A stretch of DNA of 64,000 nucleotides from an uncultured Methylophaga sp. (GTDB lineage Bacteria; Pseudomonadota; Gammaproteobacteria; Nitrosococcales; Methylophagaceae). Each line of letters opens with the position of its first letter. Within the stretch, counting starts at the first letter, position 1. Location of the stretch: positions 62,001 through 126,000 of the forward strand of contig NZ_CAMYKO010000005.1 in the NCBI RefSeq assembly GCF_947259025.1. The letters are read 5' to 3'. Below, piece after piece: positions 1 to 64,000 of this stretch. The notes under the pieces are model-generated. The model saw only the letters and a list, made by a program, of their open reading frames with translations. It was not told the origin of the DNA and did not search any database. The position numbers and the translations under genes are program-made.

Positions 1-1762
1 TTTCTGAGCGGTTATCGATATCGACGCGACATCCTGCGTGGCGAAGTAACTGGGCAACCTGCTCTGCGTAACCGCTGAGGCCCTCATGAATGGTGCAGAT
101 AATCAGTTGAACAGGGGATAACCAGACGGGCAGCTTGCCTTCATACTGTTCGATAAGAATGCCGATAAAGCGCTCCAGCGAACCCAAAATGGCGCGGTGC
201 AACAGCACCGGCGGCTGAGGCGCGCCATTATCACCGATGTAACTGAGCCCGAAACGTTCCGGCAGATTCATGTCGACCTGTAGTGTGCCGCACTGCCAGT
301 CCCGTTTAATCGCATCCTGGAGGACAAACTCCAGTTTGGGCCCGTAAAATGCGCCTTCACCCTCATTGACCTGATATGGCAGCTGTAATTCATGCAGTGC
401 ATTGATGAGGGCTTGTTCCAGGCGATCCCAGGTTTTATCGGATCCGATTCGGTTATCGGGTCGTGTAGACAGCTTGATTCGGATATCGTCAAAACCCAGC
501 TGTTTGTAGATGTCCAGCAGCAGGGCAATGGCAGCAACACATTCCGGCTGCATCTGATCAGGCGTGCAGTAGATATGGGCGTCATCCTGGGTAAAATGTC
601 TGACACGCAGTAAGCCATGCAAGGCACCGGATGGCTCATAGCGATGCACTTTACCAAACTCACTCATTCGAACCGGTAAGTCACGGTAGCTCTTGATGCC
701 CTGCTTGTAGAGCAACACGCTGCCCGGGCAATTCATGGGCTTCATCGCCAATACCCGACCATCAGCTGTCTCAGTGGTAAACATATGCTCTCGGTAATTG
801 TGCCAGTGCCCGGAGGTTTCCCAGAGACTTCTGTCCATCACGTCGGGAGAGTTGATTTCCTGGTAGCCTTCATATGACTGTCTGCGGCGCAGATAGGCAA
901 TTAACTGCTGCAATACCTGCCAGCCCCTAGGCTGCCAGAATACAGAGCCGGGCGCTTCTTCCTGAAAATGAAAAAGATCAAGTTGGCGGCCCAGTTTGCG
1001 GTGATCACGTTTTTCCGCTTGTTCCAACTGATGCAAATGTGCTTTAAGCGCTTTTTTATCCGGCCATGCCGTGCCGTAGACCCGCTGCAGCATTTCATTA
1101 CTGGCATCACCGCGCCAGTAGGCGCCGGCAAGCTTGGTTAATTGAAAGGCCTTACAGAAGGACATATCCGGCACATGCGGACCACGGCACATATCAATAT
1201 ATTCTTCATGGTAATAGAGGCCGACTTCCTTCACGTCGTCAGCCATATCATCAATGATCCGCACTTTGTAAGTTTCGCCGCGGGCTGCAAATATCGCTCT
1301 CGCTTCCGATTTTGCGGTCAGTTTCTTGATAACGCTGTAGCCGGTTTTTGCCAGCGCTTCCATGCGCTGTTGAATGGTGATTAAGTCTTGCGGTGTAAAG
1401 CGATGGTCGCTGTCTATGTCATAGTAAAAACCGTTGTCGATGACTGGACCGATGACCATTCGCGTATCAGGAAACAGTTGTTTGACCGCATGACCGAACA
1501 AATGTGCTGTTGAATGACGGATGATGTCGATGCCCTGTTCACTGTTGGCAAAGATCGGGTCAATCACACAGTCGCTATGGATGACATCACTTAAATCGCG
1601 CGGTTGACCGTTTATCAGCGCCGCCACAACAAAAGGTGTCTTTTTGGGCAGCAGAAGCTGTAATGCTTCTTCAAGACGAACAGGCGTATTGAATGTTTCT
1701 GTCGCCCCTGATTTGAGGGTGACTGTCAGCACAAAGTTGGCCTTGGACGGGGGTAACAACAT
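1..1762 (-). CDS. thrS: Threonyl-tRNA synthetase, 3' end beyond window
   Basis: It charges tRNA-Thr with threonine in the cytoplasm. The frame is open from the ATG at 1762 to the window edge, giving 587 of about 640 residues with no frameshift. Domains in order are TGS, editing (HSTAH and the MCRGPHVP motif), the class II catalytic core ([24 protein letters not shown]) and the start of the anticodon-binding domain. The three residues that bind zinc in E. coli ThrRS (Cys of MNCPG, His of DDAH, His of IHRAILGS) are all kept. It lies 5 nt after the gamma-carbonic anhydrase stop with no clear ribosome site, so it is probably translationally coupled and the last visible gene of the sufE operon. 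Extra thrS copies are known members of Zur regulons, so this may be a second thrS rather than the housekeeping one. That part is inference from context. Confidence 0.93.
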
Positions 1763-1767
1763 GGCGG

Positions 1768-2328
1768 CTAAAACTCGTTTTGTATGTTTTTGTAACCCTT
1801 CACCAAGGCATTGTTAGTCAGGGCGACATCTTCTGAAAATGAGCTGGCATCGGCGGAGACTTGCGGGAATTGAGCGAGGTCAGTATCGGCACCGATACGT
1901 TGCGTTGAGGGCACATAAAAGTTAGCTGGCAGTTCACAACCATCAACTACGGCGTTGTAGCGAACCACGCAGCCGCTATTGAGCTTGCAGTTAAACAAGA
2001 CGCTGTTAAAGCCGACAAAAACCTTGTCACTGATCTCGCACGGACCATGCACGATGGCCCGGTGTGCAATAGAGGTATGTTCGCCGATGGTCACTTTCGC
2101 CCCGGATTTTGAGTGAATGACCACGCCATCCTGAATATTGGAGTGCGCCTTGATAATGATGGGTTCAATGTTGCCGTTTTCATCGAGCTCATCGGCGCGA
2201 ATGACAGCATAGGGCCCAATGAAGACGTTTTCTTCAATGACGACAAGACCACAGACAATGGCAGTCGGATCAACAAAGGCATCAGGATGCACCTGAGGCA
2301 AGTCGCCACGTGGGTTTTTTCTAATCAT
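1768..2328 (-). CDS. Gamma-class carbonic anhydrase-like hexapeptide-repeat protein
   Basis: This 186-residue protein has the left-handed beta-helix fold. It has the family signature [10 protein letters not shown] followed by [12 protein letters not shown]. His72, His89 and His94 fit the three metal ligands of gamma-carbonic anhydrases, and Arg44 in the IRAD motif fits the conserved arginine. The expected reaction is hydration of CO2 to bicarbonate, though many homologues are unproven as enzymes. The start overlaps the upstream transporter gene by 8 nt and the stop lies 5 nt before thrS. Gamma-carbonic anhydrases that can work with iron are recurring neighbours of COG0523 and Zur genes in other bacteria, which suits this location. 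Enzyme activity is uncertain; the family is clear. Confidence 0.85.
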
Positions 2329-3325
2329 GTAAAAGCTTCTTTGTTTTAGTTTGAGATGAACGCATCAGCAAATGGCTGAGCAGGGTAAGGTGAGGAAACT
2401 CCAAAAGCATGCCGATGACAATAGCCGCGTAGATCAATGGCTGGGAGGGCAATGCAACCATTGTTACCGCCAGCATCAGCGGGGCATTTCGTGCTGCAAT
2501 TGTCATGGTCAGTAGTACGTGCTCAGCATAGGGGAGTGCAAAACGTTTGCTGAGTAACTCGCTGAGGACAAAGGTCAATACAAAGAAGCAAAAAACAGCC
2601 AGTAATAACCAGGCAACGACGTTGATATGGCTCAGCAGGACATGAATGTTGCCGGCAAAAATCTGCATAATCAGCAGTGAAATCAGAATCGGGATAAGCT
2701 GTGATATGGCGGCCTGTAAAGCACGCATTTGTTCTTTAGTCAGCAGCAGGTTGAGCAAGACTCTCGCTGCTAAGGCAAGCGCAAGCGGTTCTATAAACCA
2801 GTGCTGCAGGGTGTTAGCTAGTATCCCCGGTTCAATGGTGACCACATCGCTGGTGAAGACATATAAAAACACCGGGTAAAGTAATAGTTGCAAAACCATG
2901 TTTACAGGCAGTAAAGCGGCGCCCAGCAGGGTGTCGCCGTGGCAAAGGCGGGTAAAACCCAGAAACCAGTCCGTGCAGGGCGACATAAAGTAAATCACTA
3001 ACCCGACCATCAGCAGCGGGTAGTCACTCAGGAACACAGAGGCAATGCCGTAACCGATGACAGGCACTAAGACAAAGTTGGCAATAACCGCGATGACTAA
3101 GACTTTGAGCTTGTGTCGACTATTGATCACCAGGTTAAATCTAAGACTGAAAAACAGCAGCGTAATCAGGGTCAATAGTGTGGGGTCGCTGTACTGACTG
3201 ATAGACTCAGCGAGCGCGGGGGTGGCGGCGTGGCCAATTAAGCTGCCACTGATGAGACCGATAAGCAATACCAGGGCTGAGAAACCCAGTCCGTGCTGGG
3301 GGGATGGGGGTAGCGTGGTTAACAT
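2321..3325 (-). CDS. BASS/ACR3-like membrane transporter
   Basis: A 334-residue integral membrane protein with about ten hydrophobic segments. The segment with MSPCTDWFLGFTRLCHGD near residues 112-130 resembles the conserved Pro-Cys-Thr region of ACR3 arsenite exporters and other bile acid:Na+ symporter-superfamily proteins. Substrate is unknown; its place between a flavoprotein and gamma-carbonic anhydrase in a presumed zinc-responsive operon argues against simple arsenic resistance, and no arsR or arsC is near. Its start overlaps the 3' end of the flavoprotein gene by 7 nt, and its stop overlaps the carbonic anhydrase start, so expression of all three should be coupled. Confidence 0.75.
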   Translation of the reverse strand: MLTTLPPSPQHGLGFSALVLLIGLISGSLIGHAATPALAESISQYSDPTLLTLITLLFFSLRFNLVINSRHKLKVLVIAVIANFVLVPVIGYGIASVFLSDYPLLMVGLVIYFMSPCTDWFLGFTRLCHGDTLLGAALLPVNMVLQLLLYPVFLYVFTSDVVTIEPGILANTLQHWFIEPLALALAARVLLNLLLTKEQMRALQAAISQLIPILISLLIMQIFAGNIHVLLSHINVVAWLLLAVFCFFVLTFVLSELLSKRFALPYAEHVLLTMTIAARNAPLMLAVTMVALPSQPLIYAAIVIGMLLEFPHLTLLSHLLMRSSQTKTKKLLHD

Positions 3326-4443
3326 TCGCAGTCCTCACAACATTCGCTATTACCAAAGGGACCCCAGGGGGCAGATTCAGCGTGCAGATCACTGTCATCC
3401 AGAGACAGGCAGAGAGCTATCAAACTGGCGAGTTGGGTAAAGCGCTGACGGAATTTGTAGATAAAGCAATACTGCTGCGTGCCTTGCTTGACCTGGGGGC
3501 CGACAAGAAATAACCCGGGAGTGCGGGTAGACTCATCAGCCTCGCTAAGCTGAAGTTTGCCGTTTTCATCCCATTCCCACAGCTCACTAATCTGCTGAGC
3601 GCCGCCGCCGGCTACAAACCCGGTCGCTAGAATGGGCGGGTGGTTCACATGCCATTGCCGGCCATCTTCGGCGTGTACCCGGAATGCACTATCCTCGCCC
3701 TGGTCAACATGACTGATATTGGCACCGAAATGAATGTCCAGTCTCTGGGTTTTCAATGCCTCGTTCAGCCTGTCCCGGCTATGTGGTGATAACGATAAAC
3801 TGGGGTCATAGAGGTTCTCCGATTCCCAGCTGTGTTTTTTTACCAGCAGGCGCACGTGGTGCCCTTGTTGGACCAGGTTTACGCTGGCATCAACACCGCT
3901 TTCGTAACCGCCGATAACGATAAAGGTCTCGGCATCGTAATCGGTCCAGTCATTGACCGTGGCATAGTGGATACAGGAGTCTGCGCCGGGAAAGGGGGCG
4001 AGATCCGGAAACTGGTATTCCCCCGTTGCCCAGATCAAAAACTTGGTTTTGACTTCACCCCGTTCAGTTTGCAACTTAAAACCGGCCGGTTTACAACGGT
4101 CGACGTGGTTAACAGGACAGTGTTGCTCAATGGGCAACATAGCGGTTTCAGCGATAAACGCCAGATAATCAGCGTATTGATTTCCGGGGGGGTGCTGTGA
4201 GCCGCAAAATATCGCCGGTGAGCTCAGTTCGCTGATGGCATTTAGATCAGCCAGACCATAAGGGTTGCTGTGAAATGACGGCGTTAAGAAATGGGTTTGC
4301 CTGGGCCAGCGTCGAAAAGATTCGCCGATATCACCCGGCTCGAGGACGACATAGGAGAGAGCAGGGATATGCTGAAGTTTCAGTGCCATCCCGATCCCTG
4401 CGGCACCGGCACCGACAATGACGACATCGTATGACTCTTCCAT
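3319..4443 (-). CDS. FAD/NAD(P)-dependent oxidoreductase with Cys-rich C-terminal tail
   Basis: 374 residues with an N-terminal FAD-binding Rossmann motif (GAGAAG, residues 11-16) and a second dinucleotide motif (GGYESG, about residues 175-180), as in CzcO-like and flavin monooxygenase-like enzymes. The reaction is unknown. The last eight residues (ECCEDCEC) hold four cysteines: 368, 369, 372 and 374. That is unusual for this family and looks like a metal-binding or redox tail. The gene starts 3 nt after the sufE stop and its end overlaps the transporter gene. A disulfide, persulfide or metal-transfer role coupled to SufE is conceivable but is only inference. Confidence 0.75.
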   Translation of the reverse strand: MEESYDVVIVGAGAAGIGMALKLQHIPALSYVVLEPGDIGESFRRWPRQTHFLTPSFHSNPYGLADLNAISELSSPAIFCGSQHPPGNQYADYLAFIAETAMLPIEQHCPVNHVDRCKPAGFKLQTERGEVKTKFLIWATGEYQFPDLAPFPGADSCIHYATVNDWTDYDAETFIVIGGYESGVDASVNLVQQGHHVRLLVKKHSWESENLYDPSLSLSPHSRDRLNEALKTQRLDIHFGANISHVDQGEDSAFRVHAEDGRQWHVNHPPILATGFVAGGGAQQISELWEWDENGKLQLSEADESTRTPGLFLVGPQVKQGTQQYCFIYKFRQRFTQLASLIALCLSLDDSDLHAESAPWGPFGNSECCEDCEC

Positions 4444-4446
4444 TGC

Positions 4447-4893
4447 TCAGTGCCCCCGTGTTTCGCTGAATTGATGGGCAGACAGGTGTATTTTCTCGAC
4501 CATACGGGCGAGTCCCGTGGCACGTTGTGAGCTCAGATTGTAAACAAGCCCGGTTTGGGTAATGAAGTCAGCCGGAGTTCGTTGAATTTCGGTGGCAGAT
4601 TGACCTGAATAGACTCGGAACAACAGGGCCATCAGTCCTGCTACAATCGTTGAATCGCTGGTTCCGGAAAAATATAATCTGTTGCCCGATGATTCGGCCC
4701 GGAACCAGACATTCGACTGGCAGCCGGCTATTTTATATTGCTCGGTTTTCAGGTGATCGCCATCGCGTCTCAGTTTTTTCCCCAGATCCACCAGGTAGGC
4801 ATAGCGATCGACCCAATCCTCCAGCGTGCTGAAGTTGTTGATGACTTCGGCCTGAGCCTCTTTAATACTTTGCTTGTTTTTACTTGCAGCCAT
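4447..4893 (-). CDS. sufE: SufE-family sulfur acceptor/desulfurase activator
   Basis: SufE accepts sulfane sulfur from a cysteine desulfurase and passes it to Fe-S cluster assembly. The protein shows the family core YKIAGCQSNVW, with the acceptor cysteine at residue 58 from the start chosen here, then SDSTIVAGLMALL. An ATG 18 nt upstream (4911) is also open, but it lies 3 nt from the proposed Zur operator at 4915-4929 and would leave no room for a leader, so the ATG at 4893 is preferred. Neither start has a clear Shine-Dalgarno sequence. No sufBCDS gene is near; this is the first gene of a five-gene leftward operon. It may be a second SufE copy used under zinc limitation. Confidence 0.8.
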   Translation of the reverse strand: MAASKNKQSIKEAQAEVINNFSTLEDWVDRYAYLVDLGKKLRRDGDHLKTEQYKIAGCQSNVWFRAESSGNRLYFSGTSDSTIVAGLMALLFRVYSGQSATEIQRTPADFITQTGLVYNLSSQRATGLARMVEKIHLSAHQFSETRGH

Positions 4894-4914
4894 AAATAAC
4901 GATGGATTCATAAA

Positions 4915-4934
4915 AGATACAATATATCATATCA
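4915..4934. promoter_or_regulatory. Proposed Zur operator upstream of the sufE-thrS operon
   Basis: The 15-mer AGATA-CAATA-TATCA (4915-4929) is an inverted repeat of the type WGATA-N5-TATCW. A second overlapping half-site series (TATCATATCA) extends to 4934. The same pattern recurs at 5616, 7418 and 10086 in the same gene neighbourhood. It sits between the divergent sufE and zur genes, close to sufE. The link to Zur is inferred from the adjacent regulator and from resemblance to known A/T-rich Zur palindromes. Confidence 0.6.
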
Positions 4935-5117
4935 TAATAGTCGTGCCATTTTTCAAGAAAAGGTTATACTGTATCTATTAAAATAATCGTTTCGTCAGCA
5001 TGCTATGGTCTACTGCTATAAGGCAGTAAAAGAACACTGGCGAAAAGCGCTGTAGCGTCTTTGCTGGACTTGAGATACGTATCACAGTCAGCTGCCCGGA
5101 AACTCATACAAACCGAT

Positions 5118-5570
5118 ATGCCAATGAAAACTGAAAAAATACTTCAGCAAGCTGAAAAAACCTGCATGGAACAGGGGGGGCGTTTAACCCCCAAGCGTCG
5201 CCAGGTACTCGAGATTTTGCTGCAACAACCCCAACCCTTATCAGCCTATGAAATTGCCGATCATTACCAGCAGATTCTGAGTGAGACCATCCCGGCGATG
5301 TCGGTATATCGAATGCTCGACTTTCTGATTTCACAAGGCTTGGTTCATAAACTGGCATCAGCGAATAAGTTTATTGCCTGCTCTCATATTACCTGTACCC
5401 ACGGTCATCAGACACCACAGTTCCTGATTTGTGATAACTGTCATTCAGTGCGTGAGGTAGGGATTGATAATCGGCTTATTAACGCGCTGAAAAAAAGTAT
5501 CAGTGACAATAAGTTCCAGTTAAACAGCCCCCAACTGGAACTTCATGGGCTATGTGAAGACTGCCAGTAA
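5118..5570 (+). CDS. zur: Fur-family regulator, probable zinc uptake regulator Zur
   Basis: A 150-residue Fur-family repressor. It has an N-terminal winged helix (LTPKRRQVLEIL through MSVYRMLDFL) and a C-terminal dimerisation domain. The latter holds the structural zinc site CDNC (105-108) and CEDC (146-149), and the sensory-site type residues His77, Cys88, His90 and the HGH stretch at 95-97. The Cys88-x-His90 arrangement and the zinc-linked neighbours (COG0523, ZrgA-like, gamma-carbonic anhydrase) favour Zur over Fur. A TTG at 5061 is in frame but would add 19 residues with no homology; ATG 5118 or 5124 is more likely. It is divergent from the sufE operon with about 200 bp between, and a hairpin terminator follows. 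Confidence 0.88.
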   Translation: MPMKTEKILQQAEKTCMEQGGRLTPKRRQVLEILLQQPQPLSAYEIADHYQQILSETIPAMSVYRMLDFLISQGLVHKLASANKFIACSHITCTHGHQTPQFLICDNCHSVREVGIDNRLINALKKSISDNKFQLNSPQLELHGLCEDCQ

Positions 5571-5577
5571 TCACCTG

Positions 5578-5608
5578 TCACCGGCTATGTTGCCGGTTTT
5601 CTTTTTTG
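5578..5608 (+). terminator. Rho-independent terminator after zur
   Basis: CCGGC, a 6-nt loop and GCCGG (5581-5596) are followed by a T-rich run (TTTTCTTTTTT). It lies 10 nt past the zur stop and just before the proposed operator at 5616, so it should separate zur from the next transcription unit. Confidence 0.75.
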
Positions 5609-5615
5609 TAATAAA

Positions 5616-5630
5616 TGATATGATATATCT
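5616..5630. promoter_or_regulatory. Proposed Zur operator upstream of the fhcA-like gene
   Basis: TGATA-TGATA-TATCT, an inverted repeat matching the WGATA-N5-TATCW pattern seen at three other sites in the island. It lies 97 nt before the ATG at 5727, downstream of the zur terminator. Confidence 0.6.
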
Positions 5631-5726
5631 AATGCTGGCTGACTTATCCAATTGCTGAAAACAGCCAGATCCTTGCCTGCTTGAGAAGGCTGTCGTTGTC
5701 CTCGCAATGGCCGTTTAGGAGTTTCC

Positions 5727-7388
5727 ATGAACATCGTTTGTTTAAAAAATGCCCGTGTCTATGATCCACTTCAACAAGCCAGCGGGGAAATGATGACACT
5801 GTGGATAGGCGATGACAGGATAATCGATGAGCCTTCAGCGGAACTGCAGCAAAAAGCGACTGTGTATGACCTGAATGGGTCCGTGACCATGGCTGGTGCT
5901 CTGGATATTCACAGTCACATTGCCGGCGGTAATGTGAATACCGCCCGACTGATGTTGCCTGAGCAACATCGCAGTCATCTTGAACGCAATCATCAGACAC
6001 CATTTTCCAATGCCAAATGGTCTTCCTTTGAGACCGGGTATCGTTATACCGAAATGGGCTACAGCATGGTGCTGGAGCCAGCGATGTTGCCGGTCAATGC
6101 GCCGCAGGTGCATGCCGAGCTGGCAGATATTCCCATCATTGATACCGCAGCGTTAGCGGTGCTTGGCAGTGATGATTTCCTGGTCAGGTTGCTGCGTGCC
6201 GATGCCAGTCAGGCACAAGTGAACGACTACGTCAGCTGGACAATGAATGTCACCAAGGCGCTGGGCCTGAAGGTGATCAATGCCGGCGGCTCGCAGGCTT
6301 TCAAAAAGGGAGCAGAGACCTTCAGTTTGGATGATGTTGTGCCTGAGTACGGCATATCTTCCAGAACGCTTTTGCAACGCTTGCAAACCGCCGTGGTTCA
6401 AACCGGCTTACCACACCCTGTTCATGTGCATTGCAATAATCTGGGCACCCCCGGCAATATTCAAACCATCGTTGACACCATGGAGGCGGCACAGGGCCTG
6501 CCCATGCACCTGGCACATGTGCAGTTTTACGGCTATGGCGATGAAGGCAAATATGGTTTCTCATCGTCGGCAGCACGGTTGATGGAGGCCTTTAACCGGC
6601 ACCCGAATATTACCATGGATGTGGGACAGGTTTTGTTTGGTCAGACTGTCACCCTGTCTGGTGATGTGATAGCACAGTTTGCTCGTCGCTATGACGCCTC
6701 ACCACAGAAATGGAATGTCTGGCATGCCGAGAACGAGGGGAGTGGTGGGATTGTTCCTTATCACTACAAATCAGCGGGTTTCGTGAATGGTCTGCAGTGG
6801 GCTATCGGTCTGGAGATATTCCTGCTTTGCGATGATCCCTGGCGTTTATTTTTCACCACAGATCACCCCAATGGCGCGCCGTTTACCCGCTATCCCGATT
6901 TGTTGCGGCTGTTGATGGATTACGACTACCGAATCGAGTGTCTGTCTCATCTGCATCCGGATATCGCTGAAATGACCTTGCTGGCAGATATCAAACGCGA
7001 ATACAGCCTCGATGAAATCGCGGTGATGACCCGCGCTGCCCCTTCGAAATTACTGGGTCAACAGGATCGTGGTCATCTCAAGCCGGGCGCCAGAGCAGAT
7101 ATTGCGGTCTACCGTGAACAGGACGATAAAGCGGCGATGTTCCGCCGGGCTGACAAAGTGTTTAAAAACGGCCAGCTGGTTCTGGATGAGGGCGCTATCC
7201 TCTCAAGTGCGGCGGGCAAAACGCTGGCCCTGAATGTGAGCTATGATCGGAAAATTGAGCCTCATATTCAAAGCTATTTCGATCGTTTCTATAGTTTACG
7301 AATCAGTAACTATGGTATCACCGATGACACTGGCGAGCTTGAAAGACGATTGCAGATGCACATAGTCAGCGGTGCATTCTCACACTAG
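5727..7388 (+). CDS. Stand-alone FhcA/FmdA-type amidohydrolase (formyltransferase/hydrolase complex subunit A paralogue)
   Basis: 553 residues, full length for FhcA/FmdA, the metal-dependent amidohydrolase subunit. In methylotrophs it releases formate from formyl groups carried by tetrahydromethanopterin; in methanogens it is formylmethanofuran dehydrogenase subunit A. The metal-binding start DIHSHIAGG (His62, His64) is present, as are VHVHCNNLG, HLAHVQFYGYG, TTDHPNGAPFTRYPD and the closing ARADIAVY strand, all typical of the subfamily. No fhcB, fhcC or fhcD is next to it. A proposed Zur operator lies 97 nt upstream and its neighbours are zinc genes. The parsimonious reading is a zinc-starvation paralogue that replaces, or is metallated differently from, a housekeeping FhcA. 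This is inference, since the rest of the genome is not visible. Confidence 0.85.
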   Translation: MNIVCLKNARVYDPLQQASGEMMTLWIGDDRIIDEPSAELQQKATVYDLNGSVTMAGALDIHSHIAGGNVNTARLMLPEQHRSHLERNHQTPFSNAKWSSFETGYRYTEMGYSMVLEPAMLPVNAPQVHAELADIPIIDTAALAVLGSDDFLVRLLRADASQAQVNDYVSWTMNVTKALGLKVINAGGSQAFKKGAETFSLDDVVPEYGISSRTLLQRLQTAVVQTGLPHPVHVHCNNLGTPGNIQTIVDTMEAAQGLPMHLAHVQFYGYGDEGKYGFSSSAARLMEAFNRHPNITMDVGQVLFGQTVTLSGDVIAQFARRYDASPQKWNVWHAENEGSGGIVPYHYKSAGFVNGLQWAIGLEIFLLCDDPWRLFFTTDHPNGAPFTRYPDLLRLLMDYDYRIECLSHLHPDIAEMTLLADIKREYSLDEIAVMTRAAPSKLLGQQDRGHLKPGARADIAVYREQDDKAAMFRRADKVFKNGQLVLDEGAILSSAAGKTLALNVSYDRKIEPHIQSYFDRFYSLRISNYGITDDTGELERRLQMHIVSGAFSH

Positions 7389-7417
7389 CATCTGGAGTCT
7401 GTATAATTCACTATTTA

Positions 7418-7432
7418 AGATACGATACATCA
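7418..7432. promoter_or_regulatory. Proposed Zur operator upstream of the merC-like gene
   Basis: AGATA-CGATA-CATCA, a slightly degenerate member of the WGATA-N5-TATCW series, 18 nt before the ATG at 7450. At that distance it would overlap a promoter or early transcribed region. Confidence 0.5.
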
Positions 7433-7449
7433 TATAGTTTGAGGTCTGA

Positions 7450-7839
7450 ATGAAAGATAAAGCAGCCGTGTTATTATCCGGGCTCTGTCTGCTGCACTGT
7501 TTCCTGCCCCCGCTGATTATCAGTCTTGGGCTGATGAGTTTTGCCGGCGAAATGCTGGAGTCTGAATGGGTACACCTTGCGCTGCTATTCCCGGTTGTCG
7601 GGCTCGCGTTGTTCAGTTTACCCGTCTCTTATCGTAATCATCGCTCTCGTGGGCCAATGTTAGTGGCTGCTGCGGGTATCACTGCACTGAGTAGTGCCCT
7701 GATCCTGCCTGAAACGCTGGAGCTCTGGATTACGGTCCCGGGAGCTTGCCTGCTGATGTTCGCGCACAGCTGGAATAGCATGTTGCTGCAACGTCAGACA
7801 GTGGTGTCGCCAGAGGTACTGGTGCGGGCTACCCGATAA
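7450..7839 (+). CDS. MerC-domain membrane protein
   Basis: A 129-residue protein with four predicted membrane segments. The first carries the MerC-type CLLHC motif (Cys13, Cys17) followed by a proline pair. MerC proteins were named as mercury carriers, but chromosomal short versions next to COG0523 and Zur genes are common and are thought to act on zinc. A GAGG ribosome site lies 6 nt before the ATG. It is the first gene of a set with the DUF2796 and COG0523 genes and has a proposed Zur operator 18 nt upstream. Metal and direction of transport are not shown by the sequence. Confidence 0.72.
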   Translation: MKDKAAVLLSGLCLLHCFLPPLIISLGLMSFAGEMLESEWVHLALLFPVVGLALFSLPVSYRNHRSRGPMLVAAAGITALSSALILPETLELWITVPGACLLMFAHSWNSMLLQRQTVVSPEVLVRATR

Positions 7840-7870
7840 GCCACCAGAGAAACTGTTTAAGGAGCGAAAA

Positions 7871-8437
7871 ATGAACAGGTTCAGATTGAATGCACTTGGG
7901 AGTGTCATTGCAGCCTTGCTGTCCGTGTCGACAAGCGCAGCTGTTGTCGCCGACGAGCAGCATGACCACCATGATCATCATGGCCACCAACACAGTTCGA
8001 CTGAAGCCCATGTGCACGGGGAAGCAGCGTTAAACCTGGTCATTGATGGACAGACTTTGCTGGTTGAGTTTATCTCGCCAATGGAGAACCTGCTTGGTTT
8101 TGAGCATGCGCCGAAAACTGAGCAACAGAAACAGTCTTATCAGCAACTGCTGCGACAGCTGGCCGGTTACCGTTCACTCTTTTCTATTCCCGGTGGACAA
8201 TGTCAGCTTACTGACCAGCATCACAAGCCGCCTTTTAACGATGCGTCAGGCAAACATGCCGAATGGCAGGGTGAGTATCACCTTAGCTGTGATGAGCTAG
8301 AACAGGCCGACCGTCTTCAACCTGAGATTTTTTCCGCCTTTCCCGGTGTGGAGAAGCTGACAGTGCAGTTGATTTCGACCAAAGGACAATCCCAATTCAT
8401 CCTCAGCAAAGACAGTGATCCTGTTCCACTGCGCTAG
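7871..8437 (+). CDS. His-rich periplasmic DUF2796 protein, ZrgA-like
   Basis: 188 residues with a signal peptide ending near ...SAAVVA, then a metal-binding stretch rich in histidine (HDHHDHHGHQH), and the DUF2796 core beginning AHVHGEAALNL. ZrgA of Vibrio cholerae, a zinc-regulated periplasmic protein of the ZrgABCDE zinc uptake system, belongs to this family. Here it is the likely zinc-capturing partner of the ABC transporter at 10136-12002. A good AAGGAG site precedes the ATG. It lies 31 nt after merC and 40 nt before the COG0523 gene, all probably one transcript. Confidence 0.82.
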   Translation: MNRFRLNALGSVIAALLSVSTSAAVVADEQHDHHDHHGHQHSSTEAHVHGEAALNLVIDGQTLLVEFISPMENLLGFEHAPKTEQQKQSYQQLLRQLAGYRSLFSIPGGQCQLTDQHHKPPFNDASGKHAEWQGEYHLSCDELEQADRLQPEIFSAFPGVEKLTVQLISTKGQSQFILSKDSDPVPLR

Positions 8438-8477
8438 CTCGCATCAACCTCGTTTTTTCAATCACAGCCCCCAATTT

Positions 8478-9503
8478 ATGAGCGAACTGAAACTACAGCG
8501 TATTCAGCACGCGCTGCCGACCAATGTCATCACCGGCTTTCTCGGGGTCGGGAAAACCTCAGCGATTCAGCATCTGCTTGAACAGAAACCTGACTCAGAA
8601 CACTGGGCTGTGCTCATCAATGAGTTCGGTAAAGTCGGCATTGATCGCCAGTTGCTGAGCAGCACCACAGACAAACAAGGGCAGATAGAGATCCGGGAGG
8701 TTGCTGGTGGCTGCATGTGTTGTTCTGCAGGACTGCCTATGCAGGTGGCGCTCAATCAAATGCTGAGAAGCCGTAAGCTGGATCGCTTACTGATCGAACC
8801 CAGTGGCCTGGGTCATCCGGAGGAGGTGATTGCTTCGCTGGCCGGCCCCAACTACCGGGGGATGCTTGATATCAGAGCCACCCTGACACTGGTCGATGCC
8901 AGGCATTTTAATGATGCGCGCTATACCGAACACCCGGTGTTTCAGCAGCAACTGCATATCGCCGATACACTCGTTGTCAACAAAACGGATTTATCTGCAC
9001 CCGCTGATATTCAGCAAATGGAAAAGACGCTGATTAGACTGCATCTTGATGAGATGCCGACGCACTATTGTGAACAGGGACGGCTGGATCCGGCCTGGCT
9101 ATCAGCGCCGGCCAAGTTTGATCAGGCGAAATGGGCCAATCCGCCCAGCGTGCTCAACCTGGAGTCAGCTGAAGCACCGCTGCCTGACTGTGGTTTCCTG
9201 AGAGAGGAGCAACAGCTCGATGGCTGGTACAGCTGTGGCTGGCGCTTTGAACAAGACTGGCATTTTGATGAGGCTGGCTTGCTTGAATGGTGTGCTGTGC
9301 AGCAAGCTGAGAGACTCAAAGCTGTGGTTAACATTGGCAATAAGGCCATGGTGATTAACCAGGTTGAGGGTCAGATGAAAGCTCAGCACAGCAGAACAGG
9401 CGTCGATGAGAGCCGACTGGAAATGCTGTTTCGGAGCAAACCGGATGCCGCCGCGCTGGAAACGTCTTTACTGGCCCGCCGCCGTGATTACTCTTCGGTA
9501 TAA
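8478..9503 (+). CDS. COG0523 (CobW/YeiR-like) GTPase metallochaperone
   Basis: A 341-residue G3E GTPase with Walker A GFLGVGKT (20-27), the metal-binding CxCC motif CMCC (79-82), EPSGLGHP and the NKTD guanine-specificity motif (168-171), then a CobW C-terminal domain. Such proteins use GTP hydrolysis to hand metal, often zinc, to client enzymes. The ATG at 8478 is preferred to an upstream ATG at 8415 that overlaps the DUF2796 gene. Its last 16 nt overlap the 3' end of the convergent DUF3299 gene. Likely clients in this island are zinc enzymes such as ThrRS or the FhcA-like protein, but that is inference. Confidence 0.88.
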   Translation: MSELKLQRIQHALPTNVITGFLGVGKTSAIQHLLEQKPDSEHWAVLINEFGKVGIDRQLLSSTTDKQGQIEIREVAGGCMCCSAGLPMQVALNQMLRSRKLDRLLIEPSGLGHPEEVIASLAGPNYRGMLDIRATLTLVDARHFNDARYTEHPVFQQQLHIADTLVVNKTDLSAPADIQQMEKTLIRLHLDEMPTHYCEQGRLDPAWLSAPAKFDQAKWANPPSVLNLESAEAPLPDCGFLREEQQLDGWYSCGWRFEQDWHFDEAGLLEWCAVQQAERLKAVVNIGNKAMVINQVEGQMKAQHSRTGVDESRLEMLFRSKPDAAALETSLLARRRDYSSV

Positions 9504-10066
9504 AGTTCTACCGTTTCCGCGGTCATGCTATAAGCAGACTGTGCCACATTATTCTCAGTGAAGCTGGTTGTGATGGTCCCTTCCAGCCAATAGGCATTAT
9601 AAATATCTTCCACCATAATGCCTTGTTGTGAGGTGACATAAATAATCTGATTGGGTGGTGGTGGTGGCAGGTGAATGCAGGCACCGAAGTAGGGCACCAG
9701 GAAAAACTCCGTGACTTCCTGTTTGTCGTTCATCTCTACAGGCACAATAAAACCGGGTAGCCGAATGGCTTTGCCGTCCATGGATTCAACAATATCAGTT
9801 GAAACCAATGCTCGCTGGTAGGCATCATCGGGTGCGGTAGACTGTTCCAGTGCGTTGAGCATTTTGTTACTGAGATTGTCCTCAGGACTGCCGTCTTCAA
9901 TCTCGTTGATATAGTCGGGTGGATTCTCCAGCGCTTTCAAATCTTTTTCCGGCAGCAGATCAACCCAGTTGATACGCTGGTAGTCTTCGGCCAATGACAG
10001 GCCTGAAAAAACAAAAAGAATAAGAAAGACGATCTGGCGGGTGAGGGCAGCAGTTAGCTTGGGCAT
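9488..10066 (-). CDS. Periplasmic DUF3299 protein of a zinc-uptake cluster
   Basis: 192 residues from the ATG at 10066, with a signal peptide (hydrophobic to about residue 22) and the DUF3299 core (IRLPGFIVPVE, FFLVPYFGACIHLPPPPPNQII). A longer open frame to 10204 would run across the proposed operator and into the divergent ABC gene, so it is rejected. DUF3299 genes commonly accompany DUF2796 and FtsX-type ABC genes, as in Vibrio zrg clusters, and the protein probably helps zinc import. The conserved Cys-Ile-His near PYFGACIH could bind metal. It is divergent from the ABC ATPase and convergent with the COG0523 gene. Confidence 0.75.
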   Translation of the reverse strand: MPKLTAALTRQIVFLILFVFSGLSLAEDYQRINWVDLLPEKDLKALENPPDYINEIEDGSPEDNLSNKMLNALEQSTAPDDAYQRALVSTDIVESMDGKAIRLPGFIVPVEMNDKQEVTEFFLVPYFGACIHLPPPPPNQIIYVTSQQGIMVEDIYNAYWLEGTITTSFTENNVAQSAYSMTAETVELYTEE

Positions 10067-10085
10067 ACGCAACTCATTATTGACC

Positions 10086-10100
10086 TGATATGTTGTATCA
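10086..10100. promoter_or_regulatory. Proposed Zur operator between DUF3299 and ABC genes
   Basis: TGATA-TGTTG-TATCA is a perfect 5-bp inverted repeat with a 5-bp spacer, the best of the four sites. It lies 20 nt from the DUF3299 ATG and 36 nt from the ABC ATPase ATG, so one site could repress both directions. Confidence 0.65.
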
Positions 10101-10135
10101 TCCAAGCTGATTGTACATGAATTGACTGTGTAAAT

Positions 10136-10801
10136 ATGCTCCTTATCGACAATCTGACATTCCGTTATCCGGGTGACGATAGAGACCTGCTCCATATCCC
10201 TCACTGGCAGGTCGAGGCCGGTGAGGCTATCTTTCTGTCAGCCCCTTCCGGCAGTGGCAAATCGACGCTGATTAATTTACTAGCGGGCATTCTTACGCCG
10301 CAACAGGGCACGATCCGCTTGCTTGATACCCTGATTAATCAATTGTCTGCTCGCCGCCGCGATGCGTTTCGGGCCCGTCATATCGGCATGGTATTTCAGC
10401 AGTTTAATCTCATTCCTTACCTCAGTGTGATGGATAATATTCGCCTTGCCAGTCATTTCTCGGCGCTGTCAGCAGCAGAGGCTGATAAGCGCGCATCCCA
10501 GCTGTTGGACAAGCTGGGGCTGACTGAAGCAGAAGCCGGACGTAAGGCAGGCCTGCTCAGTGTCGGTCAGCAGCAGCGGGTGGCAATTGCCCGCGCCCTG
10601 ATTAACGAGCCTGAACTACTGCTGGTTGATGAACCGACTTCGGCGCTGGATACGGCTCACCGTGACAGGTTTATTGATTTATTGATGCAGCAATTGGTGC
10701 CAGCACGCACCAGCCTGATTTTTGTCAGTCATGACACCAGTCTGCGGTCGCATTTCAGTCGACATGTCGAAATAGGAGCACTTCAGCATGATGCTGCTTA
10801 A
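10136..10801 (+). CDS. ABC transporter ATPase, LolD/MacB-like, zinc cluster
   Basis: A 221-residue nucleotide-binding subunit with Walker A SGSGKST (38-44), Q-loop, signature LSVGQQQR, Walker B LLLVDEPT and H-loop SHD. It resembles LolD/MacB-type ATPases that pair with FtsX-like permeases. It overlaps the permease gene by 14 nt. Given the DUF2796 and DUF3299 neighbours and the proposed Zur site, it probably energises a Zrg-like zinc-uptake system rather than lipoprotein release. Confidence 0.82.
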   Translation: MLLIDNLTFRYPGDDRDLLHIPHWQVEAGEAIFLSAPSGSGKSTLINLLAGILTPQQGTIRLLDTLINQLSARRRDAFRARHIGMVFQQFNLIPYLSVMDNIRLASHFSALSAAEADKRASQLLDKLGLTEAEAGRKAGLLSVGQQQRVAIARALINEPELLLVDEPTSALDTAHRDRFIDLLMQQLVPARTSLIFVSHDTSLRSHFSRHVEIGALQHDAA

Positions 10802-12002
10802 ACTTGCCTGCTACAGTCTCGGTTCCCGGCTGGGCACGGTATTGTTGACAGTGTTGATGATGAGCGTCAGCGTGTTTGTACTGCTCAGCGTCGAGAACAT
10901 CCGCCATCAGGCCAAGGAAAGTTTTCAGCAAAGTGTTTCTGACGTCGATTTAATCGTCGGCCCGCGTACCGGGCAGATCAACCTGTTGTTGTATTCCATT
11001 TTCCATATCGGTGTACCAACCCACAACCTGAGCTGGAACAGTTATCGGATGTTGCAACAGCATCAGGATGTCGACTGGACTATTCCTTTGTCACTGGGGG
11101 ATTCTCATCAAGGCTACCGGGTGGTGGGGACTGAACAGCAGCTGTTCGCGCATTTTCGATATCGCGCTGATCAGGCACTGGATTTTGCTTCCGGTCAGGC
11201 TTTTAATAAAACTTATGATGCGGTGGTGGGGGCTGAAGTCGCTTCCAGTCTGGGCTATCAGGCCGGCGATGAGATTGTGCTGGCCCACGGCATTGCCGAT
11301 ACCAGCTTCAGTCGCCATGACAACCATCCATTTCAAATCAGCGGCATTCTCAAGCCCACCGGCACGCCGATCGATCGTTCGGTATTTATCAGCCTGACCG
11401 GCCTGGAAGCCATGCACGCGGATTTCCCCGGTGCTGATACCGCCCCTAATCTGACACCGCAGTCGGTAACTGCCGTGATGGTCGGGCTCAAATCGAAAAT
11501 CAAAACCTTCACTCTGCAGCGAGAGATCAACCAATATGCGGGTGAAGCCCTGCAGGCTATTTTGCCCGGTGTGGCATTGAGCAGCCTGTGGTCAATGCTC
11601 GGCGGGGTAGAACAGACTTTATGGGTGATATCGCTGTTGGTGCTGTTGGGCGCTTTGATTGGCATGGTCAACGTGCTGTTACTGTCGATGCGGGAGCGGC
11701 AACATGAACTGGCGGTATTAAGAGCACTGGGATACCGGCCCGGCTTTTTGTTTGCCTTGCTGCAACTGGAAGCGCTGTTGATTACTGTCTCATCAATCAT
11801 CGTCGCCTTACTGGCATTAGCAGCAGGCGATATCTGGCTGCGCCAGTGGCTGTTGTCCCAATTCGGTTTGTTTCTTTCTGAGAGCCTGCTACAGCCGGGA
11901 ATGGCGCATTTGTTGATGGGGATTGTGCTGGCCGCGGTCGTGTCAGCCTTACTGCCGGCAATCAATGCTTACCGGCAGGGGCTGAATCTTCAACTGCGTT
12001 AG
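10788..12002 (+). CDS. FtsX-like ABC permease, zinc cluster
   Basis: 404 residues: one N-terminal membrane helix, a large MacB-type periplasmic domain (about 40-270), then three C-terminal helices (about 275-400) of the FtsX family. It starts inside the ATPase gene and ends 6 nt before the convergent sugar dehydrogenase stop. It would form the membrane part of the Zrg-like transporter with the ATPase before it. No lipoprotein-sorting neighbours are present, which favours the zinc role. Confidence 0.8.
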   Translation: MMLLKLACYSLGSRLGTVLLTVLMMSVSVFVLLSVENIRHQAKESFQQSVSDVDLIVGPRTGQINLLLYSIFHIGVPTHNLSWNSYRMLQQHQDVDWTIPLSLGDSHQGYRVVGTEQQLFAHFRYRADQALDFASGQAFNKTYDAVVGAEVASSLGYQAGDEIVLAHGIADTSFSRHDNHPFQISGILKPTGTPIDRSVFISLTGLEAMHADFPGADTAPNLTPQSVTAVMVGLKSKIKTFTLQREINQYAGEALQAILPGVALSSLWSMLGGVEQTLWVISLLVLLGALIGMVNVLLLSMRERQHELAVLRALGYRPGFLFALLQLEALLITVSSIIVALLALAAGDIWLRQWLLSQFGLFLSESLLQPGMAHLLMGIVLAAVVSALLPAINAYRQGLNLQLR

Positions 12003-12008
12003 TGTTAT

Positions 12009-13118
12009 TTAATTGGCGGGGGTGAGGCGGTAGATAATGCCCGCATCAGTACCGACCAGAACAGCACCGTTGGGTGCTTCGATGACATTACGGATACGGC
12101 TGTTCAGGCTTCTCAGCAAACGCTTTTCGTCCACGGCTTCATTGCTGTCATTGAGGGTGACGATATTCAGGTGTTGCAGTTTCATCGCCCCTGAGAGTAG
12201 CTTGCCCTGCCAGGATGGAAATAACGTGCCCTGGTATTGAATAAGGCCACTGGGCGCGATCGAAGGGTCATACATTTTGACCGGTTGTTCCATGCCTGCT
12301 TTTTTCTCTTCACCTACTGCCATCGGCGCCCAGTATTCCTGGCCGTAGGAGATTTCCGGCCAGCCATAATTGTTACCGGGTTTGACCAGGTTAATTTCAT
12401 CTCCGCCGCGGGGGCCGTGCTCCTGGGCCCATAAAGTCTCGGTGTCTGTGTTGTAAAACAGCCCCTGCACATTGCGATGACCATAGCTCCAGATTTCCGG
12501 CAGGGCATTGTCCTGACCGACAAAAGGATTATCCTCCGGCACGCTGCCATCGAGTTTCAGGCGCAGAATGCTGCCAGCATGGTTGCCCAGGTTCTGACCA
12601 TTTTCGCGTTCACCGCGATCGCCGAGTGACAGAAACACATGGCCATTGGCATCAAAAGCAATTCGGCCGCCGAAGTGCACATCATTGCCAGTGCGGCTTT
12701 GGGTGACAATCAAATCCTGCCATTCGACCAACTGCTTGTCCTGCAGTTTGGCACGTGCCAGCGTGGTCGCACCTTTACCATCAACATTTTTGATATAGCT
12801 GATATAAATCCAGCCGCTGTTGGCAAAGTCCGGCGACAGGCGGATATCAAATAGGCCGCCCTGACCGCCAACGCGTACGTCATTCGGCAGGCCGCTGATT
12901 TTAATAACCTCAGCGGAACCGGCTTTGATATGGTTCAGCTTGTTCTCACGCTGCGTCACCAGCAGGCTGTTATCGGGTAATACTGCCATGCCCCAGGGGA
13001 CGGAGAGGCCGCTGGCCAGCTTTTCTATTTTGAGATCCTTGTCACGGCTGATGTCGGCACTCACCGAAAATGCTAACAGGCAGGTCAGGGATAAAGTCAG
13101 CGTTTGTAGCCATTTCAT
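12009..13118 (-). CDS. Periplasmic PQQ-dependent aldose sugar dehydrogenase-like protein
   Basis: 369 residues, signal peptide (cleavage near VSA-DIS, residue 21), then a six-bladed beta-propeller of the soluble glucose/sorbosone dehydrogenase family (YliI/Asd type). Conserved pieces are LSVPWGMAVLPD, HFGGRIAFDANGHVFLSLGDRGER, SYGHRNVQGL, EHGPRGGDEIN and NYGWPEISYG; the His, Arg and Asp there fit calcium and PQQ binding sites. Expected activity is oxidation of aldoses in the periplasm, with a cupredoxin or cytochrome taking electrons. It is monocistronic and convergent with the ABC permease gene. Confidence 0.85.
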   Translation of the reverse strand: MKWLQTLTLSLTCLLAFSVSADISRDKDLKIEKLASGLSVPWGMAVLPDNSLLVTQRENKLNHIKAGSAEVIKISGLPNDVRVGGQGGLFDIRLSPDFANSGWIYISYIKNVDGKGATTLARAKLQDKQLVEWQDLIVTQSRTGNDVHFGGRIAFDANGHVFLSLGDRGERENGQNLGNHAGSILRLKLDGSVPEDNPFVGQDNALPEIWSYGHRNVQGLFYNTDTETLWAQEHGPRGGDEINLVKPGNNYGWPEISYGQEYWAPMAVGEEKKAGMEQPVKMYDPSIAPSGLIQYQGTLFPSWQGKLLSGAMKLQHLNIVTLNDSNEAVDEKRLLRSLNSRIRNVIEAPNGAVLVGTDAGIIYRLTPAN

Positions 13119-13630
13119 ATTCAGTTCCTTTGTTAGAAAGCGTTACGAAAGTTTAGGTTCAGCGGCGTGAGCATTCGGGGGTATTTTAAGGCTTCGGGCC
13201 TGGATTGCTTCGCATACGCTCGCAATGACGTGAGCCAGATAGGTCGCGGGTTTGAGATACATCACATTCCATCACGCGACACCACTACACAATTAACCTC
13301 AAATAAAACTAAAAGTCGGCAAAGCCATACTCCCCGTCATTGCGAGCGTGAGCGAAGCAATCCAGTCCTAACATTAACGACGCAGAGCAGGACTGATTGT
13401 CTTCCCCGATATCAACAGCTATAGCCCGCAAAAAACCATTCTTCAGTCATTGCGAGCGGCAGCGAAGCAATCCAGTCCCAACATTAACGACGCAGAACAG
13501 GACTGATTGGTCACTCCCCGCTACCAGCAGCTATAGCCCACAAAACCATTCTTCCGTCATTGCGAGCGCTAGCGAAGCAATCAAGTCCCATCTTCAAGCA
13601 CACAGTGCATGCTTTGATGAATCGCCCAGT
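13119..13630. repeat. Repeat-filled intergenic region with 110-bp tandem array (family A)
   Basis: No gene is seen here. An inverted family A copy lies at 13201-13230. From 13336 a 110-bp unit begins GTCATTGCGAGCG and holds GCAATCCAGTCC. It is repeated at 13446, and a third partial copy starts at 13556. Each full unit folds: CAATCCAGTCC pairs with GGACTGATTG about 25 nt later. The two bases between GAGCG and AGCGAAG differ in each copy (tg, gc, ct). The array ends just before the selO stop codon. Confidence 0.85.
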
Positions 13631-15253
13631 CTATGAACTACATGACAACATCGAACAACCAGGCTTATTCCTGGCCCAATCCGGCCGTTTAGCGGCGTAC
13701 TCATGGTATTGCGGCTGTTCATCATAAGGCCGACGCATCACTTCTAATAATTCATTGACCAGTGAATAATCGCCTTGTTCCGCTTTATCAATCGCCAATT
13801 GCGACAGGTAATTGCGAAGCACGAACTTGGGGTTGACCCGATTCATTTTTGCCTTGCGGGTTTTATCATCAACGCCGTCGTCTTTCACGCGCTGCAGATA
13901 ACGGCGGATCCAGGCCACAAACTCGGTCTTGTCGGTTCTGTTCAGACTCTCCGGTGCGTAGAAAGCGACCATCAACGGAGCCAGCAGGGTGTCTTCGTCA
14001 GCATCAATATCTTTTACGCTGACATCAGCCAGGTGACGGTAGAACAGCGTCATATCTGTCTCAGTAAACTGCATAACCCGGTTAAGTTCCTGGTTCAGCT
14101 CTTCGTCTTCCGGCTTGAACTCGGCCAGGCCCAGTTTGTCAGCGCGCATCTGCTGCCATTTATCGGTATAGACCGTGACATAGTCATTCAGAATATCGCG
14201 CAAGGCCTCGGCGTCATCAATCAAGGGGTAAATCGCATTGGCCATTTGCAGCAGGTTCCATTGCGCGATTTGCGGCTGGGCGCCGAAACGATAGCGGCGG
14301 CCGGTGGCATCAGTGGTATTGGGCGTCCAGTTGGGATCGTAATCATCGACCCAGCCGTAGGGGCCGTAGTCGATAGTAAGACCCAGCACCGAGGTGTTAT
14401 CGGTATTGAATACGCCGTGGACAAAGCCCACCCGCATCCAGTCCACCACCATATCAGCCGTACGCTCGCAGATTTCCCGGAACCAGTTGAGATAGGTTTC
14501 CTTGCCTGGTGCGCCCAGGTGCGGAAAATCAGTTTCCAGCGTGTAATCGACCAGCTTCCTCAGGGTCTCGATATCGCCGCGCGAGGTAAAGATTTCATAA
14601 CTCCCCAGACGCAGGAAGGAGGGCGCAACACGACAGACTACCGCGCCCGGTTCGTTCTTGGGGCGGCCGTCATAGAACATATCGCGGGTGACCGACTCGC
14701 CGGTGGCGACAATGCTTAGCGCTCTGGTGGTAGGAATACCCAGGTGGTACATGGCCTCGCTGCAAAGAAACTCCCGAATGGATGAGCGCATTACCGCCAG
14801 TCCGTCGGCCATCCGTGAGTAGGGCGTTTCACCCGAACCCTTAAGCTGCAGGCACCAGCGTTTGCCGTTTTTGTTGATAACTTCACCGAGGTTAATGGCC
14901 CGACCATCACCCAGTTGTCCGGCCCAGTTGCCGAATTGGTGGCCGCCATAGCATTGGGCATGCGGCGCCATATCGGGCATCACTTCGTTACCGGAAAACA
15001 CACGGGTAAATTGCGCGCTCTGGCAATCCGCTTCGCTTAAGTCCAGCTCCTCCGCCATTTCTCTGGAAAAGGCCACCAGTTCAGGGGCCTTGAATTGACG
15101 CGGGGTAACGCAGGAATAACAAGCTTCCATGACCTGACGGCGGTGGTTATCGGTTACCGGATCGGCAGGTAATTCTCGAACGAACTTGTTGTCGAAATGA
15201 AAGTTAAGCGGCTCGCTTGTTTCCGTTGTGGTTTGTGCTATATGTTCAGTCAT
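13631..15253 (-). CDS. selO: Protein adenylyltransferase SelO (YdiU)
   Basis: 540 residues, the usual length. SelO is a pseudokinase-fold enzyme that transfers AMP to Ser, Thr or Tyr of proteins under oxidative stress. Visible motifs are YGGHQFGNWAGQLGDGRAINLGE, LQLKGSGETPYSRMADG, REFLCSEAM, FVHGVFNTDN and IDYGPYGW. The C-terminus ends GCSMLSCSS; the penultimate-region cysteine corresponds to the selenocysteine of animal SelO. It is divergent from ald with 50 bp between starts. Confidence 0.95.
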   Translation of the reverse strand: MTEHIAQTTTETSEPLNFHFDNKFVRELPADPVTDNHRRQVMEACYSCVTPRQFKAPELVAFSREMAEELDLSEADCQSAQFTRVFSGNEVMPDMAPHAQCYGGHQFGNWAGQLGDGRAINLGEVINKNGKRWCLQLKGSGETPYSRMADGLAVMRSSIREFLCSEAMYHLGIPTTRALSIVATGESVTRDMFYDGRPKNEPGAVVCRVAPSFLRLGSYEIFTSRGDIETLRKLVDYTLETDFPHLGAPGKETYLNWFREICERTADMVVDWMRVGFVHGVFNTDNTSVLGLTIDYGPYGWVDDYDPNWTPNTTDATGRRYRFGAQPQIAQWNLLQMANAIYPLIDDAEALRDILNDYVTVYTDKWQQMRADKLGLAEFKPEDEELNQELNRVMQFTETDMTLFYRHLADVSVKDIDADEDTLLAPLMVAFYAPESLNRTDKTEFVAWIRRYLQRVKDDGVDDKTRKAKMNRVNPKFVLRNYLSQLAIDKAEQGDYSLVNELLEVMRRPYDEQPQYHEYAAKRPDWARNKPGCSMLSCSS

Positions 15254-15302
15254 AAGCCTTATTACATCAGAATTAGTGTTAACAAAAAACCGGAGAAAAA
15301 AG

Positions 15303-16418
15303 ATGTTAATTGGCGTACCCAGGGAAAAGAAGAATCATGAGTATCGTGTGGGTTTGACACCAGCCGGGGTGCGGGAGTTGACCTCGGCCGGACATAAAGT
15401 GCTAATAGAGCAGGATGCAGGTGCAGCCATTGGCCTCAGTGATGAAGCATATCAACAGGCTGGCGGCGAGATTGCGGAGACAGCGGCAGCCATATTTGAT
15501 GCTGCTGAACTGATTGTGAAAGTGAAAGAACCACTGGAGGATGAACGGCGCCAATTACGTTCTGGTCAGGCTTTGTTTACCTATCTGCATCTGGCCCCTG
15601 ATTTTGAGCAGACCCGTGATCTTGTGGATTCCGGAGCGGTCTGCATTGCCTATGAAACGGTGACCGATGACGATGAGGGACTGCCTTTGCTGGCACCCAT
15701 GAGTGAAGTGGCCGGACGCATGGCGATTCAGGCTGCAGCCCATGCGCTGGAAAAGACACAGGGCGGCATGGGTGTATTGATCGGCGGTGTGCCCGGCGTT
15801 GCACCGGCCAATGTGGTCGTGATTGGCGGTGGTGTGGTTGGCATTAATGCTGCCCGAATGGCCATGGGCCTGGGCGCGGATGTAACGATTCTGGATAAAT
15901 CCCTTGCCCGGCTGAAAAACCTGGATGAACAATTCGGCCCTCAGCTGAAAACCATTTATGCCACCGCTGAATCGATAGACTGCGCAGTCCTCAGTGCCGA
16001 TATTGTGGTCGGTGCCGTTTTGCTACCCGGTGCCAGAGCACCCAAATTGATCTCGCGTCAGATGCTGGCCAAGATGAAACCGGGCTCCGTGCTGGTGGAC
16101 GTATCGATTGATCAGGGTGGCTGTTTTGAAAGCGCCAAACCGACCACTCACGACCAGCCCACTTACCAGGAGCAGGGCGTGATTCACTATTGCGTTGCCA
16201 ATATGCCCGGAGCCGTGGCCAGAACTTCCACCTTTGCCCTCACCAATGCCACGCTGCCGTTCGTCATGGCGCTGGCCAATAAAGGCATTAAACAGGCATT
16301 ACTGGATGACCCGCATCTGCTGGCGGGGCTGAATATCTATCAAGGCAAGGTCACTTATCAGGCTGTGGCCGAGGCACATGGTTACGAGTTTGTTAGCCCT
16401 GAGTCGGTGTTGGTTTGA
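15303..16418 (+). CDS. ald: Alanine dehydrogenase
   Basis: 371 residues. It catalyses reversible NAD-dependent deamination of L-alanine to pyruvate and ammonia. The N-terminal [18 protein letters not shown], substrate-binding Lys in VKVKEPL and His in TYLHLAP, the glycine-rich NAD motif VVIGGGVVG and [11 protein letters not shown] are all typical. An AGGAG-like site (GGAG at 15292) sits 7 nt before the ATG at 15303, so upstream frame-in starts are rejected. It is a single gene followed at once by a foldback repeat element. Confidence 0.95.
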
Positions 16419-16622
16419 ACCACAGAGGCACAGAGGGCAGAGTTCTTCACTATCCGCAGATTTCGCAGATGAACGCAGATTGCTGAGAGCAAAACAACCC
16501 GGAAAGAGAGACGTTGTACAGACGAACAAGGTTTTAGTTTAACTTTTTGTAATCTGCGTTCATCTGTGAAATCTGCGGAAAGGTTTTTTCATTCACTCTG
16601 TGTTCTCTGTGCCTCTGTGGTT
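16419..16622. repeat. MITE-like foldback element with 17-18 bp family B ends
   Basis: The element begins ACCACAGAGGCACAGAG and ends with its inverse CTCTGTGCCTCTGTGGT. An inner pair, CCGCAGATTTCGCAGATGAA and AATCTGCGTTCATCTGTG (about 16455-16580), is also inverted. It fills exactly the space between the convergent ald and YdjM-like stop codons. No coding region and no target-site duplication can be seen. Confidence 0.75.
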
Positions 16623-17640
16623 ATTCCAGAACAGGCTGAAAATCAAACTCCACCGCCGGATTCCAGATACGTTGCCAGACCCATTGCAGGCCCTGACGGC
16701 GACTGGGAGCAACCCTGACGCGGTTGGGCGCGGCAGGCTCAATCTCGCGACCATTTTCTTCAGCTAATTTAAAGCGGAAAAAGTAGGCGGGTTCCATGCC
16801 CATTCTTAAATCAGTGGCGATGATCTGTTCCCCCTGTTTTTCCAGCTTGAACAGGCCATTGGTAAACCAGTCAATGCGCTGCAAAGCTGGCAGTGACTGC
16901 GTTTTGGTAATCAGTTCACCGCCCCGGTCAAAGCGTTTGAATTGCATAGGTTGAGTGGCATCAAACAAAGAGCGGTAACCCTCGTAGTAGTTATCCTTTT
17001 CAATTACCAGAATTCGCCACAGGACGGTATTAAAAGCGGTTGCTGACACTTGCATCTGTTCATAGTGGATCTGCTGCTCGGCCAGTGCCTGCCTGGCCTG
17101 ATAGCTGACCCACTGCTGGGCACTGAAGCCCCAGACGAGATAAAGGCAGCTAAAAGCAAAGCCATAGCGCATGACTTTATTACTGCTTGTGCTCGTGGGC
17201 CTCAGTAATATCGCCAGAAACCCGGCCAACAAAGCAATGGAATAGGCCGGATCGATGATAAACACGCTGCCACCTGAGACCGGCGGCGGCATCATTGGCC
17301 AGAATAACTGCGTGCCATAAACTGTGAGCGCATCCAGACCCGCATGAGTGGCCAGCACCAGCCAGACCAGCAGCCACCAGGTGGAAAAGGCGAAGGTCTT
17401 GTCAAAACGCTGAAGTAGTGCCGCCAACACCGGTGCAATAGCCGTATGCACAAACCAGGAGTGGGTCCAGCTTCGGTGAAAGGTCATCGAATCCAGATCG
17501 TTATCGTAGGGAATCATGACATCGAGATCCGGCAACACAGCGATGCCGGCACCCCAGAGCATCGCTTTTCGACGTGATGTCTTACCGCCGACAGCGTAGC
17601 CTACGGCGCCGCCCAGTAATGCTTGCGTGATGGTATCCAT
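16621..17640 (-). CDS. YdjM-like (LexA-binding-type) inner-membrane metal-dependent hydrolase
   Basis: 339 residues from the ATG at 17640 (MDTITQALLGGAVGYA); a start at 17667 is open but adds a basic stretch foreign to the family. Four or five membrane segments lie in the first half. The conserved LPDLDVM, HRSWTHSWFVH and ATHAGLDALT motifs place it in the YdjM/DUF457 family, whose histidines and aspartates suggest a membrane metallohydrolase. The C-terminal 150 residues are a soluble domain. Substrate is unknown. Confidence 0.8.
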   Translation of the reverse strand: MDTITQALLGGAVGYAVGGKTSRRKAMLWGAGIAVLPDLDVMIPYDNDLDSMTFHRSWTHSWFVHTAIAPVLAALLQRFDKTFAFSTWWLLVWLVLATHAGLDALTVYGTQLFWPMMPPPVSGGSVFIIDPAYSIALLAGFLAILLRPTSTSSNKVMRYGFAFSCLYLVWGFSAQQWVSYQARQALAEQQIHYEQMQVSATAFNTVLWRILVIEKDNYYEGYRSLFDATQPMQFKRFDRGGELITKTQSLPALQRIDWFTNGLFKLEKQGEQIIATDLRMGMEPAYFFRFKLAEENGREIEPAAPNRVRVAPSRRQGLQWVWQRIWNPAVEFDFQPVLE

Positions 17641-17770
17641 TGCTTGATATCGTTTGCGCTTGCTCAAATTAAGAAATAATGGGTCTGATGTTCACGGAGT
17701 GTTGCGGGAAAAAATTCCCTGTAATACTCTCATTGCTTCTTTTCCTGAGAACCACAACCGCAAGCCAGAC

Positions 17771-19363
17771 ATGAAAAAGAATGCGCAACTGAGACAGCCA
17801 ACGCAAGCAGAAATTCAACCGGTGCTTAATGCCCTCAATGCCGGACAATTGGGCGCCGCCGAGGCCAGCGCCAAAAAAATGCTCAAGCAATTTCCCAACG
17901 CTTTTGTGCTGCACAATCTTTACGGCAACGCGCTGGCGGGTCAGAACAAGTTCAAGGAGGCCGTCGAGGCTTTTCGAAAGGCGCTGAAAATTGACCCCAC
18001 TATCGCCGAGCTGCATTTTAATGTCGGTATCTTGTTGACCAATCTGAACCGCACCGAAGAGGCGATTCAGAGCTATAAAAAAACAGTCAAACTGAAACCT
18101 AACCTAGTCGATGCCCACTATAACCTGGCGATTGCCTATCAAAATCAGCGTCAATTTGAACTGGCTGGAAAAAGCTATCAGAAAGCCGTTGAACTGGAAC
18201 CGGGCTTTTACGAAGCCATGGCCAACCTGGGCGTCGTATTGCAGGAGCAGGGGCAGTTGGTGGAAGCGGTGGACGCTTACCAACGGGCGCTGACCATTCA
18301 GCCCGATGCGCAGACCTATTTTAATCTGGGCACGGCATTGAAAAACCAGGGCAAGCTTGGCGATGCCATCGATGCCTACAACCGGGCACTGGAACTTAAG
18401 CCTGATTACGCCGAGGTGCACAGCAATATCGGTGAAGTGCTCCGCGATCAGGGCCGTTATGATGAGTCAGTGAAAGCATACAAATACGCGCTCTCACTGG
18501 ACTCTGAATTGCCCCTGGCTAATTACAGTCTGGCGGTTTATTTCTATGATAGTGGCGATCTGCAGGGCGCACTGGAACATTTCCAGCGCTCGCAATATGC
18601 CGACTGGCAGGAGCGATCGTTGTATTGTCTGTATAAAACCGGCCAGTTTGAAGCATTCAAACAGGGGCTGGATGAACTCAAGCGCAGCAAAGATAATTCA
18701 CCATTTCTGGCGACACTGGCCGGGCACTACGCTGAAAACTTTGGCACCGACAACGATTACAACTTTTGCAAGAACCCACTGGATTTTGTCTTTCACACCG
18801 AGATTCCTGAACTTAAAGGTGACAGTCAGCTTCTGAAAGACCTGCTGCAGGATATTGAAACCTGTGATGCCGAAGAAAAGTCTCAGGGCCGTTTGCATAA
18901 CGGTGTGCAGTCTGCCGGCAATCTGTTTAAGCGGCCTGAAGCCTCATTCAGAAAACTTGCTGAATGCGTGATGCAGGCCATTGAACGTTACCGTAAGACC
19001 TTTTCCGGTGAGAACTGCCAGTTTGTCAGAGCCTTTCCAAAAAACACCGAATTCGCCAGCTCCTGGTACGTGCGCATGCGAACCGGCGGGCATCTGACCT
19101 CGCATATTCATGAGGAAGGTTGGGTCAGTGGCTCTTTGTACCTCACGCTGCCTAAAAACAAACAGCATCAACATGAAGGCAGCATAGAGCTCAGCACCCA
19201 CGGCGATGATTACCCTAAGAAGCATGATAAATTCCCCACCAAAACCATCGCTCCAGAAGTAGGCGACCTGGTGATGTTCCCATCCTCGGTGTTCCACAGA
19301 ACCATCCCGTTCAGCTCCGATGAAGAGCGGGTTTGTATCGCCTTTGATTTAAAACCCGCTTAA
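17771..19363 (+). CDS. TPR protein with C-terminal 2OG-Fe(II) oxygenase-like domain
   Basis: 530 residues. About eight tetratricopeptide repeats (residues 25-300; for example LHFNVGILLTNLNRTEEAIQ) are followed by a C-terminal double-stranded beta-helix domain of the 2OG-Fe(II) oxygenase type. It has HLTSHIHEEGW for the His/Glu metal site, and FHRTIPF plus an Arg in ERVCIAF for the second His and the 2-oxoglutarate clamp. Such proteins may hydroxylate a protein bound by the TPR part; the target is unknown. The ATG at 17771 follows the weak leader ...CCAGAC; upstream frame is poor. It is divergent from the YdjM-like gene. Confidence 0.75.
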   Translation: MKKNAQLRQPTQAEIQPVLNALNAGQLGAAEASAKKMLKQFPNAFVLHNLYGNALAGQNKFKEAVEAFRKALKIDPTIAELHFNVGILLTNLNRTEEAIQSYKKTVKLKPNLVDAHYNLAIAYQNQRQFELAGKSYQKAVELEPGFYEAMANLGVVLQEQGQLVEAVDAYQRALTIQPDAQTYFNLGTALKNQGKLGDAIDAYNRALELKPDYAEVHSNIGEVLRDQGRYDESVKAYKYALSLDSELPLANYSLAVYFYDSGDLQGALEHFQRSQYADWQERSLYCLYKTGQFEAFKQGLDELKRSKDNSPFLATLAGHYAENFGTDNDYNFCKNPLDFVFHTEIPELKGDSQLLKDLLQDIETCDAEEKSQGRLHNGVQSAGNLFKRPEASFRKLAECVMQAIERYRKTFSGENCQFVRAFPKNTEFASSWYVRMRTGGHLTSHIHEEGWVSGSLYLTLPKNKQHQHEGSIELSTHGDDYPKKHDKFPTKTIAPEVGDLVMFPSSVFHRTIPFSSDEERVCIAFDLKPA

Positions 19364-19662
19364 TTGCCGTCACACTGTGGCCTATGTCTCAAGGCTGACA
19401 ACAATTGAGAGATTGTTAGGCCAGACAGTAAGCAAGCCCCGTCACTGCGAGGAGCGATAGCGACGAAGCAGTCCAGCCCCCACCTCAGATGAAGTAGTGG
19501 GTCGGATTGCCAATAAACTCGGCTTTCAGCATCATAACGCTCACCTTGGGTTTGCTGGTCGATAAATTGTGCCCCTCTAATCAGGGAAGTCAGAGGCGAG
19601 GGTGATACACTTCGCTCTCTACCGCCCTGCAATTACGGATAATAAATAAAAAAGGATCACCC
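19364..19662. repeat. Intergenic region with a diverged family A repeat
   Basis: About 300 bp without a gene. A diverged copy of family A lies at 19441-19480 (GTCACTGCGAGGAGC ... GACGAAGCAGTCCAG). An A/G-rich ribosome site (AAAAAGGA) stands at the right end before 19663. Nothing else is recognised. Confidence 0.6.
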
Positions 19663-21378
19663 ATGCCGCCAGCACACCAATCATTCATGTCCCGATGGAC
19701 ACCTGCTGAAATCATGTTGGCCGTCCTGTTTTTGCTGGCACCACTTTATTATCACCCCAATCTGGGCGGCGCCGGACTGAGAATTCCACACAACAGCACC
19801 ATCTGGCTGGTTGCGCTTGTCTTTATCACCTTTTCGCTGAATAAAGTCATCAAAGCAGAGAGTTTTCAACTACCACGCTATTTCGGCTATCTGGCGGCTT
19901 TCCCACTTTTGGTTATTTTGAGTGGCTTTCTTGCTGGAGTTGAACAGCCTTTGAGTTGGCTGTTCAGGATTTTGTTCATTCTCGGTGGTTTCGCTTTTCT
20001 TTTTAGTTTGTTCCAGCACAACCTGAAAGCCGGGCGCTGGGATCGCTTGCTACTGATCATCGCTTTATCCGGTTTGATTCATGCTGGCGTTGGCTTGTTG
20101 CAAATCTGGCTCAAGCAGGATATGCCATACCTGTTACCGAAATCGCCTGAGGGCATACCCGATGGTTTCTTTCAGCAAGTCAATAACCAGGCAAGCTATT
20201 TGGTGACCTGCATCGCCCTGGCTTTTTACCTGGCCTCGAGGCCACTGCTTCAGAATCGCTTGTTGGCATTGCAACTGCTGCTCGCGGTCATGGTACTGGC
20301 CAGCAGCTTTATCTTAGGAATATCCGGTTCGCGTATCGGTTTGCTTACACTGGTGATCGCACTTCCAGTGATCTTACTGGCAAGAAAAATACAACTGATT
20401 AATAACAAGCGATTCAGTGCTTTGCTTATAGTGGCTGTTATCAGTGGTTTTATGCTTGGCGCAGTACAGAGCGGCGGCAGAGTGCTGGATAAGACTGCTG
20501 CTGTTCAGGAAGGTTATACGGGATCAGCCCGACTGGGTATCTACCATATATCCGCTGACCTTTTGGTAGAAGAGCCGTTGTTTGGTCATGGGATTGGCAG
20601 CTTCCCACGCGTTTTTCAATATGCCAAACCTGATTTTTATCAGGAACAGCCCGATGCCAAGCTACCCAAGGAAAAAGTCGGTCACCCACACAATGAACTG
20701 CTGCAATGGATGGTAGAGGGCGGCGTTACGGCTTTACTGGGGATATTAGTTGCTACGATTGGCGTATTGCTGGCTTTAACAAAGTCAGGAGGCAGTCGTG
20801 GCTGGAGTTATTTCGCCCTGTTACTGCCACTGAGCTTTCACACACAGGTTGAGTTGCCATTTTATATGTCAGCGATGCACTGGCTGGCGTTTATGATTCT
20901 GCTGGCAGTGCCACTGAAGCTATTCTCCACTCAGCGGAATAACCTGATGACGGTTTATGCCAAAAAACTCTCGGCTATCAGCTTACTGGTGATCAGCCTG
21001 ATTTTGATGGCAGCTCTGGCTCACACGATTCGTGCTAATTGGGACTTTGTATCTTTTTACAAAGGCCAGCAAAACGAGGATCCGTTACCGATAGCTAAAA
21101 AGAACCCATTTCTGTCCGAGCAGGCACAATGGATAGATATGAGTGCCATGATGTATTCCAGCATGCAATACGATTTAAGAGAGAATGTGGCGTATTATGC
21201 GCAATGGGGTGAGCAGTTATTGGAAACCAATCCTGATATCGATTTATATGCCAAGTTATTGGATGCTTACGAGTATCTGGATAAAAAAGCAGCCTACTGT
21301 GAGACAGCCCGAGAGGGCAATCTGATATACCCCCGGTCTGAAAAAATGCTGCAAGCACTAAACTATTGTCAAAACTGA
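19663..21378 (+). CDS. PglL/TfpO-type O-oligosaccharyltransferase (Wzy_C family)
   Basis: 571 residues, about twelve membrane segments, a Wzy_C core with NNQASYL near 175, the FGHGIGSFP stretch and the VGHPHNELLQWMVEGG motif near 340-355, and a C-terminal PglL-type periplasmic tail with four cysteines at most. PglL/TfpO ligases move lipid-linked glycan onto type IV pilins and other periplasmic proteins; the pilin gene lies 157 bp downstream, strongly suggesting the pilin is the acceptor. O-antigen ligase is the alternative, but no LPS genes are near. AAAAAGGA precedes the start. Confidence 0.8.
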   Translation: MPPAHQSFMSRWTPAEIMLAVLFLLAPLYYHPNLGGAGLRIPHNSTIWLVALVFITFSLNKVIKAESFQLPRYFGYLAAFPLLVILSGFLAGVEQPLSWLFRILFILGGFAFLFSLFQHNLKAGRWDRLLLIIALSGLIHAGVGLLQIWLKQDMPYLLPKSPEGIPDGFFQQVNNQASYLVTCIALAFYLASRPLLQNRLLALQLLLAVMVLASSFILGISGSRIGLLTLVIALPVILLARKIQLINNKRFSALLIVAVISGFMLGAVQSGGRVLDKTAAVQEGYTGSARLGIYHISADLLVEEPLFGHGIGSFPRVFQYAKPDFYQEQPDAKLPKEKVGHPHNELLQWMVEGGVTALLGILVATIGVLLALTKSGGSRGWSYFALLLPLSFHTQVELPFYMSAMHWLAFMILLAVPLKLFSTQRNNLMTVYAKKLSAISLLVISLILMAALAHTIRANWDFVSFYKGQQNEDPLPIAKKNPFLSEQAQWIDMSAMMYSSMQYDLRENVAYYAQWGEQLLETNPDIDLYAKLLDAYEYLDKKAAYCETAREGNLIYPRSEKMLQALNYCQN

Positions 21379-21464
21379 CAATCTGCGTCACATAATGACG
21401 CTTGTCCGCAGGTTTTATTTTAAGTGTTTACCTTAAGTTGATGATATATATTGTTTTTAATTTC

Positions 21465-21480
21465 TGGCACGCTTATCGCT
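21465..21480 (+). promoter_or_regulatory. Sigma-54 (RpoN) promoter of the pilin gene
   Basis: TGGCAC-GCTTA-TCGCT matches the -24/-12 consensus TGGCAC-N5-TTGCW with one mismatch (C for T). It lies 56 nt before the pilin ATG, leaving room for a start site near 21491. PilR/RpoN control of major pilins is known in other Gammaproteobacteria. Confidence 0.7.
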
Positions 21481-21535
21481 TTTGTTAAGACAGCAAATTT
21501 TGAGTTTGCTGTTTTATTCACAAGGAGTCATACAA

Positions 21536-21994
21536 ATGAAACAGGTACAACAAGGTTTTACATTGATCGAACTGATGATCGTTGTGGCGATTATCGGTAT
21601 TTTGGCAGCGATTGCATTGCCCGCTTATCAGGATTACACAGTTCGTGCAAAAGTCCAGGAAGGCACAAGCCTCTCTGCTCCAGTAAGAACAGCAATTGGT
21701 ATCGCATGTAGTGAAGGTACAACCTTTGCAAGTGCTGACAACAATGCCTTTGATTTACCAGCTCCAAGCGATTACGCAAACGCAAGTGACATGGTTTCGC
21801 TTGTCACAGTTGGTTCAGGCGGCGCATCTCAGGCCACAGTAACAATTGAGTACGCTGGTGCCAGCGCTCCAACCCAAATCAGTGGTGGTGAAGTAATCTA
21901 CACTGGTGATTGCTATAGCACTGGCATGCAGTGGAGTATCACTGGTAATGGTGTTGCTGATAAGTATTTACCTAAAACATCAGCTGGTAATTAA
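21536..21994 (+). CDS. pilA: Type IV major pilin (PilA-like)
   Basis: A 152-residue prepilin with a 7-residue leader MKQVQQG and the processing site G|FTLIE, followed by the hydrophobic alpha-1 helix ([21 protein letters not shown]). Glu5 of the mature protein is present. Two cysteines (IACSEG and GDCYS) can form the C-terminal disulfide loop. AAGGAG lies 9 nt before the ATG at 21536; an in-frame start at 21482 lies upstream of the likely transcription start. A sigma-54-like promoter precedes it, a strong terminator follows, and a PglL-type ligase gene is upstream. Confidence 0.93.
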
Positions 21995-22043
21995 ACAATT
22001 AATTAAGATGGTTTGATAGATAATCATACTTAGATAATTGTGT

Positions 22044-22076
22044 GAAAAAAGCCTCGGATTAATCCGAGGCTTTTTT
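22044..22076 (+). terminator. Rho-independent terminator after pilA
   Basis: GCCTCGGA-TTAA-TCCGAGGC (22051-22070) preceded by six A and followed by six T. It can work in both directions and serves the pilin transcript. Confidence 0.92.
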
Positions 22077-22231
22077 ATGTGCTGTTTTGAAAGTTTATGA
22101 ATGAATATCCACAAAGGCACAATGTTCACTGTGAAAATAATTGTTTTGATTGGTGCGTGAGAGTTTCTCCGCACGGGGAGAATCATGGATAGTTTTTTAC
22201 GGGTTCCTGAGTCTGTGGCTTGAGTTCTGAG

Positions 22232-24259
22232 TTATTTCACCCGCATCCCCGGTTGAGCACCATCATCCGGACTCAGAATAAACAAGTCTTTTCCACCCGG
22301 CCCAGCGGCCAAGACCATTCCCTCTGACAGGCCAAAGCGCATCTTACGTGGTGCGAGGTTAGCCACCATCACAGTGAGTTTGCCTACCAGATCTTCAGGC
22401 GCGTAGGCAGATTTAATACCAGCAAAAACCTGTTTTTCATCCAGACCGATATCCAGAGTCAGTTTCAGTAACTTATCGGCGCCTTCAACATGTTCGGCAT
22501 TCACAATTTTGGCAATACGCAGGTCAATTTTGGCAAAGTCATCAAACTGAATCTCATCGGCGATCGGGTCGATGCCTTTGGCTTGTTCAGTTTTTGCCTT
22601 GGGTTTTTGCTCGGCGGCCATGGCTTCTTTTGAGTCACTGACAATAGCGTCGAGTCTATCCTGCTCAATACGGGTCATCAGCGGTTTGAATTTATTGATC
22701 TGATGGCCCAGTAGTGGGGTAGCAATATCAGACCATTGCAGCGGTTCAATATTGAGGAAGGCTTCAGCTTGTTCGGCAGTACGGGGCAGAACTGGTTTCA
22801 GGTAGGCAATCAATACTCGGAACAGGTTGATGCCCATGCTGCAGATAGCCTGGACTTCATCTTCTTTGCCCTCTTCCTTGGCCAGCACCCAGGGCTTCAT
22901 TTCATCAATATAGACATTGGCGCGGTCTGCCAGCGCCATGATTTCACGCATGGCCTGACCGAATTCGCGGGCTTCGTAGCGTTTGGCGATGGCTTCAGCC
23001 TGGTTGCTGAAATCAGTGAACAGGCCGGGTTCGGTCAATGTGTCTGTGAGCTTGCCATCAAATCGTTTACTGATAAAACCGGCACAACGGCTGGCAATAT
23101 TGACGACTTTGCCCACCAGATCAGCATTAATGCGGGTCTGGAAGTCTTCCAGGCTCAGATCAATATCATCAATGCCGTTACCCAGTTTGGCCGCGAAGTA
23201 ATAGCGAAGGTATTCCGGGTTGAGATGATCCAGGTAAGTGCGGGCCTTGATAAAGGTGCCACGGGACTTGGACATCTTTTTACCGTCCACGGTGAGAAAG
23301 CCATGGGCATAAATATTATCAGGCTGACGGAAGCCGGCCCCTTCCAGCATCGCCGGCCAGAACAGGGCGTGGAAATAGATGATGTCTTTACCGATAAAGT
23401 GCACCATTTCGGTGTCACTATCCGGCTTCATAAATTCATTAAAGTCGATGCCTTCACGCTCGCAGTAGTTTTTAAAGCTGGCGAGATAACCAATCGGCGC
23501 ATCCATCCACACATAGAAAAACTTGTTGTCAGTGTCAGGAATTTCAAAACCGAAGTAGGGCGCGTCACGTGAGATATCCCAGTCCTGCAAACCACTGTCG
23601 AACCACTCTCCCAGCTTGCGCGTGACTTCCGGCTGCAGGTGATCGCTATGCGTCCATTCCTGCAAGGTCTTTTCAAAGTCGCCAAGTTTGAAAAAGTAGT
23701 GTTCGGATTCTTTAGTAATCGGGGTGGCTCCTGAAACCGCTGATACCGGATTTTTCAGTTCAGTCGGTTCGTACGTAGCACCACAGGCTTCGCAGTTATC
23801 ACCATATTGATCGGCAGCACCGCACTTGGGACATTCACCACGAATAAAGCGATCCGGCAGAAACATTTCTTTCTCCGGATCGTATGCCTGGCTGATAGTG
23901 CGGGCTTCAATATGCCCGGCATCTCGGTTGGCCAGGTAAATCTGACTGGCCAGCGCCCGGTTTTCATCACTGTGAGTGCTGTGATAGTTGTCAAAATCAA
24001 TCGCAAAGTCGGCAAAATCAGCCTGATGTTCTTTACTGACATCGCTGATGAGTTGCTCCGGCGAAATGCCTTCGTTTTGGGCCCGCAACATGATCGGGGT
24101 GCCGTGAGCATCATCAGCGCACACATAATGGCATTCATGCCCACGCATTTTCTGGAAGCGCACCCAGATATCGGTCTGAATATATTCCACCATATGGCCC
24201 AAATGGATGGAGCCATTGGCATAGGGCAGGGCGCTGGTAACCAGAATTTTTCTTTGCAT
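22232..24259 (-). CDS. metG: Methionyl-tRNA synthetase
   Basis: 675 residues, close to the 677 of E. coli. It attaches methionine to tRNA-Met. The class I HIGH motif reads HLGH ([10 protein letters not shown]), KMSKS reads KKMSKSRGT, and the four-cysteine zinc knuckle has CPKC and CEAC (about residues 145-161). The C-terminal tRNA-binding dimerisation domain ([21 protein letters not shown]) is present. The ATG at 24259 fits the family start; a GTG at 24292 is less likely. It is a single gene, with repeat-rich DNA upstream. Confidence 0.97.
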
Positions 24260-24358
24260 GAGTGAATGATTTTTGCGGTTGGGAAAAGTCACAGAAGATA
24301 CCAGAAATCAGTGTCTGGCACCATGTGGTGAAGCTAGTTTGAGGACAGGGAGAAGTGA

Positions 24359-25290
24359 TTAATGGAATGCGGGGTTACATGATTGTAATGCAGGAAATTT
24401 GAATCGTTAGTGGCTGATCTACTCTCAAGAGCCCGGACTGGATTGCTTCACATGCGTTCGCAATGACGGTGGAGACGCTTTTTATGTCGGCTGATGTCTT
24501 TCGGATATGACATACAGTGCCATGGTTTTGGGCTGCACATTGTATGTGAGCTACTTGAACCACAGAGGCACAGAGGGCACTGAGAAATCATTAATGGAAT
24601 ACTGGATTACATGATTGGAATGAAGGGGTTTTGAATCTTCAGTGGCTGATTCACTCTCAAGAACCGGGACTGGATTGCTTCACTGCGTTCGCAATGACGA
24701 CAGGTCTGTAAAACAGTTTCAAATGCTGATTCAAACTTGGTCATTGCGAGGAACGAAGCAATCTAACCATCTTCAGGCTGAAGCACTGGCTCAGGACAGC
24801 GTTAAGTCTTTTTGCAAAAGACCTCTGTGCTCTCTGTGCCTCTGTGGTTGGTTCCGGGTTAGGATCTATTTCACTTTCAAGAGCTGGGACTGGATTGCTT
24901 CACTGCGTTCGCAATGACGACAGGTCTGTAAAACAGGTTCAAATGGCTGATTCAAATTCGGTCATTGCGGGGAACTAAGCAATCTAAACATGTTCAGGCT
25001 GAAGCTCTGGCTCAGGACAGCGTTAAGTCTTTTTGCAAAAGACCTCTGTGCACTCTGTGCCTCTGTGGTTGGTTCAGCGTTAAAATCTATTTCACTTTCA
25101 AGAGCTGGGACTGGATTGCTTCACTGCGTTCGCAATGACGATAGGTTAGTAAAACAAATTCAAACATTGATTCAAACTCGGTCATTGCGAGGAACGAAGC
25201 AATCCAGTTGTGTTCTTAGTGTGGCAGCAGGTCATTTTGATCGAACCAATTTTCCTGTAGAGGGCTCTGTGCCTCTGTGGTTGATTCAGC
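24359..25290. repeat. Tandem array of about 220-bp composite repeats (families A and B)
   Basis: This fills most of the 1.1-kb gap between metG and the next gene. The string TGGATTGCTT recurs at 24439, 24671, 24891 and 25112, so the periods are 232, 220 and 221 bp. Each of the three right-hand units holds an inverted family A copy, the sequence GACAGGTCTGTAAAACAG or a variant, a direct family A copy, a non-repeat segment (CAGGCTGAAGC...AGCGTTAAGTC) and a family B end. An opening family B copy lies at 24558. Open frames inside it are repeat translations, not genes. Confidence 0.88.
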
Positions 25291-25376
25291 GTTAAAATTT
25301 ATTGAAAGTGGCTCGGGTTTAGTCTAGATTGGAAGCTATAACTCTTATATAAGACTTGCAGATCGTGAGGGAATTG

Positions 25377-25880
25377 ATGGAGCTGAAGTTACACGACATA
25401 CACGCTGATTCTATTGAGCTGGCGCTTGATAAGGCCCGTCAATATCGTTCTCTGCTGGAGCCGGAAATTGCGGAGAGTATTTGCCTCGATATTCTGCATA
25501 TTGATGCGGAGAATCAGCCTGCACTGGTCGTTTATATTTTGGCGCTGAGTGATCAATTGCATCATGCCGGCAAGAAAACCCAGGTCCAGGCGATTGAAAT
25601 GGCAATCCAGAAGTTGCAGAGTCGCTACCAGCAATTTTATTACACTGGGCTGCTGCACGAACGACGTGCACGCTTCATGCTGACTCAAAGCATGGCAAGA
25701 GTATTTGCCTATGATTATTTTATTGAGGCACTGCAGTTTTATCAGAAAGCGGAGAAGATCCGGCCCGAACACAACGATGAATCCATCTTGCGCTGGAACA
25801 GTTGTATCCGCACCATTGATAAAGAGAAACTGAAACCCCGACCGGATAGCAAAGACGTGCGACTGGACATGGAAAGTTAA
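25377..25880 (+). CDS. Hypothetical alpha-helical (TPR-like) protein upstream of sdh
   Basis: 167 residues, soluble, no signal peptide, predicted mostly helical. Segments such as AESICLDILHIDAENQPALVVYILALSDQ and FIEALQFYQKAEKIRPEHNDE look like tetratricopeptide helices. GTGAGGG lies 7 nt before the ATG at 25377; an earlier in-frame ATG at 25356 lacks it. Its stop codon abuts the sdhC ATG with no gap, so it is probably the first gene of the succinate dehydrogenase operon. It may help assemble the complex, but there is no direct evidence. Confidence 0.7.
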   Translation: MELKLHDIHADSIELALDKARQYRSLLEPEIAESICLDILHIDAENQPALVVYILALSDQLHHAGKKTQVQAIEMAIQKLQSRYQQFYYTGLLHERRARFMLTQSMARVFAYDYFIEALQFYQKAEKIRPEHNDESILRWNSCIRTIDKEKLKPRPDSKDVRLDMES

Positions 25881-26465
25881 ATGCTGCTTCAACTGCAAAA
25901 ACGCTCAATGGCGCTGGCAGGTACGGTGATGACTGCCTACCTGATATTTCATATGCTGAGTAATCTCAGTTTTTTCTCTGCACCGGCGTTCGAACGCTTT
26001 TATGACTTTTATAATCAGCCCTGGGTGCGCTGGCCGTTATTGTTGCTGGTGCTGCTGAGCTTGGCCATCCATGTCAAAGCGGCTTTGGCCATTCGCATCA
26101 AGAATGCCAAAGCACGGCGGGTGGGCTACAAAAAACACGATAAACTGCATGTGCCGGCAGCGCTGGTATCGCTCAGTGTGGCGTTGCTGTTACTGTTCAT
26201 TGTTGTGCATATCGCTCAGACCCTGATGCTTGACACGAACCACGTCCGGGCCGCCATGCTGGACTGGTTCAGCGCTACCTGGATGTTGCTTTTCTATCTG
26301 GCAGGCTTGTTTATTCTGGCGATGCATTTACAACATTCGCTAGTTAATGTGCTGCAGACACTGGGTATCAGTTCCAGGATGTACCAAGTTTTGATTATCA
26401 GTGGTGTTGTTCTTTTAACTGCAGGCTTTGCCTCGGTACCGGTTTACATTTGGATCACAGCATGA
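25881..26465 (+). CDS. sdhC: Succinate dehydrogenase cytochrome b subunit (type B)
   Basis: A 194-residue membrane anchor with five helices. Histidines in or beside helices ([27 protein letters not shown]) fit the four axial ligands of two haems b, as in the single-anchor type B complexes of Bacteroidetes, Bacillus and Wolinella. Gammaproteobacteria usually have separate SdhC and SdhD with one haem. It carries quinone reduction and haem electron transfer in the inner membrane. The stop overlaps the sdhA ATG in ATGA. Confidence 0.85.
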
Positions 26466-28402
26466 GTGAGTTTGAGCTGGAAAGTCACGCCCCCAAAGGG
26501 CCGTTACAGGATCGCTGGAAGCAGCATAAATTCAACTCTCGGGTGGTCAGCCCGGCCAACCGCAAGAAATACACGGTTATCGTAGTCGGCACCGGACTCG
26601 CAGGCGCATCAGCAGCGGCGTCACTGGGTGAAATGGGATACCGGGTCAAAACCTTCTGTTTTCAGGACAGCCCGCGCCGTGCTCACAGTATTGCCGCTCA
26701 GGGTGGTATCAATGCTGCTAAAAATTACCAGAACGATGGCGACAGCGTCTGGCGCTTGTTTTACGACACCATCAAAGGCGGGGACTTTCGCGCCCGTGAA
26801 TCCAATGTATTCCGGCTGGCAGAACTGAGCACATCCATTATCGACCAGGCTGTTGCGCAGGGCGTACCCTTTGCCCGGGAGTACTCAGGCTACCTGGCCA
26901 ATCGCTCTTTTGGTGGCGCTCAGGTGTCACGAACCTTTTATGCCCGAGGTCAGACCGGCCAGCAGTTATTGCTCGGTGCCTATCAGGCAATGAGCCGACA
27001 GGTGGCGGAAGGCCATATTGAACACCGTTCGCGCTGTGAGATGCAGGAGCTGATCATGGATGGTGAACGGGCCATTGGCATTATCACCCGTGATCTCGTC
27101 ACAGGCGAGCTGGAAAGCCACCTGGCGGACTGTGTGGTGTTGTGCACTGGCGGTTATGGCAATGCTTTCTACCTGTCAACCAATGCCAAGGGCTGTAATA
27201 CCTCTGCGATCTGGCGCGCCCACAAAAAAGGCGCCTTATTCGCCAACCCCTGTTTCACCCAGATTCATCCGACCTGTATTCCACAGCATGGCGAGCTGCA
27301 GTCCAAGCTGACTCTGATGAGTGAGTCGTTGCGTAATGACGGCCGTGTATGGGCCCCGAAAAACAAGGCAGACTGTGATAAGAACCCGGAAGACATTCCG
27401 GAGCAGGACCGAGATTATTTTCTGGAGCGCATGTACCCTTCTTTCGGCAACCTGGTACCTCGGGACATTGCCTCACGAGCCGTCAAACTAATCTGTGATG
27501 AGGGCCGAGGTGTCGGCGCTGAAATCGACGGACAGAAGCTGGGTGTCTATCTGGACTTTGCTGATGCCATTAAAAACCAGGGGCTCGATGCCGTGCGCGA
27601 GAAATATGGCAATCTGTTTGAAATGTATCAGCGCATCACGGCGGAAAACCCATACCAGACCCCGATGCGGATTTATCCGGCCGTGCACTACACCATGGGC
27701 GGCTTATGGGTGGACTACAATCTGATGACCTCGGTTGATGGTCTGTTTGCCGGCGGCGAGGCTAACTTTTCTGATCATGGGGCTAATCGCCTGGGCGCCA
27801 GTGCTCTGATGCAAGGGCTGGCAGATGGCTATTTTATTTTGCCGACCACCGTTTCCGATTATCTGGCCCGGCACCAACCCATCAAGCCGGAACAACATCA
27901 GCAGCAAGTCACCACTGCGATGCAGGAGGCGCAATCACGCATTGATCAACTGATGAACGCGCCTGAACCGACAAAGACACCGGATGAGTTTCATCGCCAA
28001 TTGGGGCAGATCCTCTGGCATGCCTGTGGCATGGCCAGGGAAAAAAACAGCCTGCTGAAAGCGGTAGAGCAAATCAAGACTCTGCGCGATGAATTCTGGC
28101 AAAAGCTGAAAATCACTGGCACTGCAGCGCAATTAAACCAGACCCTGGAGCGGGCAGGTCGGGTGGCGGACTTTTTCGAACTGACCGAGTTGATGTGCCT
28201 GGATGCACTGGAACGTGAAGAGTCCTGTGGCTGTCATGCCCGTGAGGAGCACCTGACTGATGAGGGTGAGGCGCAGCGCAATGATATGGACTATTCCTTT
28301 GTCGCGGCATGGCAGTACAGCGGTGACGTCAGCAATCCCGTTCTGTTGCGCGAATACCTGCACTTTGATTTCGTTCGACCCAGCATAAGAAATTACCAAT
28401 GA
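26462..28402 (+). CDS. sdhA: Succinate dehydrogenase/fumarate reductase flavoprotein subunit (type B)
   Basis: 646 residues. It oxidises succinate with covalent FAD. The FAD motif [14 protein letters not shown] (about 42-55), the [15 protein letters not shown] segment with the flavin-linking histidine, [10 protein letters not shown] and [12 protein letters not shown] are present. The N-terminal [17 protein letters not shown] and later [12 protein letters not shown] regions match the type B (Bacteroidetes-like) branch. Start ATG 26462 overlaps the sdhC stop; the stop overlaps the sdhB ATG. Confidence 0.95.
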
Positions 28403-29127
28403 TATTCAAACTCAATATCTGGCGACAGGACAGCTCCGAAGCAGAGGGCTTTTTCGAGGCGCATCAAGTCGATGCCAGTGAGGATTCTTCTTTTCTGGAA
28501 ATGCTGGATGCGCTCAATGAGCAACTGATTGTTGAAGGTAAAGACCCGGTGGCCTTTGATTTTGATTGCCGGGAAGGGATCTGCGGCTCCTGCAACCTGG
28601 TGATTAACGGCACGCCGCACGGTAAACAGCGTGCCACCACCAGTTGTCAGCAATATATGCGCGATTACGTTGACGACAAGGAGCTATGGATCGAGCCCTG
28701 GCGGGCCACGGCTTTTCCTGTCATTAAAGACCTGATTGTCGACCGCACGGCGTTTGACCGTATTATTCAGTCCGGTGGTTATGTGCCTATCAGAACCGGT
28801 TCGGCTTGTGAAGCCAACACCTTGCCGGTTGAGAAAGAGGTCGCTGATGCTGCCTTTGATGCTGCAACCTGCATTGGTTGTGGTGCCTGTGTGGCCGTGT
28901 GTCCCAATGCCTCGGCTACTTTGTTTGTTGCCGCAAAAGTCTCGCATCTTTCGACTCTGCCTCAAGGGCAGATCGACAAAAAGCGGCCCGCCAGAATGTT
29001 GCAGGCGATGGAAAATGAGGGGTTTGGCAGTTGCAGTAACTACCGTGAATGCGAACGCGTCTGTCCCAAAGAAATCAAAGTTACCACCATCACCACCATG
29101 AACCGTTTGCTCTACCGGCAAAGCTAG
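28399..29127 (+). CDS. sdhB: Succinate dehydrogenase iron-sulfur subunit (type B)
   Basis: 242 residues. The [2Fe-2S] ligands lie in CREGICGSC, the [4Fe-4S] set in [12 protein letters not shown], and the last cluster set in [14 protein letters not shown]. It passes electrons from the flavoprotein to the haem and quinone in SdhC. Gene order C-A-B with two ATGA overlaps is typical of type B complexes. Confidence 0.95.
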
Positions 29128-29175
29128 CGCTATAGTCTGAGTTTTGTGAAAAACTGAAGTACAAGGAGTTGGTGA

Positions 29176-29574
29176 ATGGAGTTTGCCCTGGCGGTTGCTG
29201 TGTTGCTGGTGCTGGTCGTAGCCTTGCTACTGATAAGGCGTCGTAAACAACAGCAACAACAAGCCGAAAAAACGCCGGCTAAACCCGTCAAACCCTACGC
29301 TGCGGTTAAAATCAGACCGATTAAACATCACGCCTGTGATGCGGCTTATGAAGCCTCATATAAAATCTTTCTGGTCAGGGAAGCACCGATTCTGCCGTTA
29401 AGGGACTGTAACCGGCCTGGTCAGTGCCGTTGCAGCTACGTGCATTACGATGATCGCCGTCATGGTCGCAGACGCTCAGCCAATATCCAGACCCATGACC
29501 TGCATATTGAAGGATACCCTACTGATCGCGAGCGTCGTCAGGGCAGGCGACGGGGCCGCCGAAAAACAGATTAG
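29176..29574 (+). CDS. Hypothetical membrane-anchored basic protein
   Basis: 132 residues with one N-terminal membrane helix (FALAVAVLLVLVVALLLI), a Lys/Gln/Pro linker, and a small domain with Cys at HHACDAAYE and at LRDCNRPGQCRCSYVHY. The tail is very rich in Arg (DDRRHGRRR, RERRQGRRRGRRK). AAGGAG precedes the ATG. It lies 48 bp after sdhB, so it may be a late gene of that operon. I do not recognise a function; the three clustered cysteines and DDRR motif might bind metal or nucleic acid. Confidence 0.6.
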   Translation: MEFALAVAVLLVLVVALLLIRRRKQQQQQAEKTPAKPVKPYAAVKIRPIKHHACDAAYEASYKIFLVREAPILPLRDCNRPGQCRCSYVHYDDRRHGRRRSANIQTHDLHIEGYPTDRERRQGRRRGRRKTD

Positions 29575-29695
29575 ACAATACCAACCCCTTCATTGGTCGC
29601 TATGGCAGACCACACAGCATCGCACTCCTGATAAGATGGTGATAAAGCGTTTTATGCTAAAAGTCACGGGCAGAGGCAAGGAACTGAATCAAAGC

Positions 29696-30208
29696 ATGAC
29701 TGACAAAACCGCTGACATTTCGACCGCCAGTCTCACCGTTGGTTGGCGTGAATGGCTGTCATTACCCGATCTGGGCATTAATGCGATTAAGGCCAAGGTA
29801 GATACCGGTGCCAGAACCTCGGCGATTCACGCGTTTGAGGTGGATCCGTTTGAAAAAGACGGTAAACCCTGGGTGCGTTTCGGCCTGCATCCCAATCAGA
29901 ATGACAGCGAGCATGTCATTTGGTGTGAGGCCGAGGTCATTGATGAGCGCAATGTTACCGACTCGGGTGGTCATACCGAAAAGCGCTTTGTGATTCAGAC
30001 CCACTTGCAACTGGCAGACAAAATCTGGCCGGTGGAGGTGACACTAACTAACCGCGACAATATGCTGTTTCGCATGTTGTTGGGCAGAACAGCCATGAAG
30101 GCTGGCAATATCCACGTTAATCCGGCTAACTCGTTTCTGGCCGGTCCCCGGCCACAGGAACCGGAAGCGCAGTTGCAAGAAGATATCCTTGATGGAGAAA
30201 GTGAATGA
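29696..30208 (+). CDS. RimB-like retropepsin-fold ATP-dependent zinc protease family protein
   Basis: 170 residues of the pfam05618 family. The start of the core is [14 protein letters not shown] (the DTGA aspartyl-protease-like motif) and the end [13 protein letters not shown]. RimB of Pseudomonas belongs here and is thought to act with RimK on ribosomal protein S6. The ATG at 29696 is chosen because the upstream open frame overlaps the preceding gene and lacks homology. The stop overlaps the rimK ATG in ATGA, so the two are translationally coupled. Confidence 0.8.
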
Positions 30209-31110
30209 AAATAGCCATCCTGTCGCGTAATGCCAAGCTCTACTCGACCCGCAGACTGATTGAAGCCGCCGAAGCCCGTGGGCATGAAGTGCACGTGCTG
30301 GATGTGTTGCGCTGTTATATGAATATCACCTCACTCAAGCCCGAAGTGCATTACAAGGGCCAGGTGTTAACTGGTTATGACGCGGTGATTCCCCGTATCG
30401 GTGCTTCGGTAACATTCTACGGCACCGCTGTGCTGCGACAGTTTGAGATGATGAGTGTGTATCCACTCAACGAATCGGTGGGCATCAGTCGTTCACGCGA
30501 TAAGTTACGTGCATTACAGCTATTGTCACGCAAGGGTATCGGCTTGCCGGTCACTGGCTTTGCTCATCGGCCGGATGATGTCGATGATTTGATCAAAATG
30601 GTTGGTGGGGCACCGCTGGTGATTAAACTGCTGGAAGGCACGCAGGGCATCGGTGTGGTGCTGGCCGAGACCGAGAAAGCTGCCGAGAGCGTTATCGAGG
30701 CATTTTTGGGCATGAATGCCAACATCCTGGTACAGGAATTTATCAAGGAAGCCGGTGGTGCCGATATCCGCTGCTTTGTAGTCGGTGACAAGGTGGTGGC
30801 GGCAATGAAACGTCAGGGTAAAGAGGGCGAGTTCCGCTCCAACCTGCACCGTGGCGGCAGTGCTAACCTGATTCGTATTACACCGGAAGAGCGCGCTGCG
30901 GCAGTGCGCGCCGCCAAAACCATGGGCCTCAATGTCTGCGGCGTCGATTTGCTGCGTTCCAACCACGGGCCCGTAGTGATGGAAGTGAATTCCTCTCCTG
31001 GTCTGGAAGGCATTGAAAAAGCCACCGGTAAGGATGTGGCCAGTATGATCATCAGTTTCATCGAAAAAAACGCCAAGCTGGGTAAAACCCAGACCCGCGG
31101 CAGAGGTTAG
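30205..31110 (+). CDS. rimK: RimK-family alpha-L-glutamate ligase
   Basis: 301 residues, ATP-grasp fold. It adds glutamates to the C-terminus of ribosomal protein S6 in other bacteria. The N-terminal [18 protein letters not shown], the ATP-binding [17 protein letters not shown], the [16 protein letters not shown] strand and the metal-binding [16 protein letters not shown] are all canonical. It sits between the rimB-like gene and an M14 peptidase gene. RimA is not present here. Confidence 0.92.
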
Positions 31111-31121
31111 GCATCAAGCTC

Positions 31122-32174
31122 ATGGCTGAATCGCTGACGATTGCCGGGCAGGAAATCAAACCCGGCGAAAATCGTATTATTGAGGTGCCGCTGCCCGATC
31201 TTTATATGCACACCTCTTTAACGATGCCGGTACAGGTGATCAATGGCCGTCGTAAAGGGCCGGTATTATTTGTCTCTGGCGCCGTTCACGGTGATGAAAT
31301 TAATGGCGTTGAAGTCATTCGCCGCCTGCTGAAAAGCAAAGGGCTGAAAGGTCTGCGCGGCACTCTGATTACCATTCCCGTAGTGAATGTCTATGGCTTT
31401 CTTAACCAGTCACGCTATTTGCCCGATCGTCGTGATCTGAACCGCTGCTTTCCGGGCTCCGAGCAGGGCTCGCTGGCTGCGAGACTGGCACACAGTTTTA
31501 TGACCGAAGTGGTCAGCCAATGCACCCACGGTATCGATCTACATACTGCCGCGATTCACCGCGATAACCTGCCGCAGATACGGGCTGATTTGAGCAGCCC
31601 CGGGGTCGAAGAGATGGCCCGGGCCTTCGATGCGCCGGTGATTGTGAATTCGGGGCTGATTGAGGGATCTCTGCGGCATGCAGCACAACAGGCCAATGTG
31701 CCGATCATCGTGTTTGAAGCCGGTGAGGCGCTGCGCTTTAATGAGTTGGCGATACGTGCCGGTCTCAAGGGTATTCTGGCAGTGATGCGTGAGATTGGCA
31801 TGCTGGCCGCCAAGCGCCAGCGTGTGAAAAAACGCGATCCTTTTGTTGCCCGCTCTACGGCATGGGTCAGGGCACCGCAAAGTGGCATTTTCCGGACCCT
31901 GGTGCCGATGGGTGCCAGTGTCAATAAAGGCGATCTGCTGGGAATGGTGTCGGCACCCTATGATAAAGATAATGCCGAGTCAGAAGTGTTTGCCAGCACG
32001 GCCGGTATTGTTATTGGCAGAACCAATATCCCGCTGGTCAATGAAGGGGAAGCGCTGTTTCATATCGCCCGCTTTAACAAACTGGAAGAAGTCGCTACCA
32101 GTGTCGAAGCCTATCACTCGGATCTGGACCCGGCTACAGATACTTCAATGCCGGAAGAACAGCCCATTATTTGA
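31122..32174 (+). CDS. Succinylglutamate desuccinylase/aspartoacylase-family (M14) zinc hydrolase
   Basis: 350 residues. GAVHGDEINGVEVIRRL gives the first zinc His and Glu, and GIDLHTAAIHR gives the third ligand His; the end (ESEVFASTAGIVIGRT, NEGEALFHIA) is a biotin-carrier-like beta domain typical of the family. It is 11 nt after rimK and conserved alongside it in many Gammaproteobacteria. It may remove or process acyl/glutamate groups, but its substrate is unknown and astE should not be assigned. Confidence 0.8.
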   Translation: MAESLTIAGQEIKPGENRIIEVPLPDLYMHTSLTMPVQVINGRRKGPVLFVSGAVHGDEINGVEVIRRLLKSKGLKGLRGTLITIPVVNVYGFLNQSRYLPDRRDLNRCFPGSEQGSLAARLAHSFMTEVVSQCTHGIDLHTAAIHRDNLPQIRADLSSPGVEEMARAFDAPVIVNSGLIEGSLRHAAQQANVPIIVFEAGEALRFNELAIRAGLKGILAVMREIGMLAAKRQRVKKRDPFVARSTAWVRAPQSGIFRTLVPMGASVNKGDLLGMVSAPYDKDNAESEVFASTAGIVIGRTNIPLVNEGEALFHIARFNKLEEVATSVEAYHSDLDPATDTSMPEEQPII

Positions 32175-32189
32175 TTGTTTTGCAGACAC

Positions 32190-32221
32190 AAAAAAACCTC
32201 ATGGGAAAACCCATGAGGCCG
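32190..32221 (-). terminator. Rho-independent terminator, mainly for the leftward kinase operon
   Basis: CCTCATGGG-AAAA-CCCATGAGG (32197-32218) with a run of A before it on the + strand, which is a T tract for leftward transcription from the histidine kinase. It may also slow the rightward rimK transcript. Confidence 0.75.
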
Positions 32222-32328
32222 TAAAGGGAAAACATAAAACTTGTTATCCTTGTCGCGAAGCAACGTCCCACCAAATTTTATGCTGACGCCAGCTTACGTC
32301 AGCCCCCGGTGAGCTGTTACCCCTTTTT

Positions 32329-33738
32329 TTAGGGGGTAGCCGGAAAGGTCAGAATCAAGCGACAACCGCCACTGCTGATTTTTTCGATATTCAGGCTGCC
32401 ACCCAGCTTTTCAGCCCGTGATTTCATATTGCGTATGCCGAGGCCACGGCTCATCGCTTCAGTATCAGGGTGGAACTCACCGTTATCCTCAATTTCAATA
32501 AGAAAGTCCTCTTGCTGTTGCCCGGCGCGGAAGCGAATTTCGCCAGCGCCCGAATGCTTGAGGATGTTGGTAAAAGCTTCCTGCAGGATTCTGAGTAAAT
32601 GCAGGCCGGTCTGTGGTTTGATCGACAAGGAATCGGCCTCCGGGGCAACCAGCCAGTCCAGTTCAATATCAAGCGGTTCCAGCCTGCGGCTGGTACGATA
32701 TTTAAAGTCAGCGAGCAGAGAAGCCAGCACATTATTCTGCATGCTGAGCGAGTGGATGATCAGCCGCAGATCATTAAGACTCTCGGTCAGCATGGCGTGA
32801 ATGTTTTCTTTCACAGCCGAGTCCTGTTCACGTTCCAGCATCGCCAGAGAGGCGACCAGCTGACCGCCGATACCATCATGCATGTCACGCATGATCCGTT
32901 CACGTTCTTCCAGAATGGCTTTGCTGCGCTCCAGGTCAATGGTTTCCTGGCGCTGCTGAGCCAAAGCCTGATTTTTCTCGGACAGCTGTTCTACACTCTC
33001 ATTCAGGGAAGCGGTGGCGGCGTTGATTTTCTGTTGCAGTTCAGCATCGTTTTGCTCCAGCGAGGCAATCACATCGTTAAATGTCCGCTGGAAATTGCGC
33101 AGTTCGCCACTGCCGTTTTCTTCGACGCGGGCGGTGAAATCTTTTTGTTCCAGTCTTTCTGCCGTAGTCATCAGCGAACTGATGGCCTCATTCAGACGTC
33201 GGCTGAACAGATATACCAATAACAGGCCCAGTGCCAGTGCCACCAGGGCAATGCTCAGCACCTTGATATAAGCGCTGAAGCGTTGTGCCTCAGCGCTATT
33301 GTCAGTAAAGCCGATATCAACGCTGCCCAGTGGTGCCCTCACTGCTGCCGGGGCGGAAAAGTCGTCCAGATCCGGGGCTTGGGAAAAGACCGGACTACTG
33401 AACTCGCGAAGTCTCCCCTTGTCATTGCCGTTGTTCTCGGTCAGTAATAATTGTCCCGACACGTCAACGAAGCGAATGTAATTAAGATCATGCGTTTTGA
33501 TCAGCAGGTCGGCCACCTCCTGCAAGGCATCAACATCACCGGTATAAAGCGGAAACTCGGCCATCACTGCCGCCTGATCGGTGATGCTGTCACCACGTTT
33601 GATGACTTCGCTTTCAATACTGTCCAGCACATCAAACAGGATAAACAACGAGACCACCGCGATAGTCAGTAGCAGCGGCAGAATCGTGATCAGCAGTAAC
33701 TGTGTTTTCAGCTTAGTCGCGAACATTGTTTTGCTCAC
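32329..33738 (-). CDS. NarX-like HAMP sensor histidine kinase
   Basis: 469 residues. Membrane helices at about 13-36 and 158-178 flank a 120-residue periplasmic sensor domain. HAMP follows (about 180-232), then a coiled coil. The HisKA_3 dimerisation segment has the phospho-acceptor His287 in RDMHDGIGGQL, and an HATPase domain follows (LHLLRILQEAFTNILKHS, IEDNG, GLGIRNMKSRAEKLGG). It overlaps the substrate-binding protein gene by 26 nt. Its partner is almost surely the LuxR-type regulator at 36714-37361. Confidence 0.88.
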   Translation of the reverse strand: MSKTMFATKLKTQLLLITILPLLLTIAVVSLFILFDVLDSIESEVIKRGDSITDQAAVMAEFPLYTGDVDALQEVADLLIKTHDLNYIRFVDVSGQLLLTENNGNDKGRLREFSSPVFSQAPDLDDFSAPAAVRAPLGSVDIGFTDNSAEAQRFSAYIKVLSIALVALALGLLLVYLFSRRLNEAISSLMTTAERLEQKDFTARVEENGSGELRNFQRTFNDVIASLEQNDAELQQKINAATASLNESVEQLSEKNQALAQQRQETIDLERSKAILEERERIMRDMHDGIGGQLVASLAMLEREQDSAVKENIHAMLTESLNDLRLIIHSLSMQNNVLASLLADFKYRTSRRLEPLDIELDWLVAPEADSLSIKPQTGLHLLRILQEAFTNILKHSGAGEIRFRAGQQQEDFLIEIEDNGEFHPDTEAMSRGLGIRNMKSRAEKLGGSLNIEKISSGGCRLILTFPATP

Positions 33739-34612
33739 CTGCGGTCATGGATTCGGGAAGAGGAATGTTCAGAGCACGCGCAATATTCTTGTTGTAATCA
33801 ATGCTTAAGCGCGGGTAAAGGATCCCTTCCTGGGTGAGTCTTCCCTGATTGTTTTGCCAGCCGATAATCTGCTGCGCGGTGGTGTGTGCGATATCTCTGA
33901 GGCTGGCATAGACGGATACCAGCGCACCGGCTTTAAGAAAGCTTTGTGAATAGCCGACCACCGGCACGTTGTATTTATAGCTCTGGTACAGCATCCACTT
34001 GGCGGTTTCCCCCGACCAGATGCGTGAATCACGTAGCGCGATTAATGCTCCGGCATTAAACAACGCCTGATCGATAATCTTGGCGGGTTCGGCTTCTGCC
34101 TCAATAACCAATACTTCCAGCTCTACACTGTCGGGAATAGTGAGCTGATCTATCTGTAAGCGCATTGACTGGTTTTCTTCAGAAACCGCGATCACCAGTT
34201 TATTGTGATAGCGCCCCTCAACAATATCGACAGCAGAGTCGAGCAGAGTCTGCAGAGGCTGATCCAGCATCACCGAAGCCCAGTGTTTTGCCTGTGGTTC
34301 GGGCAAGGCCATGTGATTGATATAACTGTAGAGTTGGCTGTGCTCGGAGTAGCTTTGGCTGACATAGCGGGTCGCGGCTTCACCCACGGTCACAAGCAGA
34401 TCATCCGCGGCGGGTTGGAAGGACTGGAATGGCTTTAACAGCCTGACTGTAACAGGCGGGGGGGCATCTTGTTGTTCTAATTCAGCCTTAATATCGCTGG
34501 CAGCCTGCAGGTGGGAGTCGCTGTCGGCAGACAGAACGATATGCACTGAGCCCGCATGAACCGGGCTCAGTACAGTGAGTAGCAGAAAAAAGACTGCCAG
34601 TAATCGTGTCAC
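33713..34612 (-). CDS. Periplasmic ABC substrate-binding-like protein linked to a kinase
   Basis: 299 residues, signal peptide ending near PVHA-GSV, then a type I periplasmic binding fold with the ABC_sub_bind (TrpX-like, pfam04392) look: LVIAVSEENQ, LIALRDSRIWSGETAKWMLYQSYKYNVPVVGYSQSFLKAGALVSVYASLRDIAHTT. No ABC permease or ATPase is near. It follows the TonB receptor stop at once and overlaps the kinase gene, so it may be a ligand-reporting partner of the kinase rather than a transporter part. Ligand unknown. Confidence 0.75.
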   Translation of the reverse strand: MTRLLAVFFLLLTVLSPVHAGSVHIVLSADSDSHLQAASDIKAELEQQDAPPPVTVRLLKPFQSFQPAADDLLVTVGEAATRYVSQSYSEHSQLYSYINHMALPEPQAKHWASVMLDQPLQTLLDSAVDIVEGRYHNKLVIAVSEENQSMRLQIDQLTIPDSVELEVLVIEAEAEPAKIIDQALFNAGALIALRDSRIWSGETAKWMLYQSYKYNVPVVGYSQSFLKAGALVSVYASLRDIAHTTAQQIIGWQNNQGRLTQEGILYPRLSIDYNKNIARALNIPLPESMTAGEQNNVRD

Positions 34613-36703
34613 TTAGAAGTTGAGGTAAGTAACACTGAAGTAATAGCGAGGTTGGAATTCAAGCAGGTAATTATCGTCATCATCCTGTTGAAACTCGCTG
34701 TATTTCTCATTGCCAATATTTTGCCCTCCTAGCTTAAATACCAGTTCCTGTTTACCTGCCAGCGGCACGCGTTTAATGATGGAGGCATCCACCCTTGTGT
34801 AGGAGTCCACCTTGTCGCCCCGGTCGAACCATTGCATGGTGCCGACATGATAAAGGCCGACATTGAACTGCCAGTTATCCACTGTTTTGGCAGCGAGGAT
34901 ACCGTAACTTTTCCTGGGTGCACCACTGTGCAACGAGACAATATCAGTGGCTGGATTCGGCGGTGGCTCGTTGATTTCTTTGATATAAGTGCCAGTTTCA
35001 TGACCCCGATTGAAATGAAAACGAATGAAACTGTCTTTCTGTGGCCGGTAGAGAATTGAGCCTTCAACACCATACATCTGTGACTGGGTGACATTGCCAA
35101 GACGTGTTAAATCACCACTGAGATCCCCGACGCCGGGGTCTTCGTCATTGTAGAAATCAATGATGTTGTCATATTCTTCTTTATAAGCACGGATTTCCCA
35201 GCTCAGCGGGAAGTTTTGCATGCGGCCCACATAACCGATATCCAGGGCTTTAACCCGCTCAGCTTCAATACCGTTATCGCCCAGATAGACCGCATCCAGT
35301 GGCACGCCGGTTTCTGAATAGATGGTCAGGTCAAAATTTTCTTCCAGCAATGAGGGGATGCGGTAAGCCTTGGAATAACCAATACGGATCGACTGTGTCT
35401 CCTTGATATGCCAGGTCAGGCTGAGTCTGGGCGAGAAGTGGGGTTCGTCAGTGCGATTGATTTCGTAAAAGCCACCGGCATTCGCGGTGAACTTATCACC
35501 CAGTGGCACCTGGACATTACCGAAGGCTCGAAAGCTGGTATTGGAGACCGAGTCTTTGTCCGGGAAGAAAGATTCACTTTCCATCGTGTCATAGCGGCCG
35601 CCGAAGCCGACCACGTATTGCAGGCCACTATCCAGAATTTCGCTGTACTGCAGTTCCAGATCACTGCGGTGGCTTTTATAAGTGCGCTCACCGGCTTCGA
35701 CTCTTTGAAAAGGGCTGCCGACATTTTCGACATTATTGTTGTAGAACTCTATTTCCGCTACTGAAGATTCGAGTACCTGCCACAGCGGGAATGACCCGGT
35801 CATATCATCTTCTTCGCGGAAGTTATGATAAAAATTTAACTTGATTTCCTGACTGTCACTGATCAGGTGATCCCAGCGAAAATGGGCTGAGATGGCATCG
35901 GTATCGCGGCTGCGATCATAGAAACTGGTGGGGTTACCCGGATCAATCGGTGTCATGCCAGCTTCACCGGAAGTGGCGCTGAAATGCGTAAAAAAGTTGT
36001 TGCTGGCATTGTGACGATAGCGGCCGGTCAGCGCGACATCATGAAAATCGCGGCTGTCCAGGTAATTATCGTAACCATCATGATCACGGGTAGCGGCACT
36101 GAGGCGGTAATTGAGCTTCTTATATTCACCGCTGTGACGCAGCAACAAGCGGCGTTCACCTTCATTGCCGTAACGAGCACCGAGTTCCCATTCATTATCG
36201 AGCTCAGGCGCTTTGGTAATCACATTAATGGCACCGGCGAAGGAGTTGGCACCATAAGCGGAGGCTGCCGGTCCCCTGACGACTTCGATGCGCTCAATAT
36301 CTTCGATCTGGATCCCCAGCGTGTTCCAGTCAATCGCCGAAATGGCGTTGGTATAAGTCGAGCGACCATCAATCAATAGCTGCATACGGTTGGGATATTC
36401 CCAGCCGTCACCGTGATTGATGACGGCATGCGTACCGCCATCAGCATGCGCCACCTGAAAGCCAGGAACCAGGCGAAAAATGTCGGCAACATCGACAAAT
36501 CCGCTTGCACGGATCATAGCGCTGTCGATGACCGTCACCGCCGAGGGCGATGACAGCACGGACTGGGTCAGTCGGCTGGCGCTGGTAATCACGGGCAACT
36601 CACTAAAAAAATCTTCCTCGAACTCGTCCGACAGGACGTACTGGGGTGTAACTCCGAGCATGATGGACAACAGCAGGGGGCGACTTGTTATTCTCATTGT
36701 CAT
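34613..36703 (-). CDS. TonB-dependent outer-membrane receptor
   Basis: 696 residues with a signal peptide (to about residue 25), a plug domain (SAVTVIDSAMIRASGF, IERIEVVRGPAASAYGANSFAGAINVITK) and a 22-strand barrel ending in the aromatic YFSVTYLNF. Receptor class is not clear; there are no haem or cobalamin-specific signs I can defend. It lies 10 nt after the response regulator and directly before the binding-protein gene (adjacent stop and start), so all four are one operon. Confidence 0.88.
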   Translation of the reverse strand: MTMRITSRPLLLSIMLGVTPQYVLSDEFEEDFFSELPVITSASRLTQSVLSSPSAVTVIDSAMIRASGFVDVADIFRLVPGFQVAHADGGTHAVINHGDGWEYPNRMQLLIDGRSTYTNAISAIDWNTLGIQIEDIERIEVVRGPAASAYGANSFAGAINVITKAPELDNEWELGARYGNEGERRLLLRHSGEYKKLNYRLSAATRDHDGYDNYLDSRDFHDVALTGRYRHNASNNFFTHFSATSGEAGMTPIDPGNPTSFYDRSRDTDAISAHFRWDHLISDSQEIKLNFYHNFREEDDMTGSFPLWQVLESSVAEIEFYNNNVENVGSPFQRVEAGERTYKSHRSDLELQYSEILDSGLQYVVGFGGRYDTMESESFFPDKDSVSNTSFRAFGNVQVPLGDKFTANAGGFYEINRTDEPHFSPRLSLTWHIKETQSIRIGYSKAYRIPSLLEENFDLTIYSETGVPLDAVYLGDNGIEAERVKALDIGYVGRMQNFPLSWEIRAYKEEYDNIIDFYNDEDPGVGDLSGDLTRLGNVTQSQMYGVEGSILYRPQKDSFIRFHFNRGHETGTYIKEINEPPPNPATDIVSLHSGAPRKSYGILAAKTVDNWQFNVGLYHVGTMQWFDRGDKVDSYTRVDASIIKRVPLAGKQELVFKLGGQNIGNEKYSEFQQDDDDNYLLEFQPRYYFSVTYLNF

Positions 36704-36713
36704 CTACCTTGTT

Positions 36714-37361
36714 TTAGATGATTCCCAGGAGCGTGGCTTCGCTCACGGCTTGCATCTTATTTTTCACTGACAGTTTTTTATAAACGTTGGAGACGTATTC
36801 CCTTACAGTGTAATAAGAGAGATCCAGCATTTTGGCTATCTCTTTAGAGGTGTATCCCTTGCTGACCAGCAGCAATACCTCTTTCTCGCGCGGGCTGAGA
36901 ATGCTCGCCGAGGGTTTGGCTTCTTCGGCAGAGGAGTCAGAAATGGACAGTTCGTTGAGCAGGTAACGGGCGATACTGGGACTGATAGGTGCACCGCCTT
37001 CCACCATCTGAGCGATGGCTTCGTTGATGTCCATGAAATCATCATCTTTGAGAAGGTAGCCCGAAGCACCGGCTTTCAGCGCTTCGATAACATGATAACC
37101 ATCACCAAATACTGTGATCACAATAGCAAGCTGGGTTTTCACCGCAGGCAGATTGATGAGCTTGATAAGATCGACGCCATTACCGTCCGGCAAATCCAGA
37201 TCAGTCAGGAGAATGTCAGGCGGGGTGTCACGGATAAAATCCAATGCTTCGGTGTACGTGCTGACCGAACCACTGAGGTCAAACTGACCACCATTATTAA
37301 TCGCATCTTCGAGGCGATGACGGGTGGCTTCAGAGTCTTCGACAATCAGTATGGTCTTCAT
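36714..37361 (-). CDS. LuxR/NarL-family response regulator
   Basis: 215 residues. The receiver has the phospho-acceptor Asp54 (LLTDLDLPDG) with acidic residues E8 and D9 and K103-type LLKDD. The C-terminal LuxR helix-turn-helix reads LSPREKEVLLLVSKGYTSKEIAKML. It is the first gene of the leftward receptor-binding-protein-kinase operon, so it probably controls that operon and perhaps others when phosphorylated by the NarX-like kinase. Confidence 0.9.
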   Translation of the reverse strand: MKTILIVEDSEATRHRLEDAINNGGQFDLSGSVSTYTEALDFIRDTPPDILLTDLDLPDGNGVDLIKLINLPAVKTQLAIVITVFGDGYHVIEALKAGASGYLLKDDDFMDINEAIAQMVEGGAPISPSIARYLLNELSISDSSAEEAKPSASILSPREKEVLLLVSKGYTSKEIAKMLDLSYYTVREYVSNVYKKLSVKNKMQAVSEATLLGII

Positions 37362-37678
37362 TTATCCGTCTTGGTCGCTATCTTTCACGGTACGCAAATG
37401 ACCACGTGAACAGTCAGCACCGTGTCGCTCATCGTGACTTGAGAAAATCACGTTTCAGGTCACTCTAGGTTATCAGTAGGCAAGGATATCATTATCCCCT
37501 CAGTTGAGGGGAGGTAGCTGCCGCCAGCTATCACTGGGCAATGATTTCGTCATGCTGCAGGTGACACTGAAATGGCGTTGCCATAAGTCTGTAAAGTGAC
37601 TGATGTAATAGTTGTAATTATTCTTTGCTTTTTTAGCTTAAACTGGTGAAAATCGCGGTTTTATTGACCGCTCAGGAA
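37362..37678. other. Intergenic region with two adjacent hairpins before speA
   Basis: 317 bp between divergent genes. TCCCCTC-AGTT-GAGGGGA (37495-37512) is followed at once by TAGCTG-CCGC-CAGCTA. No T run follows, so they are not simple terminators; they may be part of a speA leader or a regulator site. An A/T-rich stretch near 37600-37640 could hold the speA promoter. No gene is seen. Confidence 0.45.
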
Positions 37679-39634
37679 ATGCCGCCGATGCAAAATCACC
37701 TCTCCTCAATGCTGGATAATGACCTGGACTTGAGTGCGGAGTGGAGCGCCCAGCACAGCGCCCGACTGTATGGCGTGCGCGACTGGGGCAGTGATTACTT
37801 TGATGTCTCCGAGCAGGGTGATGCGGTGGTATCGCTGAAGTTCGGTGACAAGCAGATCCAGGTACCGATTATTGATATCGTTCAGGGCATGCGTGAGCGC
37901 GGCCTGGATATGCCGGCCGTGTTGCGCATTGAGAACCTGCTGGATCTGCGCATTACCCAGATCAATGAAGCCTTTGCCAAGGCGATTGAAGAATCCGGCT
38001 ACCAGAACCATTACCGTGGTGTGTTCCCGATCAAGGTCAATCAGCAATGCCACGTTATTGAAGAAATTGCCGATTATGGCAGCCGTTACCATCACGGGCT
38101 GGAAGCGGGCAGCAAGGCGGAGCTGATCATCGCTTTGTCACAACTGCGCGATCATGACAGCCTGATAATCTGCAATGGCTACAAAGATGAAGAGTTCATC
38201 GAACTGGGCTTGTATGCCCGGCAGATGGGCATCAAGTGCTTTTTTGTGCTGGAAACAGCGATGGAGCTGGATACTATTCTGGAGCGCAGCCGCGCGCTGG
38301 GTATTGATCCGCTGATCGGCGTACGCATTCGTCTCGCCTCGATGGTCGAAGGGCACTGGAATGAGGACAGCGGCGATCGCTCGATTTTCGGCCTGTCCAC
38401 GGCGGCATTACTGACCGTTGTCGATAAGCTGAAAAAAGCCGATATGCTGCATTGTCTGCAGTTAATGCACAGCCACCTGGGCTCGCAGATCCCCAATATC
38501 CGCAATATCCGTAGCGGCGTGATGGAGTCCTGCCGTTTCTATGCCGGTTTGATTGAGGAAGGGGCGCCCATGGGCTACATGGACCTGGGCGGTGGTCTGG
38601 CGGTCGATTATGAAGGCGCGCGGACCAATAGCACCCACAGCATGAACTATGGGCTGGATGAATACTGCATCAATATTGTGGAGACTTTGCAGGAAAGTCT
38701 GGACCCGCTGGATATTCCCCATCCGGTGATTATTTCCGAATCGGGCCGGGCGCTGGTGGCTTATTCTTCGATGCTGCTTTTCAATATCCTCGAAGTGCGC
38801 GAGCACAAGCCGGATCCGATCCCCGAGCAAGCGCCCGAAGACAGTCATGATCTGATTGTGAACCTGTATTCGGTCATGAATAACGTGGCCGTGGAAAACC
38901 TGCAGGAGTGCTATAACGATGCGCTGTATTACCGCGACGGCATGCGCGAACTGTTTCATCTGGGGCAGGGCACGCTGCGCGACAGAGCGCTGGCAGAAAA
39001 TCTGACGCTGGCCATTTTGGAGCAGATATCCAATCTGCTGCCCCAGGCCAGACGGGTGTCTCAGGAGCTGACGGTCTTACCCGAACTGCTCTCCGATATT
39101 TATTACGGCAACTTCAGCCTGTTCCAGTCGCTACCGGATATCTGGGCCATCGACCAATTGTTTCCCATCATGCCGATACACCGCCTGAACGAGGCGCCAG
39201 TGCGTGACGGGGTACTGGCTGATATGACCTGTGACTGTGATGGCAAGATCGATAACTTCATTTCTCCTGACGGCGTGCGTAAAACCCTGCCGTTGCATCC
39301 GCTGAAAGCCGGAGAAGAGTATTACGTCGGTGTGTTCCTGGTCGGGGCTTACCAGGAAACGCTGGGCGATCTGCATAATCTGTTCGGCGATACCAATGTG
39401 GTCAGCGTGCATATCAATGAAGATGGCAGCTTTGATTTCCGCCGTGAATTTCACGGTGACAGCATTGCCGACGTGCTCAGCTACGTGGAATATGACCCCA
39501 AGCTGATGCTGGAGCAGTTCCGTCGTATTGCCGAACAGGCCGTGCGTGACGGCAGGATCTCGGTGCCGATGCGGCAGCAGATGCTGCGTGCTTTCCGTGA
39601 AAGCATGCATGGTTACACATTCTTCGAACGCTAA
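37679..39634 (+). CDS. speA: Biosynthetic arginine decarboxylase
   Basis: 651 residues from the ATG at 37679 (a GTG at 37646 and an ATG at 37688 are also possible). PLP enzyme that turns arginine into agmatine. The PLP lysine lies in GVFPIKVNQQ, and SHLGSQIPNI, MDLGGGLAVDYEG, ISESGRALVAY and MTCDCDGKID are family landmarks. It begins the polyamine gene group, followed by CASDH, CASDC and agmatinase. Confidence 0.95.
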   Translation: MPPMQNHLSSMLDNDLDLSAEWSAQHSARLYGVRDWGSDYFDVSEQGDAVVSLKFGDKQIQVPIIDIVQGMRERGLDMPAVLRIENLLDLRITQINEAFAKAIEESGYQNHYRGVFPIKVNQQCHVIEEIADYGSRYHHGLEAGSKAELIIALSQLRDHDSLIICNGYKDEEFIELGLYARQMGIKCFFVLETAMELDTILERSRALGIDPLIGVRIRLASMVEGHWNEDSGDRSIFGLSTAALLTVVDKLKKADMLHCLQLMHSHLGSQIPNIRNIRSGVMESCRFYAGLIEEGAPMGYMDLGGGLAVDYEGARTNSTHSMNYGLDEYCINIVETLQESLDPLDIPHPVIISESGRALVAYSSMLLFNILEVREHKPDPIPEQAPEDSHDLIVNLYSVMNNVAVENLQECYNDALYYRDGMRELFHLGQGTLRDRALAENLTLAILEQISNLLPQARRVSQELTVLPELLSDIYYGNFSLFQSLPDIWAIDQLFPIMPIHRLNEAPVRDGVLADMTCDCDGKIDNFISPDGVRKTLPLHPLKAGEEYYVGVFLVGAYQETLGDLHNLFGDTNVVSVHINEDGSFDFRREFHGDSIADVLSYVEYDPKLMLEQFRRIAEQAVRDGRISVPMRQQMLRAFRESMHGYTFFER

Positions 39635-39685
39635 TTGATGGGGGTTGCCCCGCTTTTTTGAACTGACAAGGGAAAGGTTCTAGTT

Positions 39686-40885
39686 ATGTCCAAGGTCGTG
39701 ATTATTGGTGCCGGTGGTGTTGGCGGCGTAGTGACACATAAATGTGCCCAGTTACCGGAAGTCTTTTCCGAGATCGTGCTGGCCAGTCGCACGGAAGAAA
39801 AATGTAAAGCCATTGCTGCCCAGTTGGATCGCCCAATCAAAACAGCGCAGGTTGATGCGGATGATGTGGCGGCACTGACCACTTTGCTGGAGCAGGAAAA
39901 GCCGGACCTGGTGATTAATGTGGCACTGCCTTATCAGGATCTGACCATCATGGACGCCTGCCTGGCTGCCGGGGTGGATTACCTCGACACGGCGAACTAT
40001 GAACCACTGGATACTGCCAAGTTTGAATATAAATGGCAGTGGGCTTACCAGGAAAAATTCCAGCAGGCTGGGCTGACGGCTCTGCTGGGCAGTGGTTTTG
40101 ACCCCGGTGCCACTAACGTCTTCACCAGCTGGATTGCCAAGCATCATTTCGATGAAATTCATGAGCTGGATATTATCGATGTTAACGGTGGCGATCACGG
40201 CTATCCCTTTGCCACCAACTTCAATCCGGAAATCAATATCCGTGAAGTCACCGCGGAATGCCGCCACTGGGAAAACGGCGAATTTGTCACCACCCCGGCG
40301 ATGTCGAAAAAAGCCAGTTTTACCTGCCCGGAGCAGGTTGGCAGCTACAACATCTACCGGATGTACCATGAAGAACTGGAGTCCCTGGTCAAGCACTTTC
40401 CCACGCTGAAGCGGGCGCAGTTCTGGATGAGTTTCGGTGACAGTTATCTTAAGCACCTGGAGGTGCTGGGGAATGTCGGCATGACCGGCATCGAAGCGGT
40501 TGAATTCCAGGGCCAGCAGATTGTGCCCATCCAGTTCCTGAAAACGTTGCTGCCGGATCCTTCAACCCTTGGCCCGCGTACCAAAGGTAAAACCTGTATT
40601 GGCTGCGTGATCAAAGGTATCAAGGATGGCAAGGAAAAGATCGTTTATGTCTATAACATCAAGGATCATCAGGACTGCTATAAAGAAGTCCAGTCTCAGG
40701 CGATATCCTACACCACCGGTGTGCCGGCCATGATCGGTGCCAAGATGATACTCGAAGGTAAATGGAAACAGCCGGGCGTGTGGAACATCGAACAGTTCGA
40801 TCCGGATCCGTTTATGGAAGATATGAACAAATACGGCCTGCCCTGGCAGGTGGTGGAACTGGACCAGTTCGATCTGGATAAATAA
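39686..40885 (+). CDS. Carboxy(nor)spermidine dehydrogenase
   Basis: 399 residues of the saccharopine dehydrogenase superfamily. The Rossmann motif is VVIIGAGGVGGVVTHKCAQ, and GSGFDPGATNVFTSWIAKHHF is typical of CASDH. It joins putrescine (or diaminopropane) with aspartate beta-semialdehyde, using NADPH, to give carboxyspermidine or carboxynorspermidine. An AAGGG-type site precedes the ATG. Between speA and the decarboxylase, it fits the alternative spermidine route; agmatinase in the group makes putrescine the likely substrate. Confidence 0.88.
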   Translation: MSKVVIIGAGGVGGVVTHKCAQLPEVFSEIVLASRTEEKCKAIAAQLDRPIKTAQVDADDVAALTTLLEQEKPDLVINVALPYQDLTIMDACLAAGVDYLDTANYEPLDTAKFEYKWQWAYQEKFQQAGLTALLGSGFDPGATNVFTSWIAKHHFDEIHELDIIDVNGGDHGYPFATNFNPEINIREVTAECRHWENGEFVTTPAMSKKASFTCPEQVGSYNIYRMYHEELESLVKHFPTLKRAQFWMSFGDSYLKHLEVLGNVGMTGIEAVEFQGQQIVPIQFLKTLLPDPSTLGPRTKGKTCIGCVIKGIKDGKEKIVYVYNIKDHQDCYKEVQSQAISYTTGVPAMIGAKMILEGKWKQPGVWNIEQFDPDPFMEDMNKYGLPWQVVELDQFDLDK

Positions 40886-40914
40886 ACCCATTGTGGTAAG
40901 GGCATAATCAATAA

Positions 40915-41047
40915 ACCACAGAGGCACAGAGCGTTTGTCATTGCGAGTCCGGCGGCCGAAGCAATCCAGCCCCAATCCGGGAAAAGATTCTCTACCTTCA
41001 AGCTGTGTCAGTGATATTTTCCTCTGTGAACTTTGTGTCTCTGTGGT
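40915..41047. repeat. Foldback element: family B ends around a family A core
   Basis: It opens with ACCACAGAGGCACAGAG and closes with a diverged inverse (CTCTGTGAACTTTGTGTCTCTGTGGT), with GTCATTGCGAGTC...GAAGCAATCCAG in between (40938-40969). It stands between CASDH and CASDC genes, ending 18 nt before the CASDC ATG, and may affect the relative expression of the two. Confidence 0.75.
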
Positions 41048-41065
41048 TAGAAACTAGGTTACTCA

Positions 41066-42232
41066 ATGCAATTCACCGATTTTTCCAAACTCGACCTTTC
41101 GCGTTTACCGTCTCCCTGTTTTGTGGTGGACGAAGTCGCGGTTGAGCGTAATCTCAGCATCCTGAGCGACGTTGCCCAAGCCAGTGGCGCCAAGATTCTG
41201 GGGGCATTAAAAGCGTTCTCGATGTGGTCGATGGGCGAGCTGACCCAGCGCTACCTGAGTGGTACCTGTGCCAGCGGGTTGCACGAAGCCAGACTGGGTT
41301 ACGAGGAATACGGTGGTGAAGTGCATGCCTTTGCCGCAGCTTTCAGTCAGGCCGATATTGAGGAACTGCTGAGCTTTGCTCATCACATCGTGTTCAATTC
41401 CTGTGGCCAGTGGCTGCGTTTTAGAGAGCAGTGCCTGGCGGCACAAAAGCAGCGACCTGAATTGAAGTTTGGTCTGCGCATTAACCCTGAGCATTCGGAA
41501 GGCACGGTGCCGATTTACGACCCTTGCGCGCCCGGCTCAAGGCTGGGTATTCCCTTGTCGCAACTGGATGAAACGACGCTCGAAGGCATCAGCGGTCTGC
41601 ATTTTCATACCCTGTGTGAGCAGGGCTTTGAACCTTTGGCACGCACCGTGGCCGCGATTGAGGAAAAATTTGGTCACCTGCTGCCACAGATGCAATGGGT
41701 TAATTTTGGCGGTGGTCATCATATTACTGCCGAGGGCTACGACATTAACGGCCTGGTGGCGTTGATCCGGGCATTCAGGCAGCGCCATCAGGTTGACGTT
41801 TATCTGGAACCGGGCGAGGCGATGGCGATTGGTACCGGCATTCTCAGTTGTGAGGTTTTGGACATCACCTGGAACCAGCTGGATCAGGCGATCCTCGATA
41901 CCTCTGCTACCTGTCATATGCCGGACACGCTGGAAATGCCTTACCGACCCGATATCAGCGCTGCTGACGAAGCAGGCAAACTGGCCCATACTTATCGACT
42001 GGGCGGGCTGACCTGTCTTGCCGGGGATGTCATCGGGGATTACAGCTTTGCCGAGCCACTGCAGGTCGGACAAAGGCTGGTGTTTGAGGATATGGCGCAT
42101 TATACCATGGTCAAAACCACGACTTTTAACGGCACCAAACTGCCTGCGATTGCCATCTGGAATTCGGAAACCGATGCTCTGCGTGTGGTCAAACAGTTTG
42201 GCTATGAAGACTTTAAACACAGGTTGTCCTGA
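41066..42232 (+). CDS. nspC: Carboxynorspermidine/carboxyspermidine decarboxylase
   Basis: 388 residues, alanine-racemase-fold PLP enzyme. The PLP lysine is in ILGALKAFSMWS, and FHTLCEQGFE, NFGGGHHIT, EPGEAMAIGTG, SATCHMPDTLEMPYRP and TCLAGDVIGDY are typical of NspC. It decarboxylates carboxyspermidine to spermidine. The agmatinase gene starts 1 nt after its stop, so both are one unit. Confidence 0.92.
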   Translation: MQFTDFSKLDLSRLPSPCFVVDEVAVERNLSILSDVAQASGAKILGALKAFSMWSMGELTQRYLSGTCASGLHEARLGYEEYGGEVHAFAAAFSQADIEELLSFAHHIVFNSCGQWLRFREQCLAAQKQRPELKFGLRINPEHSEGTVPIYDPCAPGSRLGIPLSQLDETTLEGISGLHFHTLCEQGFEPLARTVAAIEEKFGHLLPQMQWVNFGGGHHITAEGYDINGLVALIRAFRQRHQVDVYLEPGEAMAIGTGILSCEVLDITWNQLDQAILDTSATCHMPDTLEMPYRPDISAADEAGKLAHTYRLGGLTCLAGDVIGDYSFAEPLQVGQRLVFEDMAHYTMVKTTTFNGTKLPAIAIWNSETDALRVVKQFGYEDFKHRLS

Positions 42233-42233
42233 T

Positions 42234-43106
42234 ATGACGCAGCTTGAGTACCCGATTTTCCTCGGTTCTGAAATCGACCAGCCGGCACCGGAACAGGCCA
42301 TGTTCCATGTGTTGCCGGTGCCATTTGAAAAGACCGTATCCTACGGTGGAGGTACCGGACAGGGCCCATCCACCATCCTTCATGCTTCCTGGCAACTGGA
42401 AGAGTGGGATGGCAAGAGCAAACCCTGCGATGCCGGTATTTATACCTGTGAGCCGGTTGATTGTGAGGGGCAAGCCGACACGGTAATGAAGAATATCGCG
42501 GCCGCTACCGCCTCAATTGTCAGGCAGGGCGCAATCCCTGTGGTGCTGGGCGGTGAACATACCGTCACCTATGGCGTGATTAGGGGCCTGATCGATGCAG
42601 GTATCACCGATTTTGGCGTGGTGCAGATTGATGCCCATGCCGACTTGCGACAGGCCTATGAAGGCGATCTGCTCAGTCATGCTTCGGTGATGAAACGTAT
42701 TGTTGATTTGGGTATACCGCTTTATCAGCTGGGGATCCGCGCTTTATGCGAGGAAGAAATCGGTTTTCGAGATGAGTTCGATGTCGGCTATCACGATGCT
42801 GAAGATCTGGTGATGAATAATATTCAAAACGTTGATCTGCCCGCTGACTTCCCGCAGAAGGTCTTCTTCACGGTTGATGTTGATGGCCTGGACCCTTCAG
42901 TATTTCCGTCGACCGGCACCCCGGTACCGGGTGGTCTCGGCTGGTATCAGACCCTGAATCTGTTTGAGTCGGTTGCCAGGCAACGTCAAATCATTGGTTT
43001 TGATGTGATGGAATTCGCGCCGATTGAGGGCTTCCATGCTTATGACTTTGCCGCCTCGATGCTGACTTACAACTTGATGGGCATTGTGCAGCGTCACCAG
43101 CGTTGA
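42234..43106 (+). CDS. speB: Agmatinase
   Basis: 290 residues of the ureohydrolase family; converts agmatine to putrescine and urea using two manganese ions. Metal ligands lie in GGEHT, DAHADLR and DVDGLDPS. The ATG at 42234 directly follows the nspC stop; an earlier in-frame start at 42018 would lie inside nspC and is rejected. With SpeA it supplies putrescine for the carboxyspermidine steps encoded beside it. Confidence 0.93.
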   Translation: MTQLEYPIFLGSEIDQPAPEQAMFHVLPVPFEKTVSYGGGTGQGPSTILHASWQLEEWDGKSKPCDAGIYTCEPVDCEGQADTVMKNIAAATASIVRQGAIPVVLGGEHTVTYGVIRGLIDAGITDFGVVQIDAHADLRQAYEGDLLSHASVMKRIVDLGIPLYQLGIRALCEEEIGFRDEFDVGYHDAEDLVMNNIQNVDLPADFPQKVFFTVDVDGLDPSVFPSTGTPVPGGLGWYQTLNLFESVARQRQIIGFDVMEFAPIEGFHAYDFAASMLTYNLMGIVQRHQR

Positions 43107-43573
43107 GAATGATTCGGTTAACCACAGAGGCACAAAGCACACAGAGTTGAAATAGCAGTCATTGCGAGGCCTTGCGCCGAAGCAATCCAGTCCCTGAGTG
43201 GAGTAGCGCTTCCCAGGCTGAGTTTCTGCCGCACTCACTGATAAATCTGCGCCCATTCGAAGTGGTGTAGTTCGCGCCGATGATGGGCTTCATGCCTGTG
43301 ACTTAACTGCCACTGATTAAAAACAATAACCACAGAGGCATAGAGCACACAGAGTTAAAATAGCAGTCATTGCGAGGCCTTGTGCCGAAGCAATCCAGTC
43401 CCGAAGTGGTGTAGCGTTTTCCAATCAGAGTTTCTGGCACACCCACTGGCAATCCTGGTATACAACTCTGTGTTCTCTGTGCCTCTGTGGTTAGTTTCTA
43501 AACATGCTGAATTTTTTCTTTCCAAAGCGAGAGTTAAGGGCTAAAATCCGCCATTTTTTCCGGGACTCTGACC
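43107..43573. repeat. Direct duplication of a family B/A element after speB
   Basis: 467 bp without an intact gene. Two copies of a unit starting ACCACAGAGGCA...CACACAGAG and containing GTCATTGCGAGGCCTTG.GCCGAAGCAATCCAGTCC begin at 43121 and 43329 (208 bp apart). A closing family B inverse (CTCTGTGCCTCTGTGGT) ends near 43493. The stretch from 43258 to 43321 between the copies resembles the speB end. Confidence 0.8.
43258..43321 (+). pseudogene. Decayed fragment resembling the speB 3' region
   Basis: GTGGTGTAGTTCGCGCC... aligns with speB at about 43006-43056: the 11-mer TTCGCGCCGAT, GGGCTTC, and ATGC.T.TGACTT agree, with an in-frame stop (TAG) and a 1-nt loss. The offset to speB is 257 bp against 208 bp for the flanking repeats, consistent with tandem duplication then a deletion of about 49 bp. 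Similarity is by eye. Confidence 0.5.
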
Positions 43574-43981
43574 ATGCACCAAGCCACTGTTCAACTGCTT
43601 AAAGATTACTACGACGCCTTTAACCGTCAGGATATGGATGCCTTTCTGGCGATGCTGACCGAGGATGTAATCCATGATGTGAATCAGGGCGATCGTGAGA
43701 TTGGCAAAGCGGCTTTTTCAACGTTTATGGATCGCATGAACGCGCACTACAAAGAGCAGATTGTTGATATTGTCATTATGACCAACGATGAAGGTGACCG
43801 CGCAGCGGTGGAATTCACAGTGCTGGGCGAATACTTGTCCACTGATGAAGGCTTGCCGGAAGCTTCCGGTCAGACCTACCGTCTGCCAGCCGGTGCCTTT
43901 TTCGTGATCAAGGATGGTAAGGTGGCCCGCATCAGTAATTATTACAACCTGGAAGACTGGACTGCCCAGGTGGTGGGTTAA
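43574..43981 (+). CDS. SnoaL/NTF2-like (ketosteroid isomerase-related) protein
   Basis: 135 residues forming the NTF2-like cone fold: N-terminal helix LLKDYYDAFNRQDMDAFLAMLTEDVIHDVNQGD and later GAFFVIKDGKVARISNYYNLEDW. Members bind or isomerise small molecules, but many have no known role. It is followed after 8 nt by the GNAT gene and then the nitrilase gene. The trio follows the polyamine genes, so a role in amine or amide metabolism is possible. Confidence 0.75.
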   Translation: MHQATVQLLKDYYDAFNRQDMDAFLAMLTEDVIHDVNQGDREIGKAAFSTFMDRMNAHYKEQIVDIVIMTNDEGDRAAVEFTVLGEYLSTDEGLPEASGQTYRLPAGAFFVIKDGKVARISNYYNLEDWTAQVVG

Positions 43982-43989
43982 AAACAATC

Positions 43990-44580
43990 ATGCTGGAATT
44001 GCAACGCCTCAGCGGTGATGAACTCAATCAATATATCCCGGCTTTAGCCCGGTTACGGATAGCGGTTTTTCGCGACTGGCCTTATCTTTACGATGGCGAT
44101 CTCGCCTACGAAGAGAAGTACCTGCAAACATACATTGAAGCAGCGGACAGCGTTATCGTAGTGGCTTTTGATGGCGATCGGGTAGTCGGGGCATCCACTG
44201 GCATTCCGCTGGCGCGAGAGACAGAAGAGGTCAAAGCCCCCTTTATTGAAGCCGGCCTGGATATCGACCGCATTTTCTATTGTGGCGAATCAGTATTACT
44301 GACCGAATACCGCGGGCAGGGCGCTGGAGTGGCCTTTTTTGAGCATCGCGAGGACCATGCTATGCAGCTCGGTGGTTTTGACTATAGTTGTTTCTGCGGC
44401 GTCCAACGCCCACAGAACCATCCACGGCGTCCTGCCGAGTACGTGCCGCTGGATGAGTTCTGGCGTAAGCGTGGCTATGAAAAAGACGAAGCCTTGCAAA
44501 CCAGCTTTGCCTGGAAAGAGCTGGATGAAGACCGAGAGTCCCCCAAGCCCATGACCTTCTGGATGAAACGGCTCAAATGA
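43990..44580 (+). CDS. GNAT-family N-acetyltransferase
   Basis: 196 residues. The acetyl-CoA binding region lies near VLLTEYRGQGAGVAFFEHREDHA, with GQGAG as the pyrophosphate loop. Substrate unknown. Its TGA overlaps the nitrilase ATG in ATGA; in some bacteria a GNAT and a carbon-nitrogen hydrolase of this type are fused in one protein, so the two likely act together, for example on an amine. Confidence 0.8.
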   Translation: MLELQRLSGDELNQYIPALARLRIAVFRDWPYLYDGDLAYEEKYLQTYIEAADSVIVVAFDGDRVVGASTGIPLARETEEVKAPFIEAGLDIDRIFYCGESVLLTEYRGQGAGVAFFEHREDHAMQLGGFDYSCFCGVQRPQNHPRRPAEYVPLDEFWRKRGYEKDEALQTSFAWKELDEDRESPKPMTFWMKRLK

Positions 44581-45455
44581 CAACGGTTAAGGCGGCAGTA
44601 GCGCAATACGACATCAGCTTTTTCAGCCACTGGAGTGAGTTTGAAAACAAGCTCACCCGCTGGGTCAAACAGGCGGCTGACCATCAGGCGAAACTGCTGG
44701 TTTTACCAGAATATGCCAGTATGGAGTTGGCCTCCTTATTTGGCGAAACCGTCTATCAAGATCTCACTCAACAACTGCACGAAATGCAGGCCGTTTATCC
44801 GGCTTATCAGGATCTGTATCAGCAACTGGCCCGCCAGTTTGATGTGATAATCCTGGCGGGAAGCTTCCCGGTATTGCAGCCCGATGGCAGTTTTCGTAAT
44901 CGTGCCTGTCTTTATGGTGTGGATGGCCTGATTGATTATCAGGACAAGCTGATCATGACCCGCTTTGAAAACGAGCAGTGGCTGATTCATGCCGGCCATG
45001 AGATCAAGGTCATCGATACCGATATCGGGCGCCTGGGTATCAATATCTGCTACGACACCGAGTTTCCGATGATTGCCCGTCAACAGGTTGAAAAGGGCGC
45101 CAATCTGATCCTGGCGCCGAGCTGCACTGATACTGAAGCCGGGTTTCATCGTGTGCGCATTGGCTGCCAGGCCCGTGCGCTGGAAAACCAGTGCTATGTG
45201 TTGCACTCGCCTACATTCGGCGAGGCGGACTGGTCAGAGGCGGTCGACATTAATACCGGCCGCGCCAGCATTTATACGCCGGTAGATTATGGTTTCCCGG
45301 ACAACGGTATTCTGGTTGAAGCTAGCGAATCGATGCCGCAGTGGGTCTATGCCGAGCTTGATATCGACAAAATCGCCCGTGTCAGAGAGGAAGGTCAGGT
45401 ATTTAATTATCGTGACTGGCCCTTGCAAAATCAGCTTCAGCCCCCAACTAAATAG
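44577..45455 (+). CDS. Carbon-nitrogen hydrolase (nitrilase superfamily)
   Basis: 292 residues with the Glu-Lys-Cys triad: Glu in LVLPEYAS, Lys in DYQDKLIMTRFE, Cys in GINICYDTEFP. It hydrolyses an amide or nitrile bond of unknown substrate. It is translationally coupled to the GNAT gene and lies in the polyamine neighbourhood, so an N-acyl or N-carbamoyl amine is a reasonable guess but unproved. Confidence 0.85.
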   Translation: MTTVKAAVAQYDISFFSHWSEFENKLTRWVKQAADHQAKLLVLPEYASMELASLFGETVYQDLTQQLHEMQAVYPAYQDLYQQLARQFDVIILAGSFPVLQPDGSFRNRACLYGVDGLIDYQDKLIMTRFENEQWLIHAGHEIKVIDTDIGRLGINICYDTEFPMIARQQVEKGANLILAPSCTDTEAGFHRVRIGCQARALENQCYVLHSPTFGEADWSEAVDINTGRASIYTPVDYGFPDNGILVEASESMPQWVYAELDIDKIARVREEGQVFNYRDWPLQNQLQPPTK

Positions 45456-45465
45456 TAAGCCTAAA

Positions 45466-45550
45466 ATGCCCTCGCTGAGGGCATGGATGTACCTGCTGCA
45501 CAAATAGCCACAAGACCTGTATGGATGAAGCCGTTGCCGGCAACGGTTAA
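45466..45550. other. Two hairpins between nitrilase and mrp genes
   Basis: ATGCCCTC-GCT-GAGGGCAT (45468-45486) and the perfect palindrome CCGTTGCCGGCAACGG (45531-45546). Neither has a T run on the + strand. They may end the polyamine transcript or act as a leader for mrp. Confidence 0.45.
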
Positions 45551-45603
45551 CATAGCGGTATTGCCCATCACCGTGCAGGCACTGAAACAAACAGGAGCGA
45601 TCA

Positions 45604-46686
45604 ATGTTAGACCAAGCGCAAGTTCAGGAAGTCATCAACGATTTCGTGGATCCCCAGACCGAGATCAGGCTCGGTGACACCCGGCCCGCCATTAAGGTCA
45701 GAGAAGATGGCGATGCGCTGCAGCTTGATATCAGCCTCGGCTATCCGGTCAAGGGCTATGCCGATTCATTGAAAACACAACTGCTGGATGCGCTCAAACA
45801 AGCCGGTGCTGACAAAGCCGAAATAAACCTGAGCACCCAAGTCGTCAAGCACAAGGTGCAGCAAGGCGTACCGGCGCTGGAAAACGTCAAGAACATTATC
45901 GCCGTGGCATCAGGCAAAGGCGGCGTGGGTAAATCGACTACCTCGGTCAACCTGGCACTGGCGCTTGCAGCCGAAGGGGCCAAGGTTGGTGTACTGGATG
46001 CTGATATATACGGGCCCAGTCAGCCGCGCATGCTGGGTGCCAGCAAACGCCCTGAATCTGAAGATGGCAAAACCATCGAACCGATTGAGAGCTACGGCGT
46101 GCAAAGCATGTCAATCGGTTTTCTGATCGACGAAGAAGAGCCAATGGTGTGGCGCGGACCGATGGTCACTCAGGCCCTGCAGCAAATGCTGGGTGATACC
46201 AACTGGAAAGAACTCGACTATCTGGTCATTGACCTGCCGCCAGGCACCGGCGACATTCAATTGACTTTGTCGCAGAAAGTGCCGGTCAGTGGCTCTGTGA
46301 TTGTCACCACGCCACAGGATATCTCGCTGCTGGATGCGCGCAAGGCCTACAAGATGTTTGAAAAGGTCAAAGTGCCGGTGCTGGGTGTGGTCGAGAATAT
46401 GAGCACGCACATCTGTAGTCAGTGTGGTCATGAAGAACATATCTTTGGCACTGGCGGTGGTCAGAAGATGGCCGATCAGTATGGCATCAACCTTTTGGGC
46501 AGCCTGCCGCTGAATATCCGCATTCGCGAAGATGCTGATGGCGGTCAGCCCAGTGTAGTGACTGATCCGGAAGGCGATATTGCCATGGCTTACCGGGGTA
46601 TTGCCCGTCGTGTAGCAGCCAGACTGGCGATGCAGGGCAAAGATTATTCCGCTGCCTTCCCCAATATCAAGGTGACCAACAGCTGA
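45604..46686 (+). CDS. mrp: Mrp/ApbC iron-sulfur cluster carrier ATPase
   Basis: 360 residues. An N-terminal MIP18-like domain (residues 1-90) precedes a deviant Walker A GKGGVGKST (104-112) and DADIYGPSQPRML. The cluster-binding Cys pair is CSQC (271-274). It delivers Fe-S clusters to apoproteins. AGGAGC precedes the ATG. It is followed by dcd in its own unit. Confidence 0.93.
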   Translation: MLDQAQVQEVINDFVDPQTEIRLGDTRPAIKVREDGDALQLDISLGYPVKGYADSLKTQLLDALKQAGADKAEINLSTQVVKHKVQQGVPALENVKNIIAVASGKGGVGKSTTSVNLALALAAEGAKVGVLDADIYGPSQPRMLGASKRPESEDGKTIEPIESYGVQSMSIGFLIDEEEPMVWRGPMVTQALQQMLGDTNWKELDYLVIDLPPGTGDIQLTLSQKVPVSGSVIVTTPQDISLLDARKAYKMFEKVKVPVLGVVENMSTHICSQCGHEEHIFGTGGGQKMADQYGINLLGSLPLNIRIREDADGGQPSVVTDPEGDIAMAYRGIARRVAARLAMQGKDYSAAFPNIKVTNS

Positions 46687-46748
46687 TTTACCCGCCGGGG
46701 AAATCAGGTATCATGAGGCTTTTGTTTCAAGGCTAAAGCGGCTTAACT

Positions 46749-47309
46749 ATGATCAAATCGGACAAATGGATTCGCCGGATGGCGGAGCAGGGCATGATCT
46801 CGCCTTTTGAAGCGGGACAGATTCGTTATCATGACGACAACCGTATTATTTCTTACGGCACCTCAAGTTATGGCTATGATGTCCGCTGCTCTAATGAGTT
46901 CAAGATATTCACCAATATCAATTCTGCCATTGTCGATCCCAAAAACTTCGACGAAAGCAGCTTTGTTGATGTGAAGTCCGATGTCTGTATTATTCCGCCC
47001 AACTCATTTGCCCTGGCCCGAACTGTCGAGGCTTTCAAGATTCCACGTAATGTGCTGACAGTCTGCCTGGGCAAGTCGACCTATGCCCGCTGCGGCATTA
47101 TCGTCAATGTCACGCCGCTGGAACCCGAATGGGAGGGCCAGGTTACGCTGGAGTTCTCGAACACGACGCCGCTGCCGGCCAAGATTTACGCGAACGAAGG
47201 CGTGGCGCAGATGCTGTTTTTCGAGTCCGATGAAGTGTGTGAGACGTCCTATGCTGATCGTGGGGGTAAATACCAGGGTCAGTCAGGTGTGACGCTGCCA
47301 CGGTCGTAA
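46749..47309 (+). CDS. dcd: dCTP deaminase
   Basis: 186 residues. It deaminates dCTP to dUTP for dTTP synthesis. [50 protein letters not shown] and [14 protein letters not shown] are diagnostic. Length is that of the proteobacterial family. The WD40 lipoprotein gene follows after 6 nt from its ATG. Confidence 0.96.
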
Positions 47310-47315
47310 GTGGGG

Positions 47316-48368
47316 ATGACAGCGACGGCCAATCTCCCTCGACTGGCGCTGCTGGTTTTAATCACTGGCTTGCTCACGGCCTGCAGTAATGAAAAAACGC
47401 CAACCCAGCAGTGGCAGCACAGTCATCTTGGCAGCTATGCTGCAGCGTTTTCTCCGGATCGACGCTATGCGCTGGTGGGGGATACCGATCAACCCGCAAA
47501 ACTCTGGGATCTGGAAAGCGGCAAAATCAAATACAGCTGGCAGAACCAGCCAGATCAGGCCGGCACTACCACTGATGTTGCCTTTTCTCCCGATAGCCGG
47601 GTCGCTGCTACCAGCGAATCCAACACGGTCGTGTTATGGCGGCTGTCCGATGGTAAGCCGGTAAGCCGGCTGCAATTCCCGGTCCCGGTCAAGGATATGG
47701 CGCTGGCAGCCAACGGGGATTATCTTTTACTGGCATTACAGGATCGCACTGCGGTCTATTTTGATGTGGCAGCCAACCAGGTTCGCCAAATCTTTGAACA
47801 TGACGGGGCTCCGGTCAATTCACCGATTAATCAACTGATCAATACCGTGGCCTTATCTGCCGACGGTAAAACCGCCCTGACCGGCGGTGATGACCGCACA
47901 GCGCGACTTTGGGATCTGGAAACCGGCGAACAGCTTCAGCAATGGCAGCATGGCAGCCCGGTCAGCCTGGTGTCTTTCAATCCGCAGGGTGACTATGTGA
48001 TCACCAGTGCCGGTAATGATCAGACTTATTTATGGGGTCTGCCGTCTGCACAGCAAATCGCCGCACTGAATACGTCGCCAATACCACTGGACGGGCCGTG
48101 GGCGGATTTCCCGGTGTTTAAGACCACCACCACGGCAGTAGGTTATTCAGCCGATAATCAGTTCATCGTCACCGGTCATCCCAACCAGACCATCTGTACC
48201 TGGCGGGCACGGAACGGCGAAAACATGGCGTGCTGGCAAGCGCCGCGGCGCGAAGCGCTCAAGCCCGGCGTGGTTTTACAGGCAGTGACATTCAGCCAAG
48301 ACGGACAATCAATTTTGACCGAGGCCGGTAACGGCCTGGCACAGAAGTGGAGGTTCACCAATGACTGA
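47316..48368 (+). CDS. WD40-repeat lipoprotein
   Basis: 350 residues. A signal peptide ends in a lipobox LTAC-S (Cys near residue 23), then a beta-propeller of six or seven WD40-like blades (LWDLESGKIKYSW, LWRLSDGKPVSRL, LWDLETGEQLQQW, YLWGLPSAQQIA and others). The ATG at 47316 is chosen over the GTG at 47310. It is probably a periplasm-facing outer-membrane scaffold; partners unknown. The stop overlaps the next gene start. Confidence 0.8.
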   Translation: MTATANLPRLALLVLITGLLTACSNEKTPTQQWQHSHLGSYAAAFSPDRRYALVGDTDQPAKLWDLESGKIKYSWQNQPDQAGTTTDVAFSPDSRVAATSESNTVVLWRLSDGKPVSRLQFPVPVKDMALAANGDYLLLALQDRTAVYFDVAANQVRQIFEHDGAPVNSPINQLINTVALSADGKTALTGGDDRTARLWDLETGEQLQQWQHGSPVSLVSFNPQGDYVITSAGNDQTYLWGLPSAQQIAALNTSPIPLDGPWADFPVFKTTTTAVGYSADNQFIVTGHPNQTICTWRARNGENMACWQAPRREALKPGVVLQAVTFSQDGQSILTEAGNGLAQKWRFTND

Positions 48369-48693
48369 GTCTTTATTGAAACTGGTGTTTTTTGTCCCTG
48401 AGTCACATAAAGAAGCGGTGAAACAGGCTATCTTTTCTGCTGGGGCCGGCCAGTATGAGGGGTATGACAGCTGCAGTTGGGAAAGCCAGGGTCACGGGCA
48501 GTTCCGGCCGCTGGATGGCAGCGATCCGTTTATCGGCAAACAGGGTGAAATTGAGCGGGTGGCAGAATTTCGGGTCGAAACCGTGTGCCCCGAATCTGCT
48601 ATCAAAACTATCCTGCAGGCGCTGATTGAGGCGCACCCCTACGAAACCCCGGCTTATGAAGTCTGGTCTGTTAAGACAATTGACGATTTTTGA
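48361..48693 (+). CDS. YqfO/NIF3-like small protein
   Basis: 110 residues matching the YqfO/CutA-like insert domain of NIF3 proteins: KLVFFVPESHKEAVKQAIFSAGAGQYEGYDSCSW and AHPYETPAYEVW. Stand-alone versions are common in Gammaproteobacteria; function unknown. It overlaps the WD40 gene by 8 nt and lies 15 nt before pepN. Confidence 0.8.
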   Translation: MTESLLKLVFFVPESHKEAVKQAIFSAGAGQYEGYDSCSWESQGHGQFRPLDGSDPFIGKQGEIERVAEFRVETVCPESAIKTILQALIEAHPYETPAYEVWSVKTIDDF

Positions 48694-48708
48694 TTGAGAG
48701 CATGATTT

Positions 48709-51366
48709 ATGGATACCTCCACTAGCGACGTCTCACCCCGGGTGACTCGACTGGAAGATTACCAGCCACCGGCTTACCTGGTTGATGAAGCCCTGCTGCA
48801 TTTCGATCTCGACAGCGACAGCACCCGGGTGGTCAGCACCCTCAGTTTGAGGAGAAACCCCCAAGGCAATGGCGGTGACTGTGTTTTGGATGGTGAAGAA
48901 CTGACGCTGGTGTCGGTCAAGCTTAATGGCAGTACCCTGTCTGCCAGCCAATATCAACGCAGCGAAAAGCAGTTGCTGATCCCGAATCCGCCTGAACAGT
49001 TCGAGCTGGAAATCACCACCGATATCCAGCCTGATCAGAATACGGCGCTGGAAGGTTTGTATTACTCCGGCCGTATCTTGTGCACGCAGTGCGAGGCCGA
49101 GGGGTTCCGCCGTATCACCTATTATCCGGATCGTCCTGATGTGATGTCGGTATTCACCGTCACCATCGTCGCCGATGGTGAAAAATGGCCCACCATGCTG
49201 TCCAACGGCAACCTGGAAGATCAGGGTAAATTTGACGATGGCCGTCACTGGGTGCGCTGGCATGATCCTCATCCCAAACCCAGTTACTTGTTTGCTTTGG
49301 TGGCCGGTGATTTATATGTGCAGCAGGACAGCTTCACTACCATGGGTGGGCGTAACGTTGCGCTGAGAATTTACGTTGATCCGGAAAATAAGCATAAGTG
49401 CGATCACGCTTTGAACTCGCTCAAGCAGGCGATGAAGTGGGATGAAAAGACCTACGGCCGCGAATATGATCTGGACGTGTTTATGATCGTCGCCGTTAAT
49501 GACTTCAATATGGGCGCGATGGAAAACAAGGGCCTGAATATTTTCAACGCGGCCTGTGTGCTGGCCAGCCCTGAAACTGCGACCGATGCTGACTTCTATA
49601 CCATCCAGAGCATCGTGGCCCACGAGTATTTCCATAACTGGTCGGGCAACCGGGTGACCTGCCGCGACTGGTTCCAGTTGAGCCTGAAAGAAGGCTTCAC
49701 AGTCATGCGTGACCAGAGTTTCAGTGCTGATTTAAACTCGGCTGCTGTCGCGCGTATTGATGATGTCGATAAACTACGCAGCATGCAGTTTGCCGAGGAT
49801 GCCGGGCCGATGGCGCACCCGGTGCGACCTGATTCCTACATCGAAATCAGCAACTTTTACACCGTGACTATTTACGAGAAAGGTGCAGAAGTCGTGCGCA
49901 TGCTTAAAACACTGGCCGGTGAAGCGGGTTTCCGTAAAGGCGCCGATCTCTATTTTGACCGTCATGATGGGCAGGCAGTGACGACTGACGATTTCGTCAA
50001 AGCCATTGAAGATGCCAATCAACTGGATTTGAGCCAGTTCCGCCGCTGGTATCAGCAGGCGGGGACACCGTCACTGAACATTGAGTCGGACTACGATCCG
50101 ATTGCCCATAGTTTGAGCCTGACTGTGACCCAGAGCTCTCCACCCACACCCGGACAGCCCGATAAACAGCCGCTGCATATTCCTTTTGCTATTGGTCTTC
50201 TGGATAAAGATGGCGAAAGTCTGCCCTTGCAACTGGCCGGTGAAAACAAGCCATACCCGGATGAGACCCGCGTATTGTCAGTGACCGAAGCCAGTCAGAC
50301 TTTTGAGTTTATCAATTTGCCCAGCGAGCCACTGCCCTCGGTATTGCGTGGATTCTCGGCACCGGTCAAACTCAAGCACGAGCTGAGCAATCATCAGCTT
50401 GCTTTTATGATGGCCAATGACAAGGACAGCTTCAATCGCTGGGATGCCGGTCAAAAGCTGGTCATCAATATTCTGCTGGGCCTGGTCAATGATATTCAGC
50501 AGCAAAACCAACTGACGTTGTCACCACTTCTGATTAGTCAGTTTGAACAGGTGCTGGCTGATGACAAGCTGGATCCGGCACTGGTTGCCAAAATGCTGAC
50601 CCTGCCCAGTGAAAACTATCTGGCGGCGCAAATGGATAAGCCTGATGTGGATGCGATTCATGAAGCCCGCGAGTTCGTTAAACGCAGTCTGGCGACCGCG
50701 CTGAAAGCGCAGTTTGATAGCAGTTATCAGCGTCTTGGTAGTGATAAACAATATGACTTTAATGCCGCTGATATGGCAGCACGCAGTCTTAAAAACCTGT
50801 GTCTTTCCTATCTGGTCGCTAGCGGCGATCCGATGCAGATCCAGCGTTGTTTACGGCAGATGAAGCAGGCTGACAATATGACGGAATTGCTGGCCGGGCT
50901 GAAGTTAATGTCCAATCAGGTCGGCCCCGAGCGCGATCATGCACTGCGCGCTTTCTACGAACAATGGAAACATGATAAACAGGTCGTTGATAAATGGCTG
51001 GCGGTGCAGGCCTCATCGACACTGCCTGATACCCTGTTCCGGGTTAAAGGGCTGATGAAGCACGAGGCCTTTAATATCAAAAACCCCAACAATGTGCGGG
51101 CGCTGATCGGCATGTTCTGCCGCAATAATCCGGTCAACTTCCATGCTAAAGATGGTTCCGGTTACCGCTTCCTGGCTGAGCAGATTCTGGCACTGGATAA
51201 ACTGAATCCGCAGGTGGCAGCGCGCATGCTGGGCGCTTTGAACTCATGGCGTCGCTATGATGATCAGCGCCAGGCGATGATGAAACAGGCGCTGGAAAAC
51301 ATTGCGGCAGAAAAAACCTTGTCCGCCGATGTGTATGAGATTGTGACCAAGTATCTGACTGCCTGA
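48709..51366 (+). CDS. pepN: Aminopeptidase N
   Basis: 885 residues, M1 zinc metallopeptidase that removes N-terminal residues from peptides in the cytoplasm. GAMEN (269-273) is the substrate anchor and HEYFHNWSGNR (from His305) with the downstream Glu gives the zinc site. Length and ending fit the E. coli type. It is followed at 1-2 nt spacing by the HIT and DUF2835 genes. Confidence 0.96.
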   Translation: MDTSTSDVSPRVTRLEDYQPPAYLVDEALLHFDLDSDSTRVVSTLSLRRNPQGNGGDCVLDGEELTLVSVKLNGSTLSASQYQRSEKQLLIPNPPEQFELEITTDIQPDQNTALEGLYYSGRILCTQCEAEGFRRITYYPDRPDVMSVFTVTIVADGEKWPTMLSNGNLEDQGKFDDGRHWVRWHDPHPKPSYLFALVAGDLYVQQDSFTTMGGRNVALRIYVDPENKHKCDHALNSLKQAMKWDEKTYGREYDLDVFMIVAVNDFNMGAMENKGLNIFNAACVLASPETATDADFYTIQSIVAHEYFHNWSGNRVTCRDWFQLSLKEGFTVMRDQSFSADLNSAAVARIDDVDKLRSMQFAEDAGPMAHPVRPDSYIEISNFYTVTIYEKGAEVVRMLKTLAGEAGFRKGADLYFDRHDGQAVTTDDFVKAIEDANQLDLSQFRRWYQQAGTPSLNIESDYDPIAHSLSLTVTQSSPPTPGQPDKQPLHIPFAIGLLDKDGESLPLQLAGENKPYPDETRVLSVTEASQTFEFINLPSEPLPSVLRGFSAPVKLKHELSNHQLAFMMANDKDSFNRWDAGQKLVINILLGLVNDIQQQNQLTLSPLLISQFEQVLADDKLDPALVAKMLTLPSENYLAAQMDKPDVDAIHEAREFVKRSLATALKAQFDSSYQRLGSDKQYDFNAADMAARSLKNLCLSYLVASGDPMQIQRCLRQMKQADNMTELLAGLKLMSNQVGPERDHALRAFYEQWKHDKQVVDKWLAVQASSTLPDTLFRVKGLMKHEAFNIKNPNNVRALIGMFCRNNPVNFHAKDGSGYRFLAEQILALDKLNPQVAARMLGALNSWRRYDDQRQAMMKQALENIAAEKTLSADVYEIVTKYLTA

Positions 51367-51367
51367 T

Positions 51368-51781
51368 ATGTTCGAGTTGCATCCGAAACTGGCACAGGAC
51401 ACTCACCGGGTCGGCCAATATGCCTTGTGTGAGGTGCTGCTGATGAACGACAGCCGCTATCCTTGGCTGATCCTGGTTCCCAGACTTGAGTCAATGCGCG
51501 AGATCCATCAACTGAGTGAGTCGGAACAGCAGCAGCTGATACAGGAGTCCAGCTTCACGGCCAGCCGTATGCTGGAGCTGTTCTCTGCTGACAAGATGAA
51601 TGTGGCCGCATTGGGCAACCAGGTTGAACAACTGCATGTTCACCATATTGCCCGCTTCAGCACTGATGCCTGCTGGCCGGATCCGGTCTGGGGGCGGGGC
51701 ACGGCAGAACCGTATTCTGACGTTGCTGCTGCAGCGATGCTGTCACAGCTGCGCCGGGTGTTGGATGATTATTTGACTTGA
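51368..51781 (+). CDS. HIT-family nucleotide-binding protein
   Basis: 137 residues. The histidine triad-like motif is LHVHHIARF, preceded by LGNQVEQ, as in short proteobacterial HIT proteins. These hydrolyse or transfer nucleoside monophosphates; substrate here unknown. It starts 2 nt after pepN. Confidence 0.85.
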   Translation: MFELHPKLAQDTHRVGQYALCEVLLMNDSRYPWLILVPRLESMREIHQLSESEQQQLIQESSFTASRMLELFSADKMNVAALGNQVEQLHVHHIARFSTDACWPDPVWGRGTAEPYSDVAAAAMLSQLRRVLDDYLT

Positions 51782-51782
51782 T

Positions 51783-52007
51783 ATGACCGAACTACGATTT
51801 CGCCTGAACCTGAGCCGGGAAGAGGCACTTCGTTATTATCAGGGCGAGGCCAGTACCGTTGTCACCCGTGCTGAAAATGGCCAGAGCATCAGTTTTCCGG
51901 CTTCGCATATCCGGCCTTTTGTGAATGCCGACGGGGTTCGCGGGCTTTTCCGGATTCGTTTTGACAGTCGTCACAAACTGCAGTCGCTGGAGCGTATTGG
52001 CTTTTAG
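51783..52007 (+). CDS. DUF2835 protein
   Basis: 74 residues, small soluble protein of the gammaproteobacterial DUF2835 family (FRLNLSREEALRYYQG, SISFPASHIRPFVNADGVRGLFRIRF). Function unknown. It starts 1 nt after the HIT stop and overlaps the 3' end of the convergent RDD gene by 4 nt. Confidence 0.8.
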   Translation: MTELRFRLNLSREEALRYYQGEASTVVTRAENGQSISFPASHIRPFVNADGVRGLFRIRFDSRHKLQSLERIGF

Positions 52008-52456
52008 CCGCTTTTCTTTGCCGATGACTTCTCGTCAGGCTTGTGCACAATCAGTTGTGTGCCTGACAGCAAATCATGCCAGCTCAGTTTGTCCTTGCTC
52101 AGCCATTGCCAGAAAAAACCCAGCCCTAAACAAAGCCAGGAAATAATCGCCACGGCAAAGCGCATGGCTGCCTGTTGCCAGCTGATTTCGACCTGGTTTT
52201 GTCCCACCAGATACACTTTCCAGGCGCGCATGCCCAGGGTCTGGCCACCATGCGTCCAGAACCAGCCATAAAAGAACAGGCTGACCAGCAGCAGATAGAG
52301 CACAAAGATCGGGTTGCCGGGTTCGATTGCCTGCCCCTGGTTAAGCACCACCGGGATGACTGTCGCCAGCAACAGCGCCGACAGCAATAACAACACATCA
52401 TAGAGCATGACCATCAGCAGTCGCAGCAGGCCGGGGCGGGGATTGGTGTCTGTCAT
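52004..52456 (-). CDS. RDD-family membrane protein
   Basis: 150 residues with four hydrophobic segments (residues 10-33, 45-65, about 110-128). TLGMRAWKVYLV is the conserved RDD element. Role unknown, possibly transport-related. It is convergent with DUF2835 and divergent from purL with 91 bp between. Confidence 0.78.
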   Translation of the reverse strand: MTDTNPRPGLLRLLMVMLYDVLLLLSALLLATVIPVVLNQGQAIEPGNPIFVLYLLLVSLFFYGWFWTHGGQTLGMRAWKVYLVGQNQVEISWQQAAMRFAVAIISWLCLGLGFFWQWLSKDKLSWHDLLSGTQLIVHKPDEKSSAKKSG

Positions 52457-52547
52457 GTTTTACCTGATAAAGCAGTATTTTATTTGGGCGTTAAACCCCA
52501 CATAAAGTATCATTATCGCTTTCGATAATCATGATTTTGGGATCCGC

Positions 52548-55500
52548 ATGCTGCAACTGATCGGCCGTCCGGCTTTTTCTGCTTTCCGTCTGGAGAAATT
52601 ACTCAGCACCATTCAGGCTGAGGTCGCAAGCGTCACCGCGATTAGAACTGAATATCGCTATTTTGTTGAAATTGAAGGTGAATGCATTCTACCGGAGAAA
52701 GAGCAGGAACTGGTGGAAACCCTGTTGCAGGCCAAAGTGGCTGACAGCGAGCCGCAGGCCGATGAAAGCTTTTTCCTGGTAACGCCGCGTCCGGGCACAA
52801 TCTCACCCTGGTCGAGTAAGGCCACCGATATTGCGGAAAACAGCGGTGCCGATGATATCCAGCGAATTGAGCGTGGTGTCGCCTTTTTCGTCAAAAGCAG
52901 CGAAGCGCTGAGCGCGGCACAAAGAGAAGCGGTCTCCCAGCAGCTGCACGACCGCATGATTGAATCGGTGTTTGAAACAGTTGATGATGCCGATCGGCTG
53001 TTTGTGCATGGCGCTTCCCGGCCGCTGGTAAGCGTGGATATTCTTAACGGTGGTCGTGAGGCGCTGGTTAATGCCAACCAGAACATGGGACTGGCACTGG
53101 CGGAAGATGAAATTGACTACCTGTTCGACAATTTCAGCCTGCTGGAACGCAACCCCAACGACATTGAACTAATGATGTTCGCACAGGCCAACTCCGAGCA
53201 TTGCCGTCATAAAATCTTCCGTGCCGACTGGATCATCGACGGCGACAAGCAGCCGCATACTTTGTTCAATATGATCCGCAACACCCATGACAAGAACCCG
53301 GCGGGGGTGGTGACCGCCTATTCCGATAACTCATCCGTTATCGAAGGGCCGCGCAGCCATCGTTTCCAGGTAGAAATGGCAGACGGTCATTACCACTATG
53401 AAGGTGAAGTCCAGCACATCATCATGAAGGTGGAAACGCATAACCACCCGACCGCGATTTCTCCGTTCCCGGGGGCGGCCACCGGTTCCGGTGGTGAGAT
53501 TCGTGATGAGGGGGCGACCGGTCGTGGCTCCAAACCCAAAGCAGGGCTGACCGGCTTTACCGTCTCCAACCTGGAAATTCCCGGTTTTGAACAACCCTGG
53601 GAAACGCCTTACGGCCGGCCTGCCCGCATGGCATCAGCACGCGACATCATGCTTGATGGTCCGCTGGGCGGCGCTGCCTTTAATAATGAGTTTGGCCGTC
53701 CCAACCTGTGTGGTTATTTCCGTACCTATGAAATGCAGGTGGAGTCGGATCAGGGCTTTGAAGTGCGGGGTTACCACAAGCCGATCATGGTTGCCGGTGG
53801 CATGGGCTCTATCCGTCCCCAGCATGTCAAAAAAGGCATTATGGATCCGGGCATGCAACTGATTGTTCTGGGTGGTCCGGCCATGCTTATCGGTCTGGGC
53901 GGGGGCGCTGCTTCCTCGGTAGCCTCCGGTACCAGTGATGAAGGGCTCGACTTTGCCTCTGTGCAGCGTGGTAACCCGGAAATGGAACGCCGCTGCCAGG
54001 AAGTCATCGACCGTTGCGTCGCGATGGATGATCAAAACCCGATTATTGCTATTCATGATGTTGGCGCCGGTGGTTTGTCGAATGCCTTCCCGGAACTGGT
54101 AGATGACAGCGGCCGTGGTGGACGCTTTGAACTGCGCCTTATCCCCAACGATGAATCCAGCATGTCACCGATGGAAATCTGGTGTAATGAGTCGCAGGAA
54201 CGCTATGTGCTGGGCGTGCACCCCGACCGGGTGGAAGAGTTTCAGGCGATCTGTGAACGCGAACGCTGCCCCTGGGCGGTCGTGGGGGAAACCACTGAAG
54301 ACGAACACCTGCTGCTGGGTGATGCGGATAATGAAACCCTGCCCATCGATATGCCGATGTCTCTGCTGTTGGGCAAGCCACCCAAGATGCTGCGCGATGT
54401 TAAGCGCGTCAACAAGCAGTATGCGGAACTCGATTTCAGCGGCATTTCTGCCGAACATGCGCTGGAACGCGTACTGAAGCTGCCCACAGTGGCCAGCAAA
54501 AACTTCCTGATTACCATCGGCGATCGCAGCATTACCGGTTTGGTTGCCCGTGACCAGATGGTTGGTCCCTGGCAGGTGCCAGTGGCGGACTGCGCGGTAA
54601 CCCTGGCCGATCATCATGATTTGCAGGGTGAAGCCATGGCCATGGGCGAAAGAACGCCATTGGCCGTGATTAATGCCCCGGCGTCCGGCCGCATTGCAGT
54701 GGGTGAGGCTATCACTAATATTGCTGCTGCGAGCATCGAAAAACTGGGCGATATCAAACTGTCTGCCAACTGGATGGCTGCCTGTAATCACCCCGGTGAA
54801 GATGCCTTGCTTTATGACACCGTCAAAGCGGTGGGCATGGAACTGTGCCCGGACCTGGATATTGCCATTCCTGTGGGCAAAGACTCGCTGTCGATGAAAA
54901 CCGTGTGGGATGACAATGGCGAGACCAAAACCGTCACCTCACCGCTGTCACTTGTGATCACCGCCTTTGCACCGGTCAGCGATGCCGCCAATACGGTCAC
55001 ACCGCAACTGCGTACCGACCTGGGCGATACCGACCTGATTTATATCGATTTGGGCCGTGGCAACAACCGCCTTGGTGCCTCGGCGCTGGCCCAGGTATTT
55101 AAACAAGTCGGCACTGATGGTGCTGATCTGGATGATGCGGCTGACCTGCGGCATTTCTTCGATGCCATCCAGCAACTGAAACAGCAACACAAACTGCTGG
55201 CCTACCACGACCGTGGTGACGGCGGTCTGATGGTGACGCTGGCGGAAATGGCCTTTGCCGGCCGTTGTGGTCTAGACATTGAACTCAACGGTCTGGGTGA
55301 GGCGCTGCCTTTGCTGTTCAATGAAGAGCTGGGCGCGGTGATCCAAGTACGTCATGATGACCTCGACGCTGTGATGCAATTGTTGTCCGACGCCGGTCTG
55401 GCACAGATGTCATTTGTCATCGGCAAGGTCAATGAAGCCCAGCAAATCCGGGTGACAGTAGATGGCGATAAAGTCATTGACCAGTCTCGTGTGACCTTGC

Positions 55501-56432
55501 AGCGTTTCTGGGCAGAAACCAGTTACCAGATGCAGGCACTGCGCGATAACCCGGAATGTGCTAAGCAGGAATTTGACAGCATTCTGGATGAAAACGATCC
55601 GGGCATGTTTGCCAAGCTCAGCTTCGATGCGGCTGAAAACATAGCGGCCCCGCTGATTGTCAGTGGCCAGCGGCCCAAAGTGGCTATCCTGCGAGAGCAG
55701 GGCGTCAATGGTCAGGTGGAAATGGCAGCCTCATTTGATCATGCCGGTTTCTGCGCCGTCGATGTGCATATGAGCGATGTTCTGGAAGGTCGCGTCAAAC
55801 TGGCTGACTTTGTCGGTCTGGTTGCCTGTGGTGGTTTCTCCTACGGTGACGTGCTGGGTGCCGGTCGTGGCTGGGCCAGTACCATTTTGCATAACGATCG
55901 TGCCCGTCAGCAGTTTGCCGACTTCTTCCAGCGTCAGGATACTTTTGCTTTGGGGGTGTGTAACGGCTGTCAGATGCTGTCCCAGCTCAAAGAACTGATT
56001 CCCGGCAGTGATCACTGGCCACAGTTCTCCCGCAACCTGTCTGAGCAGTTTGAGGCGCGTTTCTCGCTGGTTGAAGTGTTGGAATCGCCTTCGATTCTGC
56101 TGCAGGGCATGGCAGGCTCCATCATGCCTATTGCAGTGGCCCATGGCGAAGGCCGGGCAGACTTTACCGAGACCGGTTCCGAATCAGAAGCGCTGGCTGC
56201 GATGCGCTATGTTGATCATTACGGTAAAGCAACAGAAACCTATCCCTTCAATCCTAACGGTTCAGCCAATGGCCTCACGGCACTGACCACAGACGATGGT
56301 CGGGTGACAATCATGATGCCGCATCCGGAACGGGTCACCCGTGCCGTTCAGCATTCATGGCATCCGGATAACTGGGGTAAAGAGGGGCCGTGGGCGCGGC
56401 TGTTCCAGAACGCCAGACGCTGGGTCGGCTGA
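52548..56432 (+). CDS. purL: Phosphoribosylformylglycinamidine synthase
   Basis: 1294 residues, the large single-chain form. It converts FGAR, glutamine and ATP to FGAM in purine synthesis. The core [22 protein letters not shown] and [13 protein letters not shown], and the C-terminal amidotransferase with nucleophile Cys1138 in [11 protein letters not shown] and MPHPERV, are all present. Length matches the E. coli enzyme. The diguanylate cyclase ATG follows after 2 nt. Confidence 0.97.
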
Positions 56433-56434
56433 TC

Positions 56435-58561
56435 ATGTTTGCGCTTCGCAGCCGGTTACTGCGGGGCGCATTGTTTTGTCTGTTGATCCTGCTAATCATC
56501 GGGTTCAACAGCAAAGCCTCAGCAGCGCCTGCCGTCGATCTTGCCGAGCTGCAGTGGCAGTATCACTGGGGGGATTTGCCGCGTGCCAATGGCAAGCCCG
56601 ACTTCTCCTCAGCGCGCGACTGGCAGGCTATCGCGTATCCTGCCAACCCTTCCGGTCGTGATGAGCAGCAATATGCCTGGTTTCGAGCCACACTGCCTGA
56701 GGCACAGTTCCCTGAACCGGTGATATTTATCACCAGTATCAATCTCAATGTTGAAGCCTATCTGGATGACCAACTGATTTACCGTTTCGGTGACCCGGAT
56801 AAGGGGCGTTTCCAGGGCTGGCCGTGGCATGCCATCCCGTTGCCTGAGGCGTTTGCCGGCAAGCAACTTCAGCTTCGTGTGTATTCCGACTATACCGACA
56901 TCGGCCTCTGGGGCGAGGCGAAGGTGATGGATCGCTCCGATATGCTGTTGCATGTATTGAGCAGTGGCTTGCATGAACTGATAGTGGCGGCATTTTCTTT
57001 ACTGGTGGCCTTTGTCACCCTGGTGTTTGCCCTGTTTCGCGGCACCCGCAAAGAGTTTTTCTACCTGGGGCTGTTTTCACTGGCAACAGCAGGCACGCTG
57101 ATTGGTGAAAACCTGGCCATGCAGCTCGTTATAAACTCGCCACTGCTCAAGACTTATCTCGCTGCAGTCAGTTACTTCTCTATGCCGATATTCATGGCCA
57201 TGCTGCTCTATCAGTGGGTTAATCATGTGACACGAAGCAGCTTACTCAAGCGGGTGGCGCAGTGTCATCTGACCTACCTGTTTGCGGCTGTGGCCTTGTC
57301 ACTGAGTGGGCTGGTTAATCTGGCGATCTTTTTCCCGATATTCGACGTTTTGTTCATTGTATCGCTGGTCTTAATGATGTGGGTGACTGTCACTGCGTTG
57401 AAGCAGCTGGCAGGCTCACAGAAATTGGTGCTAGCAGCCTTTGCGGTTTATGCGGTCTTATTACTCATTGATATGCTGGTGGCGCACAGTTTTCTTCCCT
57501 GGGTGGACTTTCCCATTGCTATCGGCGGCCTGGTTTTCGCGCTGGTGCTGGTGGTGATATCCATCCGCAGCTATGTTTTGACCAATAAAGCCCTGGCCGA
57601 GCTGAACCTGAGCCTGGAGCAAAGGGTGAGTGAACGTACCGCGCGGTTGCAGGAATTCACCGTAGTTGAGCAGCAAAGACGCAAGGAACTGGAGCGCCAG
57701 AACCGCTTTAATACAGAACTGGAAAACTTCAATGTCGCCTTACAATCCTGCCAGACAGTTGCTGAAGCTACCGAACTGATGCAAAACCGCCTGGCAGAGG
57801 TGTTCACCCCGGCCAGCATCAGCATTAGTGTGGCGGGAGAGGCTGCCAATGCCTTGCCAGCCGGACAAATCCGTCTGCAGGAACTGGAAGGCGGAAGCAC
57901 CGTTGTGGCTTCACTGTCGATTGATGGTCCGGATCCGGTACTGCCCGCTGGTTGGCTGGAAGACTTTGTGCAGCGAACAGCGGAACGTCTCAGTGTCACT
58001 ATGGGTAATATCAAGCTGCGGGAGGATCTGCAGCGCTATTCATTTGAAGACTCGCTGACCGGATTACGCAACCGCCGCTTTTTTGATGACACGCTTACCC
58101 GCGATATCCTGCTGGCTTGGCGTGAAGGCAGCGATTTATCGCTGCTGATCTGTGATATTGATCATTTCAAACGCTTCAACGATGAATATGGTCATGAAGC
58201 CGGTGACGTTGCTTTGCAGGCGGTGGCCGAGACGCTGCAGCATCACTTTCGTGAAAGTGATGTGCCATGCCGCCTGGGGGGCGAGGAGTTCGTTGTCCTG
58301 CTGCGCGGCGCCGACGCAGAGGCCGCAAAAGACAAAGCCGAGACACTCAGAGCAGCCATTGAGCAGCAGGATATTCATTATCGGGGCAAAGCGCTGTCTC
58401 GGCTGACAATATCGGTGGGTGTGACGACATTGCAGTTGCCTCATACTGATGCTGATGATTTGTTACGTCAGGCCGACCAAGCGCTTTATATCGCTAAGCA
58501 GGCTGGGCGTAACCGGGTCGAGGAGTTTAGTGAGCAGCTTGAGTCCAATGTCAACATGTAA
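56435..58561 (+). CDS. Diguanylate cyclase with 7TM-DISM sensor
   Basis: 708 residues. A signal peptide, a periplasmic 7TMR-DISMED-type beta domain (about 30-185), seven membrane helices (about 190-395), a coiled coil and a small linker domain precede a GGDEF domain. The active-site signature is GGEEF (615-619) with the I-site RESD five residues before, so it is probably active and product-inhibited. It makes cyclic di-GMP in response to an unknown periplasmic ligand. ATG 56435 is chosen; it lies 2 nt after purL. Confidence 0.9.
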   Translation: MFALRSRLLRGALFCLLILLIIGFNSKASAAPAVDLAELQWQYHWGDLPRANGKPDFSSARDWQAIAYPANPSGRDEQQYAWFRATLPEAQFPEPVIFITSINLNVEAYLDDQLIYRFGDPDKGRFQGWPWHAIPLPEAFAGKQLQLRVYSDYTDIGLWGEAKVMDRSDMLLHVLSSGLHELIVAAFSLLVAFVTLVFALFRGTRKEFFYLGLFSLATAGTLIGENLAMQLVINSPLLKTYLAAVSYFSMPIFMAMLLYQWVNHVTRSSLLKRVAQCHLTYLFAAVALSLSGLVNLAIFFPIFDVLFIVSLVLMMWVTVTALKQLAGSQKLVLAAFAVYAVLLLIDMLVAHSFLPWVDFPIAIGGLVFALVLVVISIRSYVLTNKALAELNLSLEQRVSERTARLQEFTVVEQQRRKELERQNRFNTELENFNVALQSCQTVAEATELMQNRLAEVFTPASISISVAGEAANALPAGQIRLQELEGGSTVVASLSIDGPDPVLPAGWLEDFVQRTAERLSVTMGNIKLREDLQRYSFEDSLTGLRNRRFFDDTLTRDILLAWREGSDLSLLICDIDHFKRFNDEYGHEAGDVALQAVAETLQHHFRESDVPCRLGGEEFVVLLRGADAEAAKDKAETLRAAIEQQDIHYRGKALSRLTISVGVTTLQLPHTDADDLLRQADQALYIAKQAGRNRVEEFSEQLESNVNM

Positions 58562-58676
58562 TGATTTTTGTCCATGCATGCGAGCAAGCACTTGAGGGAA
58601 GGTCAGATTAAATTGCCTGCTGAACTACCGGGACAATTTCCTGTCTGACGCAGTGAACATCTGAAAAGGAGGTTAC

Positions 58677-59102
58677 ATGAAAACCATTAAATCGATTTTC
58701 ACTGCCTTACTGCTCAGCGGTCTGCTGGCGGCAGGCTCAGCAATTGCGGCTGATCACACTGTGACTGCCCGAGCTCTGGCATTTGACCCCGTCGTGATCA
58801 AAATTGCCCCCGGGGATACTGTCTATTGGGACAACATGGCTACCCATAACGTCAACATGATGGAAGGCCTGATCCCGGAAGGCACCGAGGCATTTACCTC
58901 GGCAATGAGCGAAAACATCAACCGCACCTTCGATAAAGAGGGCATATATATCTACCAGTGCGATCCACACATCGGTGCTGGTATGGGGGGTGTCGTTATC
59001 GTCGGTGAACCCACCAACCTGGACGCGATTAAATCTCAGGACGTTAAAGGTGGTCTGGGCCGAGTAGTGGACGAGGCCATTGAGGCTGCAGAGGCCATGT
59101 AA
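58677..59102 (+). CDS. Pseudoazurin-like cupredoxin
   Basis: 141 residues with a signal peptide (cleavage near AIA-ADH). The type 1 copper ligands are His57, Cys95, His98 and Met103 (THNVNMMEG, YQCDPHIGAGMGG). It carries electrons in the periplasm, for example to a nitrite reductase or oxidase, or from the sugar dehydrogenase type of enzyme. A strong AAGGAGG site precedes the ATG and a strong terminator follows, so it is monocistronic and probably well expressed. Confidence 0.9.
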   Translation: MKTIKSIFTALLLSGLLAAGSAIAADHTVTARALAFDPVVIKIAPGDTVYWDNMATHNVNMMEGLIPEGTEAFTSAMSENINRTFDKEGIYIYQCDPHIGAGMGGVVIVGEPTNLDAIKSQDVKGGLGRVVDEAIEAAEAM

Positions 59103-59117
59103 CCTCATCGACCCCCT

Positions 59118-59150
59118 CAAAAAACCGGCTGCCTGGCAGCCGGTTTTTTT
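59118..59150 (+). terminator. Rho-independent terminator after the cupredoxin gene
   Basis: AACCGGCTGCC-TGGCAGCCGGTT with seven T after it (about 59122-59150). Confidence 0.92.
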
Positions 59151-59269
59151 ATGTCTGGCATTTTCACAGCAGCAGGATGTTTCAGAAGTATCTTTGAATT
59201 ACACTTGCCTGAGCAGAGTGTGACAGAATAGGCTGTTGGTATGTTAATGAGCGATAAAGGAATAGACCT

Positions 59270-60364
59270 TTGACCCTGCGGGCAATATTAGGTAATTGGG
59301 CAGAACGTTATTTTTCCGATGAAGAGGCAGTCATACTGCTGATTGTCCTGGTTCTCGGTCTGGCTGCCGTTATCTGGCTCGGCAGTATGCTGGCCCCGTT
59401 TTTCACCGCGCTGGTGCTGGCTTTTTTATTACAGGGCGTTATCAACTTACTGACCCGGCGGCATGTGCCGGAAAAGATAGCCATAACGGTGGTTTTTCTG
59501 GGTTTTATCAGTGCCATGCTGGCGCTGGCGTTTCTATTGATGCCGCTGCTGTGGAACCAGATGATTAATCTGGTGCAGGAAATCCCCAAAATGCTGTCCA
59601 GCGGTCAGCAATGGCTGGATGATCTGCAGGCGCGCTATCCTAACTTCATCACCCCCGATCAACTGGATAACTGGATATCGGCGATAACCCGCGAGTTCAA
59701 TCTTTACGGGCAACGAGCTCTGTCTTTGTCGATTGCGTCGCTGGGCAATGTCATCGGCCTGATTGTTTACCTGGTACTGGTGCCCATCCTGATCTTTTTC
59801 ATGCTTAAAGACCGCGAGAAGCTGGTTGGCTTTATGCTGTCCATGATGCCCGAAAAACGCGGTCTGATGAGCCGCATCTGGAATGAAATGGATGACCAGA
59901 TTGCCAATTATGTTCGCGGCAAGGTGGTAGAAATTATCATCGTCGGTTGCGTCACATTCATTACCTTTTCTTTCTTTGGCCTGCCTTACTCCGCCTTGCT
60001 GGCGGTACTGGTGGGTTTTTCGGTACTGGTGCCATTCATCGGTGCTGCCGTCGCCACCTTGCCAGTAGCAGCGGTAGCGGGCTTCCACTTCGGTCTGACC
60101 GAACAGTTTGCCTATGTCGTGGTGGCTTATGGCGTCATCCAGGCTTTGGACGGCAATGTGCTGGTGCCGGTGTTGTTCTCCGAGGCGGTCAATCTGCACC
60201 CGGTATCGATTATCCTGGCAGTGTTGTTCTTTGGTGGTATCTGGGGCTTCTGGGGCATTTTCTTTGCCATTCCGCTTGCCACATTGCTCAAAGCTATGGT
60301 CACCGCCTGGCCGCGCAGCCTGCAGTCAAAGCAAAAACCCGAAATCACAGAAGCCGCATCCTGA
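59270..60364 (+). CDS. AI-2E-family (PerM/YhhT-like) transporter
   Basis: 364 residues with about eight helices. It belongs to the AI-2E transporter superfamily (ALVLAFLLQGVINLLTRR, GLPYSALLAVLVGFSVLVPFIGAAVATLP, VLFSEAVNLHPVSIILAVLFFGGIWGFWGIFFAIPLAT). Most members export ions, osmolytes or unknown solutes, so AI-2 should not be assumed. The start is a TTG at 59270 with AAAGGA 8 nt before. Confidence 0.83.
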   Translation: MTLRAILGNWAERYFSDEEAVILLIVLVLGLAAVIWLGSMLAPFFTALVLAFLLQGVINLLTRRHVPEKIAITVVFLGFISAMLALAFLLMPLLWNQMINLVQEIPKMLSSGQQWLDDLQARYPNFITPDQLDNWISAITREFNLYGQRALSLSIASLGNVIGLIVYLVLVPILIFFMLKDREKLVGFMLSMMPEKRGLMSRIWNEMDDQIANYVRGKVVEIIIVGCVTFITFSFFGLPYSALLAVLVGFSVLVPFIGAAVATLPVAAVAGFHFGLTEQFAYVVVAYGVIQALDGNVLVPVLFSEAVNLHPVSIILAVLFFGGIWGFWGIFFAIPLATLLKAMVTAWPRSLQSKQKPEITEAAS

Positions 60365-60389
60365 TAAACGCATCTCCAACGTATTAACT

Positions 60390-60860
60390 ATGCTAGTTGT
60401 TCAGGTCGTACTCAAACAGTGGGATAAGGGCCAGCGTTCCGCTGAAGATGTCAGCGCCAGAGCTGCAATGCCAACGAGATACCCGGTGATATCGCCCGAT
60501 GCACAGTATCTTTTTGATCACAAAGTGGTCATTGACCAGCACGGCGATAACATCATGAAAAACCGCCTTCGCTATGAGTCCACCGATGATAATAAATTCA
60601 TTATCGATCGTTTCGGTTTTGACCTGAACAGTCAGGATGTTGTGCATTTTCCCCAGCCGGATTCCATGCTACCACCCAGTCATATTGCGAACCTCAGTCA
60701 AGGCTGGATTCAGTGTCACTACGAGTGGCGCTACAAGGTGTTTGAGGGTGGCCTTTATTACTGGCTCTATGAACAGCTCACTCTCAACGCCGCGTCGGTC
60801 GAGAATCTGATTGAAGATGTGTTCACAGGGTCTGAGCCGGCACAAGTTATTGCATTCTGA
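60390..60860 (+). CDS. Hypothetical protein
   Basis: 156 residues from the ATG at 60390, soluble, no signal peptide. The middle reads ISPDAQYLFDHKVVIDQHGD and GFDLNSQDVVHFPQP, the end WIQCHYEWRYKVFEGGLYYWLYEQLTLN. I do not recognise the family. It follows the AI-2E gene by 25 nt; a longer frame from 60108 is excluded by overlap. Codon use looks like its neighbours. Confidence 0.6.
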   Translation: MLVVQVVLKQWDKGQRSAEDVSARAAMPTRYPVISPDAQYLFDHKVVIDQHGDNIMKNRLRYESTDDNKFIIDRFGFDLNSQDVVHFPQPDSMLPPSHIANLSQGWIQCHYEWRYKVFEGGLYYWLYEQLTLNAASVENLIEDVFTGSEPAQVIAF

Positions 60861-60873
60861 ACGCCAGAGCTGC

Positions 60874-61971
60874 TTACTCACCGGGTTGCGGCACATCATG
60901 TTTGTTGACGTTTTCAGCGGCCGCTTTTTCTGAGGCCCAGGCTTCATCTTCCTGGTCCGTATCAATGCCGGATTGTTGATGCCTTTTTTGTTCGTTCAGA
61001 GTAAGGCAGGTGAATAGCGGAAAGTGATCCGAGCCGATAGATGGCAGGCGTCGAATATCGGTCACGGTGAAATGATCGCTGTGGAAAAGATGATCCAGCG
61101 GCCAGCGCAGGAAAGGAAAGCTCACATGGAAGGTATTGAACATGCCACGGCCAATACGTGGGTCAAGCAAGCCACTGAGTTTACGAAACAAGCGCGTCGT
61201 TACAGACCAGGCAACATCATTCAAATCGCCGGTTACAATCACCGCCTGTTCACTGTCCGCCACACTGCGTCCAACTACAATAAGCTCGGCATCACGCTCG
61301 GATGACTCTGTATTTTCAGTCGGGCTGGGCGGTGCCGGGTGAATAAAATGCACACGTACTTCATCACCTGATCGCAGTGTCACCAGGGCATGCATTGAGG
61401 GCACGCTGTCTTCAACCAGAAATTCTATCTCTGTTTCCGACAAGGGCAGACGTGAAAACACATGCATGCCGTACAAATTATCCAGCGGGCATTTGATGCT
61501 GTAAGGCATCGTCGGCTCCAGCTTGTTGAGCCTGTCTTCCCACCACTCATCAGACTCAAGCGTGACCAGAATATCTGGCTGGTTTTGTTCAACCAGGTCG
61601 AGTAGTTTTTCGGCCTGCCGGTTCGGTGTCAGCACGTTGGCAGTCAGGATGCTGATTTGCCGCTCAGGCGCACGATGTATGGTGCTTATTGTTTCTTTGG
61701 GCCATAGCCGGGTGTAGGGCAATACCCACCACAACTGCCAGGCTATGCAGAAACTGGTCAGCGCGATAAGCGCCCAGGCTGAGACGGTCTGCAGATCGCC
61801 GAATAGTAACTGGGTGAGCAATAGCACCATTGCCAGGCAGGCAATCTGCAAGCGAGGATAATCCAGTCCCCTAATTAGCCAGTGCGGATGCCGCCAGTAG
61901 GGTAGAAAGGTGGCAATCGTGATAAAGGCGGTGCAAACAATTAACACACTGAACATGCAGGCTCCTGGCAT
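60874..61971 (-). CDS. EEP-family membrane phosphoesterase
   Basis: 365 residues. Three N-terminal membrane helices (residues 3-80) are followed by an endonuclease/exonuclease/phosphatase-fold domain: ILTANVLTPNRQ, VTLESDEWW, TGDLNDVAWS and SIGSDHFPL give the catalytic Asn, Glu, Asp and His. Such YafD-like proteins may cleave a lipid or nucleic-acid phosphodiester in the envelope; substrate unknown. Confidence 0.83.
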   Translation of the reverse strand: MPGACMFSVLIVCTAFITIATFLPYWRHPHWLIRGLDYPRLQIACLAMVLLLTQLLFGDLQTVSAWALIALTSFCIAWQLWWVLPYTRLWPKETISTIHRAPERQISILTANVLTPNRQAEKLLDLVEQNQPDILVTLESDEWWEDRLNKLEPTMPYSIKCPLDNLYGMHVFSRLPLSETEIEFLVEDSVPSMHALVTLRSGDEVRVHFIHPAPPSPTENTESSERDAELIVVGRSVADSEQAVIVTGDLNDVAWSVTTRLFRKLSGLLDPRIGRGMFNTFHVSFPFLRWPLDHLFHSDHFTVTDIRRLPSIGSDHFPLFTCLTLNEQKRHQQSGIDTDQEDEAWASEKAAAENVNKHDVPQPGE

Positions 61972-62071
61972 TGTGGCGACGTTATCCTAAAAAGTAACTC
62001 CCTGCTTATGCATCGTTCACAACAGGGCGGCAACTCAGCTTATGCTACCACTGCGTTGAACAGGGAAACTG

Positions 62072-63970
62072 TTAAAAGGGCAGAATAAACTGTCTGAGAA
62101 AAGTACTGACGCCGGAGCGGGCTCCACGTTGCGTATCAACATCGACAATGGCTTGTCCCCGGGCGGGGCTGACATAAGCACTGCTGATGTAAATATTGAC
62201 CAGATCCAGTTCACTTTCGACATGAAAGGCTGCCTGGGTCTGCATGGCAATCAGGCGTTCAGGCGGCAAGCTGCCATCATTGCCCTGAGAGATTTCGGCT
62301 CGGCCCTTGGCCATCAGAATTAATTTGCCGGGACCGGTCGCCTGTGAGAACACAATCCCACCTAACAGCAATGATGAGATCCGCGGGCTGACCAAAGTGT
62401 TCAGCTTGATGTCATCAGAGAAGCCGACAAAGTTAGCATAGTGAAAAATCACAGATTCGCCGGGCTTGAGTTGCCATTCAAAAAACTCCAGTCCCTGCGT
62501 GGCTGTGAGGCTGACAGGCAGATCATCATCCCGCATGACGACCTTATTCATCGACAGGTTTCTGCTGAATATGCGTGAAAACAGGCTGGCAAAGGGCTGT
62601 GGCAGGGCATAGCGGGGTGGTTTGCCTCGGCACTGGAATCGGCGCGAAATATACAGCGTCTCAGCCTGGTCGGCGCTAATCAGATATTGCTGGCCGGTAG
62701 AATGAATGGCCGCCTCTGGCGTTTCACCTGGATCATCTGAGGGTCCCAGCGTGACCAACGCGCCGCTGTGCCGATGAAACGTCACCCGAGCAAATACATA
62801 GAGATAACTCTTGATACAGACCAGTATGAACAACATAATCGTGATTTGATGTATCGCCCTGGTGGTGTTCAAAATCCACCAGAGTGAGGCCTGCGCCTGT
62901 CGACTACTTTCCTGAATTCGTGACTGGCCCCGTTGGTAAAGCGAGTCAGCTGCAGCCAGCGATTTATCGGTCGCCGGATTCAAGACCTGCTGTTTAAAAG
63001 TTTGTGACAGATCTCGAACCAGACTGCGCAGATTTGACTCCACTTCCGAGCGATAACGCTGATAGGTTTTCTGTGCTGATTTCTGGCTTTCTTTGGCGGC
63101 GAGATTCACCAGCCAGCCAACAAGCGGTGCAGTGGAGTCGGGTTCACTGAATTTCAGGTCGGGTGGGACAACTTCAGCAAAGACATCACTGACCACATTT
63201 TCCAGCCGGGCCTGATCGACCTGCTCGTGCTTTTCCCGGATCTCTATCCGGGCACGCTCCACCGCGACATACCAGGCAAACTGCATCTCATCGGCTTTAA
63301 CCGCAACGGATTGTAAGACGTTATCCAATAAATCATGTTCATTATCAAAAACTAAGACCTTGTCCTCATGCAATTGGTTGATTGCCAGCTTGGGTAAAGC
63401 GACTTCAGTTAAAAAAAGCACCGGGATGCCAATCAGCAGCATCGGTAGCCATAAAACAAAGGCATGACAAGCCGAGCGCAGTGTCTGAACCAGGCCCAAT
63501 CTTTGTATCTGTCGCCAGTTCTCTACCGCACCCAGAACCAATAAGCGACCAAGCACGGTCGCCAGCATAAAAATAACAATAGGTAACAAAGCATTAAACA
63601 GGTTGTAACTGTCCTCGGCGAGGTAGTTAAACGATTGCAGAAACTGGCTGTTTAAAATGACGGGCAAACTGATGCTGAGTAAGAGCAGCACGATAAACAG
63701 TACAAAAGATCGGGTTCGTGTGTGGCCGTAAATAACAAACCAGAGAAAGGCAAGCTGTGCGAAAAAAGGCGAATTCAATTGCCAGTTGAGTGGCACGGGA
63801 GACTGTGCCAGCAGAGAGAGCAGGGCAAGCAGGTAGTTGTAGCCCGGCACAGCAAGAGCAAAGATCAATAAGCCCCATTGCCGTTTTCTGATGCCAAGCC
63901 AGATGCAGGGAAATATCAGCAGCATACCCAATAACCATAGCGGCGTGCTAATCAACTGCAGCGAACTCAA
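62072..63970 (-). CDS. Large uncharacterised multi-domain membrane protein
   Basis: 632 residues. Residues 1-210 hold about six membrane helices, then a 190-residue coiled-coil/helical soluble segment (AAKESQKSAQKTYQRYRSEVESNL, TFKQQVLNPATDKSLAAADS), another helix near 395-415 and a C-terminal beta-rich domain (GGIVFSQATGPGKLILMAKGRAEI). I do not recognise a family with confidence; the C-terminus vaguely recalls AIM24-like beta folds. It is about 100 bp from the EEP gene on the same strand. No signs of truncation. Confidence 0.65.
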   Translation of the reverse strand: MSSLQLISTPLWLLGMLLIFPCIWLGIRKRQWGLLIFALAVPGYNYLLALLSLLAQSPVPLNWQLNSPFFAQLAFLWFVIYGHTRTRSFVLFIVLLLLSISLPVILNSQFLQSFNYLAEDSYNLFNALLPIVIFMLATVLGRLLVLGAVENWRQIQRLGLVQTLRSACHAFVLWLPMLLIGIPVLFLTEVALPKLAINQLHEDKVLVFDNEHDLLDNVLQSVAVKADEMQFAWYVAVERARIEIREKHEQVDQARLENVVSDVFAEVVPPDLKFSEPDSTAPLVGWLVNLAAKESQKSAQKTYQRYRSEVESNLRSLVRDLSQTFKQQVLNPATDKSLAAADSLYQRGQSRIQESSRQAQASLWWILNTTRAIHQITIMLFILVCIKSYLYVFARVTFHRHSGALVTLGPSDDPGETPEAAIHSTGQQYLISADQAETLYISRRFQCRGKPPRYALPQPFASLFSRIFSRNLSMNKVVMRDDDLPVSLTATQGLEFFEWQLKPGESVIFHYANFVGFSDDIKLNTLVSPRISSLLLGGIVFSQATGPGKLILMAKGRAEISQGNDGSLPPERLIAMQTQAAFHVESELDLVNIYISSAYVSPARGQAIVDVDTQRGARSGVSTFLRQFILPF

Positions 63971-64000
63971 CTGTGTTAGCTGCTCAACCAGAGCGTTGAA

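Follow-up and report, generated by a model that had tools for sequence, protein, structure and literature searches.

Paralogues of zinc enzymes linked to Zur were surveyed by Haas et al. (2009, PMC2770081), whose main text treats nine such families, HisI, PyrC, Cam, HemB, CysRS, ThrRS, amidase, QueD and DksA, together with FolE2, a Zn-independent isozyme. Ligand loss is reported there for the paralogues of PyrC, HemB and DksA and not for those of HisI, CysRS, ThrRS, QueD and AmiA. The hypothesis put forward in that text was that the paralogues use another metal or none, with a higher copy number as the other possibility where the ligands are retained. Neither 'formylmethanofuran' nor 'amidohydrolase' occurs in the main text of that paper and FhcA is not one of the nine families. 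Searches of openly licensed papers found no description of an FhcA paralogue linked to Zur or to zinc, which agrees with an earlier note on the DNA studied here, made from its sequence, that knew of no such case. The closest FhcA of solved structure is that of M. extorquens, in which fhcABCD is described as lying within an archaeal-like C1 cluster (PMC8141765).

The locus reported here lies in a stretch of 64,000 nucleotides from an uncultured Methylophaga sp., called the window below, and carries a second fhcA, named fhcA2. It would form a new family among the Zur-controlled backup enzymes, themselves a known kind.

The fhcA2 gene and the canonical fhc operon

The gene fhcA2 (5727..7388, + strand) is a complete open reading frame with an ATG start and encodes an amidohydrolase of 553 aa of the formyl-methylofuran hydrolase subunit A type. 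The model TIGR03121, 'formylmethanofuran dehydrogenase subunit A', matched residues 5-534 of the product with 647.6 bits, above the curated cut-off of 392.75, a full-length match that makes the protein a member of FhcA/FwdA. Its nearest relative in the PDB, by sequence and by fold, was the FhcA of M. extorquens (6S6Y), which was also the best Foldseek match (TM 0.85) of an AlphaFold model of FhcA2 (pLDDT 82, pTM 0.85); the stretch 307-345 was disordered in this single-chain model. The FhcA/FmdA-type amidohydrolase recognised here by the earlier note is confirmed by these matches. The note was also right that the subunit stands alone, meaning that neither fhcB, fhcC nor fhcD adjoins fhcA2 at its locus.

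The source genome (2.70 Mb, 99.88% complete) contains a second, canonical gene, fhcA1, on a different contig (C4:273497-275101, 776 bits), where it sits in a canonical fhcB-A-D-C operon. A search for such a gene in an fhc locus had been proposed with the note, and its presence on contig C4 excludes a genome with no other fhcA, the finding that would have told against the idea. FhcB, FhcC and FhcD were each found in one copy above cut-off, FhcA being the sole doubled subunit, and fhcA2, like the paralogues of Haas et al. 2009, is an additional copy of a zinc enzyme whose gene is found elsewhere in the genome. The two proteins share ~50% identity, with the same residue in 151 of the 178 columns conserved within both types.

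Zinc genes around fhcA2

To the right of fhcA2 lie genes for a MerC-domain membrane protein (7450..7839, +; PF03203, 85 bits), for ZrgA of a zinc uptake family (7871..8437, +; PF10986, 137 bits; NF047873, 102 bits, under the cut-off of 185) and for a COG0523/CobW G3E GTPase, a putative metallochaperone (8478..9503, +; PF02492, 155 bits). They are followed by a gene for a DUF3299 protein (9488..10069, -; PF11736, 162 bits) and by an ABC ATPase and FtsX/MacB-type permease (10136..12002, +). To the left, beyond zur, a leftward unit behind Zur-like boxes begins with a sufE-like gene (4447..4911, -; PF02657) and continues with a YpdA-like FAD/NAD(P) oxidoreductase (Pyr_redox_3; 3319..4443, -), a sufE paralogue and an oxidoreductase (3319-4911) thus heading a Zur-boxed unit. 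Next come an ACR3-like transporter (2321..3325, -; TIGR00832, 56 bits, under the cut-off of 282.8), a gamma-carbonic-anhydrase-like protein (1768..2328, -; matched by gamma-CA and CcmM models, all under cut-off) and a second threonyl-tRNA synthetase (1..1762, -; TIGR00418, 696 bits) that continues past the left end of the window.

Beyond the ThrRS gene, to the left of the window, are a dihydroorotase and then a second HisI. Two thrS and two HisI were counted above cut-off in the genome, and a canonical PyrC is encoded elsewhere. About 8 kb to the left of the window a further box (C5:54089) precedes MerC-DksA-ZigA-DUF1826, of which MerC and DUF1826 were named by eye; a DksA that scores better than that of the island is found elsewhere in the genome. 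The first 2.4 kb of the window and the 8 kb leftward of it thus hold Cam-like, ThrRS, PyrC, HisI and DksA members, which are five of the nine families that Haas et al. name. The claim that fhcA2 lies between zinc genes was borne out, with zur, zrgA, COG0523 and second copies of ThrRS, HisI, DksA and dihydroorotase nearby, and fhcA2 shares with known Zur paralogues the clustering with COG0523, zur and other zinc paralogues. Directly after zigA-DUF1826 in this genome is a gene for a large FAD-linked oxidase-like protein of ~980 aa (L146 4954-7893), and a protein similar to it by eye, also of ~980 aa, directly follows fhcA2 in genome G022 (L050 9228-12197); it may be another Zur-linked gene.

The zur gene and Zur-like boxes

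The gene directly before fhcA2 (5121..5570, +) belongs to the Fur family (PF01475 FUR, 46.6 bits, above the cut-off of 23.1), and the best NCBIfam model for its product is Zur (NF008646, 105 bits, under the cut-off of 167). The placing of fhcA2 directly after zur was therefore upheld with Zur as the best model, below its cut-off. A Zur-like box, GATATGATATATC, occupies 5617..5629, 97 bases upstream of the fhcA2 ATG, where the earlier note had seen a Zur-like site, and boxes of this kind recur in relatives. Between zur and this box is a terminator-like stem with a T run (5580..5597, +), recognised by pattern match alone (three such patterns in the region against 2.3 expected). With a stem of this kind and a Zur-like box between zur and fhcA2, the latter probably has its own Zur-controlled promoter, judging from the sequence.

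Further boxes accompany the neighbouring units. Overlapping Zur-like boxes lie before sufE (4916..4933) and, with one mismatch each, before the MerC-zrgA-COG0523 unit (7419..7436), and one box lies between the DUF3299 gene on the - strand and the ABC transporter on the + strand (10087..10099). The consensus GATAYRWYRTATC had seven matches with 0-1 mismatch in the window, where 0.40 were expected (mean of 100 shuffles) and none of the 100 shuffles reached seven; six of the seven fall between 4916 and 10099. The consensus was derived from the window's own sites, which makes the window count on its own circular, and independent support therefore comes from its further occurrences elsewhere in the genome and in related bacteria. 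Genome-wide, GATAYNNNRTATC was found at 12 places against three for a reversed control, and five of the 12 have an RWY centre, three in the window and two elsewhere in the genome. The latter two precede MerC-DksA-ZigA and a small ORF with a TonB receptor that is closer to haem receptors than to ZnuD. A Zur-type box in the promoter region that recurs at orthologues is the rule for fhcA2, with exceptions such as locus L036 (see below).

Conservation in Methylophagaceae

FhcA2 (>760 bits) was found in 21 of 57 genomes of the window's family, with 19 of 24 in the window's genus, two of 29 in genus g3 and none of four in the other two genera, and no match >600 bits was found in six genomes of another family of the order. 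It is missing from five of the 24 genomes of the window's genus, of which two are at least 90% complete, a point against the explanation preferred below. Canonical FhcA was also present in 20 of the 21 family genomes with fhcA2, the copy in G033 being only partial; the lone genome without it, G043, is 68% complete.

At 18 of the 21 family loci a box with 0-1 mismatch precedes fhcA2 or the unit to which it belongs. Of the loci without a box, L024 and L043 are on 3-kb contigs that end within the fhcA2 unit. In the third, L036 (M. thiooxydans), the front of the unit has given way to unrelated sequence from a point within the TonB receptor gene, and the lack of a box upstream of fhcA2 there counts against the preferred explanation. 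The replaced front of L036 (1-930, at the contig start), which breaks the receptor gene, represents an insertion, a rearrangement or an assembly error. Across the 21 loci (311 kb, including the first 15 kb of the window) 15 exact and 31 one-mismatch box sites were counted, compared with none exact and three with one mismatch in 28 canonical fhcA loci of other organisms (431 kb). In four genomes, those of the window, L035, L037 and L050, a box lies immediately before fhcA2, at a distance of 80-113 bases in the last three. L050 (G022) has fhcA2 beside groEL (by eye) and no zinc marker in 17 kb, and the box is still present.

A COG0523 gene is near fhcA2 in nearly all loci and in nine of them the two reading frames overlap by 17-23 bases. 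Gene order varies. In five Methylophaga loci (L045 1470-7990, L055, L057, L058 and L060) fhcA2 ends a tightly packed run after zur that consists of an ABC ATPase, a TonB-dependent receptor, two ABC permeases, COG0523 and fhcA2; the ABC/TonB set of these loci has the look of an uptake system for zinc (or a zincophore) that has not been described before. In genome G020, from another genus of Methylophagaceae, the order (L025/L053, 399-12659; several genes named by eye) is zrgA-zur-MerC-hisI-zigA-DUF1826-fhcA2-znuCBA-gammaCA-COG0523.

Methylococcales and other bacteria

A scan of named genomes, from which the best 80 of 569 relatives were taken, placed at least 29 fhcA2 loci in Methylococcales (Methylomonas, Methylobacter, Methylocaldum, Methylotuvimicrobium, Crenothrix and others; L077 was assigned to the order by the tree). 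Seven loci among these best 80 were from Methylophagaceae and lie on the same contigs as seven of the 21 family loci. When Zur, COG0523, DUF1826, ZrgA, HisI and MerC were scored as zinc markers among these best 80 of 569, they accompanied 28 of 29 Methylococcales fhcA2 loci and all seven Methylophagaceae loci, whereas none of 29 canonical fhcA loci had them. The exception among these Methylococcales loci is L062, whose genome, a Methylomonas MAG (G070), has three full-length FhcA, one canonical and two scoring like the second type. The motif TGTTATANNATAACA, with at most one mismatch, gave 26 matches across 32 loci of the fhcA2 type, compared with none across 28 canonical ones; at least one match occurred in 20 of the 29 Methylococcales loci from the best 80 of 569, often just before ZigA.

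Fifteen named genomes were searched with FhcA1. Twelve carry an fhcA2-type locus and canonical fhcA was present in 12/12, while M. luteus has the canonical gene only. Both clusters whose flank was typed have FolE2 adjoining fhcA2 or one COG0523 gene away. The order in Methylomonas sp. LW13 is ZigA, ZupT-like, DUF1826, fhcA2, FolE2, COG0523, COG0523, and in M. buryatense 5G it is ZigA, DUF1826, HisI, COG0523, ZupT-like, an opposite-strand ORF, fhcA2, COG0523, FolE2. The opposite-strand ORF in M. buryatense stands between fhcA2 and the genes that follow the ZigA box, which counts against the preferred explanation. A Methylophilaceae MAG has the run HisI, QueD, desuccinylase-like, COG0523, fhcA, DksA, ZigA, DUF1826.

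Outside these groups the second type is not always a second copy. Type-2 FhcA is the sole form in Sedimenticola (L088) and in a single-cell genome of an alphaproteobacterium (L092), so that in those two it is no backup. Ten marine alphaproteobacterial FhcA-like genes (L092, L093, L094, L096, L097, L098, L099, L117, L119 and L127) had no adjacent fhcB or fhcD detected with queries that were distant FhcB and FhcD; nine of the ten have a nearby hisI on the opposite strand, which in L092 is next to folE. A gammaproteobacterial MAG (L106 5933-10656) has an oxidoreductase and a transporter that resemble 2321-4443 of the window by eye, then hisI and a second-type FhcA of 53% identity, the same company with a different lineage.

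Ancestry of FhcA2

Phylogenetic analysis used 53 rows chosen from an FhcA alignment of 105 rows and two PDB sequences. The Zur-linked FhcA2 formed one group of 26 rows with support of 82/92, which is not of the strongest class, within a wider type supported at 100/100 that also holds the FhcA of M. extorquens, on a long branch in this tree, and those of Beijerinckiaceae, Sedimenticola, Methylophilaceae and marine alphaproteobacteria. Canonical gamma- and betaproteobacterial FhcA1 made up a separate group of 14 rows (100/95). As FhcA2 falls in a separate, well-supported type, the tree identifies it as an old second type and a lineage of its own. A recent duplication of fhcA within the genome was rejected, since FhcA2 groups with the FhcA of M. 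extorquens and FhcA1 belongs to another lineage.

The FhcA2 of L025 (G020, Methylophagaceae) nests within Methylomonas with support of 99/92, from which it follows that fhcA2 has moved horizontally; the zinc island of G020 probably reflects transfer between methylotroph orders, to judge by this nesting. Such movement would suit an acquired passenger that sits in a zinc island with no regulatory link to it, but a passenger is hardly credible for a gene that recurs in two groups with different gene orders, that keeps its own box in G022 where no zinc markers are nearby, and whose loci differ so sharply from canonical ones in zinc markers (28/29 against 0/29, best 80 of 569) and in boxes (26 matches against none).

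The metal site

Amidohydrolase-type enzymes of this group have been described, in the account drawn on here, as having four His, an Asp and a carboxylysine around a [Zn-Zn] site (PMC11656701), and the ligand columns were placed by alignment to this general description and not from coordinates. The alignment was made from 133 matches, merged to 105 rows where proteins were identical, and two PDB sequences; L066 was left out (314 aa recovered) and L004, whose locus is cut, lacks the first two ligand columns. His62, His64, Lys182, His233, His235, His264 and Asp379 were identical in all rows that cover them, and FhcA2 has the four His, the Asp and the lysine of a binuclear metal site. A zinc-free FhcA2 by loss of ligands was rejected, the metal-ligand columns being identical in FhcA2 and FhcA1, and the comparison of ligands suggested with the earlier note gave its zinc-free enzyme no support. 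Ligand loss, on the account of Haas et al., is found in some zinc-sparing Zur paralogues and is not required of the kind. The residues near the ligands that differ from FhcA1 (C236/N237, A263 and Y268) were also considered as marks of zinc independence and rejected, as they are common to M. extorquens and other type-2 enzymes. With no metal ligand lost, zinc independence of FhcA2 has no direct support from its sequence, and the shared residues near the site and the [Zn-Zn] site described for the group also speak against it.

Positions fixed in the Zur-linked clade only are Q164, F289, M297, A316, R320, D323 and A334. Four of these seven are in the disordered stretch 307-345, which in the model could possibly be a methylofuran or subunit contact, although this is speculation. 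The same positions, six of which fall in 289-334, together with the poor order of 307-345 and the lack of fhcB, fhcC and fhcD beside the gene, are what might be seen had FhcA2 changed its substrate and come to hydrolyse a different amide or formyl compound of use to zinc-starved cells, outside the Fhc complex. That is improbable in view of the full-length TIGR03121 match far above cut-off, the 151 of 178 doubly conserved columns that are the same as in FhcA1, and the canonical fhcA that accompanies it in all 12 named genomes tested that carry a locus of the fhcA2 type, as well as in 20 of the 21 family genomes with fhcA2.

Several neighbours of fhcA2 differ from it in their metal sites. The dihydroorotase of the island has QVH in place of HxH, its DksA has only two Cys and its HisI2 has DDD in place of DCD, which the HisI of L053 and L118 keep; in ThrRS2 the ligands appear to be intact. 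Judged by the ligands usual in these enzymes, the dihydroorotase, DksA and HisI2 are apparent ligand-loss types. Their company bears on whether FhcA2 is simply an ordinary zinc FhcA under Zur that secures zinc, as a client of COG0523 or through more copies or a higher affinity in shortage. All ligand types are kept, COG0523 is near fhcA2 in nearly all loci and overlaps it in nine, and Haas et al. (PMC2770081) name copy number as an alternative for paralogues whose ligands are kept. Such a role is nevertheless rather unlikely: the same clusters hold the apparent ligand-loss DksA (2 Cys), dihydroorotase (QxH) and HisI2 (DDD) and also FolE2, which the same paper gives as a Zn-independent isozyme, and the old, fixed divergence of the FhcA2 sequence exceeds what a copy-number device would need.

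A proposed role for FhcA2 at low zinc

The explanation that we prefer, and regard as fairly likely, is that a Zur-repressed and anciently diverged FhcA2 supplies formyl-methylofuran hydrolase at low zinc, most likely as an exchange subunit on FhcB-C-D. With sufficient zinc Zur would repress fhcA2, and when zinc is scarce FhcA2 would be made and would, in the most likely form of the mechanism, join the single FhcB-C-D set as an exchange subunit, letting H4MPT-linked formaldehyde oxidation continue when zinc-loaded FhcA1 fails. FhcA2 would use a different metal (Fe or Mn) or receive priority zinc from the neighbouring COG0523 chaperone, either of which is likelier than a metal-free site given that the ligands are kept. 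That FhcA2 replaces FhcA1 is our best inference. Replacement of FhcA at low zinc, as the earlier note had it, was strengthened by the canonical fhcA, the Zur-type boxes and the recurring zinc company, and what fell away was a zinc-free enzyme by its ligands.

Certain observations count against the exchange of subunits. Both the ~50% identity and the different lineage from FhcA1 make a fit of FhcA2 on the resident FhcB-C-D less assured, and in L088 and L089, where a type-2 FhcA is beside fhcB, that FhcB is divergent too, with 32% identity. A bolder version is offered tentatively and with some doubt: an FhcA2 switched to Fe or Mn would swap into FhcBCD, Zur would in this way re-tool the complex, and many Methylococcales and Methylophaga could oxidise methane or methanol through either a zinc or a zinc-sparing Fhc.

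The comparable arrangement in methane-eating bacteria suggests that methylotrophs can sustain their C1 metabolism once zinc is exhausted. If this is true, a central C1 enzyme joins those zinc enzymes for which bacteria have a backup in zinc starvation, and the formaldehyde oxidation of methanotrophs and methylotrophs depends on how much zinc is available. Both the detoxification of formaldehyde and the gain of energy have a bottleneck in Fhc, which makes the idea directly testable in tractable methanotrophs such as Methylotuvimicrobium buryatense 5G, whose cluster includes FolE2, HisI and three COG0523 genes. FhcA1 and FhcA2 would also be a natural pair for the study of metal choice in amidohydrolases, probably with the same reaction and the same ligands and a different metal supply.

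Comparison with known systems

With the FhcA of M. extorquens (6S6Y), FhcA2 has in common its full-length homology, fold, metal ligands and broad lineage in the tree. Unlike fhcA of M. extorquens, fhcA2 is without other fhc genes, in a zinc island and alongside a resident canonical fhcA. The Zur-linked dihydroorotase PyrC2 resembles it in being an amidohydrolase-type enzyme in a Zur cluster, but in the PyrC2 to the left of the window Gln replaces the first His of HxH, whereas in FhcA2 the ligands are kept. The analogy that the earlier note drew to zinc-free paralogues of PyrC, FolE and DksA accordingly holds for the company of Zur-linked backup enzymes and not for the metal site. In keeping its ligands FhcA2 resembles the Zur-linked HisI, ThrRS and QueD paralogues, and not DksA2 or PyrC2, as Haas et al. 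(PMC2770081) present them. It is like the paralogues of that paper in being a second copy, in its Zur box and in its clustering with COG0523, DUF1826 and zur, and it is found close to several of the same families. Unlike the nine families named there, FhcA belongs to a complex dedicated to C1 oxidation.
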